Shown piece by piece: positions 1 to 64,000 of a stretch of 64,000 nt of DNA. The stretch is taken from assembly GCA_010015805.1 (NCBI GenBank), contig ML978125.1:1984001-2048000 (forward strand), read 5' to 3'. Origin of the DNA: Rhizodiscina lignyota (Eukaryota > Ascomycota > Dothideomycetes > Aulographales > Rhizodiscinaceae). The notes below the pieces were generated by a model. It was not told where the DNA came from. It saw nothing but the letters and a program-made list of their open reading frames with translations, and ran no database searches. The position numbers and the translations under genes were made by a program. Within the stretch, counting starts at the first letter, position 1; every line of letters begins with the position of its first letter.

Positions 1-416
1 TTTCCTGTGAGGGGCATCAACACATGATGCGTTTCATTCCACACATGTTCCCTCGTCGTTGCGTTACAAAATCGACAGGTAAAGGTCGCCTCCTTAAACA
101 TAATACCCCAAAATCCATTGAACATAGCATGGCTTACAAGTGATAGAGGAGGCAGAGGGATCCGCCTATGCAGGCGTTCTGGAACGAAGAGCGACGGGGC
201 AAGAGGCTGTTGATAGAGCGACAAGTCAAGAGGTTGTCCAACGAGCGACAGGATAAGAGGCTCCCGATAGAGCGACAGGGCAAGAGGTCGCCGATAGCGT
301 GACTCCACAATATGCGAATCAAGGTCTTCAATGTAACGCTCATAAACCTTATTGCGAAGCTCGGCTGGCAGCCTCGCAAATGGGAAATGTTTTGACGAGG
401 TTTTCGTAGACGACAT
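1..416 (-). CDS. F-box-like (LPAELRN-type) protein, 3' end cut by window edge
   Basis: Starts with ATG at 416 and stays open for 138 codons to the left edge, so the C-terminus is missing. The N-terminus (residues ~12-30) reads FPFARLPAELRNKVYERYIE, the hydrophobic LPAELRNxxY signature of fungal F-box-like/2EXR-type proteins. The next gene to the right (737-1705) has the same signature and orientation, so the two look like tandem paralogues. Residues ~41-76 are four imperfect copies of a 9-residue unit of the form YRxPLxLSL, visible in the DNA as 27-bp repeats. After that comes SLVSHAMFNGFWGIMFKEATFTC, which resembles the post-F-box part of the family. Function is unknown; proteins of this type are thought to be substrate adaptors, but no partner can be named. 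The call is firm that it is coding, weak on role. Confidence 0.7.
   Translation of the reverse strand, partial: MSSTKTSSKHFPFARLPAELRNKVYERYIEDLDSHIVESRYRRPLALSLYREPLILSLVGQPLDLSLYQQPLAPSLFVPERLHRRIPLPPLSLVSHAMFNGFWGIMFKEATFTCRFCNATTREHVWNETHHVLMPLTG
161..300 (-). repeat. Four 27-bp coding tandem repeats
   Basis: Four imperfect direct copies of a 27-bp unit (CGNNNNCCTCTTGNCCTGTCGCTC-like on the minus strand), each encoding nine residues ending in LSL. They lie inside the partial F-box-like gene and keep its frame. Confidence 0.75.
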
Positions 417-736
417 TTTAGTCACGTCGGTTGAAGAAACAGCAGCGTCCGATTCAAATACTGACCGCCTTCCCTTTTGCTGCTTGCTTCTTTGGGCGGC
501 TATGGCATGCTCGCCCATCGTAAGTCGCGAAAAGCAGCCCAAGAAGCCGAAAGAGAACCCGCCGCAAAGGGGTTAGTTAATCACAGGCGGAAAGAGTTTG
601 GTAAGCGTCGGAACCTTTGCACTTTGGTATGCACTCTTGCCTAATGTATGCTAAATTTGTCCAGTGTAGAGCTCGTCAACCTCACTTCCATTCGCCTCAC
701 AAATCCTTTCAATCCTGACCGAGCCTCTTTCTCTGC
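417..736. other. Intergenic between two F-box-like paralogues
   Basis: No ORF here looks coding. It should hold the promoter of the partial left-edge gene and the 3' end of the gene at 737-1705. No element stands out. Confidence 0.5.
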
Positions 737-1705
737 TCACGTCAGCGTTCCGGAAGCACTGCCGCTGCGACCGATCCTTCCTGTGAGAGTCGTCCAGTAA
801 TCCTCCCACTCCACACCACGGGTGGCGCAATGATGCTCGAGCCATTGTGCGATTGCTTGGTTCGCGGCCGGGATGGGGTAGTTCCACCGAACTGTCACGT
901 CCAGGCGGAATTTCTGCTTGGCCTCGACAATACTCTCAATCAGAGAGCACAGCAAGTCTTGCTGCGTCGGCGCGCCGCTGTTGCCGGGGAAGCTGAACTC
1001 CTTGACATGGCGCGTGAAGAAGTCGCGTAAATCGATGATGATGGTCCGGTTCTTCGGCGGGTCTTCCTTGGGCTCATGAGAATCTCTGGACTTCAGAAGA
1101 TCTCCCTGGAACTTTGTGGGACCTCCCTTGATCTTTGGACGAATCGCTTTAGCACTTGGAGCTTCTTTTTTGCGCGACTCCAGAGGCTCGTTGTACTCAG
1201 ATAAAGCAGAGATCCTAACAACTTCACAGATTCTTTTCAGTATCTCTCGAACGACTCCCGGATAGCTCGCGTCGTCTTGAACTCCTTTAAACGCCACAAC
1301 GTCTATGCTCACTTGCTGGGCTCTTTTGAGACTATTGAGCGTAGTCTGCTGGCGCGAAGAACCGTTGTATAGCGATTCCTGGGTGCTGTGGGTGCTACGC
1401 TCGTACTCAGCGCTTCCAAGGGTGTAAGTGTACCGGCAGTTGAACGTCATCTGGCGAAATATGATGCTCGCGAGCTCACTGGAGACCTGTTTGTTGACGC
1501 GTAGCATTGGAGGGGAAAAGAGCTGTCGCATGAATGAATCGTCGCCGCCGAAAGTACGAAGGACAAGAGATCGTGGGTTGCCGTGTTTTGTACCCCGCAA
1601 CGATATCTCGTGGAGGTAGCACTCATAGATGGCATTGCGAAGCTCAGCTGGGAGGTCAAGGAAGGACTCGATCTTCTGAGGCTCCATGGTCGTTGTCTTC
1701 TCCAT
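737..1705 (-). CDS. F-box-like (LPAELRN-type) hypothetical protein
   Basis: Single-exon ORF of 322 residues. Residues ~14-30 read FLDLPAELRNAIYECYLHEI, the short helical signature of the fungal F-box-like/2EXR-type families. This is followed by PPMLRVNKQVSSELASIIF (~residues 65-85), the classic second conserved stretch (LLRVNRQIRSEA-like) of that superfamily. The rest is poorly conserved, with a basic mid-section (KGGPTKFQGDLLKSRD) and a C-terminal WxEDYW stretch. A second in-frame Met at residue 7 is an alternative start. Such proteins occur in large, rapidly expanding families in Dothideomycetes; individual functions are unknown. The partial gene at the left edge is probably a sister copy. 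Confidence 0.75.
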   Translation of the reverse strand: MEKTTTMEPQKIESFLDLPAELRNAIYECYLHEISLRGTKHGNPRSLVLRTFGGDDSFMRQLFSPPMLRVNKQVSSELASIIFRQMTFNCRYTYTLGSAEYERSTHSTQESLYNGSSRQQTTLNSLKRAQQVSIDVVAFKGVQDDASYPGVVREILKRICEVVRISALSEYNEPLESRKKEAPSAKAIRPKIKGGPTKFQGDLLKSRDSHEPKEDPPKNRTIIIDLRDFFTRHVKEFSFPGNSGAPTQQDLLCSLIESIVEAKQKFRLDVTVRWNYPIPAANQAIAQWLEHHCATRGVEWEDYWTTLTGRIGRSGSASGTLT

Positions 1706-2286
1706 CGATGTGCGTATACAGGTTAAGGTTCGAGAGGAATGTGCGAGGATTTTAAACGATTCCTAGGTGTTTGTGGATTGGCTGCGTGATGTGTTTGGTT
1801 TGGTGTTTGGGTTCAAAGTTTTCGAAGTATCACATGCTCCTTCCCGCGTTCCCGTCAAGTCACTGTGAACCTTAAGGCTGACGGCTGGCAGTGGCTCGGC
1901 CCGCATCCCTCCAACCTCCACCGGACTCGAGATATCAAGCCAGAATTCCTTGGAGATCGATGGCCATGTGGCGGTGCTCTTAATCAAGTCCGTTTCCGGA
2001 AGAAAGGCACGAGACTCGGCAACGCGCTGAGAGCCACACTTCTAAAGCAAAAAGAGTGTGTTGGTGGCACTAATGAGATTCAAGGTTTGAATTATGTGGC
2101 CGGTACGTATAAGTGGCGTAAAATAAGAGGCATTTATTTCCTAAATCTCATATTGTTAACTTTTCGCTTCTAAGATGTCTCCCTCATGCGGTTTTCCCTT
2201 GGAATGCAAACCTCGCAAACATGCCACATGGACATGCGCATGCGTAACTCCAATCTATGCGGCCCGACCCATGGAATGCGGCGGAT
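1706..2286. other. Intergenic region, no gene seen
   Basis: About 580 bp between the promoter side of the F-box-like gene and the 3' end of the decarboxylase. Short ORFs on both strands lack any family signature or codon pattern. Confidence 0.5.
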
Positions 2287-3938
2287 CTAAGATCTTTCTA
2301 ATTCCAGTCCAATCTCATCAATTGCTTTTACCAATCCTTCGACCGTCCCTCTCTTCGTTTGTCCACTAACGACGACCCTGAAGAATTTTCCGTTCTCACC
2401 AGGTGCATAGTCTATTAACCATCCTTTTGGTACCAATCTACCCACTATCTTCGCCGTCAAATTCCCATTATGCTCTTTTTCTAGTCCCAACTTGCCGTCT
2501 TTCGCCCAATAGAAGCAAACTTGCAAACACGGCAGCAGCCTCCTGCTGACTATGACGAAGTTTCCATGCTTCTCAAGCAGATCATGTAGATAGTTTGCCC
2601 TGTCGAACGCACCCTCGATCATGTCCCGGTAGTACCGCGCTCCGTAGTACGTCCAGCCCAAAAACATCTTCAAACTCTCGCCCTTTCGTCCGCACTGCGG
2701 TGTCAAGTCTGCCAGATCGTATATGTCGTCGAAGCTCGGCTCGTTATTCGTATTATGGAAAAGATATCCCGCGGGGAGCGTCATCGCCCTCCAAAACTGC
2801 CGCATGTCCTTGCCCAGCAAGAAGCTACACGTTAGAGGGACACCCAACATCTTATGCGGCGTCACGGCGATACTATCCGCTCTCTGCACACCCTTCAGCC
2901 TGCCTTCTTCGAACGCGAGGCGTTGGCTGAAGACGACAGGGCCGCCCCACGACCCGTCAACATGCATCCAGAGACCATGCTTCTCACAGACGTCCGCGAT
3001 GTCATCGAAGGGATCGAAGCTGCCCATCACCGTCGTGCCGGCTGTAGCATTAACATAGAACGGCGTCTTGCCCTCGCTCTTAGCCTTCTCAATCGCCTCG
3101 TCCAACTTCTCGGCTCTCATCCTGCCGTGCTCGTCCACTTCCACAGCGACCACAGCGCGCGATCCGAATCCGAACATCTGCGCCGCCTTCTCAACACTAT
3201 AGTGCCCATGCGCCGACGTGAACAACACAAACCTCCTGTCTCCGTTACCCTCATCCTTTGTCTCGGGGAACATCACATTCCGCGCGATGACGATGCTCGA
3301 CTGGTTCGACGCGCTGCCGCCAGGCTGGCTGATACCGCCGGCATGAGGGCCAGTGAAGCCAAAGAGCGATGCGAGGTGCCGCGTAGTCGACTTCTCGACG
3401 AGGGTGAGGACAGGCGAGACGGTAAAGACGTGCACGTTCGTGTTGAGAACCGCGAGGAGGAGCTCCGAGAGTAGGCCGACAGCGTTGGTGCTGGCGTACA
3501 ACTTGTCCATGAAGCCCTGGTCCCATGTGTTCACGCTGTACTGCAGCACCGACCTTACCGTCCGTAACAAGCCCACCTTCCCCACGCCATACTCTGGCAG
3601 CTCGAGCTCGTCACGTAATATGTTCTGCAACTTCTGCGGTGGGTGGTATTCTACAAGCGCAGTCCGAGGGGCGTTGCCTGCGATTGCGAGGCCATGGCCG
3701 GACGACTTCGACTCGGCATCGTTGTCCGCTGCGCGAATGAACGGTATTATTTCGTCTAGGAGAGCTTTAAGGAGCTGTACGAGCCATGTAATTAGCTTTG
3801 CGCTTTAAGCACTCAACTGTGGCGTTGCAAAATAGAAGTGATACAGACATCTTCGACCTCGTCCGCTCTGTTCAGTGGGGCATCGACATTCTTCTCGGCA
3901 GCCGAGTATCTGCCATTGGACACGCCATTGGAAGTCAT
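2287..3938 (-). CDS. PLP-dependent group II decarboxylase (glutamate/cysteine-sulfinate type)
   Basis: Pyridoxal-phosphate amino-acid decarboxylase of the GAD/cysteine sulfinate decarboxylase family. The main exon (2287-3774) carries the family landmarks in order: FTVSPVLTLVEK, GGSASNQSSIVIAR, HYSVEKAAQMFGFG (His stacking on PLP), NATAGTTVMGSFDP, MHVDGSWGG (Asp binding the pyridine N), and SIAVTPHKMLGVPL with the Schiff-base Lys. A short upstream exon begins MTSNGVSNG and ends ADEVED; splicing to LLKALLDEIIPFIRAAD restores the usual family N-terminus (about 525 residues). The intron (about 3775-3848) has a good GCTAATTAC branch point and TACAG acceptor, but the donor needed (GTCTGT) is poor; a second splice solution with donor GTATCA exists. 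Substrate cannot be told from sequence. No linked pathway genes. Confidence 0.85.
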
Positions 3939-4482
3939 CCTACGCTCCAAAATCTACAAAAGAAAAGTTGAAAAAGCAAATGGCACCTTGATCGGGTCTC
4001 AGAATACATTTCAAGAAGCCCATATTTCAACCCGATTCCAACCCAATGGTGACGCAAAGGCGCCATTCCCATTGCACATCATGCCATCCAAACTTTTTCG
4101 ACTAACGGACCAGGGGGCCCACTCCCCTGCCGCTGATCTCCCCCGTCGTAGAGGCTAAATTTGCTCAGCCAGGCGTGCCAGGGTATCAAATGCTGGGGAA
4201 TAAGAGATGGGGCAGTTGTACGGATTGCCGGAGATGGTGAGTAGCGAGGAGTGGGTGCTGAAGAATGGACTAAGATGCAGAAATCGTCGACTTCGCTGTG
4301 TTAAACGTATACGGAGTATGTCAATTTCGACTGTCCTTGTCCATGCTGAGATTTCAATTTCTCAAGCGTGATGCTACTACATTGACATTCAAATTACCCG
4401 CTCTCCTCTTGCTTGCTTAGTATCAACAATTCCCCAATATCACAGGTCTGCCGCCTCAAGCTCATGGTTCTCTTTCAGACCA
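3939..4482. other. Promoter side of decarboxylase and 3' side of NOP9
   Basis: About 540 bp with no credible gene. Small ORFs lack signatures. Confidence 0.5.
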
Positions 4483-6770
4483 TCATTCCTCCCTCGCTTT
4501 CCCTTTCCCTTTCCCTTTCCCTTTTGAGTCTTCCTCTCCATGACTCTCCCTTCTCTTCTTCTTCTCTTTGTTTTCCTTGTCCTTGGCGTCCCTCGCCTTC
4601 TGCGCAGCGTGCTTCTCCCTAGCCAGCTCAATCGGCGTCTTCTTCTTCCCGCCCACTACCTCTCCAGCACGTCCTGCCTTTGCCGCCGAGCTCGCGGGAG
4701 CCGGACTCCCGACGCCAAATCCGTCCTCAGGGAATCCGATGAAGCCCTCACTGCCCGCGCTCTCTCTGCACTTTGCAACCCACTCACCTCTCCGTCTCCT
4801 CCAAAGGTCCATCTCCCACCTTCGCCATACATGCCTGCCCACGCCTGACTCCCTTAGACTGGCCTCATTCTCCGCCAGCTCTTCGGCGATGCGCTCTCTG
4901 ATGAACGCCAGCCCTCCGGTGCCGTTCCAGATTGCGTCGATGACTCTCGACGCACTCGGGTCGAGCGCCATCGCGCCAATCTGCCCGTAGAAATTCTGGA
5001 TCAGCTTGCGACGGAAAATGACCGTCGCAAACGGGCTCGTGAGCGCGGCTTGTATTACGCGCGACGACGACGGGTCGTGCGCGGCTTTTAGGCTCAGGGT
5101 AGGCGGGAGGCGGAGCATTCCGGTGAAGATGAGCTCGGAAAGGGAGCCGGGGATGGTGAGCATTGTCTGGGCAAGGAGACTGCTGTGCACCTTTTCGGAC
5201 GCTGATTGTGGCGTTGGAATGGACTTGGATGAGGCGGTTGTCGGTGAAGGTGGACCAACGCCAGATGCTTCGGAAGCGTGGCGGCTGTCTGCTAAACGGA
5301 GGAGACGCGCAATGTCGAATCCGTTTGGACCAGTGTAGGCTGCTCCGATGGCGGATGCGAGAGGACTGGTTTCTATTCCGCGTACGCCGCATCTTTCGAT
5401 GAGTGTTTTGACAGGTGCGGTGCGATTCTTTTCCACGAGATTGCTGATCTGTGGGATCATAGCATCAACCGCCTCTTGCAGGTCGTCCTTGCCGAGGCGT
5501 TCGACAATTTTGCAGACAACGTAGCTGGCAATTTCATTTCGAGCAAGGGTTGGTAGTCGCTCCTTAAAGAATTGCCTATAGAGATTTTTGAAGAGCTTGC
5601 CTGGGGCATGTTCGACTATTGCTTCTAGCAGACGAGAGCCAATAGGATCGTAGATGAGTCCGTTGATGAAGGTTGCACTTTCTGATTCCGCAGTGATAGG
5701 GTCATCAGGGAGAAGTTTACGAATTAATGACGTCTCATCTTTGGCGCGTTGCTTCCCGAAATGTGACAGTTCCATTTGTAAAAGTAACTGCAAAACGGGA
5801 TTACCGACTTGATGCGTTGCAAGCGCGCGAAGATAAGTGGTTTCAAGACCAGAGACGCACTCATTGATCAGCTTCTCGAGAGCAGTATAGAAAGAGTCTG
5901 GAACGACGCGCTGTTCGAGGATCAACTCTTGATGTGTGTCAATGCCATTGACAGATATATGCTCCTTCTTTTTGCTTTGCACTTTCTTTCGGGAGGTAGG
6001 GGTCAGGGATTGGCCAGAGAGTACAACCAGAAGAACACGCAACGTATGCGATGCGAATTTGTCCGTCATGAGATACCCAACGTAACCCTCGAGCTCGTTG
6101 ATTGTGTGCAGAAACAGGTTCTCCATCGATTCCACCACTTGGTTTGGATCGCCATTGTCTTGTATAATTGGACCACCGGATGTGAGCTCTTGGGACACGA
6201 GCGGCGCGGATTGTATGAAGAGCGCTTCGCAGCAGTGAGAGGCGAATCGATGTTGGACGAGATGAAGGAAGCTATGGGCCAAATTAGCAGCCACGTTGCT
6301 GAAAGGATGCGAATCACTAACTGTCCGCTGAATTTCTGAAACAGGCCCTTGAGCTGGCCAGGCGATGATAGTAGAATTAACCTCTCTAGTAGCCGCGAAG
6401 AAGACTGGCTGTTAGCCAATCTCAATTCTTTGCCTTCAGCTTCCCGGTATACGTTCGCAAGAAATACACCGCGCTCCTCAGGCCCTTCGAATTGATTCAG
6501 CTCCAGCAAGTCGTCTGCCCTTTTGAAGTATTCCTGCTCCTCCTCATCCAACAGGCCGTAGAAAGGTGTCTCAGCGGGGCCCAATGGTCGATTTGGTGCA
6601 GATGCATCGTGCTCATCGTAGACTTCGGTGCTATGCAGGTACTCCAAACCGCCCTCGTCGGCGTTGAACGGCTTCTGTCGCTTGCGCTGGTGCTCATCGG
6701 CAGCTTCTGCCTCTGCCTTCCGCTTCTTCCTCTCTTGACGCGGGCCGCGCTTCTTGCGCTCGCGAGGCAT
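4483..6770 (-). CDS. NOP9: Nop9, Pumilio-repeat 18S rRNA-processing factor
   Basis: Nucleolar Pumilio-repeat RNA-binding protein required for early 18S rRNA maturation and export of the small subunit. Two exons (6770-6322 and 6271-4483) joined over a 50-nt intron with donor GTTAGT, branch GCTAAT and acceptor CATAG give 745 residues. The junction restores [22 protein letters not shown], a typical Pumilio repeat. The N-terminus is very basic ([13 protein letters not shown], nucleolar targeting), followed by [22 protein letters not shown], conserved in Nop9. Pumilio repeats run from about residue 110 to 600 (for example [47 protein letters not shown]). The tail is Lys/Glu-rich and ends in a KGKGKGKG run encoded by a CCCTTT hexanucleotide repeat. 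It shares an upstream region with the divergent tether gene at 7725. Confidence 0.93.
4497..4525 (-). repeat. (CCCTTT)n hexanucleotide microsatellite in NOP9 tail
   Basis: Four-plus perfect CCCTTT units on the plus strand, encoding the Lys-Gly repeat at the Nop9 C-terminus. Length change in whole units keeps frame. Confidence 0.85.
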
Positions 6771-7724
6771 GTCGTCGACAGATTATTGGATGGAAGGTGT
6801 AGTTTGGATGGACAAGAGGGAGAGGTTGTGTGCCAGGTGTGGCCGGTCCGCGGCCGTGGTAATGGAGCGGCGATCGGGCCCGCATATATACTCCGGATGG
6901 GGAAAAGAGAGGGAGTTTGGGCAGCGCTCGAAATGGTCTGGGGGCGCCAGCACAGGGTAACAGAAGATATTGCGTGGTGTTTGCCAATGCAATGCGGTGC
7001 GAGAGGCGGAGGTGCGCCCGCTACCGAGTATAGTCGATGCGAGGAATGAGCGGGTCAATGCGAGCTTCGTCAGGCCACTTTTGAGTTTGGGCAACGCTGC
7101 TTTGGTAAGGCGAGTAAGGCAGCGTGCATGCAGCTGGACGAGTTGTGGAAAAAACGTGCCAAATTTTCGCGGTGCGCCCTCGCTCGATTGCCGGGGTGAA
7201 GATCTCTGATCAAGATCGGGGCGGTACCCCAGTCCGAGCCAATGAGAGCACCGGTCCATCTCGCACACCCTGCCAGCCGTTGACGTCCCTGCACACCCCC
7301 GATATGCCGCCAGATGCGACGGGGGTGAGCGCCTGTACCGCCACCCACACCACCAATTACCGCCGGCCTCGTTAGATATGGCTTGGTGAGGTGCGCTGCA
7401 CGCCCAGTCACGCCAGCAAGGGAGTTGTGGCACAATTGCCATCCAAGAATGTCTTTGCCATGTGGAGCGCACGTGGCACGGAGGTGACTGGGCAGCCACC
7501 GCACATGTCGACCTGTCCACTCTCCGCAACCACCTACCACTCAACCCGCGCTGCAGCAGCAATCCTCTCCTGCAATTTGCATGACTTCCGCTTTATTGAG
7601 CCACAATCGGGCCACGAGGGCAAGCGAGCTGCAGCTGCAGCAGGCTGAAGACGGCTCGCCTTCTGGAATTCCCTCTCTTCTCACTCCTCTCGTCGTCTCT
7701 TGTTGACCTGTGGAACCGCGCAAC
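6771..7724. promoter_or_regulatory. Divergent promoter region NOP9 / TIP20-RINT1
   Basis: About 950 bp between the two divergent start codons. A TATATA box-like run lies at about 6885-6890, roughly 115 bp upstream of the NOP9 ATG. The rest is GC-rich with many small ORFs but no family signature. No other gene is supported. Confidence 0.45.
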
Positions 7725-10404
7725 ATGCCGGCCGCGCTGGTCGAGCGACCCGGAGCGAGAGACGCTAGAGTCGGGGATTATCTTGACGATAAGCTGCAGA
7801 CCACGGCCGACCTGCAGGACTTGGACGACTTGATCAGCAGCGTCGGACAGCAGCATGAACTGCTCAAGCGTCAGGTATGCCTTCCTTGCCAAGCCTACAA
7901 CGCTCTGCCACACGAGCTGCCATTGACGCTTCGTGTAGCTAGTAGATGCCGAGAAAGACCTCAATGGGGCAAAGACTGCGTATCAGAAGCACTCCACGAG
8001 CATTCAAGCACGTGGAGAGCAGTTTATACGCGACCAAGATGGCATCGACCGCAGACTCCAGATCATCACCCAGTCCGAGACGAGCGATGAGGCGGTGCGG
8101 AAGTTCGAGGCTAGCATGGACAAACTACGCCAGTTAGACATCACAGCAGGTTACGTCGAACTTCTGAAAGAGGTAGACTCGCTAAAGTACGTTGGATCCC
8201 GAGCTCGTATGATGGAGTTCTGACGGCTATATTCTACAGCAACGAATCGCTCTCTAAGCTGGGCACTGCAGATGCAGCCTCACTCGACGCCTATCGCCGC
8301 CTACAGACGCTCAAGACAAGCCTCGGACCCTTGCAAGATGCTGCCGAAGGTGCTGCGCCGCATCTTCTCGATCACATCTCAAATGTGACACGTACTCTGC
8401 ACGACCGCATCCGCTCGGCATTCTCCGCACAAATGGAGTCGGTTCTGAAAAAAGTATACTGGCCACGCGAGGATGCGTCTATCCCGCCTGGCTTGCAGCA
8501 ACAGTGGAACGATAGCGTAAGCAAGCTGCTGGAGCTGCAGATGCCGGAGCTGGAGGCTGCGGAGGCTGCTGCCGACGAGGCTAGAAATGCTGGTGCAGCC
8601 ACCGCACGTGGAGAAGGGCCACGTGGGCTGCTGCCCATGCAGGTCCTCGTGCATTCATTGGAGCTAAAATTCCGATATCACTTTGAGGGAGACAAACCAA
8701 CGAATAGGCTCGATCGGCCCGAGTACTTCCTGCAGTTCGCTACAGAGAATATTCTCAGTACGTACAATGGCTTCATTACCGAATTCGTCCAACCGATTCT
8801 CCTTCGCAAGCTTCGCGGTCGAGTAGGCATGAACCCTGTCTACATTGATGCAACGTCTGCATTCATCACAGCTATCCTACCAATGGTCCGTACGAAAATC
8901 TTCTCGGTTATTCCACGCGTTCAGAATCAGCCACAATTGCTGAGTCACACTATCCATGAGATAATGAAATTCGATTCGACAATCCGAGAGGAATGGGGTT
9001 ACGACGGCGGTTACGGTGAGGATGGATGGAAAGGTCTGGTGTGGGAAGTGCTCGTCCTCAAAGACTGGTTTCCCAAATGGCTCCAGGTTGAGAAGGATTG
9101 TGGGTCTCTGCGTTTTATCAACTCTAGCAATTATATCGCTGACATGCTCTACCACAGTTGCTCTCGCTCGCTATCAGACCATCATCGATGATCCCTTCAC
9201 AGGGGAGCTCGATTTCGACTCCCTTGGCCAGGGCGAAACAAAGCCCACCAAAGCCGCCATCCGTGTCAACGACCTTCTTGAAACAATCACTGACCGCTAC
9301 CGTGATCTACCCTCATTCACACAGAAACTACGCTTTTTAATCGACATTCAAATTTCCATCTTCGACCGCTTCCACTCACGGCTCCATGGCTCTCTCGAAG
9401 CCTACCTGACCATGACGTCCAGTCTCGGCCGAACTGTCCAAGGCATCTCTCGCGAGGAGCAGGAGAAGCTGCAAGGCGTCGCAGGTCTCGACCGTCTCTG
9501 CCGCGTCTACGGCTCTGCAGAGTATCTGGAAAGAATGATGCGCGACTGGAGCGATGACGTCTTCTTCCTCGACCTCTACACCGAGCTGCAAGACCGTGCG
9601 AAAAACCGCCACCGCCGCGGCCAAGCGTCTCGAGCGTTTGCAGGCGATTTGAGCGTCTCGCAGGTCGCTGAGCGCACCTCTGCTGCCGTCGTCTCAGAAG
9701 ACGGCGGGGACGGCGGCGCGCTGTTCGACGAGACTGCCGCGGCGTACAGCCGGCTTCGAGTGCGTAGTGAGGGCATCATCGTTGATGTGCTGCAACATAA
9801 TGTCCGCGAAGCATTGCGTGGGTACCGCTCAATCAATCCGTGGGCGTCGCTCTCGTCTTCGGCTTCGGGCCAGTCCTCAACGACGCCGGAGCTGCAGCCG
9901 CTGCTGGAGCATCTGTCCTCGTCATTGGTCTTCCTACATCGCGCGCTGGGCATAGCACCGCTGAGGAGGATTGCACGACAGATGCTGTTCGCTGTGGATG
10001 AGAGCATATTCCATCACGTCCTGTTCCGACGTAACTTCTCGACGCAGGGAGCGAACCAGCTGAAAATGGACGTCACCGCCATCGTCGGCGTGGTGGAGCG
10101 CAGCCTCGGCGGCGACAGGGGCGTCGATGTCCTCGTCGAGTCTGGCCTGGGTCGTCTGCTCGAGGCCGTGAGGCTCGTCGGCTTGCCTGTCAGGGGCGGT
10201 GGGACCTTTGCCGAGACGGTTGTGGAAGAGGAAGATGTGATGAGTGAGGATGGGAGGAGTGGGCTCGGCCTGTGGCAGGTGGAGAAGAGACTTTTTGCGG
10301 ATAATGAAAGCGCGAGGGGTGTGCTGGAGGAGCTTGGGATGGGGAGGCTGAGCGAGCAGGAGGCCAGGGGCGTGCTGGAGAGGAGGGTAGAGCTTGGCGG
10401 ATAG
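7725..10404 (+). CDS. TIP20: Tip20/RINT1 subunit of the Dsl1 ER-tethering complex
   Basis: RINT1/Tip20-family protein, a subunit of the Dsl1/NRZ multisubunit tether that captures COPI vesicles at the ER. Four exons (7725-7874, 7939-8186, 8240-9099, 9158-10404) give 834 residues with all phases consistent. Introns are 64, 53 and 58 nt with donors GTATGC, GTACGT and GTGGGT. The N-terminal third is coiled coil (DLQDLDDLISSVGQQHELLKRQ, then LVDAEKDLNGAKTAYQ). The RINT1 domain follows from about residue 230 (LELKFRYHFEGDKPTNRLDRPEYFLQF) through VWEVLVLKDWFPKWLQVEKDFALARYQ, the last part created by the third splice. The C-terminal part includes YLERMMRDWSDDVFFLDLY. The last ~60 residues are family-divergent. 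Starts at the first ATG compatible with the coiled coil. Confidence 0.92.
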
Positions 10405-11074
10405 ATTTAGAAATGGGGGTGAATATAGGGGTTGGAGGGAGCACTATTCGAGAAGCCTAATGACAACATAGGGGGGAGACTAACAAAATGCGCTTGGTCG
10501 CTCCCCAACTTTATCTCTCATAACCAAAACTACACGTATGTAGGCTGTAGAGTCACGATACACCGTGCCAGCAGCCTACCATTTTATCAATCTCTAGAGT
10601 TCACAGTGCAGCCCTGTCTCATTTTGGGAGGTAACTTCATTCATCGAACCGTGCTCGACGCAACTTTTAGATTGACTATTGATTGACTTTTCTTGTTTGC
10701 TCTGACGCTCTTTTGCGTCTTCTTCAGAACTCGTATGGTGGAACCCGTGCTTCTCGAGCATAGCGAGGTCACGTCGACCCTCTCAGCGTTCTCATATCCC
10801 AGAAACCAGACGCCCATTCCATGCCATTACAATAAAAAGCACTCACTCTCCAGCTGCAGTCAAAGCAACAAAAACCCCAGCTCGTCCCAAAAGGCGCCAA
10901 ACCCACTCTATCCCATACCCAAGGTCATGCAAGCGAGTGTGGAATCTCCCTCAAGCAACGTATATTAACCCCCAAGCCATGCAGGACACAAAAAAGGAAA
11001 GCGGAATCGCGGGATTCCCGTAGCTCTCATCCCTACTGTTCTCGTCGAATCGAAAAGTGCAAAGGGGTCGGTCG
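10405..11074. other. Convergent intergenic region
   Basis: About 670 bp between two converging genes, so mostly 3' UTR and terminators. No gene seen. Confidence 0.5.
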
Positions 11075-12734
11075 TCAGCGAATGTCCAGCTGGAACGGCT
11101 TGAAGCGCCCTCCCAACGCCCCACACCTTGGGCATCTCGCGCCCCTTCCCCTCCTCTGCTCCACGCCAATCGCGTCGACGCAGTCCTGGCACAGGCCGCA
11201 GATGCACTCGGTGCACGCGTAGCTCTTCTTCAGCGCCGTGACGCGCTGGCAGCCCGCACAGTATATCTGCACCGGGTGGCTGCTCGTCGGACTGCTGTCG
11301 CTCAGGCCCTGGCTTGGGATGTGGAAGTTTGCGCCGGACATGGCAGAGAGGGAGGAGTCGATTGAGGACTCGACGGAGGGGAAGGGGATGAGGTCCGCGT
11401 TCGGGTCGGTGGTCGCAGTCTGCGGCGGGGGTGTCATTTCGCGCTGCAAGGGGGAGGCGGTGTACGATTGGAGGTGGGAATTCATGTACGGCGGGAGAGA
11501 GGAGCGATTGAACATGTGCGGAGAGGTAGGGGCGGCGACCTGTATTTCGGTCAAGTCAGCGACCAACAGCTCGTAACAAGATGGCTCGTTGTATAGCGGC
11601 GAGTTTACAGGAGTCCTGTCGCGACTGTCCTCGCGCTCCCGAATGTCTTCTTCGGTGGCAGAGGCAGCCGCGTCTATGAGGTCTTCCCAGCGCTTGCCAA
11701 ACACTGCTGCTTGAGGCTCAGCAGAGTATGCTTTGCGGTCGTGCGAGAAGCGCTTGTTCTGCAACTCCTTCGACTTTGTGCGCTCATGTTTCGGCTTGCG
11801 CGCATTTTGTCCTACGGAAGTTTTTCGCGGTCTGTTTGGTTTGACGGGTCGATTGCCAGGGGGGAGGGTGGACGAGCGGCCGGGAGGGGATCTGGCGAGC
11901 GACGACGGCAACAGCTCTCGACGCGGCGCACCGCCCAAGTCGGGGTGAATGTACTGGTCATCGTCGAATATTTGTTCGTCTTCGTTCAAGAGTGGCGCAA
12001 ACCGAGCTCGACGGTTTTTCTTGTACCCCTCGGCATCAGAGAAGGCCTCCTATGTAAGCAAATCGCGTTATCGATAAACCCCTCCTCCAACAAATGGTGG
12101 GATGATTCAAATCGAGCTGCATACCTGCTCAGACTCCCAACCTGGCTCGGCGCGGAAATTATGCAATTGTGCTAGGGCTGCAGCAGCACTCTCGACTGGA
12201 AGTAGAGAGCCTCTCCTGTACTCGTCTGAGGATCGGGGGGTGGTGCCGATGTTGTAGTCGTCAGCGTAGTAAGCTCTGTTCTGGTACGCTGTGATGGATT
12301 AGAGTTCACGCGTGGCATTGGGTGGCGATTGTGTATACCTGAAGGGTCTTGCGAAATGTACGATGAGGACGAGGGCGCAGGAGGAGGTGGGCGTTCAGAT
12401 GGCGGCGTGTTGACCATCAAGTGGAAGCTTTCCTCGGTCGCCGGAAGCTTGGATATGTAGTGCTCAGGATGCGCTCTGCGGATGTGCTCCTGCATCGACC
12501 GATACCGTTTTTCCTATACCGAAATGTCCATGTGAGTTTGTATACTTTGAGAGGTGTGGAGGAGCATGGGATGGCAATCGATTCGGGTCCAGCGAGACAA
12601 AGGAGACTGAGACTCACGCCGAAGCAGCGCTTGCGACAGCTCGAGCCATCGTGATTCTTGAGCGGGCAGACGACGACATTGTTGGCGTCGGAGACGGAGA
12701 ATGAGCTCTGGAGGTTGGAGGATCTCGGCGGCAT
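11075..12734 (-). CDS. Fungal protein with N-terminal Cys/His module and C-terminal RING-like zinc module
   Basis: Four exons (12734-12618, 12513-12339, 12288-12125, 12049-11075) give 476 residues with consistent phases. Introns of about 104, 50 and 75 nt have donors GTGAGT, GTATAC and GTATGC. Residues ~20-60 contain CPLKNHDGSSCRKRCFGEKRYRSMQ followed by EHIRRAHPEHYI, a C2H2-like zinc module conserved across Pezizomycotina. Next comes KLPATEESFHLMVNTPPSERP. Exon 3 supplies SAAAALAQLHNFRAEPGWESEQ. The middle is disordered and rich in Ser/Pro/Arg. The C-terminus has YCAGCQRVTALKKSYACTEC, CGLCQDC and CPRCG, eight cysteines spaced like a RING or related two-zinc fold. I recognise this as a conserved fungal family but know no assigned function; E3 ligase activity would be a guess. 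Confidence 0.85.
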
Positions 12735-14417
12735 CTGATGCAACGATGGCTGGCCAGGGTGAGCGCAGGGAGAGGGGGGAGAGGAGCTCTGGCGAGCGGG
12801 TGGGAGCGAGAGGGCGCAATTGAGCAATGTGGGCAGCGTCAATTGAATTTGCAGCGTGTGTGTGGAGTGTCCGCGGACTCTGTGGTGAAGAGAGCAGGGC
12901 GCGGGCTCGAGCTTGCAGTGTTGGTCGAGGTGAAACCTGAGTGTGATGCTAGGGTGGGGTGTGAATGGTGAGGGGCAGCACACGCTGGAGCTTGCTCGAA
13001 GGAAGCTCCAACAAAGGCACAGAGCCCGAAGCTGCCCGGTTTAGCGAACAATTTTCCGCTGGCTGGCCCTTTCTTTTGCAGAGCGCGACATTGCTAAGCT
13101 GAAGGCGCGCGCGGCAGGCCAATTGCGACGCTGGCAAGCTTGCGCCGGCCCAGCTTCAGGAACCATTCCTCCCCTCGCGCTCAGGAACAGCACAGCTCGG
13201 AGGGAGCTTGTCTGCAAACAGCTCTGCGACGTCATTTGGGTGTCCCTTAAAAGCACCGCCATCCCACCCTTCATCCTGTCCTTCTCGAGTCGTCGCAGGA
13301 GGTCACACTCAATGCAGCATTCATCCAAGTCCAGCGCTTGCCCGGTTGAGTGTGCCGGGTACAGGGCAGCGCGAGGGCAGCACGGCACCAGCAGCTCTCC
13401 CCTGTCGTCGAGGTCCAGCTCATGCTGCCAACAGCTGACAGAGATGCTCACAAGCAAGGACCAGCACTGACTCCGCGTCATCGACTGCTTGCGACAATTC
13501 GGCAGAATCGGAGGGCCGATCGACGTCTCGCGCTGGGGTGTGGCATTGGCTGAGTAGAACAGACGGAATGGGACTGGCGCTTCGAGGGCGCCATGTGCCC
13601 GGGTGGGAGGACTGCCAGTCATCGCCAGACCTCTCACATGTTGCTGCCAGTCTATTTTAGTCGGACGTCCTGTCTGTTTTTCCTGTCGCTGGTACTGTTG
13701 TACTCCTCAGCTCCATCGTCGTTCGTCGACCCCGTTCAGAGCGTGCGCCATCCATCCTTTGAGGGAACAGGTCTACCGGAAAAAGCCGTGCCTAGCAAGG
13801 ACAGGCGGCCTGGCAGCATCGTTTCGTCGATCCGGGCGCCGATGTTTCGAGCGATGAAGCAAGAAACAAGCGCGGCTATAGTAGGGCTGTTCGCTAAGAC
13901 TTGATTAGAGACATGCTGGTATAAACAGCTACAGGTGTAACATGAGCAGCAGCGCTTTAAGAGGGTGGCATATGTAGGCGCGCAAAAGGAGCATGTCCAA
14001 GGCCGAGCCTGGAGCCACTGCTCGTGTCGGCCTTCTCTCTGTCGCTGGCGGGCAGCTTCAACCGACGCGACACGGCTCAGGTTGCCCGTTGGTGGCCATG
14101 GCGTCGATAGGGAATCTGACCCATCTCATCCACTCCTCAACTTCACTCCGTCTCTCCCTTTTGCTTCTTTCTGCTTGACTTGATATAGCGAGCCTGTCGC
14201 GCCCTCTTTCAGACTGCGGATTTTCGTGACATGGTGACGCTTGCCTCCACGAGATTTCGCTTTACATTCTATCCATCGACCATGTAATTTTTAGATCTAC
14301 GAGGTCAGTAATTGAATCCTTACCTTTCGTCCTCCAACATGCTAATGGTTAATTTACTGCAGGCTATAATCAGGCCCTTACCTTACCCTTTCGAACGAAA
14401 TACAACCATTTAATGCA
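12735..14417. other. 1.7-kb intergenic region, no supported gene
   Basis: Long divergent spacer between the zinc-module gene and the MBL-fold gene. A 198-codon minus-strand ORF (13041-13637) exists, but its composition is unlike the neighbours and it has no motif, so I do not call it. The stretch at about 14150-14415 is CT-rich and looks like the 5' leader of the MBL gene. Confidence 0.5.
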
Positions 14418-15572
14418 ATGCCTTTGAGTATCAAATCCATCAACGGCGACACCTGCTTCCTCCTAACCTTTACGCCTCCAATCGCTCCAAGGTCCTCTTC
14501 ACCAGGGCTATTCCCGGGCTCGTTCACCATTCTCGTCGATCCGTGGTTGACTGGTCCTACGCATATCATCAGTCCAGGCTTCTCGACAACGAAGCAATCT
14601 CGACAGCCATGCATAAAATCGCTAGCAGAGCTGGAGGATGAGCTTGATCTGATTTTAGTCTCCCAAGACAAGCCGGACCACTGCAATAAAGCTACGTTGA
14701 AGCAGTTGTCACCCCACACTGCGGCCACTATTGTTTCCACTCCCGTAGCTGCGAAGAAGATCCGATCATGGAACCACTTCGATCGACGGAGCATATCCTC
14801 GTTGCCGAGCTATGATCCCACCAACAGCAACTCTGTCTACCGCATCTCCCTGCACCCTCCATCTCCTCGCGGATCCCCTGGTGAAATTACAATCACTATT
14901 CTTGCACCCAAGTTCGACATGAGCGGCCTTCACAATGCGATCGGCATCACGTACCGCCCGCCTTCCACAGTCTTAAGTCAAAACCACGGCTCTTACATCA
15001 ACCTACCAATGACACCGCCACTGACACCAATGTCACCAACGTTCCAGTCGTCTACACTCTCTCCATCGCCGTATAACAACCGAGAGAAGACTCTCAGTGT
15101 CCTGTATTCCCCGCACGGCGCGCCTTATCCGCTCGTCAAGAGCTGGGCGCAAAACCATCTGGTCAAAGAGGGCGCATTGCCGCTCACTGCATTGATACAT
15201 AGCTTCGACGTCGTCGAGAATCCATGGTACCTGGGCGGCATTATCACCACCGGCTTCCCGGGTGGCTGCGAGATTGCGCGAAATCTGCAGGCAAAGGCAT
15301 GGATTGGTGCACACGACGCAGAGAAAGAGGTCTCCGGTCTGGGCGTGAAGCTGCTGCAGACGAAGAAATTTGGACTCGATGATATCAAGCGACATCTCGA
15401 CGAAAATGGAATTGACGTCTTGGACAATAAGAGCGTGAGCACGGATGATACGAGTGCGAGCTCGGCGAGTAGGAGCATAAGTGGGAGCAGTGGGAGGAGC
15501 AGCGGCAAGAGATCAAGGATGGATGTGGTTGTTCTGGATGTGGGCGAGGAGACGCAGATACCTGCTATGTAA
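14418..15572 (+). CDS. Metallo-beta-lactamase-fold protein with degenerate metal site
   Basis: Single-exon gene, 384 residues. The first third looks like an MBL-fold hydrolase of the UlaG/lactamase-like type: SFTILVDPWLTGPTH (first strand and DPWLTG turn), then LDLILVSQDKPDHCNKATLKQL, which sits where active enzymes have SHxHxDH. Here only the Asp-His of that motif is kept and both leading His are replaced. The later part has TLSVLYSPHGAPYPLV and ALIHSFDVVENPWYLGGIITTGFPGG, and the C-terminus is a Ser-rich tail (SASSASRSISGSSGRSSGKRS). I infer the fold; a catalytic reaction cannot be assigned. Similar fungal proteins with the SQDKxDHC variant are familiar to me as a recurrent group, so this is probably not a decayed gene. 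Confidence 0.82.
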   Translation: MPLSIKSINGDTCFLLTFTPPIAPRSSSPGLFPGSFTILVDPWLTGPTHIISPGFSTTKQSRQPCIKSLAELEDELDLILVSQDKPDHCNKATLKQLSPHTAATIVSTPVAAKKIRSWNHFDRRSISSLPSYDPTNSNSVYRISLHPPSPRGSPGEITITILAPKFDMSGLHNAIGITYRPPSTVLSQNHGSYINLPMTPPLTPMSPTFQSSTLSPSPYNNREKTLSVLYSPHGAPYPLVKSWAQNHLVKEGALPLTALIHSFDVVENPWYLGGIITTGFPGGCEIARNLQAKAWIGAHDAEKEVSGLGVKLLQTKKFGLDDIKRHLDENGIDVLDNKSVSTDDTSASSASRSISGSSGRSSGKRSRMDVVVLDVGEETQIPAM

Positions 15573-16113
15573 GAGTATAGCAGGGTAATGGCCAGTATCA
15601 GGTAATGTCAGTAATGTGACTGGAAGCCACAAGAGTGTAGGCTAGTTATTCTAGCATTCTATCCAATCCCATGCAGCTTTACTTTTTTCGTAATTCCTCC
15701 TCATTCGGAAAGTATGTAGGTTGAGTCACTACTTATTTTGTCTAAACGTTCGTTTCATCGCTATTGGCTCCCCAATTCCAACGGTGAACACCACCATCAA
15801 TTCTGCTTGGAGCCTATCAATCCCAACGGCGATTGATGGTGATGGCCACCAACTACAATAAACTCTTCTCCTTCCCTCTCATCCTTTCGATTTGTTCTAT
15901 ATGCAGGAACTTCTGTGTCAGGCACTTTCTCATCGAGATCTTCTTCTTCAGGAGCTTCTGCATCAGGAACTTCAACTTCAAAGGTAAGGTTTTAACATAA
16001 GCTTGGATATTCTACTTATACCACTATAAGTTCTAACATTAATGTCGATATTACAGCAATCGCCCTCGTCATCATAACACCATCATCATAATCATCATCT
16101 CATACCCACCACC
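15573..16113. other. Spacer containing repeat copy A and a possible 5' UTR intron
   Basis: Contains one copy of the three-copy repeat (15844-15907). Just downstream is a stretch of GGAACTTC/GGAGCTTC repeats, then a possible intron (GTAAGG at about 15983 to TTACAG at about 16057) that would belong to the leader of the gene at 16114. Confidence 0.45.
15844..15907 (+). repeat. Dispersed ~60-bp direct repeat, copy A
   Basis: Reads CAACTACAATAAACTCTTCT then CCTTCCCTCTCATCCTTTCGAT. Closely similar to copies B (16690-16751) and C (17284-17347), all in the same orientation. Confidence 0.85.
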
Positions 16114-16677
16114 ATGCCCGCAACCCGCCGCACCACCGCCAAAGCGGGCATCACCCTGCCCTCCAAGCCGCCGGTCGAAGACCCGGACAGCATCGGCACC
16201 ATGCGTGCCACCGCAGCCGCCGCCGCCGCCGCCGCCGAGGTCGTCGAGGCCTCCAGACAGGCCGAATACGCGGAGCCGTCGGCGGGCCCAAGCGAGCCTC
16301 GCCCGAAGAAGGAGGCCCCGTGCTGGAAGGCCGGGGACAAGATCGAGAGGCTGCGGCCCAGCAAGGCGGCTTCTGCGAATTGGGCCCCGCAGATGCGGGA
16401 GCAGGAGAGGAAGGAGAAGAGGGAGCAGGCGGAGGAGGATGCTGTGCTGGGCGAGTATGGGTTGCGGTTGTGGGAGAAGAGGTTGGGGACGGAGTTTAAG
16501 CGGCGCGGGGGAGGGCTTTTGGAGGAGAGGCGGGAGGAGTGGGCGAGGCAGACGGCGGCGGAGGCTCTCGTGATGTTGAGCCAGTCGGGAGAGAGGTCGA
16601 GCGTGGAAAATGCGTCGGTGGATGGCTTGCCGACTCTGTGTGCTGCTGCGGAGGAGGTGAAGCGGCGTGACGTGTAG
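16114..16677 (+). CDS. Low-complexity hypothetical protein (187 aa)
   Basis: ORF of 187 residues starting ATGCCCGCAACCCGCCGCAC. Residues ~29-40 are a poly-Ala run from GCC repeats. The middle holds PRPKKEAPCWKAGDKIERLRPSKAASANWAPQ. The C-terminal half is a charged, probably helical stretch (EEDAVLGEYGLRLWEKRLGTEFKRRGGGLLEERREEWARQTAAEALVML). No known domain. GC is clearly higher than in the surrounding AT-rich spacer, and the gene lies between repeat copies A and B, so it may be a recently acquired or fast-evolving gene. A 5' UTR intron (about 15983-16057) is plausible. Coding status is moderately supported. Confidence 0.5.
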   Translation: MPATRRTTAKAGITLPSKPPVEDPDSIGTMRATAAAAAAAAEVVEASRQAEYAEPSAGPSEPRPKKEAPCWKAGDKIERLRPSKAASANWAPQMREQERKEKREQAEEDAVLGEYGLRLWEKRLGTEFKRRGGGLLEERREEWARQTAAEALVMLSQSGERSSVENASVDGLPTLCAAAEEVKRRDV

Positions 16678-16689
16678 ATGCTCGGGTGT

Positions 16690-16751
16690 CGTAGCCAACT
16701 ACAATGAAGTCTTCTCCTTCCTCCTTATTATCCTTTTGATTTTTCTATATA
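16690..16751 (+). repeat. Dispersed ~60-bp direct repeat, copy B
   Basis: Reads GTAGCCAACTACAATGAAGT then CTTCTCCTTCCTCCTTATTA. It begins 13 bp after the stop codon of the 16114 gene, inside its 3' region. The most divergent of the three copies. Confidence 0.8.
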
Positions 16752-16801
16752 CTGTGAATTATGATTCTACTAATCTAAACTTAAGTATGTTTAAGACACT
16801 A

Positions 16802-16839
16802 AGGGCAACAGCAAATTACGAGGGCAACAGCAAATTACG
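16802..16839. repeat. Perfect 19-bp tandem duplication
   Basis: AGGGCAACAGCAAATTACG occurs twice back to back with no mismatch. Confidence 0.95.
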
Positions 16840-16971
16840 AACTGTTATATTGAACTTAAGTGTTAGGTCTAATGTGGTTTTTCGACATGCACTGAATAAC
16901 TAGTGGCATAACCGCAAAGGGCCCCCGCCCTTCCTAATAAACTCAGTCAGTCTGGTTTTCCTTACTGTCTT

Positions 16972-17002
16972 CCCGAATCGAAGAGTTCGATTCCGATTCG
17001 GG
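16972..17002. repeat. Hairpin with 9-bp perfect stem
   Basis: CCCGAATCG and CGATTCGGG flank a 13-nt loop that contains AGTTCGATTCC, which resembles a Pol III B box. No tRNA fold can be drawn around it. Confidence 0.7.
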
Positions 17003-17283
17003 GAGCCAGTTAGGTTTTGCACTTTTATTTTCCAAATTCACCCTTTTTTTAGCATCTAGATAGGATTTTTCCTTTAAGAGAACACGCGTTGTTTTATTTT
17101 ATTTTTTGGTTGACTTAGCTATATGATTCTTCATTGTTTGGCTCATCGCTGGCGCAGAGCACGTGACATGGCTAGGAGGCTCGGCACCGGATTAACCATA
17201 TTTCTAGCCTTCGGCTGGAAATATCAGTACCTCCCGGTACCGGTACGGAAGTACCCGTATCACGGGGGTTCTGGGTGCTAGCT

Positions 17284-17347
17284 CGTGGCCAACTATAATA
17301 AAGTCTTCTCCTTCCCTCTTATCCTTTCGATTTTTTCTATAGCAGAA
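17284..17347 (+). repeat. Dispersed ~60-bp direct repeat, copy C
   Basis: Reads GTGGCCAACTATAATAAAGT then CTTCTCCTTCCCTCTTATCC. Closest to copy A; similarity extends a little past the core (GCAGAAC against GCAGGAAC). Confidence 0.85.
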
Positions 17348-17897
17348 CTCGGATTTGCGGGCATCATTCTCCAGGACTTTCCCGGAAAGTCTCTCACTTG
17401 GCATCGCGCAGTATTCTGAGAGGGCATAGATCACAACGTGGAAATGCTCAGCTGAAGAAGGCCGAGAGAGATGGCGAGGAATAGAGATGAGCTCAGAGGA
17501 AGTAGGAGTTGAGAGGAGAGAATTGAAGCTTGGAGTATAGTGATGCTGTAACGGAAGAGGGGTCGTTCAATACCACATAGGTGGTGGGAAGACAATGCCA
17601 ACGCTTTAGCAGACGGTATTTAGTAAGCTGTGTACATTCTCATGCAATCGAAGCATTGCTCTTGCAGAAAGTTCTGTTCCTAGAGTTTATGGTAGTTTGT
17701 CCAAGGCGCAGAGGTGCGACAGAGCGTCTCCCGTGAATTACATACATTGTTGAAAGGCAGTTCAATGGCGCTCGGACTCTCCTTGTTCCCTCTGACCAGA
17801 TGTGCACACTTTCACTTTACCCACATTGAACATGACCTTTTCATTTCCACTCAGTTATCTGCACGCTTGAATATCTCGAATGTTGATACCCCCTTCG

Positions 17898-18989
17898 TTA
17901 TGCAGTTGCTTCAACAGTAGGAGCGGCACCCAACGCCTTCTCAGTCTTCTGCTCCTCAAGCTTTGCCTTCAATGCGGCAAAGTGTCGCTGCATTGCGACC
18001 TTGTTATTCTCATCACCAGTCCTCGCTGGGTACTTCTTCTTCGGCCCTTGGATGATAACATCCTTTAGCGGCTGGTTGAAATACGCAATACTATAACGCT
18101 CTCCAAAGAAGTCGCCTTCCTCAGACGGCGCCTTCACCCTGTGGAATGTCGATTTGAAGCGGTCGTCGCTCCAAGACATGAGACAGTCCCCGATATTGCA
18201 AATAGCCTCGCCCGCTTTGAGATCGACCTTTGTCCATTCATCTCCCAGTCCGAATTCAGTCACTGCCTCTCTTCCAGGACAAATTTCCAGTCCGCTCTGC
18301 CCCTCGCGCTGAAACAAGACGGTGAGGAAACTCCAGTCCGCATGTGCGCCTGCACGATGCCATACAGCTCCGTCGGCCGTTTTCGGAGTCTCAAAATAGT
18401 GCAGCAATCGGCAAACATTCTGTGAGTCCGGTCTTGTGATATCGTGCGCTTTGACGAAGTAGTCGTCAGGGAATCCGAGCCCCCGAGCAATGCACAACAT
18501 CAGCCGGTCTGAGACTTCTTGCATTCGATGCATAAATTGGAGTGATCTCTCCTTGAAGCCAGGCAGATACTCATCCGAGATCCAGATGCCTTTCATGTTG
18601 TCACCGTACTGGAGTTGATATGATTCTTTCTGGTCCGCAGCTCCAGTCGAAGGCCGCACCTGTGACTTGAACTCCCAGCCCACATTGTTGGGGCTCCAAG
18701 GTACGGTTGCCTTTACATCGCTGGGGAGAGCAAAGAACCTTTGAGAGTTGTCGAACATGTCTTCGATTTCCTCGATCGAAATCCCATGATCTGTAATGCT
18801 GAAGAATCCCACATTTTCAGCCGCGTTCACGATCTCAGCCGTGATTTCATCGACTCGACTGTCGAAATCACGAAGAGAGATCTGGGGTAGCGATTAGCAG
18901 GTGCTCTGCACTGTAAGAGACAACTGATGTGAGTGATAGCTTACTTTGGGGATCTTCCGATCGTTGTTGTATCTTGTCTTCTCGCCCAT
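17898..18989 (-). CDS. 2-oxoglutarate/Fe(II)-dependent dioxygenase (isopenicillin N synthase-like)
   Basis: Two exons (18989-18945 and 18881-17898) joined over a 63-nt intron (GTAAGC, GCTAAT, CCCCAG) give 342 residues. The N-terminal DIOX_N part contains ENVGFFSITDHGIS and the RFFALPSDVKATVPW stretch. The catalytic jelly roll shows the metal triad: HADWSFLTVLFQ gives the first His and the Asp, and FHRVKAP gives the distal His. ERYSIAYF supplies the Arg that binds 2-oxoglutarate. Length and layout fit fungal non-haem dioxygenases of the flavonol synthase/gibberellin-oxidase type; the substrate is unknown. It is divergent from the Zn2Cys6 regulator at 19504 with about 0.5 kb shared upstream, which suggests, but does not show, that the regulator controls it. 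Confidence 0.9.
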
Positions 18990-19503
18990 GATGCCTTGAC
19001 ACGTAAGATGACGCTGAACGTGTCTAATGTCTAGTGCTTGCCAATTGCTTCGTGCGGTTGAGGTTGACACCGTTGGTGGCTCTTAAGGGGAGGAATTGAG
19101 ATATAAGCATCTCAGAATCCGATACGATGGTTCGCCGAAGCTCTGGAACTGCCAGAGATATTACTTGATCGGCAAAGTCCTATCTATCATCGGAAAACGA
19201 CTCTCCATCATCTTTAAGAGTGCAATCCACAAAAGTAAGAAATACATCACGCAATTTCGTGATAAAGGCGTCATCAGGGTGTACTGAAGCAAGGCGCGAG
19301 CCAAATAATTCACCGGCTACGTTCACAGAGGCAGGGGCTGATGAGGGCTCGAAATGGCACATGTGAAGGTAGAACCCTAACCCTAGGTAGCTAACCGCAC
19401 TAGCATCGCGTCACGCGTTCTCTATTGACTCTTCTCAACCTTTATGTCTTCTTCATAAGTCGCAATGTAAAGTTAATCATATGCCTCTGCATTAGGCTTG
19501 TTG
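18990..19503. promoter_or_regulatory. Shared divergent promoter, oxygenase / Zn2Cys6 regulator
   Basis: About 510 bp between divergent starts. It holds a telomere-like ACCCTAACCCTAGG at about 19374-19386. No gene is supported here. Confidence 0.55.
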
Positions 19504-21794
19504 ATGAGAATCGTTCTGCCGATGATGCCCGAAATTTCGACGCCAGGAGTGAGAAAGCGGCTGGCTTGCACGGCGTGTACCAAGCGGAAGGTAAAATGTG
19601 ACAAGAACCTACCTTGTCGAAATTGCATTCGCAAGTGAGTCGAGGAACCGGGTTGTGTATTGCAGAAGCTGACGGAGCGAAAGAGGTGACAACTGTGTCC
19701 GCGTTGACGATGTCGATGAGCGTATCACGCCTGGAGAATCATTGCGCCAGGACGCTCGTTTAACGGAATCACCACATGAGACTGATCTTTCGCCCGAGAG
19801 ATCTGTAAATGCACTGCGCCGAAAAATTGCAGATCTCGAGAGACAGCTTGAAGCGCACCGGGATGGCCTCCCACATACAACAGAGAGCATGGCCAGACCT
19901 CCTCCAAACGGGAGCGCAGAACTCGAAGATGCTGCTTCTATCCTCGAATATCTTGCTTGGGGGAGAATAAGGACTTCAGATCTCAACGAAAAGATTACTC
20001 GAGAAGCAGCTTTACGACCATCCATACGCACTGACCTCAACGGTGATGGCGGAGATGCAACCAACGAAGCCTTGATTGATGGATTTGATACAAGGAGTGC
20101 TCAGTTGAGTTTTCTCCAGCTACTCCTGCCTAGCCGTCATCAAATTCAACAACTTGTCGACTGGCACATAGAGCGCATATTGTGGTATCACAATTCATTC
20201 TATGCACCAACATTCCGGAGGCAGCTTGAAGATTTCTTCTCCAAACATGCAGGACTCGTCGACCACGACGGATTAAATCTGCTATGGGTTAGTCTTCTTT
20301 TCGCAGTCATGGCTGGTAGCATAGCATATGCATCGAACGACCAGGTCAAACAATGGGGTTTCCAAGGACAGGAACAACGGACTCTCTCGAAGCAATGGTG
20401 TGCTGCGGTAATGACTTGCCTCAACGTAGCCCAATACACCGCGAACCAGTGAGATACCATGCATAGGTCCATGTTATTGTCATACTGATACAGCGAGTTT
20501 TAGTTCCATTCTCAGCGTCCAAGCAATCGTATCATATACAATCGTTGCTCACCTGCTGGGCCAGTCAAACAACCACGCCGTCACGCTCGCAGCTGCAATC
20601 AGGATCGCACAAAGCCTAGGGCTCCACCGTTTGTCCAACGAAGCTTCAGGCAACATCATTGAGTTAGAGACCGGTCGACGGCTGTGGGCACAACTCTGCG
20701 TTCAAGACTGGTTTGGGATTCCTTTCTCAGAGACCTACTTTATCAATCCCCTTTACTCTACCTCTGCAGCACCGCGGAACTGTTATGATGAGGACTTTAC
20801 TACGGTACTAGGTGAATCAATTCCCACGAACATTACTTACTGTCGCCTGCATCATAAGATTGCCTTGTGCATGACGCGCTTACAAGACGAAACAATGGTC
20901 GCAAACACACCATACACAAAGTACGAGGCTGTTCTCAAGTACGACAAGGAGATGCGCGCAATAGCAGCTGCACGACCTTCATGTTTGGCGAGCAACTCAC
21001 CCATTAGCCCGAGCTGGCCTGCCTACATTCCGTGGGCGAGGCGTGCCACTACCGTGAGCACTAGTCATAAGATCATCATGATTCACCGAAATTTCCTAGG
21101 AGCAAGCTTCACCAATCCGGTCTTTTCTTACACCAGGCGGACGTGCATTGCCTCATCCAGAACTATCTTGAAGGAGTTTAAAGCTGCCGCAGAGGAGGAT
21201 GGACCCATCGTATGGACATTCGAAGCATTCGCCATCGCAGCTTCCATTATTCTCTGTCTCGATATTATGCACCGTGGGTTGGGTGAGAAAGACTGCATGG
21301 AAAATCGAAAGCTGGTGGAGGATGGCATTGCAGTGCTTCGGCGGTCACGGGTCAGTGCAGTAGCTTACCGCGGAGTAAGGCTGCTCGATGCGTTGATTGC
21401 TCAGGCCGTGCCAGAAGCACCTTCTACTGACGAGTCTTCATCAAGAAAACGGAAAGCCCGGGAACTTGAGGATCCCTCCAGCAAAACCGCATTCGACTTT
21501 CAAAGATTTGTTAGAGACTTTCGCGGCACTAAGGGCGCGGGAACTGATGTAAGACCAGCGGACGCTGCTGGGCCCCAGAGGCAGACACCTGCACCCGGCG
21601 TTACTTCAAATAGAAGTATAAATAATCCTACGGTACCTGTACCGGAACAGGCGGACTCCTTCGACTTCGATATGGCGACGGATCCAATGTTTCGCGATAC
21701 CATGGCCTTTACTGGCTATTATCCCTCAGATGGCACCGCACCCTCGTTCGAAAACCTACTATTTCTAGCGAACGCTGGCCTCCCCAATTTCTAG
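19504..21794 (+). CDS. Zn2Cys6 fungal-specific transcription factor
   Basis: Three exons (19504-19634, 19684-20448, 20504-21794) give 728 residues from the first in-frame ATG; two more Met codons at 19522 and 19525 are alternative starts. Residues ~19-45 are a binuclear zinc cluster, CTACTKRKVKCDKNLPCRNC with the sixth Cys in GDNC, split by the first intron (49 nt, donor GTGAGT, branch GCTGAC, acceptor AAAG). A coiled dimerisation segment follows (NALRRKIADLERQLEAHRDG). The middle-homology domain spans exons 2-3, with SILSVQAIVSYTIVAHLLGQ at the second junction and AAAIRIAQSLGLHRL, typical of the fungal_trans domain. The acidic/Ser-rich C-terminus may be the activation region. Divergent from the dioxygenase gene, a common regulator-target layout. 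Confidence 0.92.
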
Positions 21795-22497
21795 TGATTA
21801 CTTAGGAACAGCTGAATTCGGAGATTAGGCGTTCTTGCTACTGTGCTTGAGTGTCCCTTGAAATGCTTCCGGTGCCATGTTGGACTGCTTCAGAAGCTCA
21901 AGGTAAATGGTGTTGGGAGCGTGTAAAAGTCATGGCAGGAGTTCCTACGATATAACGATGCCATGAAATGTACATTATTTTGCAATGCATTCTTCACCTT
22001 CATGCGAGTGTGATCTCGAGTTCTCGTAAATCAATTCCCGTGACGAAGCCCCGTGTACGGAGTACCTAAACAACCACATTTAAGCCGTTCCGCGACGTCA
22101 CCGTGCAACAGTAAATTATTGTTTCTTGCGCACTTTGATCCTGGTTAGTGGTCTATATAAGCATCCTCTGTGTTGCCTCGGACAAATAGCACGCGATCGT
22201 GGCGCTGGCATTGTTTAAGAAACAACGGGGTACCTGCCTGGAGTCGCAACGCGGTGGTTGGCTAGGGCTGAGCACAGGCCGTTCGTGGCCGCGGCTTCGT
22301 GGGGATACACCTCTTCAACACGACTCTGCATCCTACCAGCCTCTTCTCCTGCACACTCCTCAACTCCCTTTCACCGCGCTCCATTTCTTATAACCAAGGT
22401 CGCGCAACGAGAGTCATCGCCGACGCCAACTCATCTTGGGCTGAACCCTCAGCACGACCTTCACACAACACGAACATGCGCAAAGCCAGGTGATCAA
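21795..22497. other. Promoter region of the F-box gene
   Basis: About 700 bp. A TATATAA run lies at about 22154-22160. The last 150 bp before the ATG are CT/CA-rich and look like a 5' leader. No gene seen. Confidence 0.5.
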
Positions 22498-25400
22498 ATG
22501 GGGTCTACCGTCGTTGACGAGGACACCTCGTCGAGTAGCCAGATGTCGGAATCGCTTCCTTCCGACACTGTCATCACTCATCCACGCTTGGTACCGGTGG
22601 AAGAAGATGGGGATCCCTTCGTTGTCCAACCGGCAACGGCCTCAGGCCGGGTCGTCGAGCCTACTCCGAGGCGCACGATGAGCAAGTTACTCAAGGGCAA
22701 GGAGAAGGAGTGGTCATCAATTGCCGAGAAGAAAGGGCCACTGAGGCTACTGGATCTTCCAGTAGACATCCTTCGCGAGATCATCAATCAGGTAATCTCA
22801 CGCTTCTCCCGAGATGCATATTTTGGAGCAAACAATTGACCACCTCACAGCTTCCTCACACCAACGACCTCACTTCGCTCGCACTATGCCACTCGATCCT
22901 CCATAGTCTCACTATTCCTTGCATTTACTCTCGTTTCGACATCGTTTGGCCAGATACAAATACGCAAACCGAGCCCCGAACAGGCGTCGACGCGCTGACT
23001 TACGGACTCGCAACATTGGTGATGCATGAAGAGGTATTCGGAGAAGCTCCATGGCAACGAGCAAGAGCAGTCGAGCCTCAAACAAATAATGATTCGAAGC
23101 ACCCATATCCTCTGAAACGAAGACGGCGAGGGAACTACTACGCCCAGTACACGAAGAAATTCTCGCTTGGCAATGGACCGCTGGAATATGTGCAAGAGTA
23201 TCTCATCACAAAAGAAGGTGGCAAGATGCTGGGCACACTTGTAGCTCTCGCCGTAGCGCGCATGCGAAATCTAGAGACATTCGTCTGGGACATGCCAACA
23301 GGAGTCCTTCGAGACGTGTGGTTGGCATTGTCTTCACTGGCGGATCGCGACGATGGACAAGACTGCAGGCTTGAGCGGATTTGGATACGATGGCACGACA
23401 ATTCACAATTGGACATGCTGAATGCCGTTCCACCGCCGCCTACCCTCCCGCTCAACAATATCGCTCCTCAGAATGGAGCACATGGGAGTGGAATAGCGAA
23501 TCCACAGCCGGCAGTTATTGTGCAGGCTGCTAGCCAATTTCTCGTATCGCATGTAATGGAGCGGGTAGAGCATCCGACATTCTCCGTCCTTCCACCACTG
23601 AAGAGCTTGAGCGTTCTCGACATCGACGAATTGCCGTATCTAGACGAGATGAGCGTTCTCATAGCCCGCTCCCAGCACCGGCTGAGAGAGCTCCGAATTG
23701 GAATTGCAGGTCAAGCTGAAGATAGAGAATGGGTGCAAGTGTGGGAAGGCGAATCGCTCCAGCAGGTCGATTACACTTCAGACGGCGACTTTCAACCAAA
23801 GATCAGCAATAGCCGCTTAGGAGGTATTCTAGGCATTTTAGTTGGCAGAGTCTACAATATGCGCAACAACTCGAACACTGCCAAGCCGTCGACTAGAATA
23901 CCTCGAAGTCCGGACGAGATCAGACCTCTGAGACCGTCCACAACGAGCATCGATGGCATGATCCAATCTTCTTATGCATCAGAATCTGCAACGAACCTTG
24001 CGAATACGCAGTCATCACCAGGTGCAGCTTCGAGTTCGTCTGAGATCTTTGCTGATGCAGTTAGCCAACAACTGCCCGAATCCTCCTCTTCGGCGGACTC
24101 CGACGAGTCAAATGCAGCGAGCCAATCAAACTTCACACCGAAAGCTGCTGTTTACCCAAATACGCCTGCTCAGAAAGCAATCCCACTTCGCACTCTCCGT
24201 TCAACTCCTAGGGAAGCCCGACTTCGCGGCCCATACCTTGATGGCAAGCTTAAACTGGAGATTCTGGAGTTGGAGCGCGTGCCACTCTGCGTTTCCATAC
24301 TTCAACATGCTATCGACTGGTCTATTCTCAGCTCACTCACCCTTCTCAATTGCCAAAACCACGATCAACTATGGAAAAGTCTGCGCCATATCTACTCCCC
24401 GCTGAAGCCACCTAAATCTCACATGTCTCCTCTAAATGCTGCTTCACCCTACTCTACTCCTCGGCGCACTTCCGTACCGCGCTGCACCGAATACTCTCTC
24501 AATTTGAAGAAGATCCATACAAACACCGCCTCTCTCAGCCTCATCAATTTCATCAAGGACACGCTTCCTCCGAATAGCCTTGAAGTCTTCTTCTTGCAAG
24601 AATCAAGGGTTCCAGCTTCCACGACGGTGCCAATTGAAGCTATCTATCGCGGCGTCGTCAGACGACATCGTACAAGTCTCAAGAAGTTGATGATTGATAG
24701 CAGCGATCCTAGAGGCAGTACGGACTACTCAACCACGAATGCACGATGGAGAAGGTGGATGCTCAACCGAGAGATTATCACTTTCATCACGAGTGGAAGA
24801 ATGCCTGTGTTGCGTGAGCTTGGGTTCACCATCGACTACAAAGACTGGGTAGGGATGTCTGGATTGAATGTTTGATTGCATCAAAAGCTGACTAATTTTT
24901 AGCACTTCTTCCTCCAACACCTACCATCGATCCCCCATGTCCGTTCCATATACATTCCTCATGTGGCAGACCACCCACACGGTTCAAATTCTGACCCACG
25001 TGAACTCGCCCTGCAAATTGTCGATATCGTCGCGCTTCGGCCAGATATTGAGCTCTGCTACGTCGGCATTGCCAGCAAGTGCTTTGAGATCCTTGAAAAC
25101 AAGTCGCACAACTACGATCTGCGCAACAACTCGCCCGATGGTGGAAATTCCAATGATGGCGGCCCTGGTGGACCAGGTGGTGTGAACGGGCTAGGGGGCT
25201 ATCAGGCAGTCCCTGGTGCTGCAGGCAATGAACCTCTTATCCTTGACGAGGAAGATGACGATGCCGATCCGGGCGAAGATGATGATGAGGAAGATGAGAT
25301 GGGCATTGGGGGAATACAAACTGCGGATGATGATGTTACGCAGAGCGAGAGCGAGGAAGAATTTCAAGATGACGATGACGACGAGGAATTTGGCAGTGAT

Positions 25401-25511
25401 GCAGAGGAAGATGGCATCGGTAGAGATCGAGGACCAAAGCTGAGGTTGCGGGAGATTCTCTTCTATGACGACAAGGTGGCTGTCTTTAGGGCGAGACATG
25501 GACGGCTTTGA
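22498..25511 (+). CDS. Large F-box protein with acidic tail
   Basis: Three exons (22498-22791, 22851-24848, 24903-25511) joined over 59- and 54-nt introns give 966 residues with all phases 0. The F-box begins at about residue 80 (PLRLLDLPVDILREIINQ) and continues after the first splice as LPHTNDLTSLALCHSILHSLTIPCIYSRFDIVW, a normal F-box with its helix-rich end. Downstream are LRR-like helical stretches (LKSLSVLDIDELPYLDEMSVLI, KLEILELERVPLCVSILQHA). A Ser-rich disordered insert sits at about residues 420-560. The C-terminus is extremely acidic (EEDDDADPGEDDDEEDE and DDDDDEEF) and ends FYDDKVAVFRARHGRL. Likely an SCF ubiquitin-ligase substrate receptor; the substrate is unknown. It is followed on the same strand by APC2 after about 500 bp. 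Confidence 0.88.
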
Positions 25512-26009
25512 GAGCCGCTGTAGCTTTCGCTGCCTTCCTCTTACTGCTTCTGTGCAATTATTTCCGGAAATGGCGTGGATTGCTTCGTTAGCATTCGTTT
25601 CGCTTCTCTATGGCGCGGCAAAGGCAAATGATCGAAAGGTAAGGTAGGCATGTTTCTAGCCTTGCTAGCATCGGGCGTTTCTTCTCATGGTCGCTCTCTG
25701 AGTGGACAAGTATGTAGCTATGAACAGGTACATGAATTAAGCCAATGAATGGATCTTAGTGATCTGCTACGATCTGTGTAAACTTTGTGCTCCCGATGCT
25801 CAAACACGGTCACGTGAGTTGGCGACTACCGCTCGTCGCGTCGGGGGCTTCACTTCAAAGGCAACAACGCCGATAACCAACGAACCTCTTTTACTTTCAT
25901 GCAAGATAGAAATAGAGATTCACAACCGCAGCCATCATTTATTGCCTATGAGGGACAAACGGGTGTAAGAAGTGGTTGAAAGACAACTCCGAAGACGCGC
26001 CATACAACA
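25512..26009. other. Intergenic region, F-box gene to APC2
   Basis: About 500 bp of 3' UTR plus the APC2 promoter. Small ORFs overlap the APC2 start in other frames and are shadows. Confidence 0.5.
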
Positions 26010-28813
26010 ATGTCAAAGAGCGCGCTTGTCTTCGCCTCAATATTTCCTCAGTCTACGGCCACACATACGACACCTACACCACAAGCAACTCCAGACCTCG
26101 GCTTCACTGTTCCAGGCCAGCCTTTTGGGGGACCTTCACCTCCCAGTCTGCGCCAGACCCAATCTCGGAAGCGAGGCCAAAATCAACCTTCAAGCCAGAC
26201 CGAGGGACTCACTGCAGCACAACATGCTGTGAGGCGTAACCTGGCATGGAGCACAGCTACCCAGTTCTTGAGCCTTCAGGGCGCACCTGTTCCCGGCGGC
26301 CAGGCAAGGCATGCGGATGCAAGGCGGAGCTCGGACGTGCAGGAAGCGCTGGCATGGCTATTGCTCGAAGATGAGGTAGAAGATGAGTCTCAAATGGGAC
26401 TCAAGTGTGTGGGACTTCGAAAAGGAAGCAATGGCCTTCTGAACTGGTATTTTGAAGAAGTGAAGCTGCATTTCTTGGGAACCTTCAAGCCTCAGTTGGA
26501 CGAAGAGATGGGCCGTATCGTAAGTATTTTTTCTCAACCTCCGATTTCTGAAGGCCTTCTAGAGATCTCATGTTTAACGCAGGTGGATGTAACTTCTGCT
26601 TGGGCATCACTAGCAAATATTGCGACAGCTTTTGGAGCGGTGGAGCAAATGTACATGCAACCAGTTACAAACCACATCGCACCAATCCTCGCTGCCGGTG
26701 GAGGAGTGAATGACGAATTGGAACTGCATGATCAGAGCGACACTCCAGCGTCTCGGCTTGTACAGCATTTCGAACGCAATCTGCACACTCTGTTTACGCA
26801 ATCTCTAGACCCGAAAGCCCGCCACAATGCGCTCGCTCTCGTCTTCCGTGACGCAGGCCAAAAGCTCTTCCGACTGGATGCCTCAGCATCTGTGGTAGGA
26901 CAATTGCCTGGACCAGGCTCGGCAAACGATCCTTCTGCAGTTATCAACCAACTGAAAGAGCTACTTCTTGCGCTAAATGAGGTTGGACTCGCCGGCGATG
27001 ATGCCCAGCGCGCTTTCGCAGCCGCTGTTGATAGGTTGATGGACGACTTTGTCGAATCATGGCATGTTAAAGTCGATTGGTACAGGCGATGTTCAGTCAT
27101 GCCCAAATTGAGGAGGTGGGTTGACGAAGGACTAGCAAGATATGTATCGGAGGTGATGTCTTGCATTGGTGAGAATGCGGGGAAACCACTTCAAGGCTTC
27201 TTAAGAGAGCAGACAGTGAGAGGGGAAGAAACCAAGCAATGGTCTGATATGGCTGTTACGCGGCTTGGAAGGGCAAGAGTTGCGAATCTGTTCGATTACG
27301 TGATTCGGTGGGATACCAGCATTGGAGCGATTCTCGATCTCAAGGTACTGGCATTCGACGAGTCTTGGTATGAGATGATAGACTAACTTCAGCTCAGGAA
27401 TACATTGCAACCCCCGGAGCCCGAATTCATCTCAGCACCAACTTCTCCCAACAGCTTCAGCGCCGTTTGTTGCATGCTGGAGCAACGACAATTCAGATTC
27501 TAGACACCTACATATATGTAATCCGGGCATTTAACGAGCTCGATCCAAAGGGTGTCTTGCTGGACCGAGTCTCACGACCCATCCGCCGCTACCTAAAAGA
27601 CCGTGATGATACTACTCGTGTCATTGTTGCTTCTCTGCTGGCGAACTATGACGAGCAACAGAAGGACTTTGAAACAGAACAAAATATCTCTGTGGAGGTT
27701 GCAAAAGAAATGCTGAATCCGATCTCTGATGGGTCTCATGAATATGACCAAGACTTGGACTGGGGCAACATGGCGTGGGTACCTGATCCTCATGATGCAG
27801 GTCCCGATTACAAACGGTCCAAGTCAGAGGATATTCTGTCCTCTTTACTAAGCCTCTACGACAGAGAAGATTTCATAAATGAGTTGAAGAATATCCTTGG
27901 CGATCATTTGCTAAAAAGCAAGAATTCGGAATTCGAGAAAGAGTTTCAACTCCTGGAGCTCTTCAAGATACGACTGGGCGATGACAAACTGCAGGCCTGT
28001 GAGGTCATGTTACATGATGTGGAAGACTCAAAACATATCAACACCGCAATTCACAACGATCCCGTCTACGCGGCAACGACAGTTGCACCGGAGGTCAGCC
28101 TCTCCACGCAAATTCTCTCATCGTACTTCTGGCCGCCTCTGCGCGAGGAATCCTTTGCTGTACCCGCACCTGTGGCTCAGCTTCAGGAAGCGTACGAATC
28201 AGGCTTCCGCGCTTTGAAGGATATGCGGAGATTGAAATGGCTACAGGCTCTCGGACGTGTTGGTGTCGAGCTGGAACTCGAGGACCGGAAAGTCGAGCTG
28301 GAAGTCCTGCCATGGCAAGCAAGCGTGATATATGCCTTCCAAGACGAGGAAGAAGGCACAGATTCGGCTAAAAGAACAGTTTCCGAGCTCGTAGAGACCC
28401 TGGAGATGGACGAAACCCTTGTCCGCCAAGCGGTAGCTTTCTGGATGGGCAAGCTGGTGCTTGAAGAAGTCGCTCCAGATACTTACTCCGTCCTTGAAAT
28501 CCTACCCGCCTCCGCTACTTCGACTTCCGCCCAGGAAGCTGCTGCTGCGGCAGCTGAAGCCGCGGGCAAGGCGGCAGCAGTCAAATCGCCTGAAGACATT
28601 CTCATGGAGAATATGCAGATGTACAGGCAGTTTATTTTGGGCATGTTGACGAACCAAGGGAAGATGGACGTCAAGAGGATGCATATGATGCTCAAGATGG
28701 TGGTTCCTGGGGGCTTTGGGTTCGGGTTGGACGAGCTGAGAACGCTGCTGCAGAGGATGGGCATTGAAGGACTCGTCAACGGTGAAGGCGATAGTTGGAG
28801 TATTGTGAAATGA
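26010..28813 (+). CDS. APC2: Anaphase-promoting complex subunit 2 (cullin-like)
   Basis: Cullin-homology scaffold of the APC/C ubiquitin ligase, which binds the RING subunit Apc11 and drives cyclin and securin destruction. Three exons (26010-26519, 26583-27344, 27398-28813) give 895 residues. The start is MSKSALVFASIFPQS. Exon 3 begins EYIATPGARIHLSTNFSQQLQRRLLHAGATT and contains the cullin motif ILDTYIYVIRAFNELDPKGVLLDRVSRPIRRYLKDR, highly typical of Apc2, then SSYFWPPL. The C-terminal winged-helix (WHB) domain reads MYRQFILGMLTNQGKMDVKRMHMMLKMVVPGG. The first intron (26520-26582, 63 nt) has no stop and is a multiple of three, so retention would add 21 residues. A poly-Ala/Glu linker precedes the WHB domain. 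Confidence 0.93.
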
Positions 28814-29212
28814 TGGCTGCTAGAATGACCTGCAATGTTGCCACCGAGCGTTTTGCCCTGCCGGTAAAAGCAAGCGGTCCCCAACACCTAGCAGAATGGT
28901 GGCTGTATCGCTCTGACGGTCCCGATGTTCCGAACGACTCGCCTACGCCATCACAGTCTGAGTCGGGTCCAAGTTCAACTTGGCCTCTATACGTTCGCGG
29001 CACCATCATTGGCAAGCTTGACGATATGGCACCGGACAATGATACCCACATAAACTGCGTGAGCATTGATTCTATACAACATAGATATCCAAACGAAAAA
29101 GCGCGTTTTGCACGCATTGATTTCTAGAATTAGAGCCTGCTATTCTCCTTTGGCGCCGATCGCATATCTATTCATGCAAGTCAGTTTCATGTACCATCAC
29201 TTTCCACAACAC
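28814..29212. other. Convergent intergenic region, APC2 / monooxygenase
   Basis: About 400 bp of shared 3' sequence between converging genes. A 110-codon plus-strand ORF overlapping the APC2 end has no signature. Confidence 0.5.
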
Positions 29213-31256
29213 TCATATCTCACCTTCTATATTTTGTTTGCCCTTCGCCTCAGCTTCATTAGCTTCGCCGGTATCGTACGAGTACTTGCTAAGCGGTACG
29301 TCCAAATAGTAAGTGATATCGGCCGAGTCGTCGAATTCAATCCTGTGGAATCCGGATCCCAGCCAGCCCCACCGATTTTTACTCCAGTACTCGACATGGT
29401 AGTCCTCCCAGTTGACCTCCTCCAACAAATCCATAAACGCCAGTCGACTACCAGGCCACATCACTACTGGCCCGTCCTTCTTGCCCTGCTTGAACCAGCT
29501 GGTGCAGGGGTCTGCCCAACACGTGCGGGTCAGGTACTTTTGAGAGTGCTCCAAGTAGTCATCGATGGCCGACTGCTTCGGCGAGATGCGCCGGATGTGC
29601 TGCTTCCGCATCTTCTTGACGATCTGGATGAAGTGTTTCGTGAAGGCCGTGAGCAGCGGTAAGATCGAGCCCTGTGCGACGGGCGACCACGGGCCGGAGT
29701 AGAGGAAGAAGTTGGGCACGTTGTGCGCGGCGACGGAGATGTAGCTCTCGGGCGTGTCCTTCCACTTCTCTGCGAGCGGGATGCCGTCGAGGCCGATGAG
29801 TGGGAACTTGGGGCGGTAGGAGGTGTCGAAGCCGGTTGCGCAGATGATGACGTCCACTTCTACCTCGGCGCCGGAGGATGTGACGATGCTGTGTGGTTTG
29901 ATGCACTCGATTTCTTCTGTGAATACTGTTGACTTGTCGCCAATCAGGGCTTCGAGGTAGCCGTTGCCAGGGGTGGGACGCCGGCAACCGACGTTGAAGT
30001 CTTTGGGGATAATAGCATCCATGAGTCGAGTGTTACCGCCCATCTTGGTCTTCATTTCGTGATATGCAAACTGTATGTGATGGTCAGTGACTATACGAGA
30101 TAACAAAAGTGGGTGGAGACATACCGCATTAGCTTCATCTGACTCGTGGCTGTTCCTGAGGACAAGCTTGAATCTCTGGTTGAGCTCCTGCTCCACCATC
30201 TTCCTGTATGCCCGGTACTTCTCAGGATCTCGGCTCCACTCTGCCTTTTGCTCTTCCGAGTCTGGTTACATCGTTGTAAGCTTTGCTGTTCATTGTATAC
30301 ATATACTTGCACTTACAGTCGAAATTGGAACCGCCAGGCCCAGCAAACTTTTGTCCGAATCCCGCCGTGACCCATGTTGCATTCCGCACCCAGTGGTACA
30401 CATGAGAAACCTCGGGGTAAATCGCTGCGAGAGTCTGGACACCGGAGCTTCCAGACCCAATCACGGCTGCTCTTTTGCCCTTCATGTCGTAACTACTGTC
30501 GTAGTTGGCAGTATGGAACATATCGCCCTTGAAGCTCTCAATCCCTTCGATCTTGGGCCACTTCCACTTGTTGACGAAACCTGTTCCATTGAGTAGCACG
30601 TTGCACTCATCGTCCCACTCCTCGCCCTTCCCCTCACCATCCGTCTTCCGTAGCCTGACCTTCCAGACACTCTTCGCTTCATCCCATTCCGCTCCCACAA
30701 TCTCCGTGCTCAGCGTGATCCACTTCATCAGGCCCTCCTCGTCAACAATGCCCTTGAAGTACTCATAGATCTCCTTCGCCGGGCTGTAGTACCGAGTCCA
30801 GTGCGGATTTGGCCGCCATGAAAACGAGTAGCTGGCAGACGGCACGTCACAGGCACAACCAGGATAGCGGTTCTCATACCAGGTGCCGCCGACTGAGGGA
30901 TTCTTGTCGTACACCTGCACCTGGATATCCTCGCCACCAGGGAGGTCGAGCAGATAACGCTCGGTGAAGCTGTGGTGCAGGAAATCTATGCCCGCAGCGC
31001 CCGCGCCGATCATGATGATGCGGAAGGGCGAAGGGGTGTAGTAAGTCGTGGCGTTCGGCTGGCCAACCATATGGTTGGATATCCTGTAGCCCGACGCTGT
31101 TGGGGCGCTCCATTCTGCGTGGTGCACCGGAGTTCTGATTGACGCTTCGTGCGAGCCCAAGTCATTACTGCCTATCTTGAAGTTCTCTGGGATGCCATAG
31201 TGTTCACGCGGCGTCTCCCCCTTCTTCAATGGCTCCTTTGGCGGCTCTGGCATCAT
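29213..31256 (-). CDS. Baeyer-Villiger-type flavin monooxygenase
   Basis: FAD/NADPH-dependent monooxygenase. Three exons (31256-30317, 30261-30125, 30070-29213; introns 55 and 54 nt) give 644 residues. Residues ~80-100 read FRIIMIGAGAAGIDFLHH, the FAD-binding GxGxxG. GGTWYENRYPGCACDVPSASYSFSW follows, very typical of BVMOs. The class fingerprint appears as FKGDMFHTANYD, with Tyr where many members have Trp. The second Rossmann motif is AAVIGSGSSGVQ (NADPH). The C-terminal part has VIICATGFDTSY. The first splice restores FDYSEEQKAEWSRDPEKYRAYRK. The second intron is stopless and a multiple of three. BVMOs insert oxygen into ketones to make esters or lactones; the substrate is unknown and there is no clustered biosynthetic backbone gene. 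Confidence 0.92.
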
Positions 31257-33133
31257 CTTGACGGATTATATCTAATCTCAACAGACTCTATATTAAAGGA
31301 TGACTGGGATTGAGAGAAACTTCAACGCATTGGAAATCTAGAACCCCAAAAGGGAGATGAACGAGGACTGAAACGAAATATATAGAAACGGCCAATAAAT
31401 CAGATCCCCGGAAATAAATACTCAAAGGTATCTCAGTAACTGTCACCCCATGCGGGGCAGCTTCCATGGGACAGCGGGAGAGCGGGAGGGTGGATTCCGC
31501 TGTGGCGGATATGGTGCTGTCCTCGGCAAAGCCGTCGAAGTCTCGGAAAAGTCCAGCTTGGCAATGTCAATTTATCATCTGCAGAATGATGGTGGAGATA
31601 ATGGCATTAACAAGACGATGTATGTGATCCAAAGGGTTCCTGAAGAACCAAGCTGGAGTGTGGCCTCGCTACGATACGGAGTAGTGAGAATTCCTCGTCC
31701 CGTTCTATATTTCAATACAGCAAACCGTTATCTTACCACAGGAATGAAAGGCTTTGTCAGCCCCTCTGGGCGCCATTTCGCGCTAGCACACTAGCTCGCA
31801 ACGCGTGGAGCGCGTCCGCGCTCTCAGCCTCGCCCGTCCAATCATTCCCGTCAAGCGACCTCTTCCCTTCCGCATGCAGTGTATTGCGCTCGAGCCGTCG
31901 CCCTATGGAACAATTATCGATTGTGTACGTTCAGGTCTCCACACTCCTGGTGACGTCTGGATCCAAGGAGTCCCGGCCAAAGGGAGGACTGTGTGAGCTG
32001 TCATCTCTGAAATGCTCGGCGCGCGGGCAGCCCCAGCCACTGCTCATTATACTTCCGTTTTTGTGCAACGCGGCGGCCGTCCCGGCCGACGTTGGCTGTG
32101 GCGTCTTCGGTTTTTGGGTTTCTTTGCTGGGGGCGTAGAGATGGGTTTGCAGATAGGGTTGTTTCAGGTTTCGGATTTTTAGATTTTTATTCTGCTCTGT
32201 ATGGATGTATAACCTTGACGTGTCTCAGGCATCCATAGACCGGAGAATTTGCGCTGCCAATCCGATCGCCTGCGGATCCACTTTGGCAAAACATAGGACA
32301 GCGACAGGCCAGGCATGCTGGGAGGTCTTGGTTGGTCTCTGGGGTGACGGACCAAGCATAGGCTGGAGCTATGACTTAAAATGAGTCTGATATCATCATT
32401 CTTGTAGGATAAGGTTCGGGCTCAGTCTCAGGGGTAGAGGGTGCTATCGTGCAAATTCGATATGATTTCACTAAGGTACACATAAGGTACATTATGTACT
32501 TGCTCGTCGTCCCTTACTTCCTCCCATGACCCACCATGCTCAACACCGATCCCGCATTGATAGTACTTCGAAGAAAGAAAGGAGTCCCTGAATATGGGTA
32601 TGCCATAGGAACATGAAGAACGTCATTAAAATGTATGCACGCTTGCAAGTGTGCATGGCTATTGCCGCCGAAGAGGTTGCTTTTATCGGAAACTGAGAAA
32701 GCATGAACAAAATCCATGTCGAAAGTGTTGTGCTGGCCAATCGTGAGGTTGGCAGATTATCAGGGATGCTGCTGTGTATCGTCGTGAGTCAAAAGAAAAC
32801 AACGAAACCGAAATTTGGAAAACCTTCAAGCGTTGCGGAAGCGATGATCATTAGCGCTTCCGCGTCTCTGTAATGCGTCGATGAGAAGCCGTCGTTTCGA
32901 TGCGAAAGAGCAATTGTCTTGTGTATTCGATCTGTCGATGGGCTTAATGAGTGACTTCGGTGAGATTGTGTCTTCGCACAGGCGTGGGCATTCATCCGCC
33001 TTCGTTAGAATGGAAAAGAGAATCGTTGAGTTAGCCGGAGCTAATAATTCGTTATCACTCTCGAGAGAGGTGAGGTATCGTTCACGAAGAGCAAAAAGGA
33101 GCAATAGCCGAGCGCTCGAGTAAGCGCGTCGGA
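31257..33133. other. 1.9-kb spacer, no supported gene
   Basis: The longest gene-free stretch. The first few hundred bases are the monooxygenase promoter. ORFs at 31450-31794 and 32514-32740 have no motif or homologous look. The right end is 3' sequence of the Whi5-like gene. Confidence 0.5.
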
Positions 33134-34442
33134 TCATTGAGAGGACACGAGCGCTCCTCCGAGCTCCATGCCCAATCCATGAGCCTTGCCATCTGCCATG
33201 CTAGAGCTCCCTTCAGGCGGCACCAGCGAGTCGAAATTAAGCCGGCGTCGAGCCTCCCTGGCTGCTAATGGCGTTTTCGAAGGCCCTGGGGTCCTCCAAG
33301 CAGCTTGCGCGGGGCTTGGGGTCACATTGACGTAGTCCGCAAAGTTGAAGCCGCTCATGCTCGGAGTTACAGAGCCCAAGCCCAAGAAGTTCGTGGATGC
33401 CCCACCAGGGGTGTTCATCATCGAAGGTGGTAGTGGCGTGGCCTTGGCTGGGGGTGTGGAGGGTGCCTGGATTTGTGGCGTACGAGTGAGAGTGCGCGAT
33501 GGTGTAGGCTGAGCAGGAGAAGGGGATGCAGCAAGAAACATGAGAAGATCTGCTGCTCCTTCCTCGCCACTCGCGTTGTTGTCATGAGAGTTCAGATTCG
33601 AGAACGGCTTCTGTCGAAGATGAGCCGAGCGAGCGCGGTCTGGCGGAGGGGTTCTCGGAGGGGAGGAGTGAATCTGTGGGCCCGTGGATGTTCGGAAGGA
33701 ATGAACGGGAAGGTCGGCATCATCGTCCTCAGAGGACAGCGAAGGATCAACTTCATCCGCAACTGTCGTCTCGGAGACGAAGGACAGGGAGGGAACGTGC
33801 GAGGCAGGGAAGTTGACTGAGTGTCTGTTGTGATAAGCAGGAGACGACGCCGGGAGGTGATACGAGCTCTTCCACGAAGTAGCTTTGGTGTGCTTCGTGC
33901 GGACTTTGGTCCTCATGTGTGAACTAGACGCCGGCCGTTCAGTCTGAAGCTGATATCGAGTACGCTTGTTGTTGAATCCATTGCTGCTGCCAGATCTGCG
34001 GACGTCGTCGGAGAACATGGGAGCCAAGGGTGAAGAGTCGAGGGCGGCTGGATGGAAGCGGTCGGAGACAATGGACGAGGTGTCTGAGGGAGTTGTGTTG
34101 GTCGAGCCACGGCGTTTACGCTTGAGCTCCATGTCAATCTGGGGCTCGAGGCTGTCAATGCTCAGCTTCTCCCAGCCATGCTTGATCTTGACGTTGGCAA
34201 GCGCCAGACGGTTCTGCAGCTGTCTTGTCATCTGGAGAGTGAGAGCATTGTGTCAGCCACAACTACCACATGGTGAGGAAGATGAGACAATTGCTCACCT
34301 TTGAGACTTGAGCACGCCTCAAGACCTTGCTTGCGACCTCATAGTCGGCCTGTTGGTCTAAGCGCTCTGCGGACGCCATCGTTGGTGTTTCGAGCCAGGA
34401 GGAGGCGGTAGGTGAGGAAAGCGAGGTTGAGAAAGACTTCAT
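33134..34442 (-). CDS. Whi5/Nrm1-type G1/S transcriptional repressor
   Basis: Two exons (34442-34299 and 34231-33134; 67-nt intron, GTGAGC/CTCCAG) give 413 residues. The junction joins VASKVLRRAQVSK to MTRQLQNRLALANVKIKHGWEKLSIDSLE, which matches the short Whi5/Nrm1 family domain (a helix with LxxRLxxAxxKxxxGW). Further down, residues ~260-285 contain GAADLLMFLAASPSPAQPTPS, the second conserved motif in these repressors, and the C-terminus has RRRLNFD. The rest is Ser/Thr/Pro-rich with many SP/TP sites, expected for a CDK-regulated disordered repressor. In yeast such proteins hold SBF/MBF promoters off until G1 cyclin-CDK phosphorylation. Start could also be the Met at codon 22. Family call is by motif recognition, not by search. 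Confidence 0.78.
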
Positions 34443-35890
34443 GAGAGCCGGTCAATTATGCGAGGGCATAAGCTTGCAGCGTTGGGCGAAGTGTGCGGAA
34501 GTGGAGAAGGAAGTAAGGAGGGGGTCTAAGGTTGAGGTTGAAGTGCGTGCGTGTGAAGCAGACGAGCCGAAGCAACTCTTCAACTTCGCTTCCCGATCGA
34601 CGATCCCGGCAGGGTGAGAGCAAGGAATGGCGGCAGCAGGTGGGCAGCACAGACGCCTTGTTAGTGCTCAATTTGTGTGCTGTTCAGTGCGGGCGGCGTA
34701 GGAAGGCGAGTCATCCCGGGGGCTTGAGAGGTATGTTTAAGTGTTACGCGCTAGCTCCTTTCGGCACTGCTGTATATTACGCGTCTTGATTCTCATTTTC
34801 TTACAGCACGTCCGTGAATACGCGTCAGAACCGAGTGTCTCGTATTCTTTATCCGAGTGCGGAGAGCAACTCCGAACTCTATTTCAACTGGTCCTCGCTG
34901 CGTACAGGATTGACCAAAATGCTCTGCTCCCTGTGCAGTCCAACCTGGCTTCTGCAGTTTTGGCCAACTGGTACTTGGCTTCACCCTCCAAGAGGAAGAG
35001 AATAGAGGCGATGATGCATTCAACTCTTGTAATTGATGTCCTGAACCGCAGCTATTTGGGGTCTTAGAGATTTCCCTGTGCGCCTAGCCCAAAGGGGAAG
35101 CCATCCGCTGCAAATGACGATGGTTCTTCTTGACGCTTTCCAATTAGTGTTGATAGACGCGTGGCGCACGTGCTAGGCGTGCGTTGATCGCGCTGTGGCT
35201 GATGGGCAGTGTGGAAGTGGGTAGTGATGCGCCTCTGCTGTCACCATCCGCAGCAGGCGCCCGCATGGACCCGCTTTCATTTCCGCACGCCAAATGGCCA
35301 TGGCCATGCTGATTTTGCACTTCGCGATAAGAAGAACTCCGACTCCCCAACTGTCACCACCGCCGCACCAGTAAATACTTCCAAGCTGCAAACCCTGCCC
35401 AATCAGCTGCTCGGTGGCAAGCAAGCACGCAGCTTACGAGCACTCCTTCTTCCGCGTCGATCTGCCGCTAAAAGCTGCAGCTCCTGGGTTTCTTTGTCCA
35501 AGGAACGTCGACTGATAAACCTAGCATCTCCCACCTGCAAGCCGCCCACTCGCGACTCAACCCACGGCGGAGTCCACACATCTCCGCCGACTTCCTCACA
35601 GAGCGCCTTTCCAGTCGTTACGATCCTCCGCTGGCCGAATTTGCTCTTTTGTTTGTATATGCCATCTCCCACCAACGCTCGTTGCCCGCACTGCCCGTCC
35701 AACTAAAACCTGGCCCGCAAACACACCAAGCTTGGAACATTCGCTTCACCCAAAGCTTACCAGCTTCTATCTCAGCCGCCGGAAACAAGTACCAGCCAAT
35801 CCTCGCATCGAAACGGAGCCTGACGCTGAAAGAGACGTCACCGTTTTGAAGCTTTAAATCGAAACACAACAAGCTACTCCGGGCGCCAAA
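34443..35890. promoter_or_regulatory. 1.4-kb divergent region, Whi5-like / metallopeptidase
   Basis: Separates two divergent genes. About 35340-35880 is pyrimidine- and CCA-rich and probably the long 5' leader of the metallopeptidase. A 165-codon ORF at 35209-35706 falls in it, but I do not believe it is a protein gene. Confidence 0.45.
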
Positions 35891-38381
35891 ATGCCCACGT
35901 TCCTCAAAGGACTGCGTCGATCATCTACGAAATCAAGCAAAAAGGACAACGTCTCTGTATACAAAGAGAAAACAGACAACACATCCGATGGCACCTCATC
36001 TTCGCTAAGCTCCACCAACAATGGGTCAACCAGCCCGCCAGCTTCGGTCCCATCCGATCGTTCCGCATCAGACGTGAAGACCGTCAACAGTGGAAGCTTC
36101 AAAGAGAGTGCAGCTGCCCCGGGAAATAGGCCAACACTTAATTCGCAGAGATACAGCATCTCCGTAAGCTCCATCTACCCTGCCAAATGTCGAGACCGAA
36201 ACTAATATATTATAACGGCAGAGCATGATGTCCAACGGCAATGGAGCGCCTAAGTCTCCTACGTCACCTCTAGCGCCTCGCATCATTTCGGTATCGGAGA
36301 ATTCATGGGTATGTACTCATCTTCTTGTACAGGATATTAATGTTACTAAAACAGTGCTGTGCAGGTTCATCAGAAGATACTTCTGGTTTACGGCCAGATC
36401 GGCGACCCCAACTCGAAGCCGCTGGACGGCACGGTCACCATCTACCATCATCTCGACTCCTTTCCAGCCACGAACTGGCCTGTCTGCGATTCACACTTCA
36501 AAGCACTCGTGCATCTGCAGACCGGCCCGAACAAGTTGCGATTTGACTTTGTTCCCGTCCGCGGATCTGGCAGCACCAGCCCCACCCTCCACACTTCGTG
36601 GCTCACCGTCAACTACCTCCCCTTAAATAACGCCCCACCCATCCAATTGGTCATACTGCTTGCGAAAGACTCTCCAGGCACATTCGACGCTGTTCCACAG
36701 CGTGCCCAGGCGGAGGGCCATTCACTAGACACTGCAATTCGGAAGTTCCGCATGGCTGCCTACTTGTGGCAGGCATTCACTGGCGAGCAAATGTCTCGAG
36801 CGGGGTTCGGCAGGCGATGCTTCCGCTATGAAGAAGAATGGACGGATGGTACTACGAGCATTTCAGATCGGCAGACGGGCAAGATGCGGAACGAAGCCAA
36901 GATCCACGTCATCCGCATGGACAAGACGTTGAAAGACATCAGAGATTTGGACGTTGCTCAGCAGTACTCTGGTGCAAAGAGAAGCGGTGACTTGTACTCG
37001 TGGGCTACTGACGCTGTGAAGGACTACTTCAAGCCAAAGGCCGGCCAGAAACTCTATGTGTCTTGTCTCTATCTCGATTCCCATTGGGACACCAAGGCCA
37101 AAGTCGTTCGCGGTCATGCAGCCCTAGGTGGTGCAAATGACCCAGTTCACCTCGCCATCTTTGGTAGCCACGCTCTTCAGTCATACCCTACGGCCATCGA
37201 GGAGGTCGTGCCAGCGTTTTCGGACTGCACTAAGACGGATACGAGATTTGTTGCGAACGACGCTAACGAGTCCGGCAGCAGCTGGGAAGCGGCCAACATT
37301 GGCATCGGCGCCCACCTCCACGAGACTGGACATCTCCTCGGCTGTCCACATCAGGAGAACGGCGTCATGCTCCGAGATTATGTCAGACTGAACAGGACTT
37401 TCCTGACCCGTGAGCCGTACTCGACGAGGACGAAGCAACCTGGTCAAAGACTCGTCTTGAGGGGAGATGAGTGCGGCTGGCACAGACTGGATTGCTTGCG
37501 ATTCCGCTATCATCCTTGCTTCAGGCTTCCAACGGATCCACCAGTAATAGCCGATGAGTCAGTTCAGGTGTGGACTGTTGAGAATGGCACTGTGCTCGCC
37601 ACTGCCCCAACCGGTATCGCGTTCATCGAGATCTATGGTGAGGGTGACGACGTCTGCCGCGCGTGGAACGAGTACATCGATGGCGTCGGTAATGGAGGCG
37701 GCAATGGACCACCAAAGCAGCTCATGCTGATCGAGAGCGAGCTCAGGAGCAAGTTGCCGGCGGACAAGCAGAAGAAAACGATGAAGATCGAGATCCACTC
37801 GGCAGGCCAGGGCAAGCGCACCATTGACGACTTCGCCAGCCTGACGGGCAAGAACGCGATGGTGAAATTGCCAAATGGTCGTATGGGCTACAGGGGCGCG
37901 AAACTTGGGTTCAGCCAGATGGATGGCACGAAGCATCAGGAGCTGGTCTTGGATAGCGCGACCAAGCAGTCCAAGCTGCTGCTCAGCATCAGAGTGTTTG
38001 CTGGTTATGCGGTCGATGGAATCGAGTTCATCTACGAGGACCGCTCGACGCAGCTATTCGGCAACCGGGGAGGAAGTCCGACCGACTTTGCACTCGACAC
38101 GAGAAAGGGCGAGACGCTCTTGGGATTCTATCTCAGGGCCGGCTTGTGGATCGATGGACTGCAGGTGTGGACCTCTACGGGTCGAAAGAGCCAGATCTTC
38201 GGAAATGCTACTGGTGGCAGCGGGTACGTGGATATTCATTTCGTTTCTAGACTTTGGGTTTGATGTTAACAAGATTCATTACAGGCACACTCTCATCCCT
38301 CCCCGCGGCTACAACATTGTTGGCATTTACGGCTCTTGCGGCCAGTGGCTCGATGGCTTTGGTCTCATCATCAGCAGATGA
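35891..38381 (+). CDS. Zincin metallopeptidase (YIL108W-like) with C-terminal jacalin-like domain
   Basis: Four exons (35891-36163, 36222-36308, 36365-38223, 38285-38381; introns 58, 56, 61 nt) give 771 residues. The N-terminal ~115 residues are Ser/Lys-rich and disordered. From about residue 121 (VHQKILLVYGQIGDP) comes the putative peptidase domain, with HETGHLLGCPH at about residues 438-448, a complete HExxHxxGxxH zinc site. From about residue 590 the sequence changes to Gly/aromatic repeats (GKNAMVKLPNGRMGYRG, FAGYAVDGIEFIYED, GETLLGFYLRAGLWIDGLQVWT) and ends IVGIYGSCGQWLDGFGLIIS, typical of a jacalin-like mannose-binding lectin fold. No signal peptide, so probably cytosolic. Substrate unknown; the family is widespread in fungi. 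Confidence 0.9.
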
Positions 38382-39061
38382 GCGAGTGTGGCTAGAATCT
38401 CAGGATTCTAGCTTTGTGCAGGTGGTTTGCTTCGTAATTTCTTCTGCATTTCCCAAAATGCCCTTGGTACATATGCGTTCTGGATGGCATTGCCCATTTG
38501 TGTCGAGAACGCCGCGGCTCAGCGGAGTAATTCAGTGTATATAGATACCCTCCGCATTCCCCCTCGTTTAGGCAGTGTTTCATGTTCTGGATACGAAAGC
38601 AGGAACATTCATGGCGGCATGGCTTGGTTTGGCTTTTCAATGATGAAGGCCGCCGTGTGCAGGACCAGCCTTCTTTTTCTTTCTTTCTACTTCCTCGGGG
38701 GCACGACTGAAGCAACGATGGGGATCAGGGATAGATTGGACACGAGTTTTCTTGAGTGTCACTTGCATGTTGGGATGATTCCTTCTTCTTTTTTTCCTTT
38801 TTCTAAGAAACAGCTGATCGTTAATAGCGACAGCGCAGGCACAAGCACAATGGTTCACAATAATATTGGGTCGAAATAATATACTTAATCCTGTACACTT
38901 CTTCGACTGCTGCATCGTGACAAGTGAAACAGAGCAGTTCGCATTATGCTTCAATATTGTCTGCGATCCTTGGACTACAGTTGTGTACTCTCCCGTACAC
39001 ATCTTGCAATACCTCCAACGAACATCGTGACGCCCGCCCAATAACCAGCACACATTATTCA
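38382..39061. other. Convergent intergenic region
   Basis: About 680 bp between the metallopeptidase and the Cys-rich hypothetical gene. ORFs here are AT-rich and lack signatures. Confidence 0.5.
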
Positions 39062-39985
39062 TTAATCAACGTCTTCCAAACCAAGCTCTTCCGCTTCTCT
39101 TCGATATGCATCGCGATCCCTACCTCGCTGACCTGTCGTCCCGGCCTCATCCTCGATCGCAAAATCAAGGTGTACTTGGATGCTTCGAAGATTCCAATTA
39201 GCCTGGTCCGCGAAGCTCCGTCTAATCGCCTCGACCATATCCTCCTGACTGAAACCGTCTTCGTGGGGGATTCCTGCGGTGTCAGGAAACTCTCTCTGCC
39301 TCCGTCTTCTGGGTTCTTCTGGCGGGGGTGTCGGGGTGGTCTCGGCGGTCGTAGCTGTCTCTCCCTCATGGCTCTGCTCGAGCATGTCCACCACCCTCGC
39401 TGGGGGGAGCCAGACTCCCTGCTCATTCTGCTCAAGCGCAATTGCCACGGCCTGTTCCCCAGCGCATCCCTTCGGGATGTATCCCAGTTGAGGCGCTATC
39501 GCATCTCCCTTCTTCCACGGCGACCTCGGCGCTCCAAGCCATCGACACTTCTCCCTCAACGCGTCATAGTCGCCGCCAATCGCGTGGAGACCGCCGCCAA
39601 GGTGCACGCCCGGAACCTCTCCCTCTCCAGGCTCATCCCGAAGCGCAGGAGCTGCCAGCGGTTCCGCGTCTGGTTTGAGGTCGAAGCGCTCCATTTGCAG
39701 GAATAGCACATATCCAGGCGGCCCTTCGAATGCAGCGGAGGGGCTGAGGCCATGCTCGGAATAGCAGCGCAGGCCGGCCGAGCGTGTATGTCCAGGGCAG
39801 ACTGTATTGCCGCATAGGTACGGGCTGTTGTCTTCACATACGTCTGCGTCTATTTGCATATAGCAGTCGCCGCCGCATCTCGGGAAGTGGGCGCAGCGGA
39901 GAGAGAACTCGTCGACAGGGAATTCGGCGGCCGGGAGTGTGAGATTCTCTATGTGGAACGGTTCGAAGGCAGGGTCTGTTGACAT
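39062..39985 (-). CDS. Cys-rich hypothetical protein (307 aa)
   Basis: Single-exon ORF. The N-terminal third is rich in Cys (LRCAHFPRCGGDCYMQ, CEDNSPYLCGNTVCPGH, LRCYSEHG), with CxxxxCxxxC spacing that could bind metal or form disulfides. There is no signal peptide, so metal binding is the more likely reading. The middle is Gly/Ala/Glu-rich (DEPGEGEVPGVHLGGGLHAIGG), then CRWLGAPRSPWKKGDAIAPQLGYIP. The C-terminus is charged (PPPEEPRRRRQREF, RRSFADQANWNLRSIQVHLDF, EELGLEDVD) and probably helical. I do not recognise the family. GC-rich third positions and the full-length reading frame support coding. Confidence 0.65.
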   Translation of the reverse strand: MSTDPAFEPFHIENLTLPAAEFPVDEFSLRCAHFPRCGGDCYMQIDADVCEDNSPYLCGNTVCPGHTRSAGLRCYSEHGLSPSAAFEGPPGYVLFLQMERFDLKPDAEPLAAPALRDEPGEGEVPGVHLGGGLHAIGGDYDALREKCRWLGAPRSPWKKGDAIAPQLGYIPKGCAGEQAVAIALEQNEQGVWLPPARVVDMLEQSHEGETATTAETTPTPPPEEPRRRRQREFPDTAGIPHEDGFSQEDMVEAIRRSFADQANWNLRSIQVHLDFAIEDEAGTTGQRGRDRDAYRREAEELGLEDVD

Positions 39986-40689
39986 TTTGTGGAGACTGGT
40001 GCAGTCTTTCAGAGCGAAGTATGTGTGGGATTGCGAGGTTGTAAAAGTTGAGAGATTCCGAACACGCTCTTGATTTGTCCGCAGAGGCCAGCTCAGAATC
40101 TGTCTGTAGAGTCGGTGTGTTGCTTGAGATCAGTGAAATCTGAAATGAAAAGGTTTCGAGGCAGCTATTGTTGACTAGTGACACACAATGACAAAACTCG
40201 GAGTCGGGCGAGCCCAGAAAATAAAATACTGCCCGGCTTAAAATAAACCTAGGCCATGCGCTTCTCATGACATTTCAGAGTCAGGGAGTAGCGCCCTAAG
40301 CGCCCTTCGTTGAGGTTGCACACTTTTCAGGATTCTTTCTTCGACAGAGCGCCCGGCCGGGCGTCATGGGAACGCGTCCTAAGCGCGTTGAACTTACCGC
40401 CGAGCTGTCACACATTTACCCATGTGGCCAGAAGCAAACTACTATGCGATGTCATGGAATAGAGAGATCAACGGAAGGAGATAGTAGGCGAGTTGGCTGA
40501 AGTTCTATATTACCTGCCCATCTCAGAAACCCCAGGAGCGGTCTATTCTATTGCCTTGATGAGAAGTAAGTTCTATGATTCATTCAGTCAATCTCCGTCA
40601 ATACCGAGATGTCTCCTTCGTCATTCACGAACTCGCTGTATGTGAGCTGGCTGAAAACGCAGCAGAAGTAGGTGCCCATCACCTGCAGG
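39986..40689. other. Intergenic region, 3' of ATE1 and promoter of the Cys-rich gene
   Basis: About 700 bp. GCGCCC and AAGCGC runs recur at about 40290-40390, but no gene or clear element is seen. Confidence 0.45.
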
Positions 40690-42963
40690 TTAGCCAGCGG
40701 TGGGACTGTCTCGCGAGAAATTCGCTACCAAAGTGCCAGAATTCATAACTTCAGGCCCGACGCATGCCGCCAACTCCGCAATGATGCCTTTGAGGGATTT
40801 TAGGTCAGTCATTGAGCCACTGTCCCATGACACGATATTCTATGGCACTTGTCAGTACGAGGATTGTGCATCATAGAGATACAAATGAAACGGAGCATTT
40901 CTTACACTTGTCTTCGTAATTGTCGTCGGGGATATCTTGATGTTAATATCGTCAAGATCGATCTGTTGCTCAAGCTCATCGACGCTCATGACACCGGGCA
41001 TACCGCATTCTATAACTGATGCTCCCGCTTGATCGATGTCCGCCACGCTCTGGACAGCAAAGTTGGAATCCGACTCTGCACTGTTTCCGTTCTCTTCATA
41101 CTGATTCGTCATTTGTGTGTCTTTCCCCTCGCTGCCGTCGAGATTTGGACTCGGTGCCGGGCCATTCTGGGTCGCTTTCAAAGCTCTTTCTCTAGACATA
41201 CTGACATACTTCTTCTTTTCCATCAGTTTCGTCGCCTCCTCGTCCAGCCGATCCCAGGCAAAGGTATCCAAATCCAGGAAATACTGAGGTTGATAGTCGC
41301 CTTTATATCGCATCTTCTGGCAGCTGTGAATGTAGTAGCCCATGTAGTAGTAGCTATAAGCAGCCTCAAGTGCCAGGTTTGCCTCGCGAAGCGCACTCAG
41401 TTTACCGAAACTCCACTTCTCAAAGTCGGAGTGGTACATGAAATACACACCGCTAACGCAGTGGGGCAGCAGGTCGAGGACAGCCATTGCAATAAGCCGA
41501 CCATCTAGACGGTAGACTTGATGGTATGAGCCCAGCTTCTTCGTTTTCCCTGTTGAATGGTCGTGTACGGTCTCGCGGATGATTGGCGAGCCACACAGGA
41601 AACGTTTAAAGCTACCTGGAGTTGTTTCTGCCGCAGGTTCGCGATGGACATGCTCTTGATAGTTTTGGAAAAGGACGAACTTCTCCTGGGTGAAGGCGTC
41701 TTCCTCTAACGTGACTTCAAAACGATGTGCTGGTTCTGGAGGAGTGCGAACTTCCGAGTATTCGCTCTCGTGGATCGTCCGAGCCAGATCATATTCGTTG
41801 CGCTGTCGTTTCTTCTCTCTGAGTTGCCTCGTGTTAGATTGCCTCTTAACAACACGGAGAAGCATTCTTACTCCTTCGATATGGGATAGAGCTTTGCAGC
41901 TTCTTTCTGATATTCATCGCCAAGAACAAAGCGGTTCCATTTATTGACTGCTGTCCGCTGGTCTTTTCGCGGTTTAAAGTCCGCAACCGGGATTCTCCTC
42001 TCAGTCAGTACGTCTCGTGACAAGAAGTGATTTGATATACCTTATGGTGTACTGTGCACAACATGATAGCCTGTTATCCGGCTTGTAGAGAAGTGTTCCA
42101 GATCTGGACATACAGCGGGTCAGCGGTAAGTCCCTGCGGCTGCAAATAGCCGGTCAATGCATACCTGCGCCATCCTCGGTCTACAAGTCCTTGGTAGTCG
42201 TCGGCGGTGAGCTTGCTGGAGCGAATGTAATATGATGCGCCTGCAAAATAGAGTCGAGGTCAGATTAAAGTTGGGAGATTTCCTGCATTGAGCGGCTGAA
42301 TGCTTGCAATTCTGCATGTGGTCTAGAACGAGGGATTTTCCACTATGCGATTTCCAAAAAAAATGACGCAAAAGCATATATGGGCGCGGCATGTGCATTA
42401 GACAGCTCGTAGTGCAATTTATGAGACACATGACTGAGGTGAGGTGGTCGGAGGCAGAATGGACGACATCTCACGACAGGTAGTCGATACATCCGAATTG
42501 AGCTTGCAACAACGACGTACTCACGAGGAGTGCGGTGACGTTATAGCAATTGTCATATGCTCAATTGCCCTGCTGGAAGGGGGATGTATCGCATGAGGGC
42601 AGGCTACACCAGTGGCAGGAAGATAGTAAAGCAAGCATGCAGCATAACTAAGGGAAACATGCAACGCACGAGAGTTAGGGGATCGCTGACTTGAATCTGG
42701 ATCTTTGCAATATCCACAGGACGAGGTGTGATAGCCTGTGGTCCATCAGCATTTGTCGGAGGTTCGTCATGCTGTGCGGGAACGGGGAGGGAGGTGACTC
42801 GAGTCACGAAGCGTTCGTGGACGCACGGCGGCCAGCCAGACAACCACGAGGTGAAAGCAAGCAGTCCGAGTGGAGGGTTAGGCCTTTAGAGCAGCCGGGA
42901 AGAGGAAGAGCGTGACATGCACGTACCGATGGGCCTGACAAAAGAAAGTCGCGGGTCCGGCAT
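40690..42963 (-). CDS. ATE1: Arginyl-tRNA-protein transferase
   Basis: Transfers Arg from Arg-tRNA to N-terminal Asp/Glu of proteins in the Arg/N-degron pathway. Seven exons (42963-42927, 42735-42691, 42240-42165, 42103-42041, 41994-41872, 41827-40906, 40839-40690) give 471 residues with every phase consistent. The tiny first exons build MPDPRLSFVRPIGYHTSSC then GYCKDPDSS, placing the essential CGYC at residues 19-22. DYQGLVDRGWRRSGTLLYKP and LSCCAQYTIR (the second Cys pair, with CGYC implicated in metal/Fe-S binding) follow. The C-terminal GNAT-like half has SFKRFLCGSP, VLDLLPHCVSGVYFMYH, KWSFGKLSALREANLA and YYYMGYYIHSCQKMRYKGDYQPQYFL, all diagnostic. The last exon reads NIVSWDSGSMTDLKSLKGIIAE. 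The 450-nt third intron-side gap (42241-42690) is long for this genome. Confidence 0.93.
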
Positions 42964-43918
42964 GGAGAGAGCGGGAGCGCGCGCTGCTGTGATGCAAGTG
43001 CAGGGCGGCGGGAGGACGAGTGCTCAGCACGAGTATTAGCGGCAGAGGCGGCCTCTTACTCAGGGCTTCGCAGCGCTTTTCAGGGTAAGAGGTCGCATGT
43101 CGCCTGTCGATGGGGCGACGTGAGAGATTGTGCGTGGGAAGCGCGGGAAACCTAATGCACGACAGCGGCGTGGTGAGAGGGCGGCGCGAGGGCGAGGAGC
43201 TTCTAAAACATCTTCGAGAAACGCGATCGAAGCGGCGGCGAACAAGACGACGTGAAGCAGACACGCGCTTGGGGAGCAGTCGCCGGTTTTCCGAATGGCG
43301 TCAGAGTGCGGTGAGGTAGGACGCACTCGTAGCTCAGCGCCGTCGTTCCCGAAGTCTCGGAGCGTGCTTGGCTGCTGGCAGGTGGCAGCAGCAGCGTAAC
43401 TGACCAGGCCAACCTGGAAATTTTCGTGCTCAGATCGCCAGATACAGCGCTCTCGCTTGGCCAGGGGCAGCAGGCGACATGGGTGCGGCGTGCGTGCTGC
43501 TCTAGCTTCACCTTTTTTTCCTTCAAAAGACTCCCCACGCTCCCCCAACGTCTGCCATCGTATACTCCTGTCACCATGAAGGCCTCACCCACCAGCAAGC
43601 CCCTCCTCCTCCCATACCCTCAAACGGGTCTCCCGCGGGGTTGATCCAGTCCATCGTCTTGCATCTATTCTCCCTTTCCTCCACCCGCGCTGCCTTCCCC
43701 TTTGGCTCGCTGACCGGTCTTGGGTGGCTTGTTTGTTCAGTGCGGCCACGCGTGTGTTGTTACGCCTAGTCGCCGTCACGGTCGTTCCTTTTTCTTCTTA
43801 TAAGGGCAATTGCCCGTGTGACCGCCTCCAGACCGCCTCCAACGCTCAGAGCTGCCTGAGGTTACGGCAAGGCATTACTCGCAACACCGACGAGACGGCA
43901 CCTTCAAAGTAATCCAGC
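42964..43918. promoter_or_regulatory. Divergent promoter region, ATE1 / Nudix gene
   Basis: About 950 bp, GC-rich. CT-rich leader sequence precedes the Nudix ATG. Several ORFs (for example 43060-43548 minus) overlap each other and lack signatures. Confidence 0.45.
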
Positions 43919-44461
43919 ATGGCGGGCAGTCGGTCAATGGTCTCCAGGACGGGGAGGAATAATCAACGTTAGTTGCTTAATAACATCCCATTGCATCCGC
44001 CTGCCAATCCAGGCTTGCATTAGCCTCCATTGCTGACATGGTGTTCGTCAGGCTACGGCCCGAATGGTGAACGCCTGGTTGCCGGCGTTGTGCCCCTCTC
44101 TGAAGACAAATACTACGTTCTCCTCGTGCAATCGACCCGACGCGGTGCGTGGGTTCTCCCAAAGGGCGGCTGGGAGACTGACGAAGCGACCGCCGCTGAA
44201 GCTGCACAGCGTGAGGCTTGGGAAGAGGCCGGCATCACCTGCCGCATCAACTACGATCTGGGCAAGATTCCTGAGGTGAAAGAGGGCAAAGTCAAAGCCG
44301 AGTACAACTTCTTCGAAGCGACAGTCGAGCGACAAGAATCGCAATGGCCTGAGATGCACAAGAGGCAGCGAATGTGGATGACCTTTGCACAGGCCGAGGC
44401 TGCGCTTGCGGAGCGCCCAGAGCTGCTGGCGGCACTAAGGGCGTGTACGATGAAGCGCTGA
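43919..44461 (+). CDS. DDP1: Ddp1/Aps1-type Nudix diphosphoinositol polyphosphate hydrolase
   Basis: Two exons (43919-43967 and 44052-44461; 84-nt intron with GTTAGT donor) give 152 residues; the junction makes NNQRYGPNGERLVAGVVPL. The Nudix box is GGWETDEATAAEAAQREAWEEAGI, with the one-residue-longer spacing seen in yeast Ddp1 (x8 rather than x7 before RE). The preceding RRGAWVLPKGGW and the following YNFFEATVERQESQWPE are typical of diphosphoinositol polyphosphate phosphohydrolases. Known members cleave pyrophosphates from InsP7/InsP8 and also hydrolyse diadenosine polyphosphates and polyphosphate. Size is right for a single-domain member. Expected cytosolic. Confidence 0.9.
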
Positions 44462-45755
44462 ACATGATCGAGATTGAAAGTAAACAGCATAAGAACGGAA
44501 CCCTAATGGGCGCAGAAGCATCCGAAGACCGCACAGGGCTTATGAGCTACATGACATGGTTTGCATACATGGAAGGCTGGCGATCTGACGATTTCGGGCA
44601 AAGGCATTCTGATACCCGCATCAGGGGCATTGGGCAATCATCCTGGAATTGATGTTTTCGGAGGTCTAATCGTCTTTGCATGCGGTCCTATTGTTCACTT
44701 CGTTCAAACCGATCTGCATTTGTTTCGGCTATGAGAACATTGATTTGACTATAGAAAGTTTGTCATATGCGCGCGCGTTTATGCAGCAGCGCTAAATCGT
44801 ATGCATTTTGGTTTGTCTTCACTCTTCACCAACAGCAAGATACAGCTTCCGTCTGGAATGCTTGTCAACTCAGTTGCCCCTTTTGAGTTCCTCGCTCCAT
44901 CACGAATATAGCTCGCAGAGAACGCTCTCGGATCGGCTGGTCAACCATGATAGGATAGGAGAGCACAGGATACCTTCATGGACCTCGATCATCGAATGCC
45001 GTATTGGGAGCACTACGAACTGAGAGCTCCCTGAGCCCAAGCATCGTCTTCAGTTCATGCATATTATATGGGTTGAGTGCACTTCTGGCAAATACTGTCC
45101 GAGGCATACCAAACCAAGGATTCGGACATGCTCTCGAAAGCATTGAAGAACAAAATTCATTTTTGCTACACGATTTCGACTTAGGCGACTCGACTATTTG
45201 TATTACCCTCGAACTTACAGTGCACGTCATATTGCTTATGTTAGTGTAACACACTATGCCTCATACACCATGTCGAGAGGCGAGAAAACAAGGCATACCA
45301 AAGTTCGATTACTTTTTCTGGAAGCTTACTGTCTACTTTGCGTCTTTCCACTCAAACTCGAACCACATCGTATTCCTGGAGTCTTGTGGCATCCATCCGG
45401 AATACTTCCATTATAAACACGGGCCTCTACTATATCGTTATCATATGCTTCAGATACGCTGTGACGACACTCGTATGGCACTGGATGACTTCTTAAACGC
45501 GAGGTAACGGAGGTCTCGAATCATCAACTTAGTAATTCATACTATCGAAAAATTGTGCTGCCATTACTTTTAATTGTAATTTCAGAATGCCTTCCCGTCC
45601 TTTTCAGTATTAATATTTGTCTGTAATTTAAGTCCAATCATCCAGTCGTGCCTCAATCAATCGTTCAAAGGCCATAATAATCTCGTCAAATCGTCGTCAT
45701 ATCTGGCATTAACTTTTCGTGCCACGATCCTCAATTGGAATCGACCACACTTCGT
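44462..45755. other. 1.3-kb convergent intergenic region
   Basis: AT-richer than the genes. Several 70-110-codon ORFs occur on both strands around 44800-45500, none with a motif or splice pattern. Treated as non-coding. Confidence 0.5.
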
Positions 45756-48623
45756 TCATTCAACTTCCTTCCATTCTTTCTTCACCCGATCCAACTCCTC
45801 CTTCACAAAAGCCCGGTCCCACTCCTCTCCCTTCATCATCTTTTCCAGCGTGGCATACGTCTCGTACGTTCCCATTTCCACGGCCTTCCGTTCCCGCACC
45901 TTCTTCGCCAGATATTTCTCATCGTTGTCCGCCACCGCATTCACCCATATTCTGCGCATACGTGGCGAGTACAGCTGGCAGGAGCTTCCCATGCCTCTTG
46001 TCAGGCCATTCTCACGTGGCACTGCCTGCGGCGTGCGTATGAACTGATCCGGTAGCGATACGGAGCTCGTGACAGGGGATGTACGTGTCGATGAGCGGAT
46101 GTGCGGGTTCACCGCCTCATGAAAGCATTTCGAGCAGACTGTAAACTCCGGCACACCAGGGATGAAATGCCAATTCGCACCTCTGGAAAGCTTGTCGCCC
46201 TTGCATGGTGGAAGGTTCTTGGTAATCATCGTCTGCTGCACAAGGTCGGCAAATTGCTTCAGATCCGGGCTCCGCTTCGATCGCCGGGCCATCTCATCGA
46301 TTTCGACCAGTCTATCGAGATATTGAGCAAACGTCGGGGCTCCACGATCTAAAGAACAACAATGCGCCTGTCGTGACACACGCATCAAGCAATCCTTCAG
46401 GCTTGGGAATAGAGCCTCGAGATATCTCCTATCCCTCCCGCAAATATAGAAATCCGGAATGGCATCGTCATTGTGGTCCACGAGTCCGTACCAGCTCATC
46501 TTCACCTCCTCGTCGGCCGGACACTCATCCTCGAAATTTGAGATGGAGCTGACCGCGTATACGAGATCCAAGTCTGGCCGTCGTTGCTTGAGCGTGAGCA
46601 ACCAAGCGAGCCTTACCCACGGCCGCGAGAAGTCACAGCGGATACGCTCGCCTGGCTCGCGAATTGCTCGCACAAAGTATCCATGGAATGGAGTGGGTCC
46701 AACGGTGGTAGCGAGGCACTCTGGACAGATGTTGAACGTTGCATCATTCGTCAAGGTGAACCAATCATCATACTTGGAACTGGATTTGTTTCTCGGACAT
46801 GATGCGGGTGGTGCAGGGACTGGTGTGGTTGGTCGGGAGACAGTGTCTAGACGGGCATCAGTCGGCGAACCGAGAGAAGGCGAGACAGGAGAGCTGAGAC
46901 GGTCGTTCTTCGATTGTGGGACGCCTTCGGTGAGAGTATGGCGGGAGCCGAAAGTGGGACGTTGGAGCGGAGACTTCCTCAGATTTTCAGCTGGCACAGG
47001 TGTTGCTGCCGGAGAACGTGATCGCGGCTCAGGAGCTTGGTTCACTGGAGCAGAAGGGTGGCGGAATTGGTATGCAGCTTCTGATGGCATCAGATGAACT
47101 GCATCATCATCAGGATATGGTAGTGGAGACTTCGACATCCTTGATGGAGAGGGTGAATAAATGTCGATACGAGGGCCTGGTGGTGTGGGAATAGATTCAG
47201 ATCGCATAGAAGAGCTGAGCCTGGATGGTCCTCTAGTCCGATCCTGAGGAAACGTGGCGCGTGACTCGAGCTTCGCATTTACTGCATCAAATAGCGCTAC
47301 TGATGGTATCACATCTCCGGCTACAGATAGAGGAGTAGTTGGCCTTGAGTTTTGTCTTGATCCAGGACGCGATCGACCTTCGCGCGGAGAGGGAGCAACT
47401 TGTGACGGCCCAAGCTTTGGCGATTGAGGAGGAGAGTACGGATATGGCTCCCGTGAAGGCTGCGATGTCACATTTTGCGGAACAGAACGTTGAGCCGATC
47501 CGCTGACACTTGGAGGAGTCAAATTGGCGGTCTGCTCATACGGCAAGGCTGACGAGGGTGTGCGTGGCGGTGCAGTCGGCCTCACGTTATCGGGTGTCGG
47601 AGTAGTTGGCCTTGATGATTGAGGCGAACGCGGCGGCGAATTGAAGCGGCTTCCTCGAAGCTTTGAGATTTTGGCATTGATGCTTTCATCGCTGCTGCTG
47701 TTGGATGTATGCGTGGGGGTTCGAACAGCCTTGCTAGGTAGCTCGGCGTTCGTAAAAGAGTACCGAGAGGAGCGAACCCGAGGCTGCAGCCTTACAGCAG
47801 CCTCGCTCAATTCCAGATCAGACTCATCAGTGAAGAAGATTTTCTTGTCCTCTGGGTAGGCCGAGGACGTCCGCTTGCTAGACACCGGTGATGGCTGATT
47901 TGGAGATGCGGCTCTCGAGCTACGCCTACTTCGCTGTGCTGGCGGCACATGTAAGGCAGAGGCAGTGAGTGGCGTAATAGGTTCCGGTGACAAAAGAAAT
48001 TCTGCAGAGCTGCGGCTGCTTCGGCTTCCCGTTGGACCACTGCTGTATGCATACCGGGAGGGCTCCCGAGTGGCGAACTCCGGAAGTGTGTCCACGTCAG
48101 TGTTGATAGGTGCTGGCGACTTGTCGCGCCAGTTCCTGGTCGATGGGGAGCCTTTTGATCTAGAATGGGCCAATTCGGGTTTCAGCTCTTGTATTTTCTC
48201 CCATTTGGGCCGTTGAACCTCAATCATCAAAGGTTCTTGCCCAATAGTTCCTCGATAGCACACTTCACCGCCATTCTCATCGCTTAGAGGAGACAGTGGA
48301 TTCCACTCTCTTGCCAAACTTTCAATTTCTGTTTCGACATATGGCCGCGGAGGCCACCGCACTCGGCTCCGCACTCTTGGAGCTCGAGGGCTATGTGGTG
48401 ATGAATAAGTGTGTGCTCGTTGGGCGAGGGGTCGGTCTTCGCTTAGGTTATCCAATCTGAGGCTTCGTATGAGAGTCAGCCAACCACCACGAATGTACTT
48501 TGCAGAGCCAATTTATAGGGAAAGGTACCTTGGATACCTCGATCCGGCCTCCCGCGGTCGAATGTAGGATTCATGTCTCGTCGCTTCGTAAGGACGGCGG
48601 GTGTAGAGCGAGGAATAGTCCAT
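45756..48623 (-). CDS. Large, mostly disordered conserved fungal protein with CxxC pairs
   Basis: Two exons (48623-48529 and 48456-45756; intron of 72 nt) give 931 residues; an alternative donor 9 nt upstream keeps frame. The N-terminus reads MDYSSLYTRRPYEATRHESY. Residues ~60-560 are Ser/Pro/Arg-rich and look disordered, with many SP sites and short repeats of the SRPTTPxP type. The C-terminal ~330 residues look folded: KYDDWFTLTNDATFNICPECLATTVGPTPFHGYF, CDFSRPWVRLAWLLTLKQRRPDLDLV, FYICGRDRRYLEALFPSLKDCLMRVSRQAHCCSLDRG, WHFIPGVPEFTVCSKCFHEAV. The CPEC and CSKC pairs may chelate zinc. I recall similar proteins in other ascomycetes but no function. The C-terminus is a basic coiled coil. Confidence 0.82.
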
Positions 48624-49979
48624 GCACGGCGGAGCGAGTGAAGTGACCCCGGGTAAGGTCAACGTCGAAAGATATGGAATCGACAGTTCAGAAGCAAGAG
48701 AGCCGCCCGGTGCACAGCAGGTAGATATTGAGCGGAGGGGTGGTAACGCAAGGCACAGCAGGAGCCCCGGTCAGCGTTCACCCCACCTTCAGCAGCTTTT
48801 GGACTCGCTTCATGCAGGTGTAAAGAGTCGCTCCCAACATTCACTGGCCCGCCTCGACAAGGAACTCCGGCACGCACCCAGCTACTGCTGGAAATATGTG
48901 CCTAGAATGCAACCCGCTGCTCTTCATTTCAATGCGCGTGAAGTCCGCACAGCCTTCCTCGTATGACAGGCTGACGGTGTTCACCGCTACTTCTCTTTAC
49001 AGTGGCCTGCGCCACGGAAAGACATGCCTTGGCTGCAAGGCCATCTTGAATGCACTCGTTACGTGTACAGTGAGCGACTCTTTCACATGAATTCTCCACA
49101 TTCAAATGTGCCATTGGCGGGCATACCCGAGTTGCGGAGCCTCGAGGAGCAGTTACGCAATATCGAGCGGGTACATACATGGCGTTGGTGTCTGGAGATC
49201 GGGTGTTAGGGAGCTGCTTATATTTGCTCTATCCGGGATAGTCGCACAGCCGCACTTCCAGCCCTCCAACTGCTCTGGTAGCCTTGCTCTTGGTCTACAT
49301 AGTGTACCGTCGGCTTGTAGTTAGCAATTAGAAGGTTGAGGATTGAAGAGGATAGATTATGCATTTTTATGGGCTGCGTCTCTCTGAGCGTGCAATGCTG
49401 GTACTCTAATGTTAAATGTTTGAGATTGGACGTTGAGTGACACAGACCGGATGCTAGGACTCATTGGGCATAGCGTGTAGAGAGCTCCATATTCACTTCT
49501 CAAAGATCGGTTTTACAGTCTTCAGCGGGAATTAACATCTGATTAGTATCGCAAAAGATGATTACTAGATTTAAATGCAACCATGTCGACGGTGTTGCCA
49601 TCGACAATCCTATCCGCAGGACGAATAATCTGTATCTAACCGCAACGGCATTTCGGTGGGAGACTTCTCATGATGCCGCGCAGATGCAGGAGCACAATTG
49701 TTTGCATATGGTCGAAACATGTATCTCTCATGCAAGAAATAGCTCTGCATAAAGAGTTGTTGTTCGGCCACTTACGGAGCTACAGCGCTGGGGAAGCCGA
49801 GTTCACTTCCTCGATGGTCGACCTTGATCGCCGTGGCCTGATGATGCGGGCCATTCGGCAGTGCGCATTTCTTGGCTAACTCGAGCGCCTGGAGAGGAAA
49901 TGTCGTGCGGGATCCAGCATTTGTGGAATTCGACAGGTCTCGCTGAGACGTTCACCAAGGATACAGCTTCTCAAGACAG
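48624..49979. other. 1.36-kb spacer, no supported gene
   Basis: The first part is the promoter and leader of the disordered-protein gene. 49300-49700 is AT-rich. No ORF shows a signature. Confidence 0.5.
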
Positions 49980-51209
49980 TCAGTGCATGATATCCTCAGT
50001 GCGGACAAGTTCAGGACCAACCTTATTTTCCCACGTCCAGAAAGTCCCGCTGTGTTGAATACCTTTGCTCTGAATTACTTCGATCATTGCTGACACCGAC
50101 TCTTCAGCCGTGATGACACCTTCAACTTCACCGGTAAGGACGTGACCGATGTCTCTCGGGAGGCCGGAAACGTCAATATTAGCCATGTCACTGTCTGCGT
50201 CAGCCTGAGATGTATTCCACATCTGTTACAGATATTTGATGAAAAACTTACGTTGCGACCTCTCCAGGATGCATTGCAAGTATGATTGTATCGTCGTCCT
50301 TCCGCTTCAACTCTGCTGCCATGTGCTACAAGTCAAGATTAGCTTCGCCTCGCTTCAGGCTTCGAGTTCATATTCACACGTACCCGTAACCTAAAAGGAG
50401 ATGAATAAGCTATGTTTGTATGGAATCATGCAGACGGACACTCACATTTGATTCAATGCTGCCTTTGACGCAGCATACGCAGCAAATCTATCACAATTAG
50501 TCTTGCGGCCTCCCTTGTTCAGTGAAAGGAATACTTGCCCATCCTCCATCTCACGGAATTTCTGCGCTGAACCAGAGTCGCTGGACATGAAAACAATTGT
50601 CCCAATGGGGATGTTGGTTTGGAGAAGTTTCTGCGCGGTGATGATCGGTCCAATCGTGTTCGTGTGAAGATGGAACGCGAACTCATCGAATGACCTGTTA
50701 CGCATTCCATTTGTATGAGCACGAGGATGCCAACAAGCTGTATCCGATGGAACTTACACCTCTGTTGCTCTCTACCGTGTGTTAGCTTCGCTAGCTTTCG
50801 CAAAGGCTGGACTTACATTTGGATATCTCAACACGCCAGCATTAATCACAACGTAATCGATAGTAAGATTCGGGACTTGGGCAAGTTCATATACAAAGTT
50901 CTGGTAGAGCATCAGCCATTTGAATCCTTAAGCTGCGTCATACCCTTAGCATGTAGCCCCACTCACCTCAATGCTCTTCTCGCTGAGTACATCACAAATG
51001 AACATCTGGCATCTCCCATGATCCGCCCCTGCTTGCCCCCAGAGTAGTGTCGCATGGTTCGCAAACGGTTGTCGGACTGTCGCAATAATTCTTTCTCCTC
51101 GAGCTATGAGCTGACGCACGAATTCGAGGCCTATTCCCCTACTGGCTCCTATCACTGCCCAAGTCTTGAAATCTTGATCGCTGTATAGAACAGTGGGAAT
51201 TTGATTCAT
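49980..51209 (-). CDS. Short-chain dehydrogenase with eight exons, two of them microexons
   Basis: NAD(P)-dependent short-chain dehydrogenase of the C-factor-like type, 276 residues. Exons: 51209-50967, 50900-50817, 50771-50758 (14 nt), 50694-50539, 50487-50446, 50390-50384 (7 nt), 50325-50252, 50190-49980. Introns are 45-66 nt. Landmarks in order: AVIGASRGIGLEFVRQL (cofactor-binding GxxxGxG), VVINAGVL (NAG), TIVFMSSDSGS (catalytic Ser), FAAYAASKAALNQM (YxxxK). The 14-nt exon encodes RATEV, giving RATEVSFDEFAFHLHTNTIGP; the 7-nt exon GTTACGG supplies the bases for M-L-R in NQMLRHMAAEL; both stretches match what this family normally has. The intron 50488-50538 starts with GC rather than GT (GCAAGT...ATAG). 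The tail ends in VRTEDIMH. Substrate unknown. Confidence 0.9.
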
Positions 51210-52018
51210 GACAGATAGAGCAATAGCCACGAATAGTTGTATGCGAAAAAATCTTAAAATACTGTACGCTTCCAACTTTTGAAGGAGAGAAGAGGAGGGG
51301 GGCGATCATCGTTAGCAGTTATCCATGCTGGTTTTTTCCTTGCCCGAGCCGGATTGGCTGCCGAGCAATACGCGACTGACATGACGGTGATAGTGTAAAG
51401 TGAACAGAGATAGACGCAGACAAGCTGATATGAAAACGGACCGAGGAGATTTAAGGTGTCGACGTCGTGTAGCCGAACTTTGGAGGCCTAGATGTCCCAG
51501 CTTTCCTGCGCGAAGGATCCAACACTCAACAGGTTCCGCGTTGATGAAGACCTTTAATTCCCAACCAATCAAGGCTCCTTGAATCATGATGACGGACATT
51601 CGGAAGCGTCTGCTAAGGAACCCCCTTTGTCGGCGGGCCATATCCGAGGGTTGCTGCGAGATTTTCAAGGAAGAAAGCAGGGTTAAGAAGCTCCCGCACG
51701 AATAGATAGAAGCGTAGCGTGAAGCTTACGAGCCATTACAGCATAGAACTGAACTGTAGACATCATATCCTCATCACACGTCACCCGCAAAATGGGTGTG
51801 TTCCTTACCAAGGAACGCATCGGGTGGACGAGAAGCCACATGTGGCACGTGTGGCAGGGCCGAAAGCTTTTCGGAATCGACACTTCATCGACTTTTTTCT
51901 TCCTCTCAGTCATCTTCAACTTCTAGATCTCCACCCTCAAGCTCTCACTCACTTCTAAATATCTACCGCCGCTCTCTCCCACCCCTCACACACCTCTCAA
52001 CCACCTCTAGCAAACGCA
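51210..52018. promoter_or_regulatory. Divergent promoter region, dehydrogenase / cytochrome c
   Basis: About 810 bp. A CCAAT box lies at about 51565-51569 (HAP-complex type element; such boxes control cytochrome c in yeast, but this link is inferred). The last ~120 bp before the cytochrome c ATG are strongly CT-rich with CCACC/CTCTC runs, a typical fungal housekeeping leader. Confidence 0.45.
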
Positions 52019-52770
52019 ATGGCTGGCTTCGAAGACGGTACGTACAATGCGCCTCATCCCGTTCTCCTTTTGCCGCTTGCGGCCTCTGTCAAGCAGAACT
52101 TTCGGACGCGAGATGGAGCTGCTAATAGCACTCTGGCTACATCATCCTGCTGTCTTCTGTCCTTGAGGATCTGATCGAAGAGCTTTCTGCTTCAGAAGGC
52201 ATTCCCGTTGAACATAGTCTCCTTGCTTCCCGCGACGTGGTTGCTCTCTCCAGCGCTAACTTACCCTTCTACAGGCGACACCAAGAAGGGTGCCAACCTC
52301 TTCAAGGTACGACGGATGCCCCGGCGGTCCTTCAGCGTCAATGCCGCGCTTCCGCTGTCCTCACAAAAGCTGCAGGGTTAGTTTGCTTACACATCAATAG
52401 ACGCGATGCGCACAATGTCACAACCTCAAGGCGGGTGAGGGTAACAAAATCGGTCCCAACTTGCATGGACTGTTCGGCCGCAAGACTGGCCAGGTCGAGG
52501 GCTTCTCCTACACCGACGCGAACAAGTCGAAGGGCATTACCTGGGCAGAGGACACCTTGGTATGTCAACATCTCTCTAGTTATCCCAACTTCCATAATAG
52601 GCAGTAAATACGATTACCGGATAGAGCTTGACGGCTAACCTGTCATGTAGTTTGAGTACCTCGAGAACCCAAAGAAATACATTCCCGGCACGAAGATGGC
52701 GTTCGGTGGCCTCAAGAAGCCCAAGGACCGGAACGACCTGATCACCTTCCTCCGCGAGGAGACGAAATAA
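52019..52770 (+). CDS. CYC1: Cytochrome c
   Basis: Mobile haem electron carrier between complexes III and IV in the mitochondrial intermembrane space. Four exons (52019-52037, 52275-52306, 52401-52559, 52651-52770) give 109 residues; introns are 237, 94 and 91 nt, longer than most here. Sequence landmarks: [29 protein letters not shown] with the haem-binding CAQCH (Cys, Cys, His), [20 protein letters not shown], and [22 protein letters not shown] with the axial Met and the Lys equivalent to trimethylated Lys72. Length is the fungal norm. The intron after the first 19 nt of coding sequence means exon 1 encodes only six residues plus one base. Confidence 0.97.
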
Positions 52771-54161
52771 GCGTATTCCGCTTTGAACTCCAACAAACTC
52801 TTCCAACCTCGCCCCCCTCCAACTCCATTTTTACCATTAGAACCAATAGACGTACGATAGGCGAGATGATGGCGGCTGTGGTGGTGGTGTCGCATGCAAG
52901 GGCGACGGAATCCGCAATTGTAGAATATGCCAGTGTGGGTTCGGTGGGATATCTTCGTCCTGCCAAATCATTATTTACTCTCTGCTCTCTTCTGGCTTAG
53001 ATTGGTTTCGTTTGCTCTGTTGCTTTGGCAACATTGTGTAGAAAATGGCATTCTTCTTCGATGGCTCTAACTCTTGTTGTCATCTTGTCACGATCTCAAA
53101 GTCCAATACATTGAGCACAGTTGAAAAAGACGGTTGGTATAAGGTGTTTGTGCATAGTTTTCAATCTCGTTGCCCTACTCTCGCAGACCATTCACGACTA
53201 CCCATAATCCAACGGATAGCAATGTGATCGAACGGATAGCAATGTGTCCAAGGTCAAGCTCTCAAAAACAGAGTGGCAATGGGACTCCAAATTCCTTCAA
53301 AAGGAAGCAAAGTCTGGAGCGGCTGGAAATCTGCCTTCGAACTGGCGCGGAACACCTTTCGAGGCGCGTGAACCTTGACTGGTCGCAACTTGCAGCTTGA
53401 TCTACCTCCAATCCAGCATCAAGAGCATTCGATGCTTCCCCTGCAGCCGCTGCGGGTGCAGGTGAGATTTGTTTGACGTGAATAGCTGCTTCTATCCGTC
53501 TGCACTGCCTTCAGTTTCAGCATCTTCAGAGAACGTAGTATGCATATTTTGCGTTGGATTCGGTCTCCTGACATACATGAATGTGTTTTGTTAATCACGA
53601 CTTTTATGTATGCAGCATGGATCTGGATGTATATGCGAGCTCATCGGCTTGATTACCACATATGACCCCTTCAATCAAATTTCTCAACTCTGTACCTGCA
53701 AACGGAGAAACCTATGGGCCTCAGCCTTCGCTTCCATCTTAAATATGGGAATTGGGTTCTGTAGCTGAGCTATCGTTTTCGGATTCTTTTCCTTTTGGTG
53801 CTTAAGCTGGGCTTGCTGGCTGAACACGACACGAGAGGAGAGTAGTTGACTTTGGTTCTACGACAAGGAATTGATGGCACGTTGTGATTACCTTTGTAAA
53901 TTAGAAGCGCTGATACATTTATAGCTCTGAGATCCATAGTTTTTCCACTCCAATTTCCAAGCTTGATCGTCGATGCAGTGTTTGATATTCGCCACATGCA
54001 ACACCTATGTAAATTGTGAAGTCCATGACGAAATCAACAACTTGAAATTCCCAGGAATTCTTCAACTCATCTTCTCACTTGCAAAATTGTCGAGAAAGTT
54101 AGGTTTGGTCATGGCATTTTAGTTCCGAATTAACTAATAATTTCTTTTTCTATACCTTCAG
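52771..54161. other. 1.4-kb spacer
   Basis: 3' region of cytochrome c, then AT-rich sequence. A plus-strand frame at about 53989-54117 is open (ATCNTYVNCEVHDEINNLKF) but has no start codon and cannot be spliced in frame to the gene at 54162, so it is not called. Confidence 0.45.
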
Positions 54162-54946
54162 AACCCCGCGTTTCCTGAGTACGGCCGTTCTGTCATCAAA
54201 CCAGCACGCGAAGGTTTTACTTTATATCGACGTCAAGTAGTCAAATTTATTATAAACCGGCTTGGTCGGTCAAGGACTGACATGTTTGTCAACCGCGATA
54301 AGAGCGTGGAGCGGCGCGCCATCGTTAAATACCACGAAGAAACCTTTGAGGAGAAGGCTGTGAAAGAGCAGGCGGCGAGAGTCTTGGAGAGCAATGAGCT
54401 GCTCATCTGGCTCGCTATGAGCAGGAATGAGGTATGCTGTATTTCTTCTATTTCCTCAATCTGCGAATTCCAATCCTTTCTTTTCGATCCGCGTTCGTGT
54501 CGTTTGGCATTCGTACCCCAAGTTGTCCAGCCAGAGACGCGACGCGCTTCACACATAAATTTCACTATCATCTGAGCCATACCATTTGACACTTCTGAAT
54601 GGGCCATTGTACTACTTTCATCAACGCCTGACGCACTTCACAGTCGGTGCCACAGACGCGCCATTATTACGAGCGCCTCCTCGCCGGCTTCTCCCAGGAC
54701 GCCCGCAACGTCGAATGGGAAGATGTGTACGGCCCCGACTCAGAAGATGAAGCGCGCCTAGCGGTGCAAAGTTCGCGAAGCTCACTCGGCAGCAGCAAGT
54801 CGTCCAAGCAGAACTCTACTGCTGCGGGCTCAAGCAAGACCGCCAGCGGTGGCGGCAGTGGAGGCAGAAGCGGAAGCGACTCGAAGAAGAGAGGCAAGTC
54901 GGGAGAGCGCTCTCAGAGGAAGAGAAGGAGCGGTGCTGCTTCGTGA
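54162..54946 (+). CDS. Small conserved-looking hypothetical protein, 5' end unresolved
   Basis: Two exons seen (54162-54431 and 54644-54946; 212-nt intron, GTATGC/TTCACAG) encode 190 residues. The first begins right after a good acceptor (CTAATAA branch, CCTTCAG) with NPAFPEYGRSVIKPAREGFTLYRRQVVKFIINRLGRSRTDMFVNRDKS, which looks folded and conserved. RRAIVKYHEETFEEKAVKEQAARVLESNELLIWLAMSRNE and VPQTRHYYERLLAGFSQDARNVEWEDVYGPDSEDEARLA follow. The tail is Ser/Gly/Lys-rich with KKRGKSGERSQRKRRS, a likely nuclear signal. No in-frame ATG precedes exon 1 in the visible sequence; either a short upstream exon is missed or translation starts at the Met at 54278. Family not recognised. Confidence 0.65.
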
Positions 54947-55631
54947 TGCGGCCGCGTGAGGTGATTGTGGTGAAATCGGCAGCTCGAGATCGAGGGACGC
55001 GTAGTGGTAGCGGTGAAGGCGTAACTCGAGCACCTTTCGGTTTTACGACAACTCACGAATTTCGGTTCATAGTCTACGTCAGGGACTAACGTGGGCAATG
55101 CAAGCAAGCAGGATCATGCTCATGGCATGCGGAGCACTGTTGTATATTCAAACTACCATCGGTGCTTCATGTCCAACTCAGCTGATACCGAGCTAATGCA
55201 GCTGAGAAATCCAGATCCGACGAAAGAAGCGTGCAAGCTCGCATGGCTTGCGTGTATCTCTGAATGGGGCCCAGGAGTTATCAGAGTCATGAACTAGAGC
55301 AGCTGGCCTCTTACGACTTCTACCGACCTCCAATAGCAACCTCAGACGTCGTTTCTAGACGCGTCATTCATGGAACAGCTTCTGACTACTGAGTTTGGAA
55401 ATATTTGTATTCAATAAAAACAATGGGCAACCTAACGTCACTTCAAGGGCGACTGGTTTGTTTCTAGCGATATCCAATGTCTTCCGACAGTCCAGGTCTT
55501 TTGATCGCCTGGCCACCTTTCCCCAATCCACTGAAACAGGCCCATATGCACTCGAAGCTCCAGGAATGACCCGAACAGAATACTAGAAGATTTACAATAA
55601 CACCCGTTGGTGCGCAGTGGCAATGGCCAAC
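54947..55631. other. Intergenic region, no gene seen
   Basis: About 680 bp between converging genes. No motif-bearing ORF. Confidence 0.5.
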
Positions 55632-56000
55632 CTACATTCCTTCCTCCATCCCAACGTCTCTCCACCAAGGCTTCTTCTCCTCCTTCCCATCTCCACCTTT
55701 GACGCCAGTTTCTGGCATTTGGACCATTGCCTCAGCATCTCCCACCTGCCTTCGCTCGCTAACTTCCCAATCACTCTTATCCTTCAACTTCAACTTCATC
55801 GCCCGCCTCGCCATGGCAATGTTGATGTTCATGCTCTGCATCGATCGTTGCGCCAATCCTTGGGCAGGCCGGGTCGAGCCACTGTCGGTGCTGCTTCTGT
55901 CTCTGCTCGTAGTTGAAGCAGTAGAGGTTATGCTTTTGGTGTTATTAACGGAAGAGGCAGCATCACGACCCCGGCTTGCTGCCCTCATGACTGCTGATTG
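55632..56000 (-). other. In-frame open extension downstream of the PDK stop codon
   Basis: After the PDK TAG (56003-56001) the same frame stays open for 122 codons to a TAG at 55634-55632. The stop lies in CAA TAG CAA TCA, matching the CARYYA-type readthrough context known from tobacco mosaic virus and tested in yeast. The encoded extension is Ser/Thr-rich (TSTASTTSRDRSSTDSGSTR), then basic and helical (MNINIAMARRAMKLKLKDKSDWEVSERRQ), then KEEKKPWW near the end. It has no C-terminal peroxisomal tripeptide. It could be a readthrough extension, a separate small gene (ATG at 55988, 12 nt after the stop), or chance. Confidence 0.4.
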
Positions 56001-57621
56001 CTATTGTAGAGGTTCGGAGGAGGACGAAAGGCGGTTAAGGTGGAGATATACGTCTGTGCCATATCTATCACGCAGTCCCATCAGCATCTGTTCGAAATTG
56101 TAGAACGAGTTTGAAACCGAAAAGATTCTTACCCCTCCATACTGATCAATTTTAGATCCCCGCCGAAATACCGTGCATAAAGCCTACTGATGGGCAATCC
56201 GTACCCAAACCCAGCCATTGGCGCCTTGAAATCGCTCTTGTTGAAATCCGGATCCAGATTCGGTGTCTGGTCTACCGTGGTGTACATGTACGTCCAAACA
56301 AGCGGTATGGCGCTTCTCGGTATACCTCCTCCCTCATCTGATATCTTAATAGTGATATCCTCCTTCCCCTCTGCTACAATGACCTTCGTCACCGGGAACT
56401 CCTCCTTGTCTTGCCCATGTGTCTCCACTACTGCCCGCAAGCTGTTCTTCAAGGTCTCGAAAAGCATATGACTCAGGTGGCCGGGCACATACATGAAATT
56501 GATCTCCGGGTTACACACAAGCTGTACCTTAGGCGCATCGAATAAACCGTAGTGGTCTTCGCAGACAAATCTCGCGTTCTCGATCGCTTCTTGCGCAAGG
56601 TCGCGGACGTTCGTCTTCGTACATATAATGCCAACGTAATTCGGGTCTGAGCGGTGTCGCTGATCGGTGAGAGCGACGTGTTGGCCAATGAGCATACGGA
56701 TACCGATTCGTGACATGTAAAAACGATCGAGGAAGGCCTGTATGTTATTGTCGATCTGCATGCGTTGCCGCTTGCGTTTCCATTCGAGTATACCTTGCGC
56801 TGTATTGCACATTCAGTAAGCTTCTCCTACACAGGTTCCAGATATATCAGTGTAGTAGACATACCAACAGTTGTGACAACGCTATCGTGTCTTCGCTTGA
56901 TTTTCTCTAGCGTCTGCGCGAATTTCATATTGTATGCATTCAGCTCTGGCGGCCAATCTCCTCCGTCGTCTGCGGCTACGTAGTATCTCTTGCTCATGGA
57001 GCTTTTTCTATCTCCATTTCCGTTCTCGTTGCCATTTGCCTTGGTGTCTGACCGGTACTTTCCTTGCGGTATGCTTGGATTGTGGGTTGTCTGGCTGAGT
57101 ATACGAGAATGGCCACTGCTCTGTTTCGCTGGCCTTAGGAGACGCTTGCGGACTTCGGACGTGAGGGAAGGTTTTGGTAAAGTTGTAAGTTCCTGAATTT
57201 ATGAGTCAATCCATAGTGCTGAAAGCGAGAATCGCTACCCTGGTGGATTGTAACGCACCTCGAATGACTGCGCATACCAGTCCTTCACCTTCCTGATGCT
57301 CGGCATCTCATTCAATCCCTCTGGCAGGTCTCCAAGCTCCTGGACTCGATGCGCCAACCGTATTGGTAGTTCCTCAGAGAGGAATTGGCTCGCTCGGAAA
57401 AGAGTTCCTGTTCACCGTAATTGCTCGTTAGCCCTTTCGTCCGAACTCTCTCTCCCCTACCAAATATTCAAAGGCGGGTGAAGGTAGAAGAAATCTCCGA
57501 ACGCACCAGTACTCGGTCTCTCCCCGAACTGAACCATCTGCCTCAAACTCACACCGGTTGCCGGGAAGTTCGCATAGTGGCCGATGGTGTCCATAAGCTT
57601 CTCGGTTGCCTTCCACGACAT
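56001..57621 (-). CDS. Mitochondrial pyruvate dehydrogenase kinase
   Basis: GHKL-fold protein kinase that phosphorylates and switches off the E1-alpha subunit of the pyruvate (or branched-chain) dehydrogenase complex in the mitochondrial matrix. Five exons (57621-57507, 57407-57259, 57192-56865, 56799-56133, 56064-56001) give 440 residues with phases consistent. The N-terminal helical domain has NFPATGVSLRQMVQFGERPSTGTLFRASQFLSEELPIRLAHRV and LPEGLNEMPSIRKVKDWYAQSF. The ATP site shows the N-box MLFETLKNSLRAVVE, the G1 box DEGGGIP, and G2 AGFGYGLPISRLYARYFGGDL. It ends YGTDVYLHLNRLSSSSEPLQ, the usual fungal C-terminus. An exon-3 insert (SQTTHNPSIPQGKYRSDTKANGNENGNGDRK) is disordered. The stop codon context is notable (see the extension at 55632-56000). 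Confidence 0.94.
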
Positions 57622-58782
57622 CTTGACCAGCGATTGTGAGGCCCTGAGGCCTGTGCTGTACGTTCAATCCAGTGTTTGCGGTGGTAGTGTGACTATGAGG
57701 CCGGATTGGAGAGGAAGCGGAAAGGCTATGTCAGACCCCACCGTCTGGCGAGAGCTGGTGCTGTAGATTAGAATGTGGGAATGGATGGATAAAGCGAGGA
57801 GTAGGCTGCGTCACCCGTGGGAACAATGCCCCGGATCCAGAAGAATTGAGGCGATACGGGTGCAGGGGAATGATTGTTGACGGGAGTGCAAATGTGGAAG
57901 TGGTTATGCGCGGGATGGAGTCATATGGACGATTTGGCGGTGCAAGCTTTCGCTGCGGCAGCTGCCCCTCGCAAAAGCCCCGTCCAGCCGTGTCAAAGCT
58001 CTCCCCACACTCGGTTTGCTTAGGTTAACGTTCCTTTGACGGGCAACGGAAAAGCTGAGAGCCTCTTTTCCAAGCTGCGAGCACATGCAGCTTGCCTTGC
58101 CTCGCTGCGAAATTTCCTCTTCGCTCAGCTGACTCTCTCGACACGCTTCACCCCATCGCCCACGCATCGAGGAAAAAGTCACCCCTTCCACAGTATGCTC
58201 ACGGGCCAATTGCCTCTGCGATCGTCACTTGGCCGAGGGGCCCGAGGCTTTTCTGCTTGTTCATGAAACTCGGAAGAACGCGGAGAGCGCCGCTGGCCCG
58301 AGTTTCATGAACGGTCTTCCCCGGGTCCGAACGATACCTTCGGCATGCTATTGTGTTGAAAGCAAATCCATGATGTCAACAGAAATGAAGAACTTTAATT
58401 AGAAGACCATGTGTGGGCGTGATTTAAGGTCTTGTCGAAGCTCTCCTTTTAATCTATCATCCGGGAACGACGCCTTCCGATATGAGTTATTAACGTCGGT
58501 TACATGACACTGGTATGAATGGGTGTAGCGCGAAAAATTATATGTAAGTTTATATTATCGAGTGCACTAGAATAAGACTTGCTGTGGCCGGTCTATTCTC
58601 CATTGTATCCACAGACAAGTCCATTTGGTAGCTTAGTGTGCCGTCAAAAACCATAGATTACCGCGGAGGGATTTTGCTGTACCGTGACGCAGTAGAAAAG
58701 ACGATGATCCGTGTGATAATGTTCTTTTAAGACGCTACACAGGCCCTATCTTAAAGCCGATATACAACAGTGAGAAATATAT
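57622..58782. other. 1.16-kb spacer: PDK promoter and OSCP 3' region
   Basis: Upstream of PDK the sequence is GC-rich; towards 58500-58780 it is AT-rich 3' sequence of the ATP synthase gene. It contains a perfect 15-bp inverted repeat at 58259-58312. No gene supported. Confidence 0.5.
58259..58312. repeat. Perfect 15-bp inverted repeat with 24-bp spacer
   Basis: GTTCATGAAACTCGG (58259-58273) and CCGAGTTTCATGAAC (58298-58312) are exact reverse complements. It lies about 640 bp upstream of the PDK start codon. Confidence 0.95.
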
Positions 58783-59700
58783 TTACAGAGTCTCCGTGAG
58801 CAGCTTGTTCATCTTGGCCATCTTCGAGGAAACGCTTAGGTCGATCGTCCGGTCGCCAATCTCAACGATCAGACCGCCTCTGATATCAGGATTAACCTAT
58901 AGATGCGTCAGCTTGATTTACTCCCTCTTCATTCATCTTTGACGTCTATCGTGATGAGATTCTTTTACCTTAGACACAACCTTCAACTTTTTGCCTTGAC
59001 CAACGTAAGACGACTTTGTGACAGCGCTCTCAAGCTTCTGAAGGACCTTGGGCTCCAATGGCTGTAATGTAACAATCAGCTCAATCTATCAATCGTTCCA
59101 CCAGCAATCGTGGAAAACGTACCGCAGCACTTGTCACCGTCAACTCCACCTCACCCCTGTGTGCGCTCACCAGCTCGGCATACTTCTCGCAGACTGCCTT
59201 GAGCGCGTTCAGCCTGTTGTGTTCCGCCAGAGTCCCAAGGAGGTTCTTCATGATGTCCCCTTTGTCCTGAGTGACACCCTTCAGAAGTTCTGCCACGATC
59301 TTCTGCTTGTCGCCGACCGTGAGAGTAGGGGCTGAAAGAACATTCTGGAGCTTGGGGTCCCTCTTGAACAGGCCATTTAGAGATTCGACGCTGCGGGCGG
59401 TGCTGTCGAGGGCGGATGTTTTAGCACTCGCGGTCCACTAAGGTTGCCGGAAGGGTTAGCATTGGGATGAGAAGTCTCAAAAGCGCGATGAAAAGGCCAG
59501 GGAAGCTTCATATACGAGTTCATATACTGAAACTGACGTACCAGAGCAGTGGCATATGTTCCATCGACGCCGTAGAGCTCAACAGGAGGGATCACATCGG
59601 AAGCGGCTGCGGCGTAGCTCCGGAAAACGGTGCGTGGAGCAATTGGCGCACGAGGAGTGGCTATCCGCGCTGCCTGCGCAATGGCTCGGCGGGACAGCAT
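58783..59700 (-). CDS. ATP5: ATP synthase subunit 5 (OSCP)
   Basis: Oligomycin-sensitivity-conferring protein of the mitochondrial F1Fo ATP synthase, part of the peripheral stalk capping F1. Four exons (59700-59542, 59437-59123, 59061-58969, 58896-58783; introns 104, 61, 72 nt) give 226 residues. The N-terminus MLSRRAIAQAARIATPRAPIAPRTVFRSYAAAASDVIPP is a classic Arg/Ala/Ser mitochondrial presequence. The mature part has VELYGVDGTYATALWTASAKTSALDSTARSVESL, the delta/OSCP N-terminal helices, then LLGTLAEHNRLNALKAVCEKYAELVSAHRGEVELTVTSA, and the C-terminal signature NPDIRGGLIVEIGDRTIDLSVSSKMAKMNKLL. Size and layout are normal for the family. Confidence 0.95.
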
Positions 59701-60179
59701 ATTTGAAAGGAGTTGAAAGATGGGAGAGGAGTAGAGGAGTGCTTGTCGAGATGGTCTTCCCAAAAGAGCTTCATTGCTGTCAAACCGAAGTTCGGGTTTT
59801 TGGCTTACATAATGTCTTGGCACCAGATCGTCGAAGAGCGCTCAACAGCGGTACTTTGTAGCCTGGCTGAACAAAGTGCAAACTTGAGAATTGAAGAGAG
59901 ATTTTATTTGCAATTGACTAATTATTCTGCCAGAAGGCATCCGGAAGCCCACTTGTCCTCATACCTCATCCGAGGGACAGCCACCGGACAAGACGGCGGA
60001 GGGAGTAAGTAGGGGTAGGGAATATGCGATGAAAGTTTCCATGTTTTGATTACTTATACTCTAATATCACATTTGTGAGTCTTGATAGTGAGTTTTGGGG
60101 TATCGAGAGGTGTGAAAATAGAGCCTTTGCTCGAGCCTCCAAATCCGCCAGCGCACCCATAAAGACTGCAAACTATCAC
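59701..60179. other. Intergenic region: ATP5 promoter and GRASP 3' region
   Basis: About 480 bp, no gene seen. The ORFs here are shadows or leader sequence. Confidence 0.5.
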
Positions 60180-61485
60180 TCAGTCCACATCCCCTTCAGC
60201 TGCTGGCTCCGCTGTCGGTACAGGCGGTGTAGCTTTCGGTGGTCCTCCAGCTTTGGGAGGTGGAGGCACGGCCCCAGATTTCGACGTCGGCGCATGGTCT
60301 TGCTCTTTGCTCTTCATCTCTCCCTCTGCAAAATAATCATCAAAGCCTTTGGACGGTGAAATGTTGTGATGCGCTCTGTGCTTCTTGGCTTTCGAACCTG
60401 CTCCCACTGGCGGCCCTGGAGAGCCAGTCGCTCGTTGAAATGCCAGGTTGGCCGGCACAAGGAAGTCTCCACCTTGTGGAGGACTGGCAATGGTCGCAAC
60501 AGGTTCAGGTGCAGCGAGTGCTTGCTTCTCATCTATGCCTGTGTCGAAGAGCGTTTCGCCTGGAGCTTGCGGTGGTTCGTCGAGAGCCGCAGGGATCCGA
60601 TGGAGAGCGCCGAAACCGAGAATGCAGCCAAGAGCGCCCTGGCCTCCCCAGTTCCGTGATGGAGTTATAGTAACTGGCCGTGTTATGTTGTATTCATGGT
60701 TATACACGAGCAATCGGAGGGGTCTTTCCAGATACTTCGAGAGCAAAGTCAGCAAAACTACTGATGAAGCACTCCATCAACGCTGAAGCCTCGTGGAGAG
60801 GAGAAAGCCATTATTTGTTTTGTGGAGCTGAGATGAAATGGATGCAAAATCCAACTTAGTGAGACGATGAAAAGGATTCTTACATCTTCAACCAGCTCAG
60901 GGAGTCCTGACTCGCCACGCACCAAGCCCTCAGGAGACCCAATTACATAGTCACCGTAAGGCAGTAAACCAGCAACGTCAGCGGGAGAGTTTGCCGTTAC
61001 TTCTAAAATGTGCCAGACATCTTCTGTGGCCGCAAGCGGTGTCCACTGCAATGACAGTCCCAGATTCGGCGGGTCTGTCGGCACAGGAATATAGAGCTCA
61101 CGTATCCTTTGACCCTAATGTTTCAGTTAGCTGTAAGGTTTGAATATCTTGAACTCTCTGGTCAGGCTGACTTTGGCGCTCCAAACACCAAGGCTAATGG
61201 TGTTCCCAGCACAGTTCCGTACTTCTGTCGAGAAGAGGTTCGGGTCTGGACTGTCCTGTGATTGAATTAGCACAACTTTTAGGGATTGGCCATGAAATAA
61301 CCTACTATCGTTCGACCATTGATGCCGATGACGAAATCAAACCATGGTTCTATTTGTATGTCTGCATTCTTGTTGCGAAGCACTTGAAATCCGTAAGCAC
61401 CACGCGTGCTCGACTTCTGAGTCTCGGTAGGGGTATCGGCGTCTAGCCGGGAGATAAATCTGTTCAGGGCGCCAAAGACAGACAT
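60180..61485 (-). CDS. GRH1: GRASP55/65-like Golgi stacking protein (Grh1)
   Basis: Peripheral Golgi/ER-exit-site protein with two PDZ-like domains, involved in early secretory traffic and unconventional secretion. Exons 61485-61306, 61255-61172, 61114-60884 and 60734-60180 give 349 residues. The first GRASP domain begins SSTRGAYGFQVLRNKNADIQIEPWFDFVIGINGRTI; the second contains LGLSLQWTPLAATEDVWHILEVTANSPADVAGLLPYGDYVIGSPEGLV and RPLRLLVYNHEYNITRPVTITPSRNWGGQGALGCILGFGALHRIP, diagnostic. The tail is Pro/Ala-rich. The last junction uses an AAG acceptor (branch GCTGAC), giving LVEDYLERPLRLL; this is the least certain splice. Residue 2 is Ser, so the N-myristoylation site of animal GRASPs is absent, as in yeast Grh1. 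Starts 207 bp from the divergent TGS1. Confidence 0.93.
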
Positions 61486-61692
61486 TCAGGCGGTAGTGTT
61501 CGTGATGTCAGGAGATGCTTGAGTTGTTGTCACGTAGCGCGACTGAGAGTTCGCGGAGGAGACTGGGGTGAGACAGTTTAGGGAGGCGTGGGTGGCCCGA
61601 GCTCCATTTAACATTTAAATTTAGGCCGTCACAGTAGACTTTGCATCGATCCCACCCGTAAACATCTAACACCTCCTCACCCAAAATTCAAA
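61486..61692. promoter_or_regulatory. Short bidirectional promoter, GRASP / TGS1
   Basis: Only 207 bp separate the two divergent start codons, so the two genes must share their core upstream region. Confidence 0.55.
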
Positions 61693-62647
61693 ATGCAAGA
61701 CGGCGTTGGCGCATATGTAGCGCTCCTTCGTAAGGAATCAGCATTGCGCCCAGTCAGCTTTGAAGATATGCCGGAAAACGTCAGAAAGTGGGTCATCTCC
61801 TTCCAACTTGGGCATTTTCATTTGCTAACAAAGACGTAGGTACTGGTATCACAGATATGACCTTTTCTCCAAGTACGATGAGGGTGTGGAGCTCACGTCC
61901 AACTCCTGGTTCGGAGTCACGCCAGAGGCGGTCGCGGTGTACGCATTTTTGATATCTCATTTCGCAAGCGCCGATACTAAACCTGATTTAGAAAGATTGC
62001 TCAGCACATAGGCGATTCAGTACCACCATCGAAGAAGTTTATCATCGATGCTTTCGCTGGCGCCGGTGGAAACGCCATAGCTTTCGCCCTCTCTGGCCGC
62101 TGGGAGCGAGTCTTCGCTGTGGAAAAAGACCCTGAAGAACTCAAGTGCGCCAAACAGAATGCGAAAGTGTATGGCGTGGAGAAGAAGATATCCTTTGTCA
62201 ATGGAGATTGCTTCAATATCATCAAGAACCGGTATTCGCACATGAGAGAAGAGGCTGTAATTTTTGCAAGTCCGCCATGGGGAGGTACGTACAGTTGCTC
62301 AACCATAATTGAAGGACCAGATTAATTAACGTCTAGCAGGCCCCACATATCAGGCTGAGGATATCTTCGACCTCTCCAAGATGGAGCCTTACACGTTGAA
62401 GAAACTCCACACCAGTTTCTCGAAGTACTTCTCCGAAATGGTCTTCTACCTTCCTCGAACTTCCGATCTGAATCAACTAGCTGCACTGGTAAAAGATGGC
62501 GACCAAATCCAGGCTATCCACTACTGCATGACCGGTTTCAGTAAGGTGAGTATTCTTCAACAAAATTACCGTGTCGGACCTTTGCTTACGACATGCTAGG
62601 CCCTGTGCGCTTATTACGGAGACTTCGCGGACATCCAAAAACCTTGA
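61693..62647 (+). CDS. TGS1: Trimethylguanosine synthase
   Basis: SAM-dependent methyltransferase that converts the m7G cap of snRNAs, snoRNAs and telomerase RNA to 2,2,7-trimethylguanosine. Five exons (61693-61787, 61840-61938, 61992-62284, 62340-62545, 62600-62647; introns 52-55 nt) give 246 residues. Landmarks: KYWYHRYDLFSKYDEGVELTSNSWFGVTPEAVA (cap-binding N-terminal part), FIIDAFAGAGGNAIAFAL (SAM motif I), VFAVEKDPEELKCAKQNAKVYGV (motif II), SFVNGDCF, and the catalytic SPPWGGPTYQ. The protein is the short, catalytic-domain-only fungal form, lacking the long N-terminal extension of animals. Ends FADIQKP. Confidence 0.95.
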
Positions 62648-63189
62648 TTATGCGGATGTCACACATAATGTGAGCAAATCACCTTACATGGATGTGTCGC
62701 ATCAGAAAGCCTATCTCTTCGAACAACGCATTTTCTGGGACATGTAATGCGCTCACACATCAACTGCTGAGCCGGCCTCGGGGTATCGACGGGAAAAATA
62801 GGGCGAGCATAATTGCATTTGAGAGTCAAAGGGTATCGAGTGAATTGAAGAAGAATGCAGGCACGATGGCAAGCTGTGGGGATGTGGTCTCAAAAAAGGT
62901 GGTACGGTTCCGCCTTCACCTTACTATGGTCTTGCGTAGCATGGTCTGTTTAGGAGAAGCCCTTCATGCAGCGGAAATTCAGCGAAATTCGAATATTCCG
63001 CTGTCCGTTTACTCTCTTGAACCTTGATCGCAGTGATGTTCCAAAATGTGTTCTCGAACAAAGCGAAGTTCTTCCGTCTGGGTGTCAGAGCCATTTGCGT
63101 GAGATGCGCTTTTGAGCAGCGAACGCCTTATATCCAAGACAAGCCCGATAACTGCCTCCAAAAATTACAATTGCTGCCCTCTAACGCTA
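62648..63189. other. Convergent intergenic region
   Basis: About 540 bp between TGS1 and the right-edge gene. No gene seen. Confidence 0.5.
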
Positions 63190-64000
63190 CTAGCCCTCAA
63201 TCGGCTGGATAGGTATGGCGACCTTTGGCACATGCGAATTGGAGCCTGGATCGTGGCCAGCGGCAGTCTGCATCGGCCGGATATGCTCGTCGGTGTAGTC
63301 CGCAAGGTACCAGGACGTCGTCGGGGCGAGGTGCTTGGGCATGTGGTCGTTGCCGTGAGGCACGACAGGGGTAGCGTCCGGACCCGGGTCGACGAGAGGA
63401 CCTGAGTACGGCAGTGTTGCGGTCGCCGTGGCCGCTTGCAGCGAAGTCGAAACAGACCTCGAGACGCTCGTAGTTGGAGGGTCCTGGTGTACGTAGAACG
63501 ACTGGAAGACCGGAATATTGGTCACGTGTGCGACCGCGCCACTCGTGACGGTGACGAACGTCTGTGGAATATGAACGTCACCGCTCTGCCATTGAGGAGT
63601 GGCCCAGGACGCAGATGGTTCAATAGGGTGAGCGGCGCTACTGCTACATTAGTGCCGGAGCCAAGGAGGAGTCTCTGAACGCAAGTGCAAAGTTTGGTAG
63701 AGTGCATTGAAACAATACGAAATCCGTATTGCTTCTGTCGGCGAACAGCGCCAGACAGTTGATTTTTAAAGGCTAAGCAGTCTTCCATAGCTGCTCGACC
63801 ATGGCAGGAAAGCGCGTAATATATTGAAAGAAACATCTTCAATCGGAACTACTCACGCTGGGAGAACAAGTGCTGCAAAAGCAGACGCATAGGCCGTAGC
63901 CTTGGAGATGATTCGACTTTCATATTGAAGTGTTTGGAGTTGACTAGCTGTTGTAGCTTGTGATGTGTGATGTGGAGTGCGTAGAATGTCTGGCTGAGCT
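63190..64000 (-). CDS. Hypothetical protein with hydrophobic segment, N-terminus beyond the window
   Basis: Two exons seen: 64000-63857 (open to the right edge) and 63643-63190, joined over a 213-nt intron (GTGAGT donor, TGTAG acceptor). The upstream exon encodes a hydrophobic, Ala-rich stretch SRIISKATAYASAFAALVLPA ending in a plausible signal-peptidase site, and the splice continues as SSAAHPIEPSASWATPQWQSGDVHIPQTFVTVTSGAVAHVTNIPVFQSFYV. The rest is Pro/Thr/His-rich and low complexity, ending VAIPIQPIEG. No initiator Met is visible in frame inside the window, so the start is further right. An overlapping ATG at 63922 is in another frame. It could be a small secreted or cell-wall protein; no family recognised. 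Confidence 0.5.

Follow-up and report, generated by a model that had tools for sequence, protein, structure and literature searches.

The window, by which we mean the whole 64,000-nucleotide stretch of Rhizodiscina lignyota DNA that was analysed, carries at 51209–49980 on its minus strand a gene that is interrupted by seven introns, two of which enclose a candidate exon of only 7 nt. The host genome comprises 33.4 Mb in 29 contigs; the HET domain (PF06985) has at least 151 matches across it, a large heterokaryon-incompatibility repertoire of the sort expected in filamentous ascomycetes. PF20151, a marker of Agaricomycetes, gave no match, a negative that carries no weight, and a search for 5.8S rRNA found none. 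Spliced as modelled, the eight exons give 276 codons in a single open frame and 831 coding bases. The features are as follows, in window positions:

50967..51209, minus strand: exon 1, 243 nt, with the start codon at 51209 and the cofactor-binding GASRGIG
50817..50900, minus strand: exon 2, 84 nt, containing the NAG motif
50758..50771, minus strand: exon 3, 14 nt (AGAGCAACAGAGGT), encoding RATE and two bases of a Val codon; probable second microexon
50539..50694, minus strand: exon 4, 156 nt, with the catalytic Ser region FMSSDSGS
50488..50538, minus strand: intron 4, 51 nt, of the GC-AG type (GCAAGT...GATAG)
50446..50487, minus strand: exon 5, 42 nt, with the catalytic YAASK, then AALNQ and two bases of a Met codon
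50391..50445, minus strand: intron 5, 55 nt (GTGAGT, CTTAT at –19, TTTTAG)
50384..50390, minus strand: exon 6, the predicted 7-nt microexon GTTACGG, comprising the third base of Met180, Leu181 and Arg182
50326..50383, minus strand: intron 6, 58 nt (GTACGT, CTAAT at –17, TTGTAG)
50378..50383, minus strand: the six extra bases of a 13-nt version of exon 6, with donor GTGAAT from 50377
50252..50325, minus strand: exon 7, 74 nt (HMAAELKRKDDDTIILAMHPGEVA)
49980..50190, minus strand: exon 8, 211 nt, including the stop codon

A CTNAY site occurs in all seven introns, starting 13–25 nt from the 3′ end, and both introns flanking exon 6 have GTRNGT-type donors and TAG acceptors. Intron 4 is open in frame; its retention would add 17 amino acids just before YAASK, giving a possible second isoform. 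Exon 3 has a GTAAGT donor both before and after it, and its stretch aligns without a gap to the top PDB relatives. It is less forced as a probable microexon than exon 6, other models being possible there: the chosen anchors were kept by 41 of 2,334 two-intron models and 5 of 185 one-intron models.

Short-chain dehydrogenases/reductases (SDRs) are recognized by a glycine-rich cofactor motif, NAG, a catalytic serine and YxxxK. The corresponding landmarks in the translation are IGASRGIG, INAG, FMSSDSGS and YAASK, with Ile at the Thr position of the TGxxxGIG motif. The spliced model matches Pfam adh_short (PF00106) over amino acids 16–211 with 94.3 bits (E = 8.9e-27; cut-off 26.6), and among solved structures the closest in sequence is 7xwh, itself a short-chain dehydrogenase/reductase (8.6e-21). 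On these sequence grounds the gene product is a predicted SDR.

Exon 6 lies just after the catalytic YxxxK, where it completes Met180 and encodes Leu181-Arg182. An earlier note, drawn from the letters of this DNA, had proposed the exon, and its positions (exon 5 ending at 50446, intron 5 from 50445 to 50391, the 7 bases at 50390–50384, intron 6 from 50383 to 50326 and exon 7 from 50325) all match the sequence, as do the splice-site letters that it gave. Splicing in GTTACGG yields NQMLRHMAAEL, as had been claimed; also as claimed, a single 120-nt removal that omits it breaks the frame, reading NQITWQQS and then a stop, that is, a frameshift after Gln179 that terminates at the seventh codon after it. 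Retention of intron 5 or intron 6 leads to stops at codons 181 and 197. Reading on from exon 5 without a change of frame, one meets TGA as the first complete codon of intron 5, and in the frame that exon 7 uses, TAG is the codon with which intron 6 ends; consequently neither exon 5 nor exon 7 can be extended.

We enumerated all GT-AG and GC-AG models possible from 50487 to 50252, taking 35 nt as the minimum intron length. Of these, 269 have one intron. Thirty of them are open and in frame, but every one uses a GC donor inside exon 5, so that exon 5 is not left whole and YxxxK or the residues directly after it are lost; all 30 were rejected. Two-intron models number 3,476, of which 335 are open and in frame. 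Exons 5 and 7 both stay whole in just two of these, one containing the 7-nt exon and the other a 13-nt exon whose donor is GTGAAT. The earlier statement that the frame can be kept only with the 7 bases is therefore nearly right and slightly too strong, since the 13-nt exon preserves the frame with the outer sites unchanged. Pfam adh_short scores are 94.3 bits with the 7-nt exon, 87.5 with the 13-nt exon and 75.4 with the exon skipped; one one-intron model was scored, that sparing most of exon 5, and it reached 72.6. Of the GT/GC-AG models enumerated, that with the 7-nt exon comes out best. The exon lies well below the roughly 30 nt up to which an internal coding exon is called a microexon; it is bounded by AG and GT, lies between introns of 55 and 58 nt, and is needed both for the frame and for the length typical of the family.

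That length was taken from relatives. The stretch behind YxxxK forms a helix in SDRs. A protein search of the organism's own genome gave 22 matches, five of them to this gene and 17 elsewhere; 16 of the 17 were aligned as paralogues, and the seventeenth (L021) was examined separately. Between the YxxxK lysine and the MAAE glutamate, no gap interrupts the alignment in any of the 14 own-genome SDR paralogues whose frames cross the stretch; the rows of L015 and L018 end at an intron inside the stretch and stand outside the 14. The nearest paralogue, L005, reads SKTALNQFCKNLSIEL, against SKAALNQMLRHMAAEL in this gene. When L015, L018 and L021 were spliced by eye (SKAALKGLTHSLAAEV, SKWALEALSESLSAEV and TKFALEGIVESLWRET), the length was again equal. 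In the PDB the stretch is gapless in the five alignments shown, which all show variants of a single enzyme and so amount to one observation. The paralogues vary in their letters, also at the two microexon residues (L, R), and keep only the length constant, so that NQMLRHMAAEL, which had been offered as the stretch expected in the family, does not hold as a fixed family motif. The two residues that exon 6 contributes in the model are just what is needed to match the ungapped SDR paralogues at this place.

L015 (about 1957), L018 (reverse complement, about 1981) and L021 (about 2008) share a common intron position, in phase 1 within the codon aligned to Gln179. This position is four bases upstream from that of intron 5, and the intron may be an old SDR intron or a case of intron sliding.

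The chance of finding such an exon was gauged on 20,000 dinucleotide-preserving shuffles of the inner 108 bases. Some exon of at most 20 nt that restores the frame, holds no stop and is bounded by YAG and GT appeared in 20.8% of them; a comparable exon with a GTRNGT donor appeared in 0.52%, and one with a GTRNGT donor and CTNAY in both introns in 0.065%. On both strands of the 64-kb window, YAG-N7-GTRNGT occurs five times and YYYYAG-N7-GTRNGT once. Among 193 pairs of GTRNGT and YAG lying 100–140 nt apart in the window, four contain an internal candidate of frame-restoring length, a count in which stops were not excluded and to which the exon 6 pair presumably contributes. Because similar combinations occur in shuffles and in the window, the splice signals are good but not unique. 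The case for exon 6 is made jointly by the reading frame, the stops on either side and the constant length of the stretch. A point against the exon is its Leu181 codon, TTA, which is rare (in 13 host open reading frames, ORFs, it makes up 24 of 618 Leu codons) and which this SDR gene uses nowhere else.

The 13-nt exon (GTTACGGGTACGT, 50390–50378, donor GTGAAT), used alone or as one of a tandem pair of donors, would add Val-Arg after Arg182. It preserves the frame and both neighbouring exons, but its donor deviates from GTRNGT whereas GTACGT fits, its adh_short score is 6.8 bits worse, and it inserts two residues where all 14 paralogues crossing the stretch align without a gap; we judge it very improbable. 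Excision of all 120 nt (50445–50326), whether by skipping or as a recursive or stwintron-like nested event, with the product or its decay serving as a regulatory off-switch, has outer sites in its favour that are both consensus-like, and comparable nested or skipping events are described for Aspergillus and Onygenales in the part of PMC6616335 drawn on here. Exon 6 moreover starts with GT, so that a junction donor, GTTACG, would be available after a first step; this is a poor match to GTRNGT beside GTACGT. The product, frameshifted and stopped as above, loses the C-terminal third of the protein, while the downstream exons retain an intact, family-like frame, and we consider this reading very improbable. 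A stwintron is recognized by a productive message after full excision, and removal of the 120 nt leads instead to the stop at the seventh codon after Gln179. We also hold it very improbable that we are dealing with a pseudogene in decay, whose microexon would be no more than a modelling accident, the codon adaptation slightly below that of the 13 host ORFs (0.749 against 0.759–0.822) being set against one open 276-codon frame from eight exons with YAASK, NAG and SS intact, the 94.3-bit adh_short match and seven introns with good signals.

We thus regard it as highly probable that this intron-dense SDR gene uses 50390–50384 as a constitutively included coding microexon and that its flanking introns are removed sequentially. 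Computation establishes the letters at the splice sites, the reading frame, how nearly unique the model is and how well it suits the family; in-vivo splicing, sequential removal, constitutive use and the decay of missplicing products are inferred. Introns 5 and 6 would each be recognized as a unit (intron definition) and would be removed one after the other, since space hardly permits both to be handled at once. Under intron definition the seven bases need not themselves be recognized as an exon; the lower limit of exon definition, to which the earlier note had held 7 nt to be close, is therefore probably not the relevant limit, introns of 55–58 nt being likely to be recognized as units. The exon would be retained as the message needs its 7 nt, two codons and the last base of a third, and these must be in the message because the length of the stretch behind YxxxK is invariant among relatives. 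Skipping exon 6, or keeping either intron, would lead to a frameshift or a stop and probably to a message destined for nonsense-mediated decay. Since missplicing gives an early stop, constitutive inclusion is likelier than a regulated switch. Sequential intron removal is also the model favoured for a 1-nt Arabidopsis exon in the text of PMC4674806 consulted here.

How the gene came by so many introns can be considered from its relatives and its codon use. Paralogue frames are 262–360 amino acids long in 13 of the 16 aligned, and 16 of the 19 PF00106 matches scored, out of 387 candidates, lack an internal stop. The intron density of this gene, seven introns in 831 coding bases, is its less expected feature and appears to exceed that of the paralogues found, a contrast that is only suggestive because both searches favour intron-poor genes. 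Own-genome DNA searches for introner-like copies, with queries of 201 and 1,230 bases and very common words skipped, matched this gene only. Its codon adaptation (0.749) is the lowest beside the 13 host ORFs, which are stop-to-stop frames, three pairs of them overlapping, rather than curated genes, and which doubled as the reference set; as a sign of transfer the difference from 0.759–0.822 is too small to decide. Transfer from an intron-rich fungus, or intron gain, are possible origins of the gene. A basidiomycete amylase gene offers a precedent for massive intron gain following horizontal transfer, according to the part of PMC3584928 used here. That this gene is an intron-dense newcomer in an intron-poor ascomycete genome, for example one that came from a basidiomycete with its introns or was invaded by many introns once it had arrived, we hold to be unlikely. 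Were it so, the microexons (7 and 14 nt) and the GC-AG intron would place splicing demands on the host machinery, and skipping would act as a built-in off-switch.

If the gene is spliced as modelled, with exon 6 as a constitutive microexon, automatic annotation would probably lose or truncate the enzyme. The fixed-length stretch could then serve as a ruler, offering a way to find such exons without RNA data. A literature search on SDRs with microexons or on seven-nucleotide exons gave no fungal title among the titles and opening lines of abstracts that it covered.

The comparisons that follow draw on excerpts of the papers cited. In plants, the single-nucleotide exon of Arabidopsis APC11 was tested by reporter constructs (PMC4674806); intron definition and sequential removal fit exon 6 as they do this plant gene. 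In the ascomycete Trichoderma, Xlr2 has a microexon that annotation had missed (PMC11121469). That one is a regulated switch between two isoforms, whereas skipping of exon 6 would destroy the frame, making constitutive use likelier here. Codon-sized microexons are mentioned for Tuber (PMC4986451), and an 8-nt exon is cited as an example in PMC12940212. The P450 genes of Phanerochaete chrysosporium, with a shortest exon of 6 bp (PMC1184071), resemble the present gene in being intron-dense oxidoreductase genes whose short introns enclose very small exons; they differ in belonging to a basidiomycete and to the P450 family, nearly one third of whose genes in that species have microexons. Closest in kind are the CYP621A P450 genes of Fusarium, with a 1-nt exon supported by RNA reads (PMC12940212). 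There too the host is a filamentous ascomycete, the exon is far below the size that gene callers handle and is needed for the frame and the motif length, and an intronless family member serves as the length marker. The Fusarium exon differs in being 1 nt long, in a P450, aligned across Fusarium orthologues and seen in RNA reads, whereas exon 6 is predicted from sequence. Beside these systems exon 6 is a well-supported prediction of a kind already in print for fungi, where microexons are reported down to 1 nt, so that it adds a further candidate and a method but no new principle.
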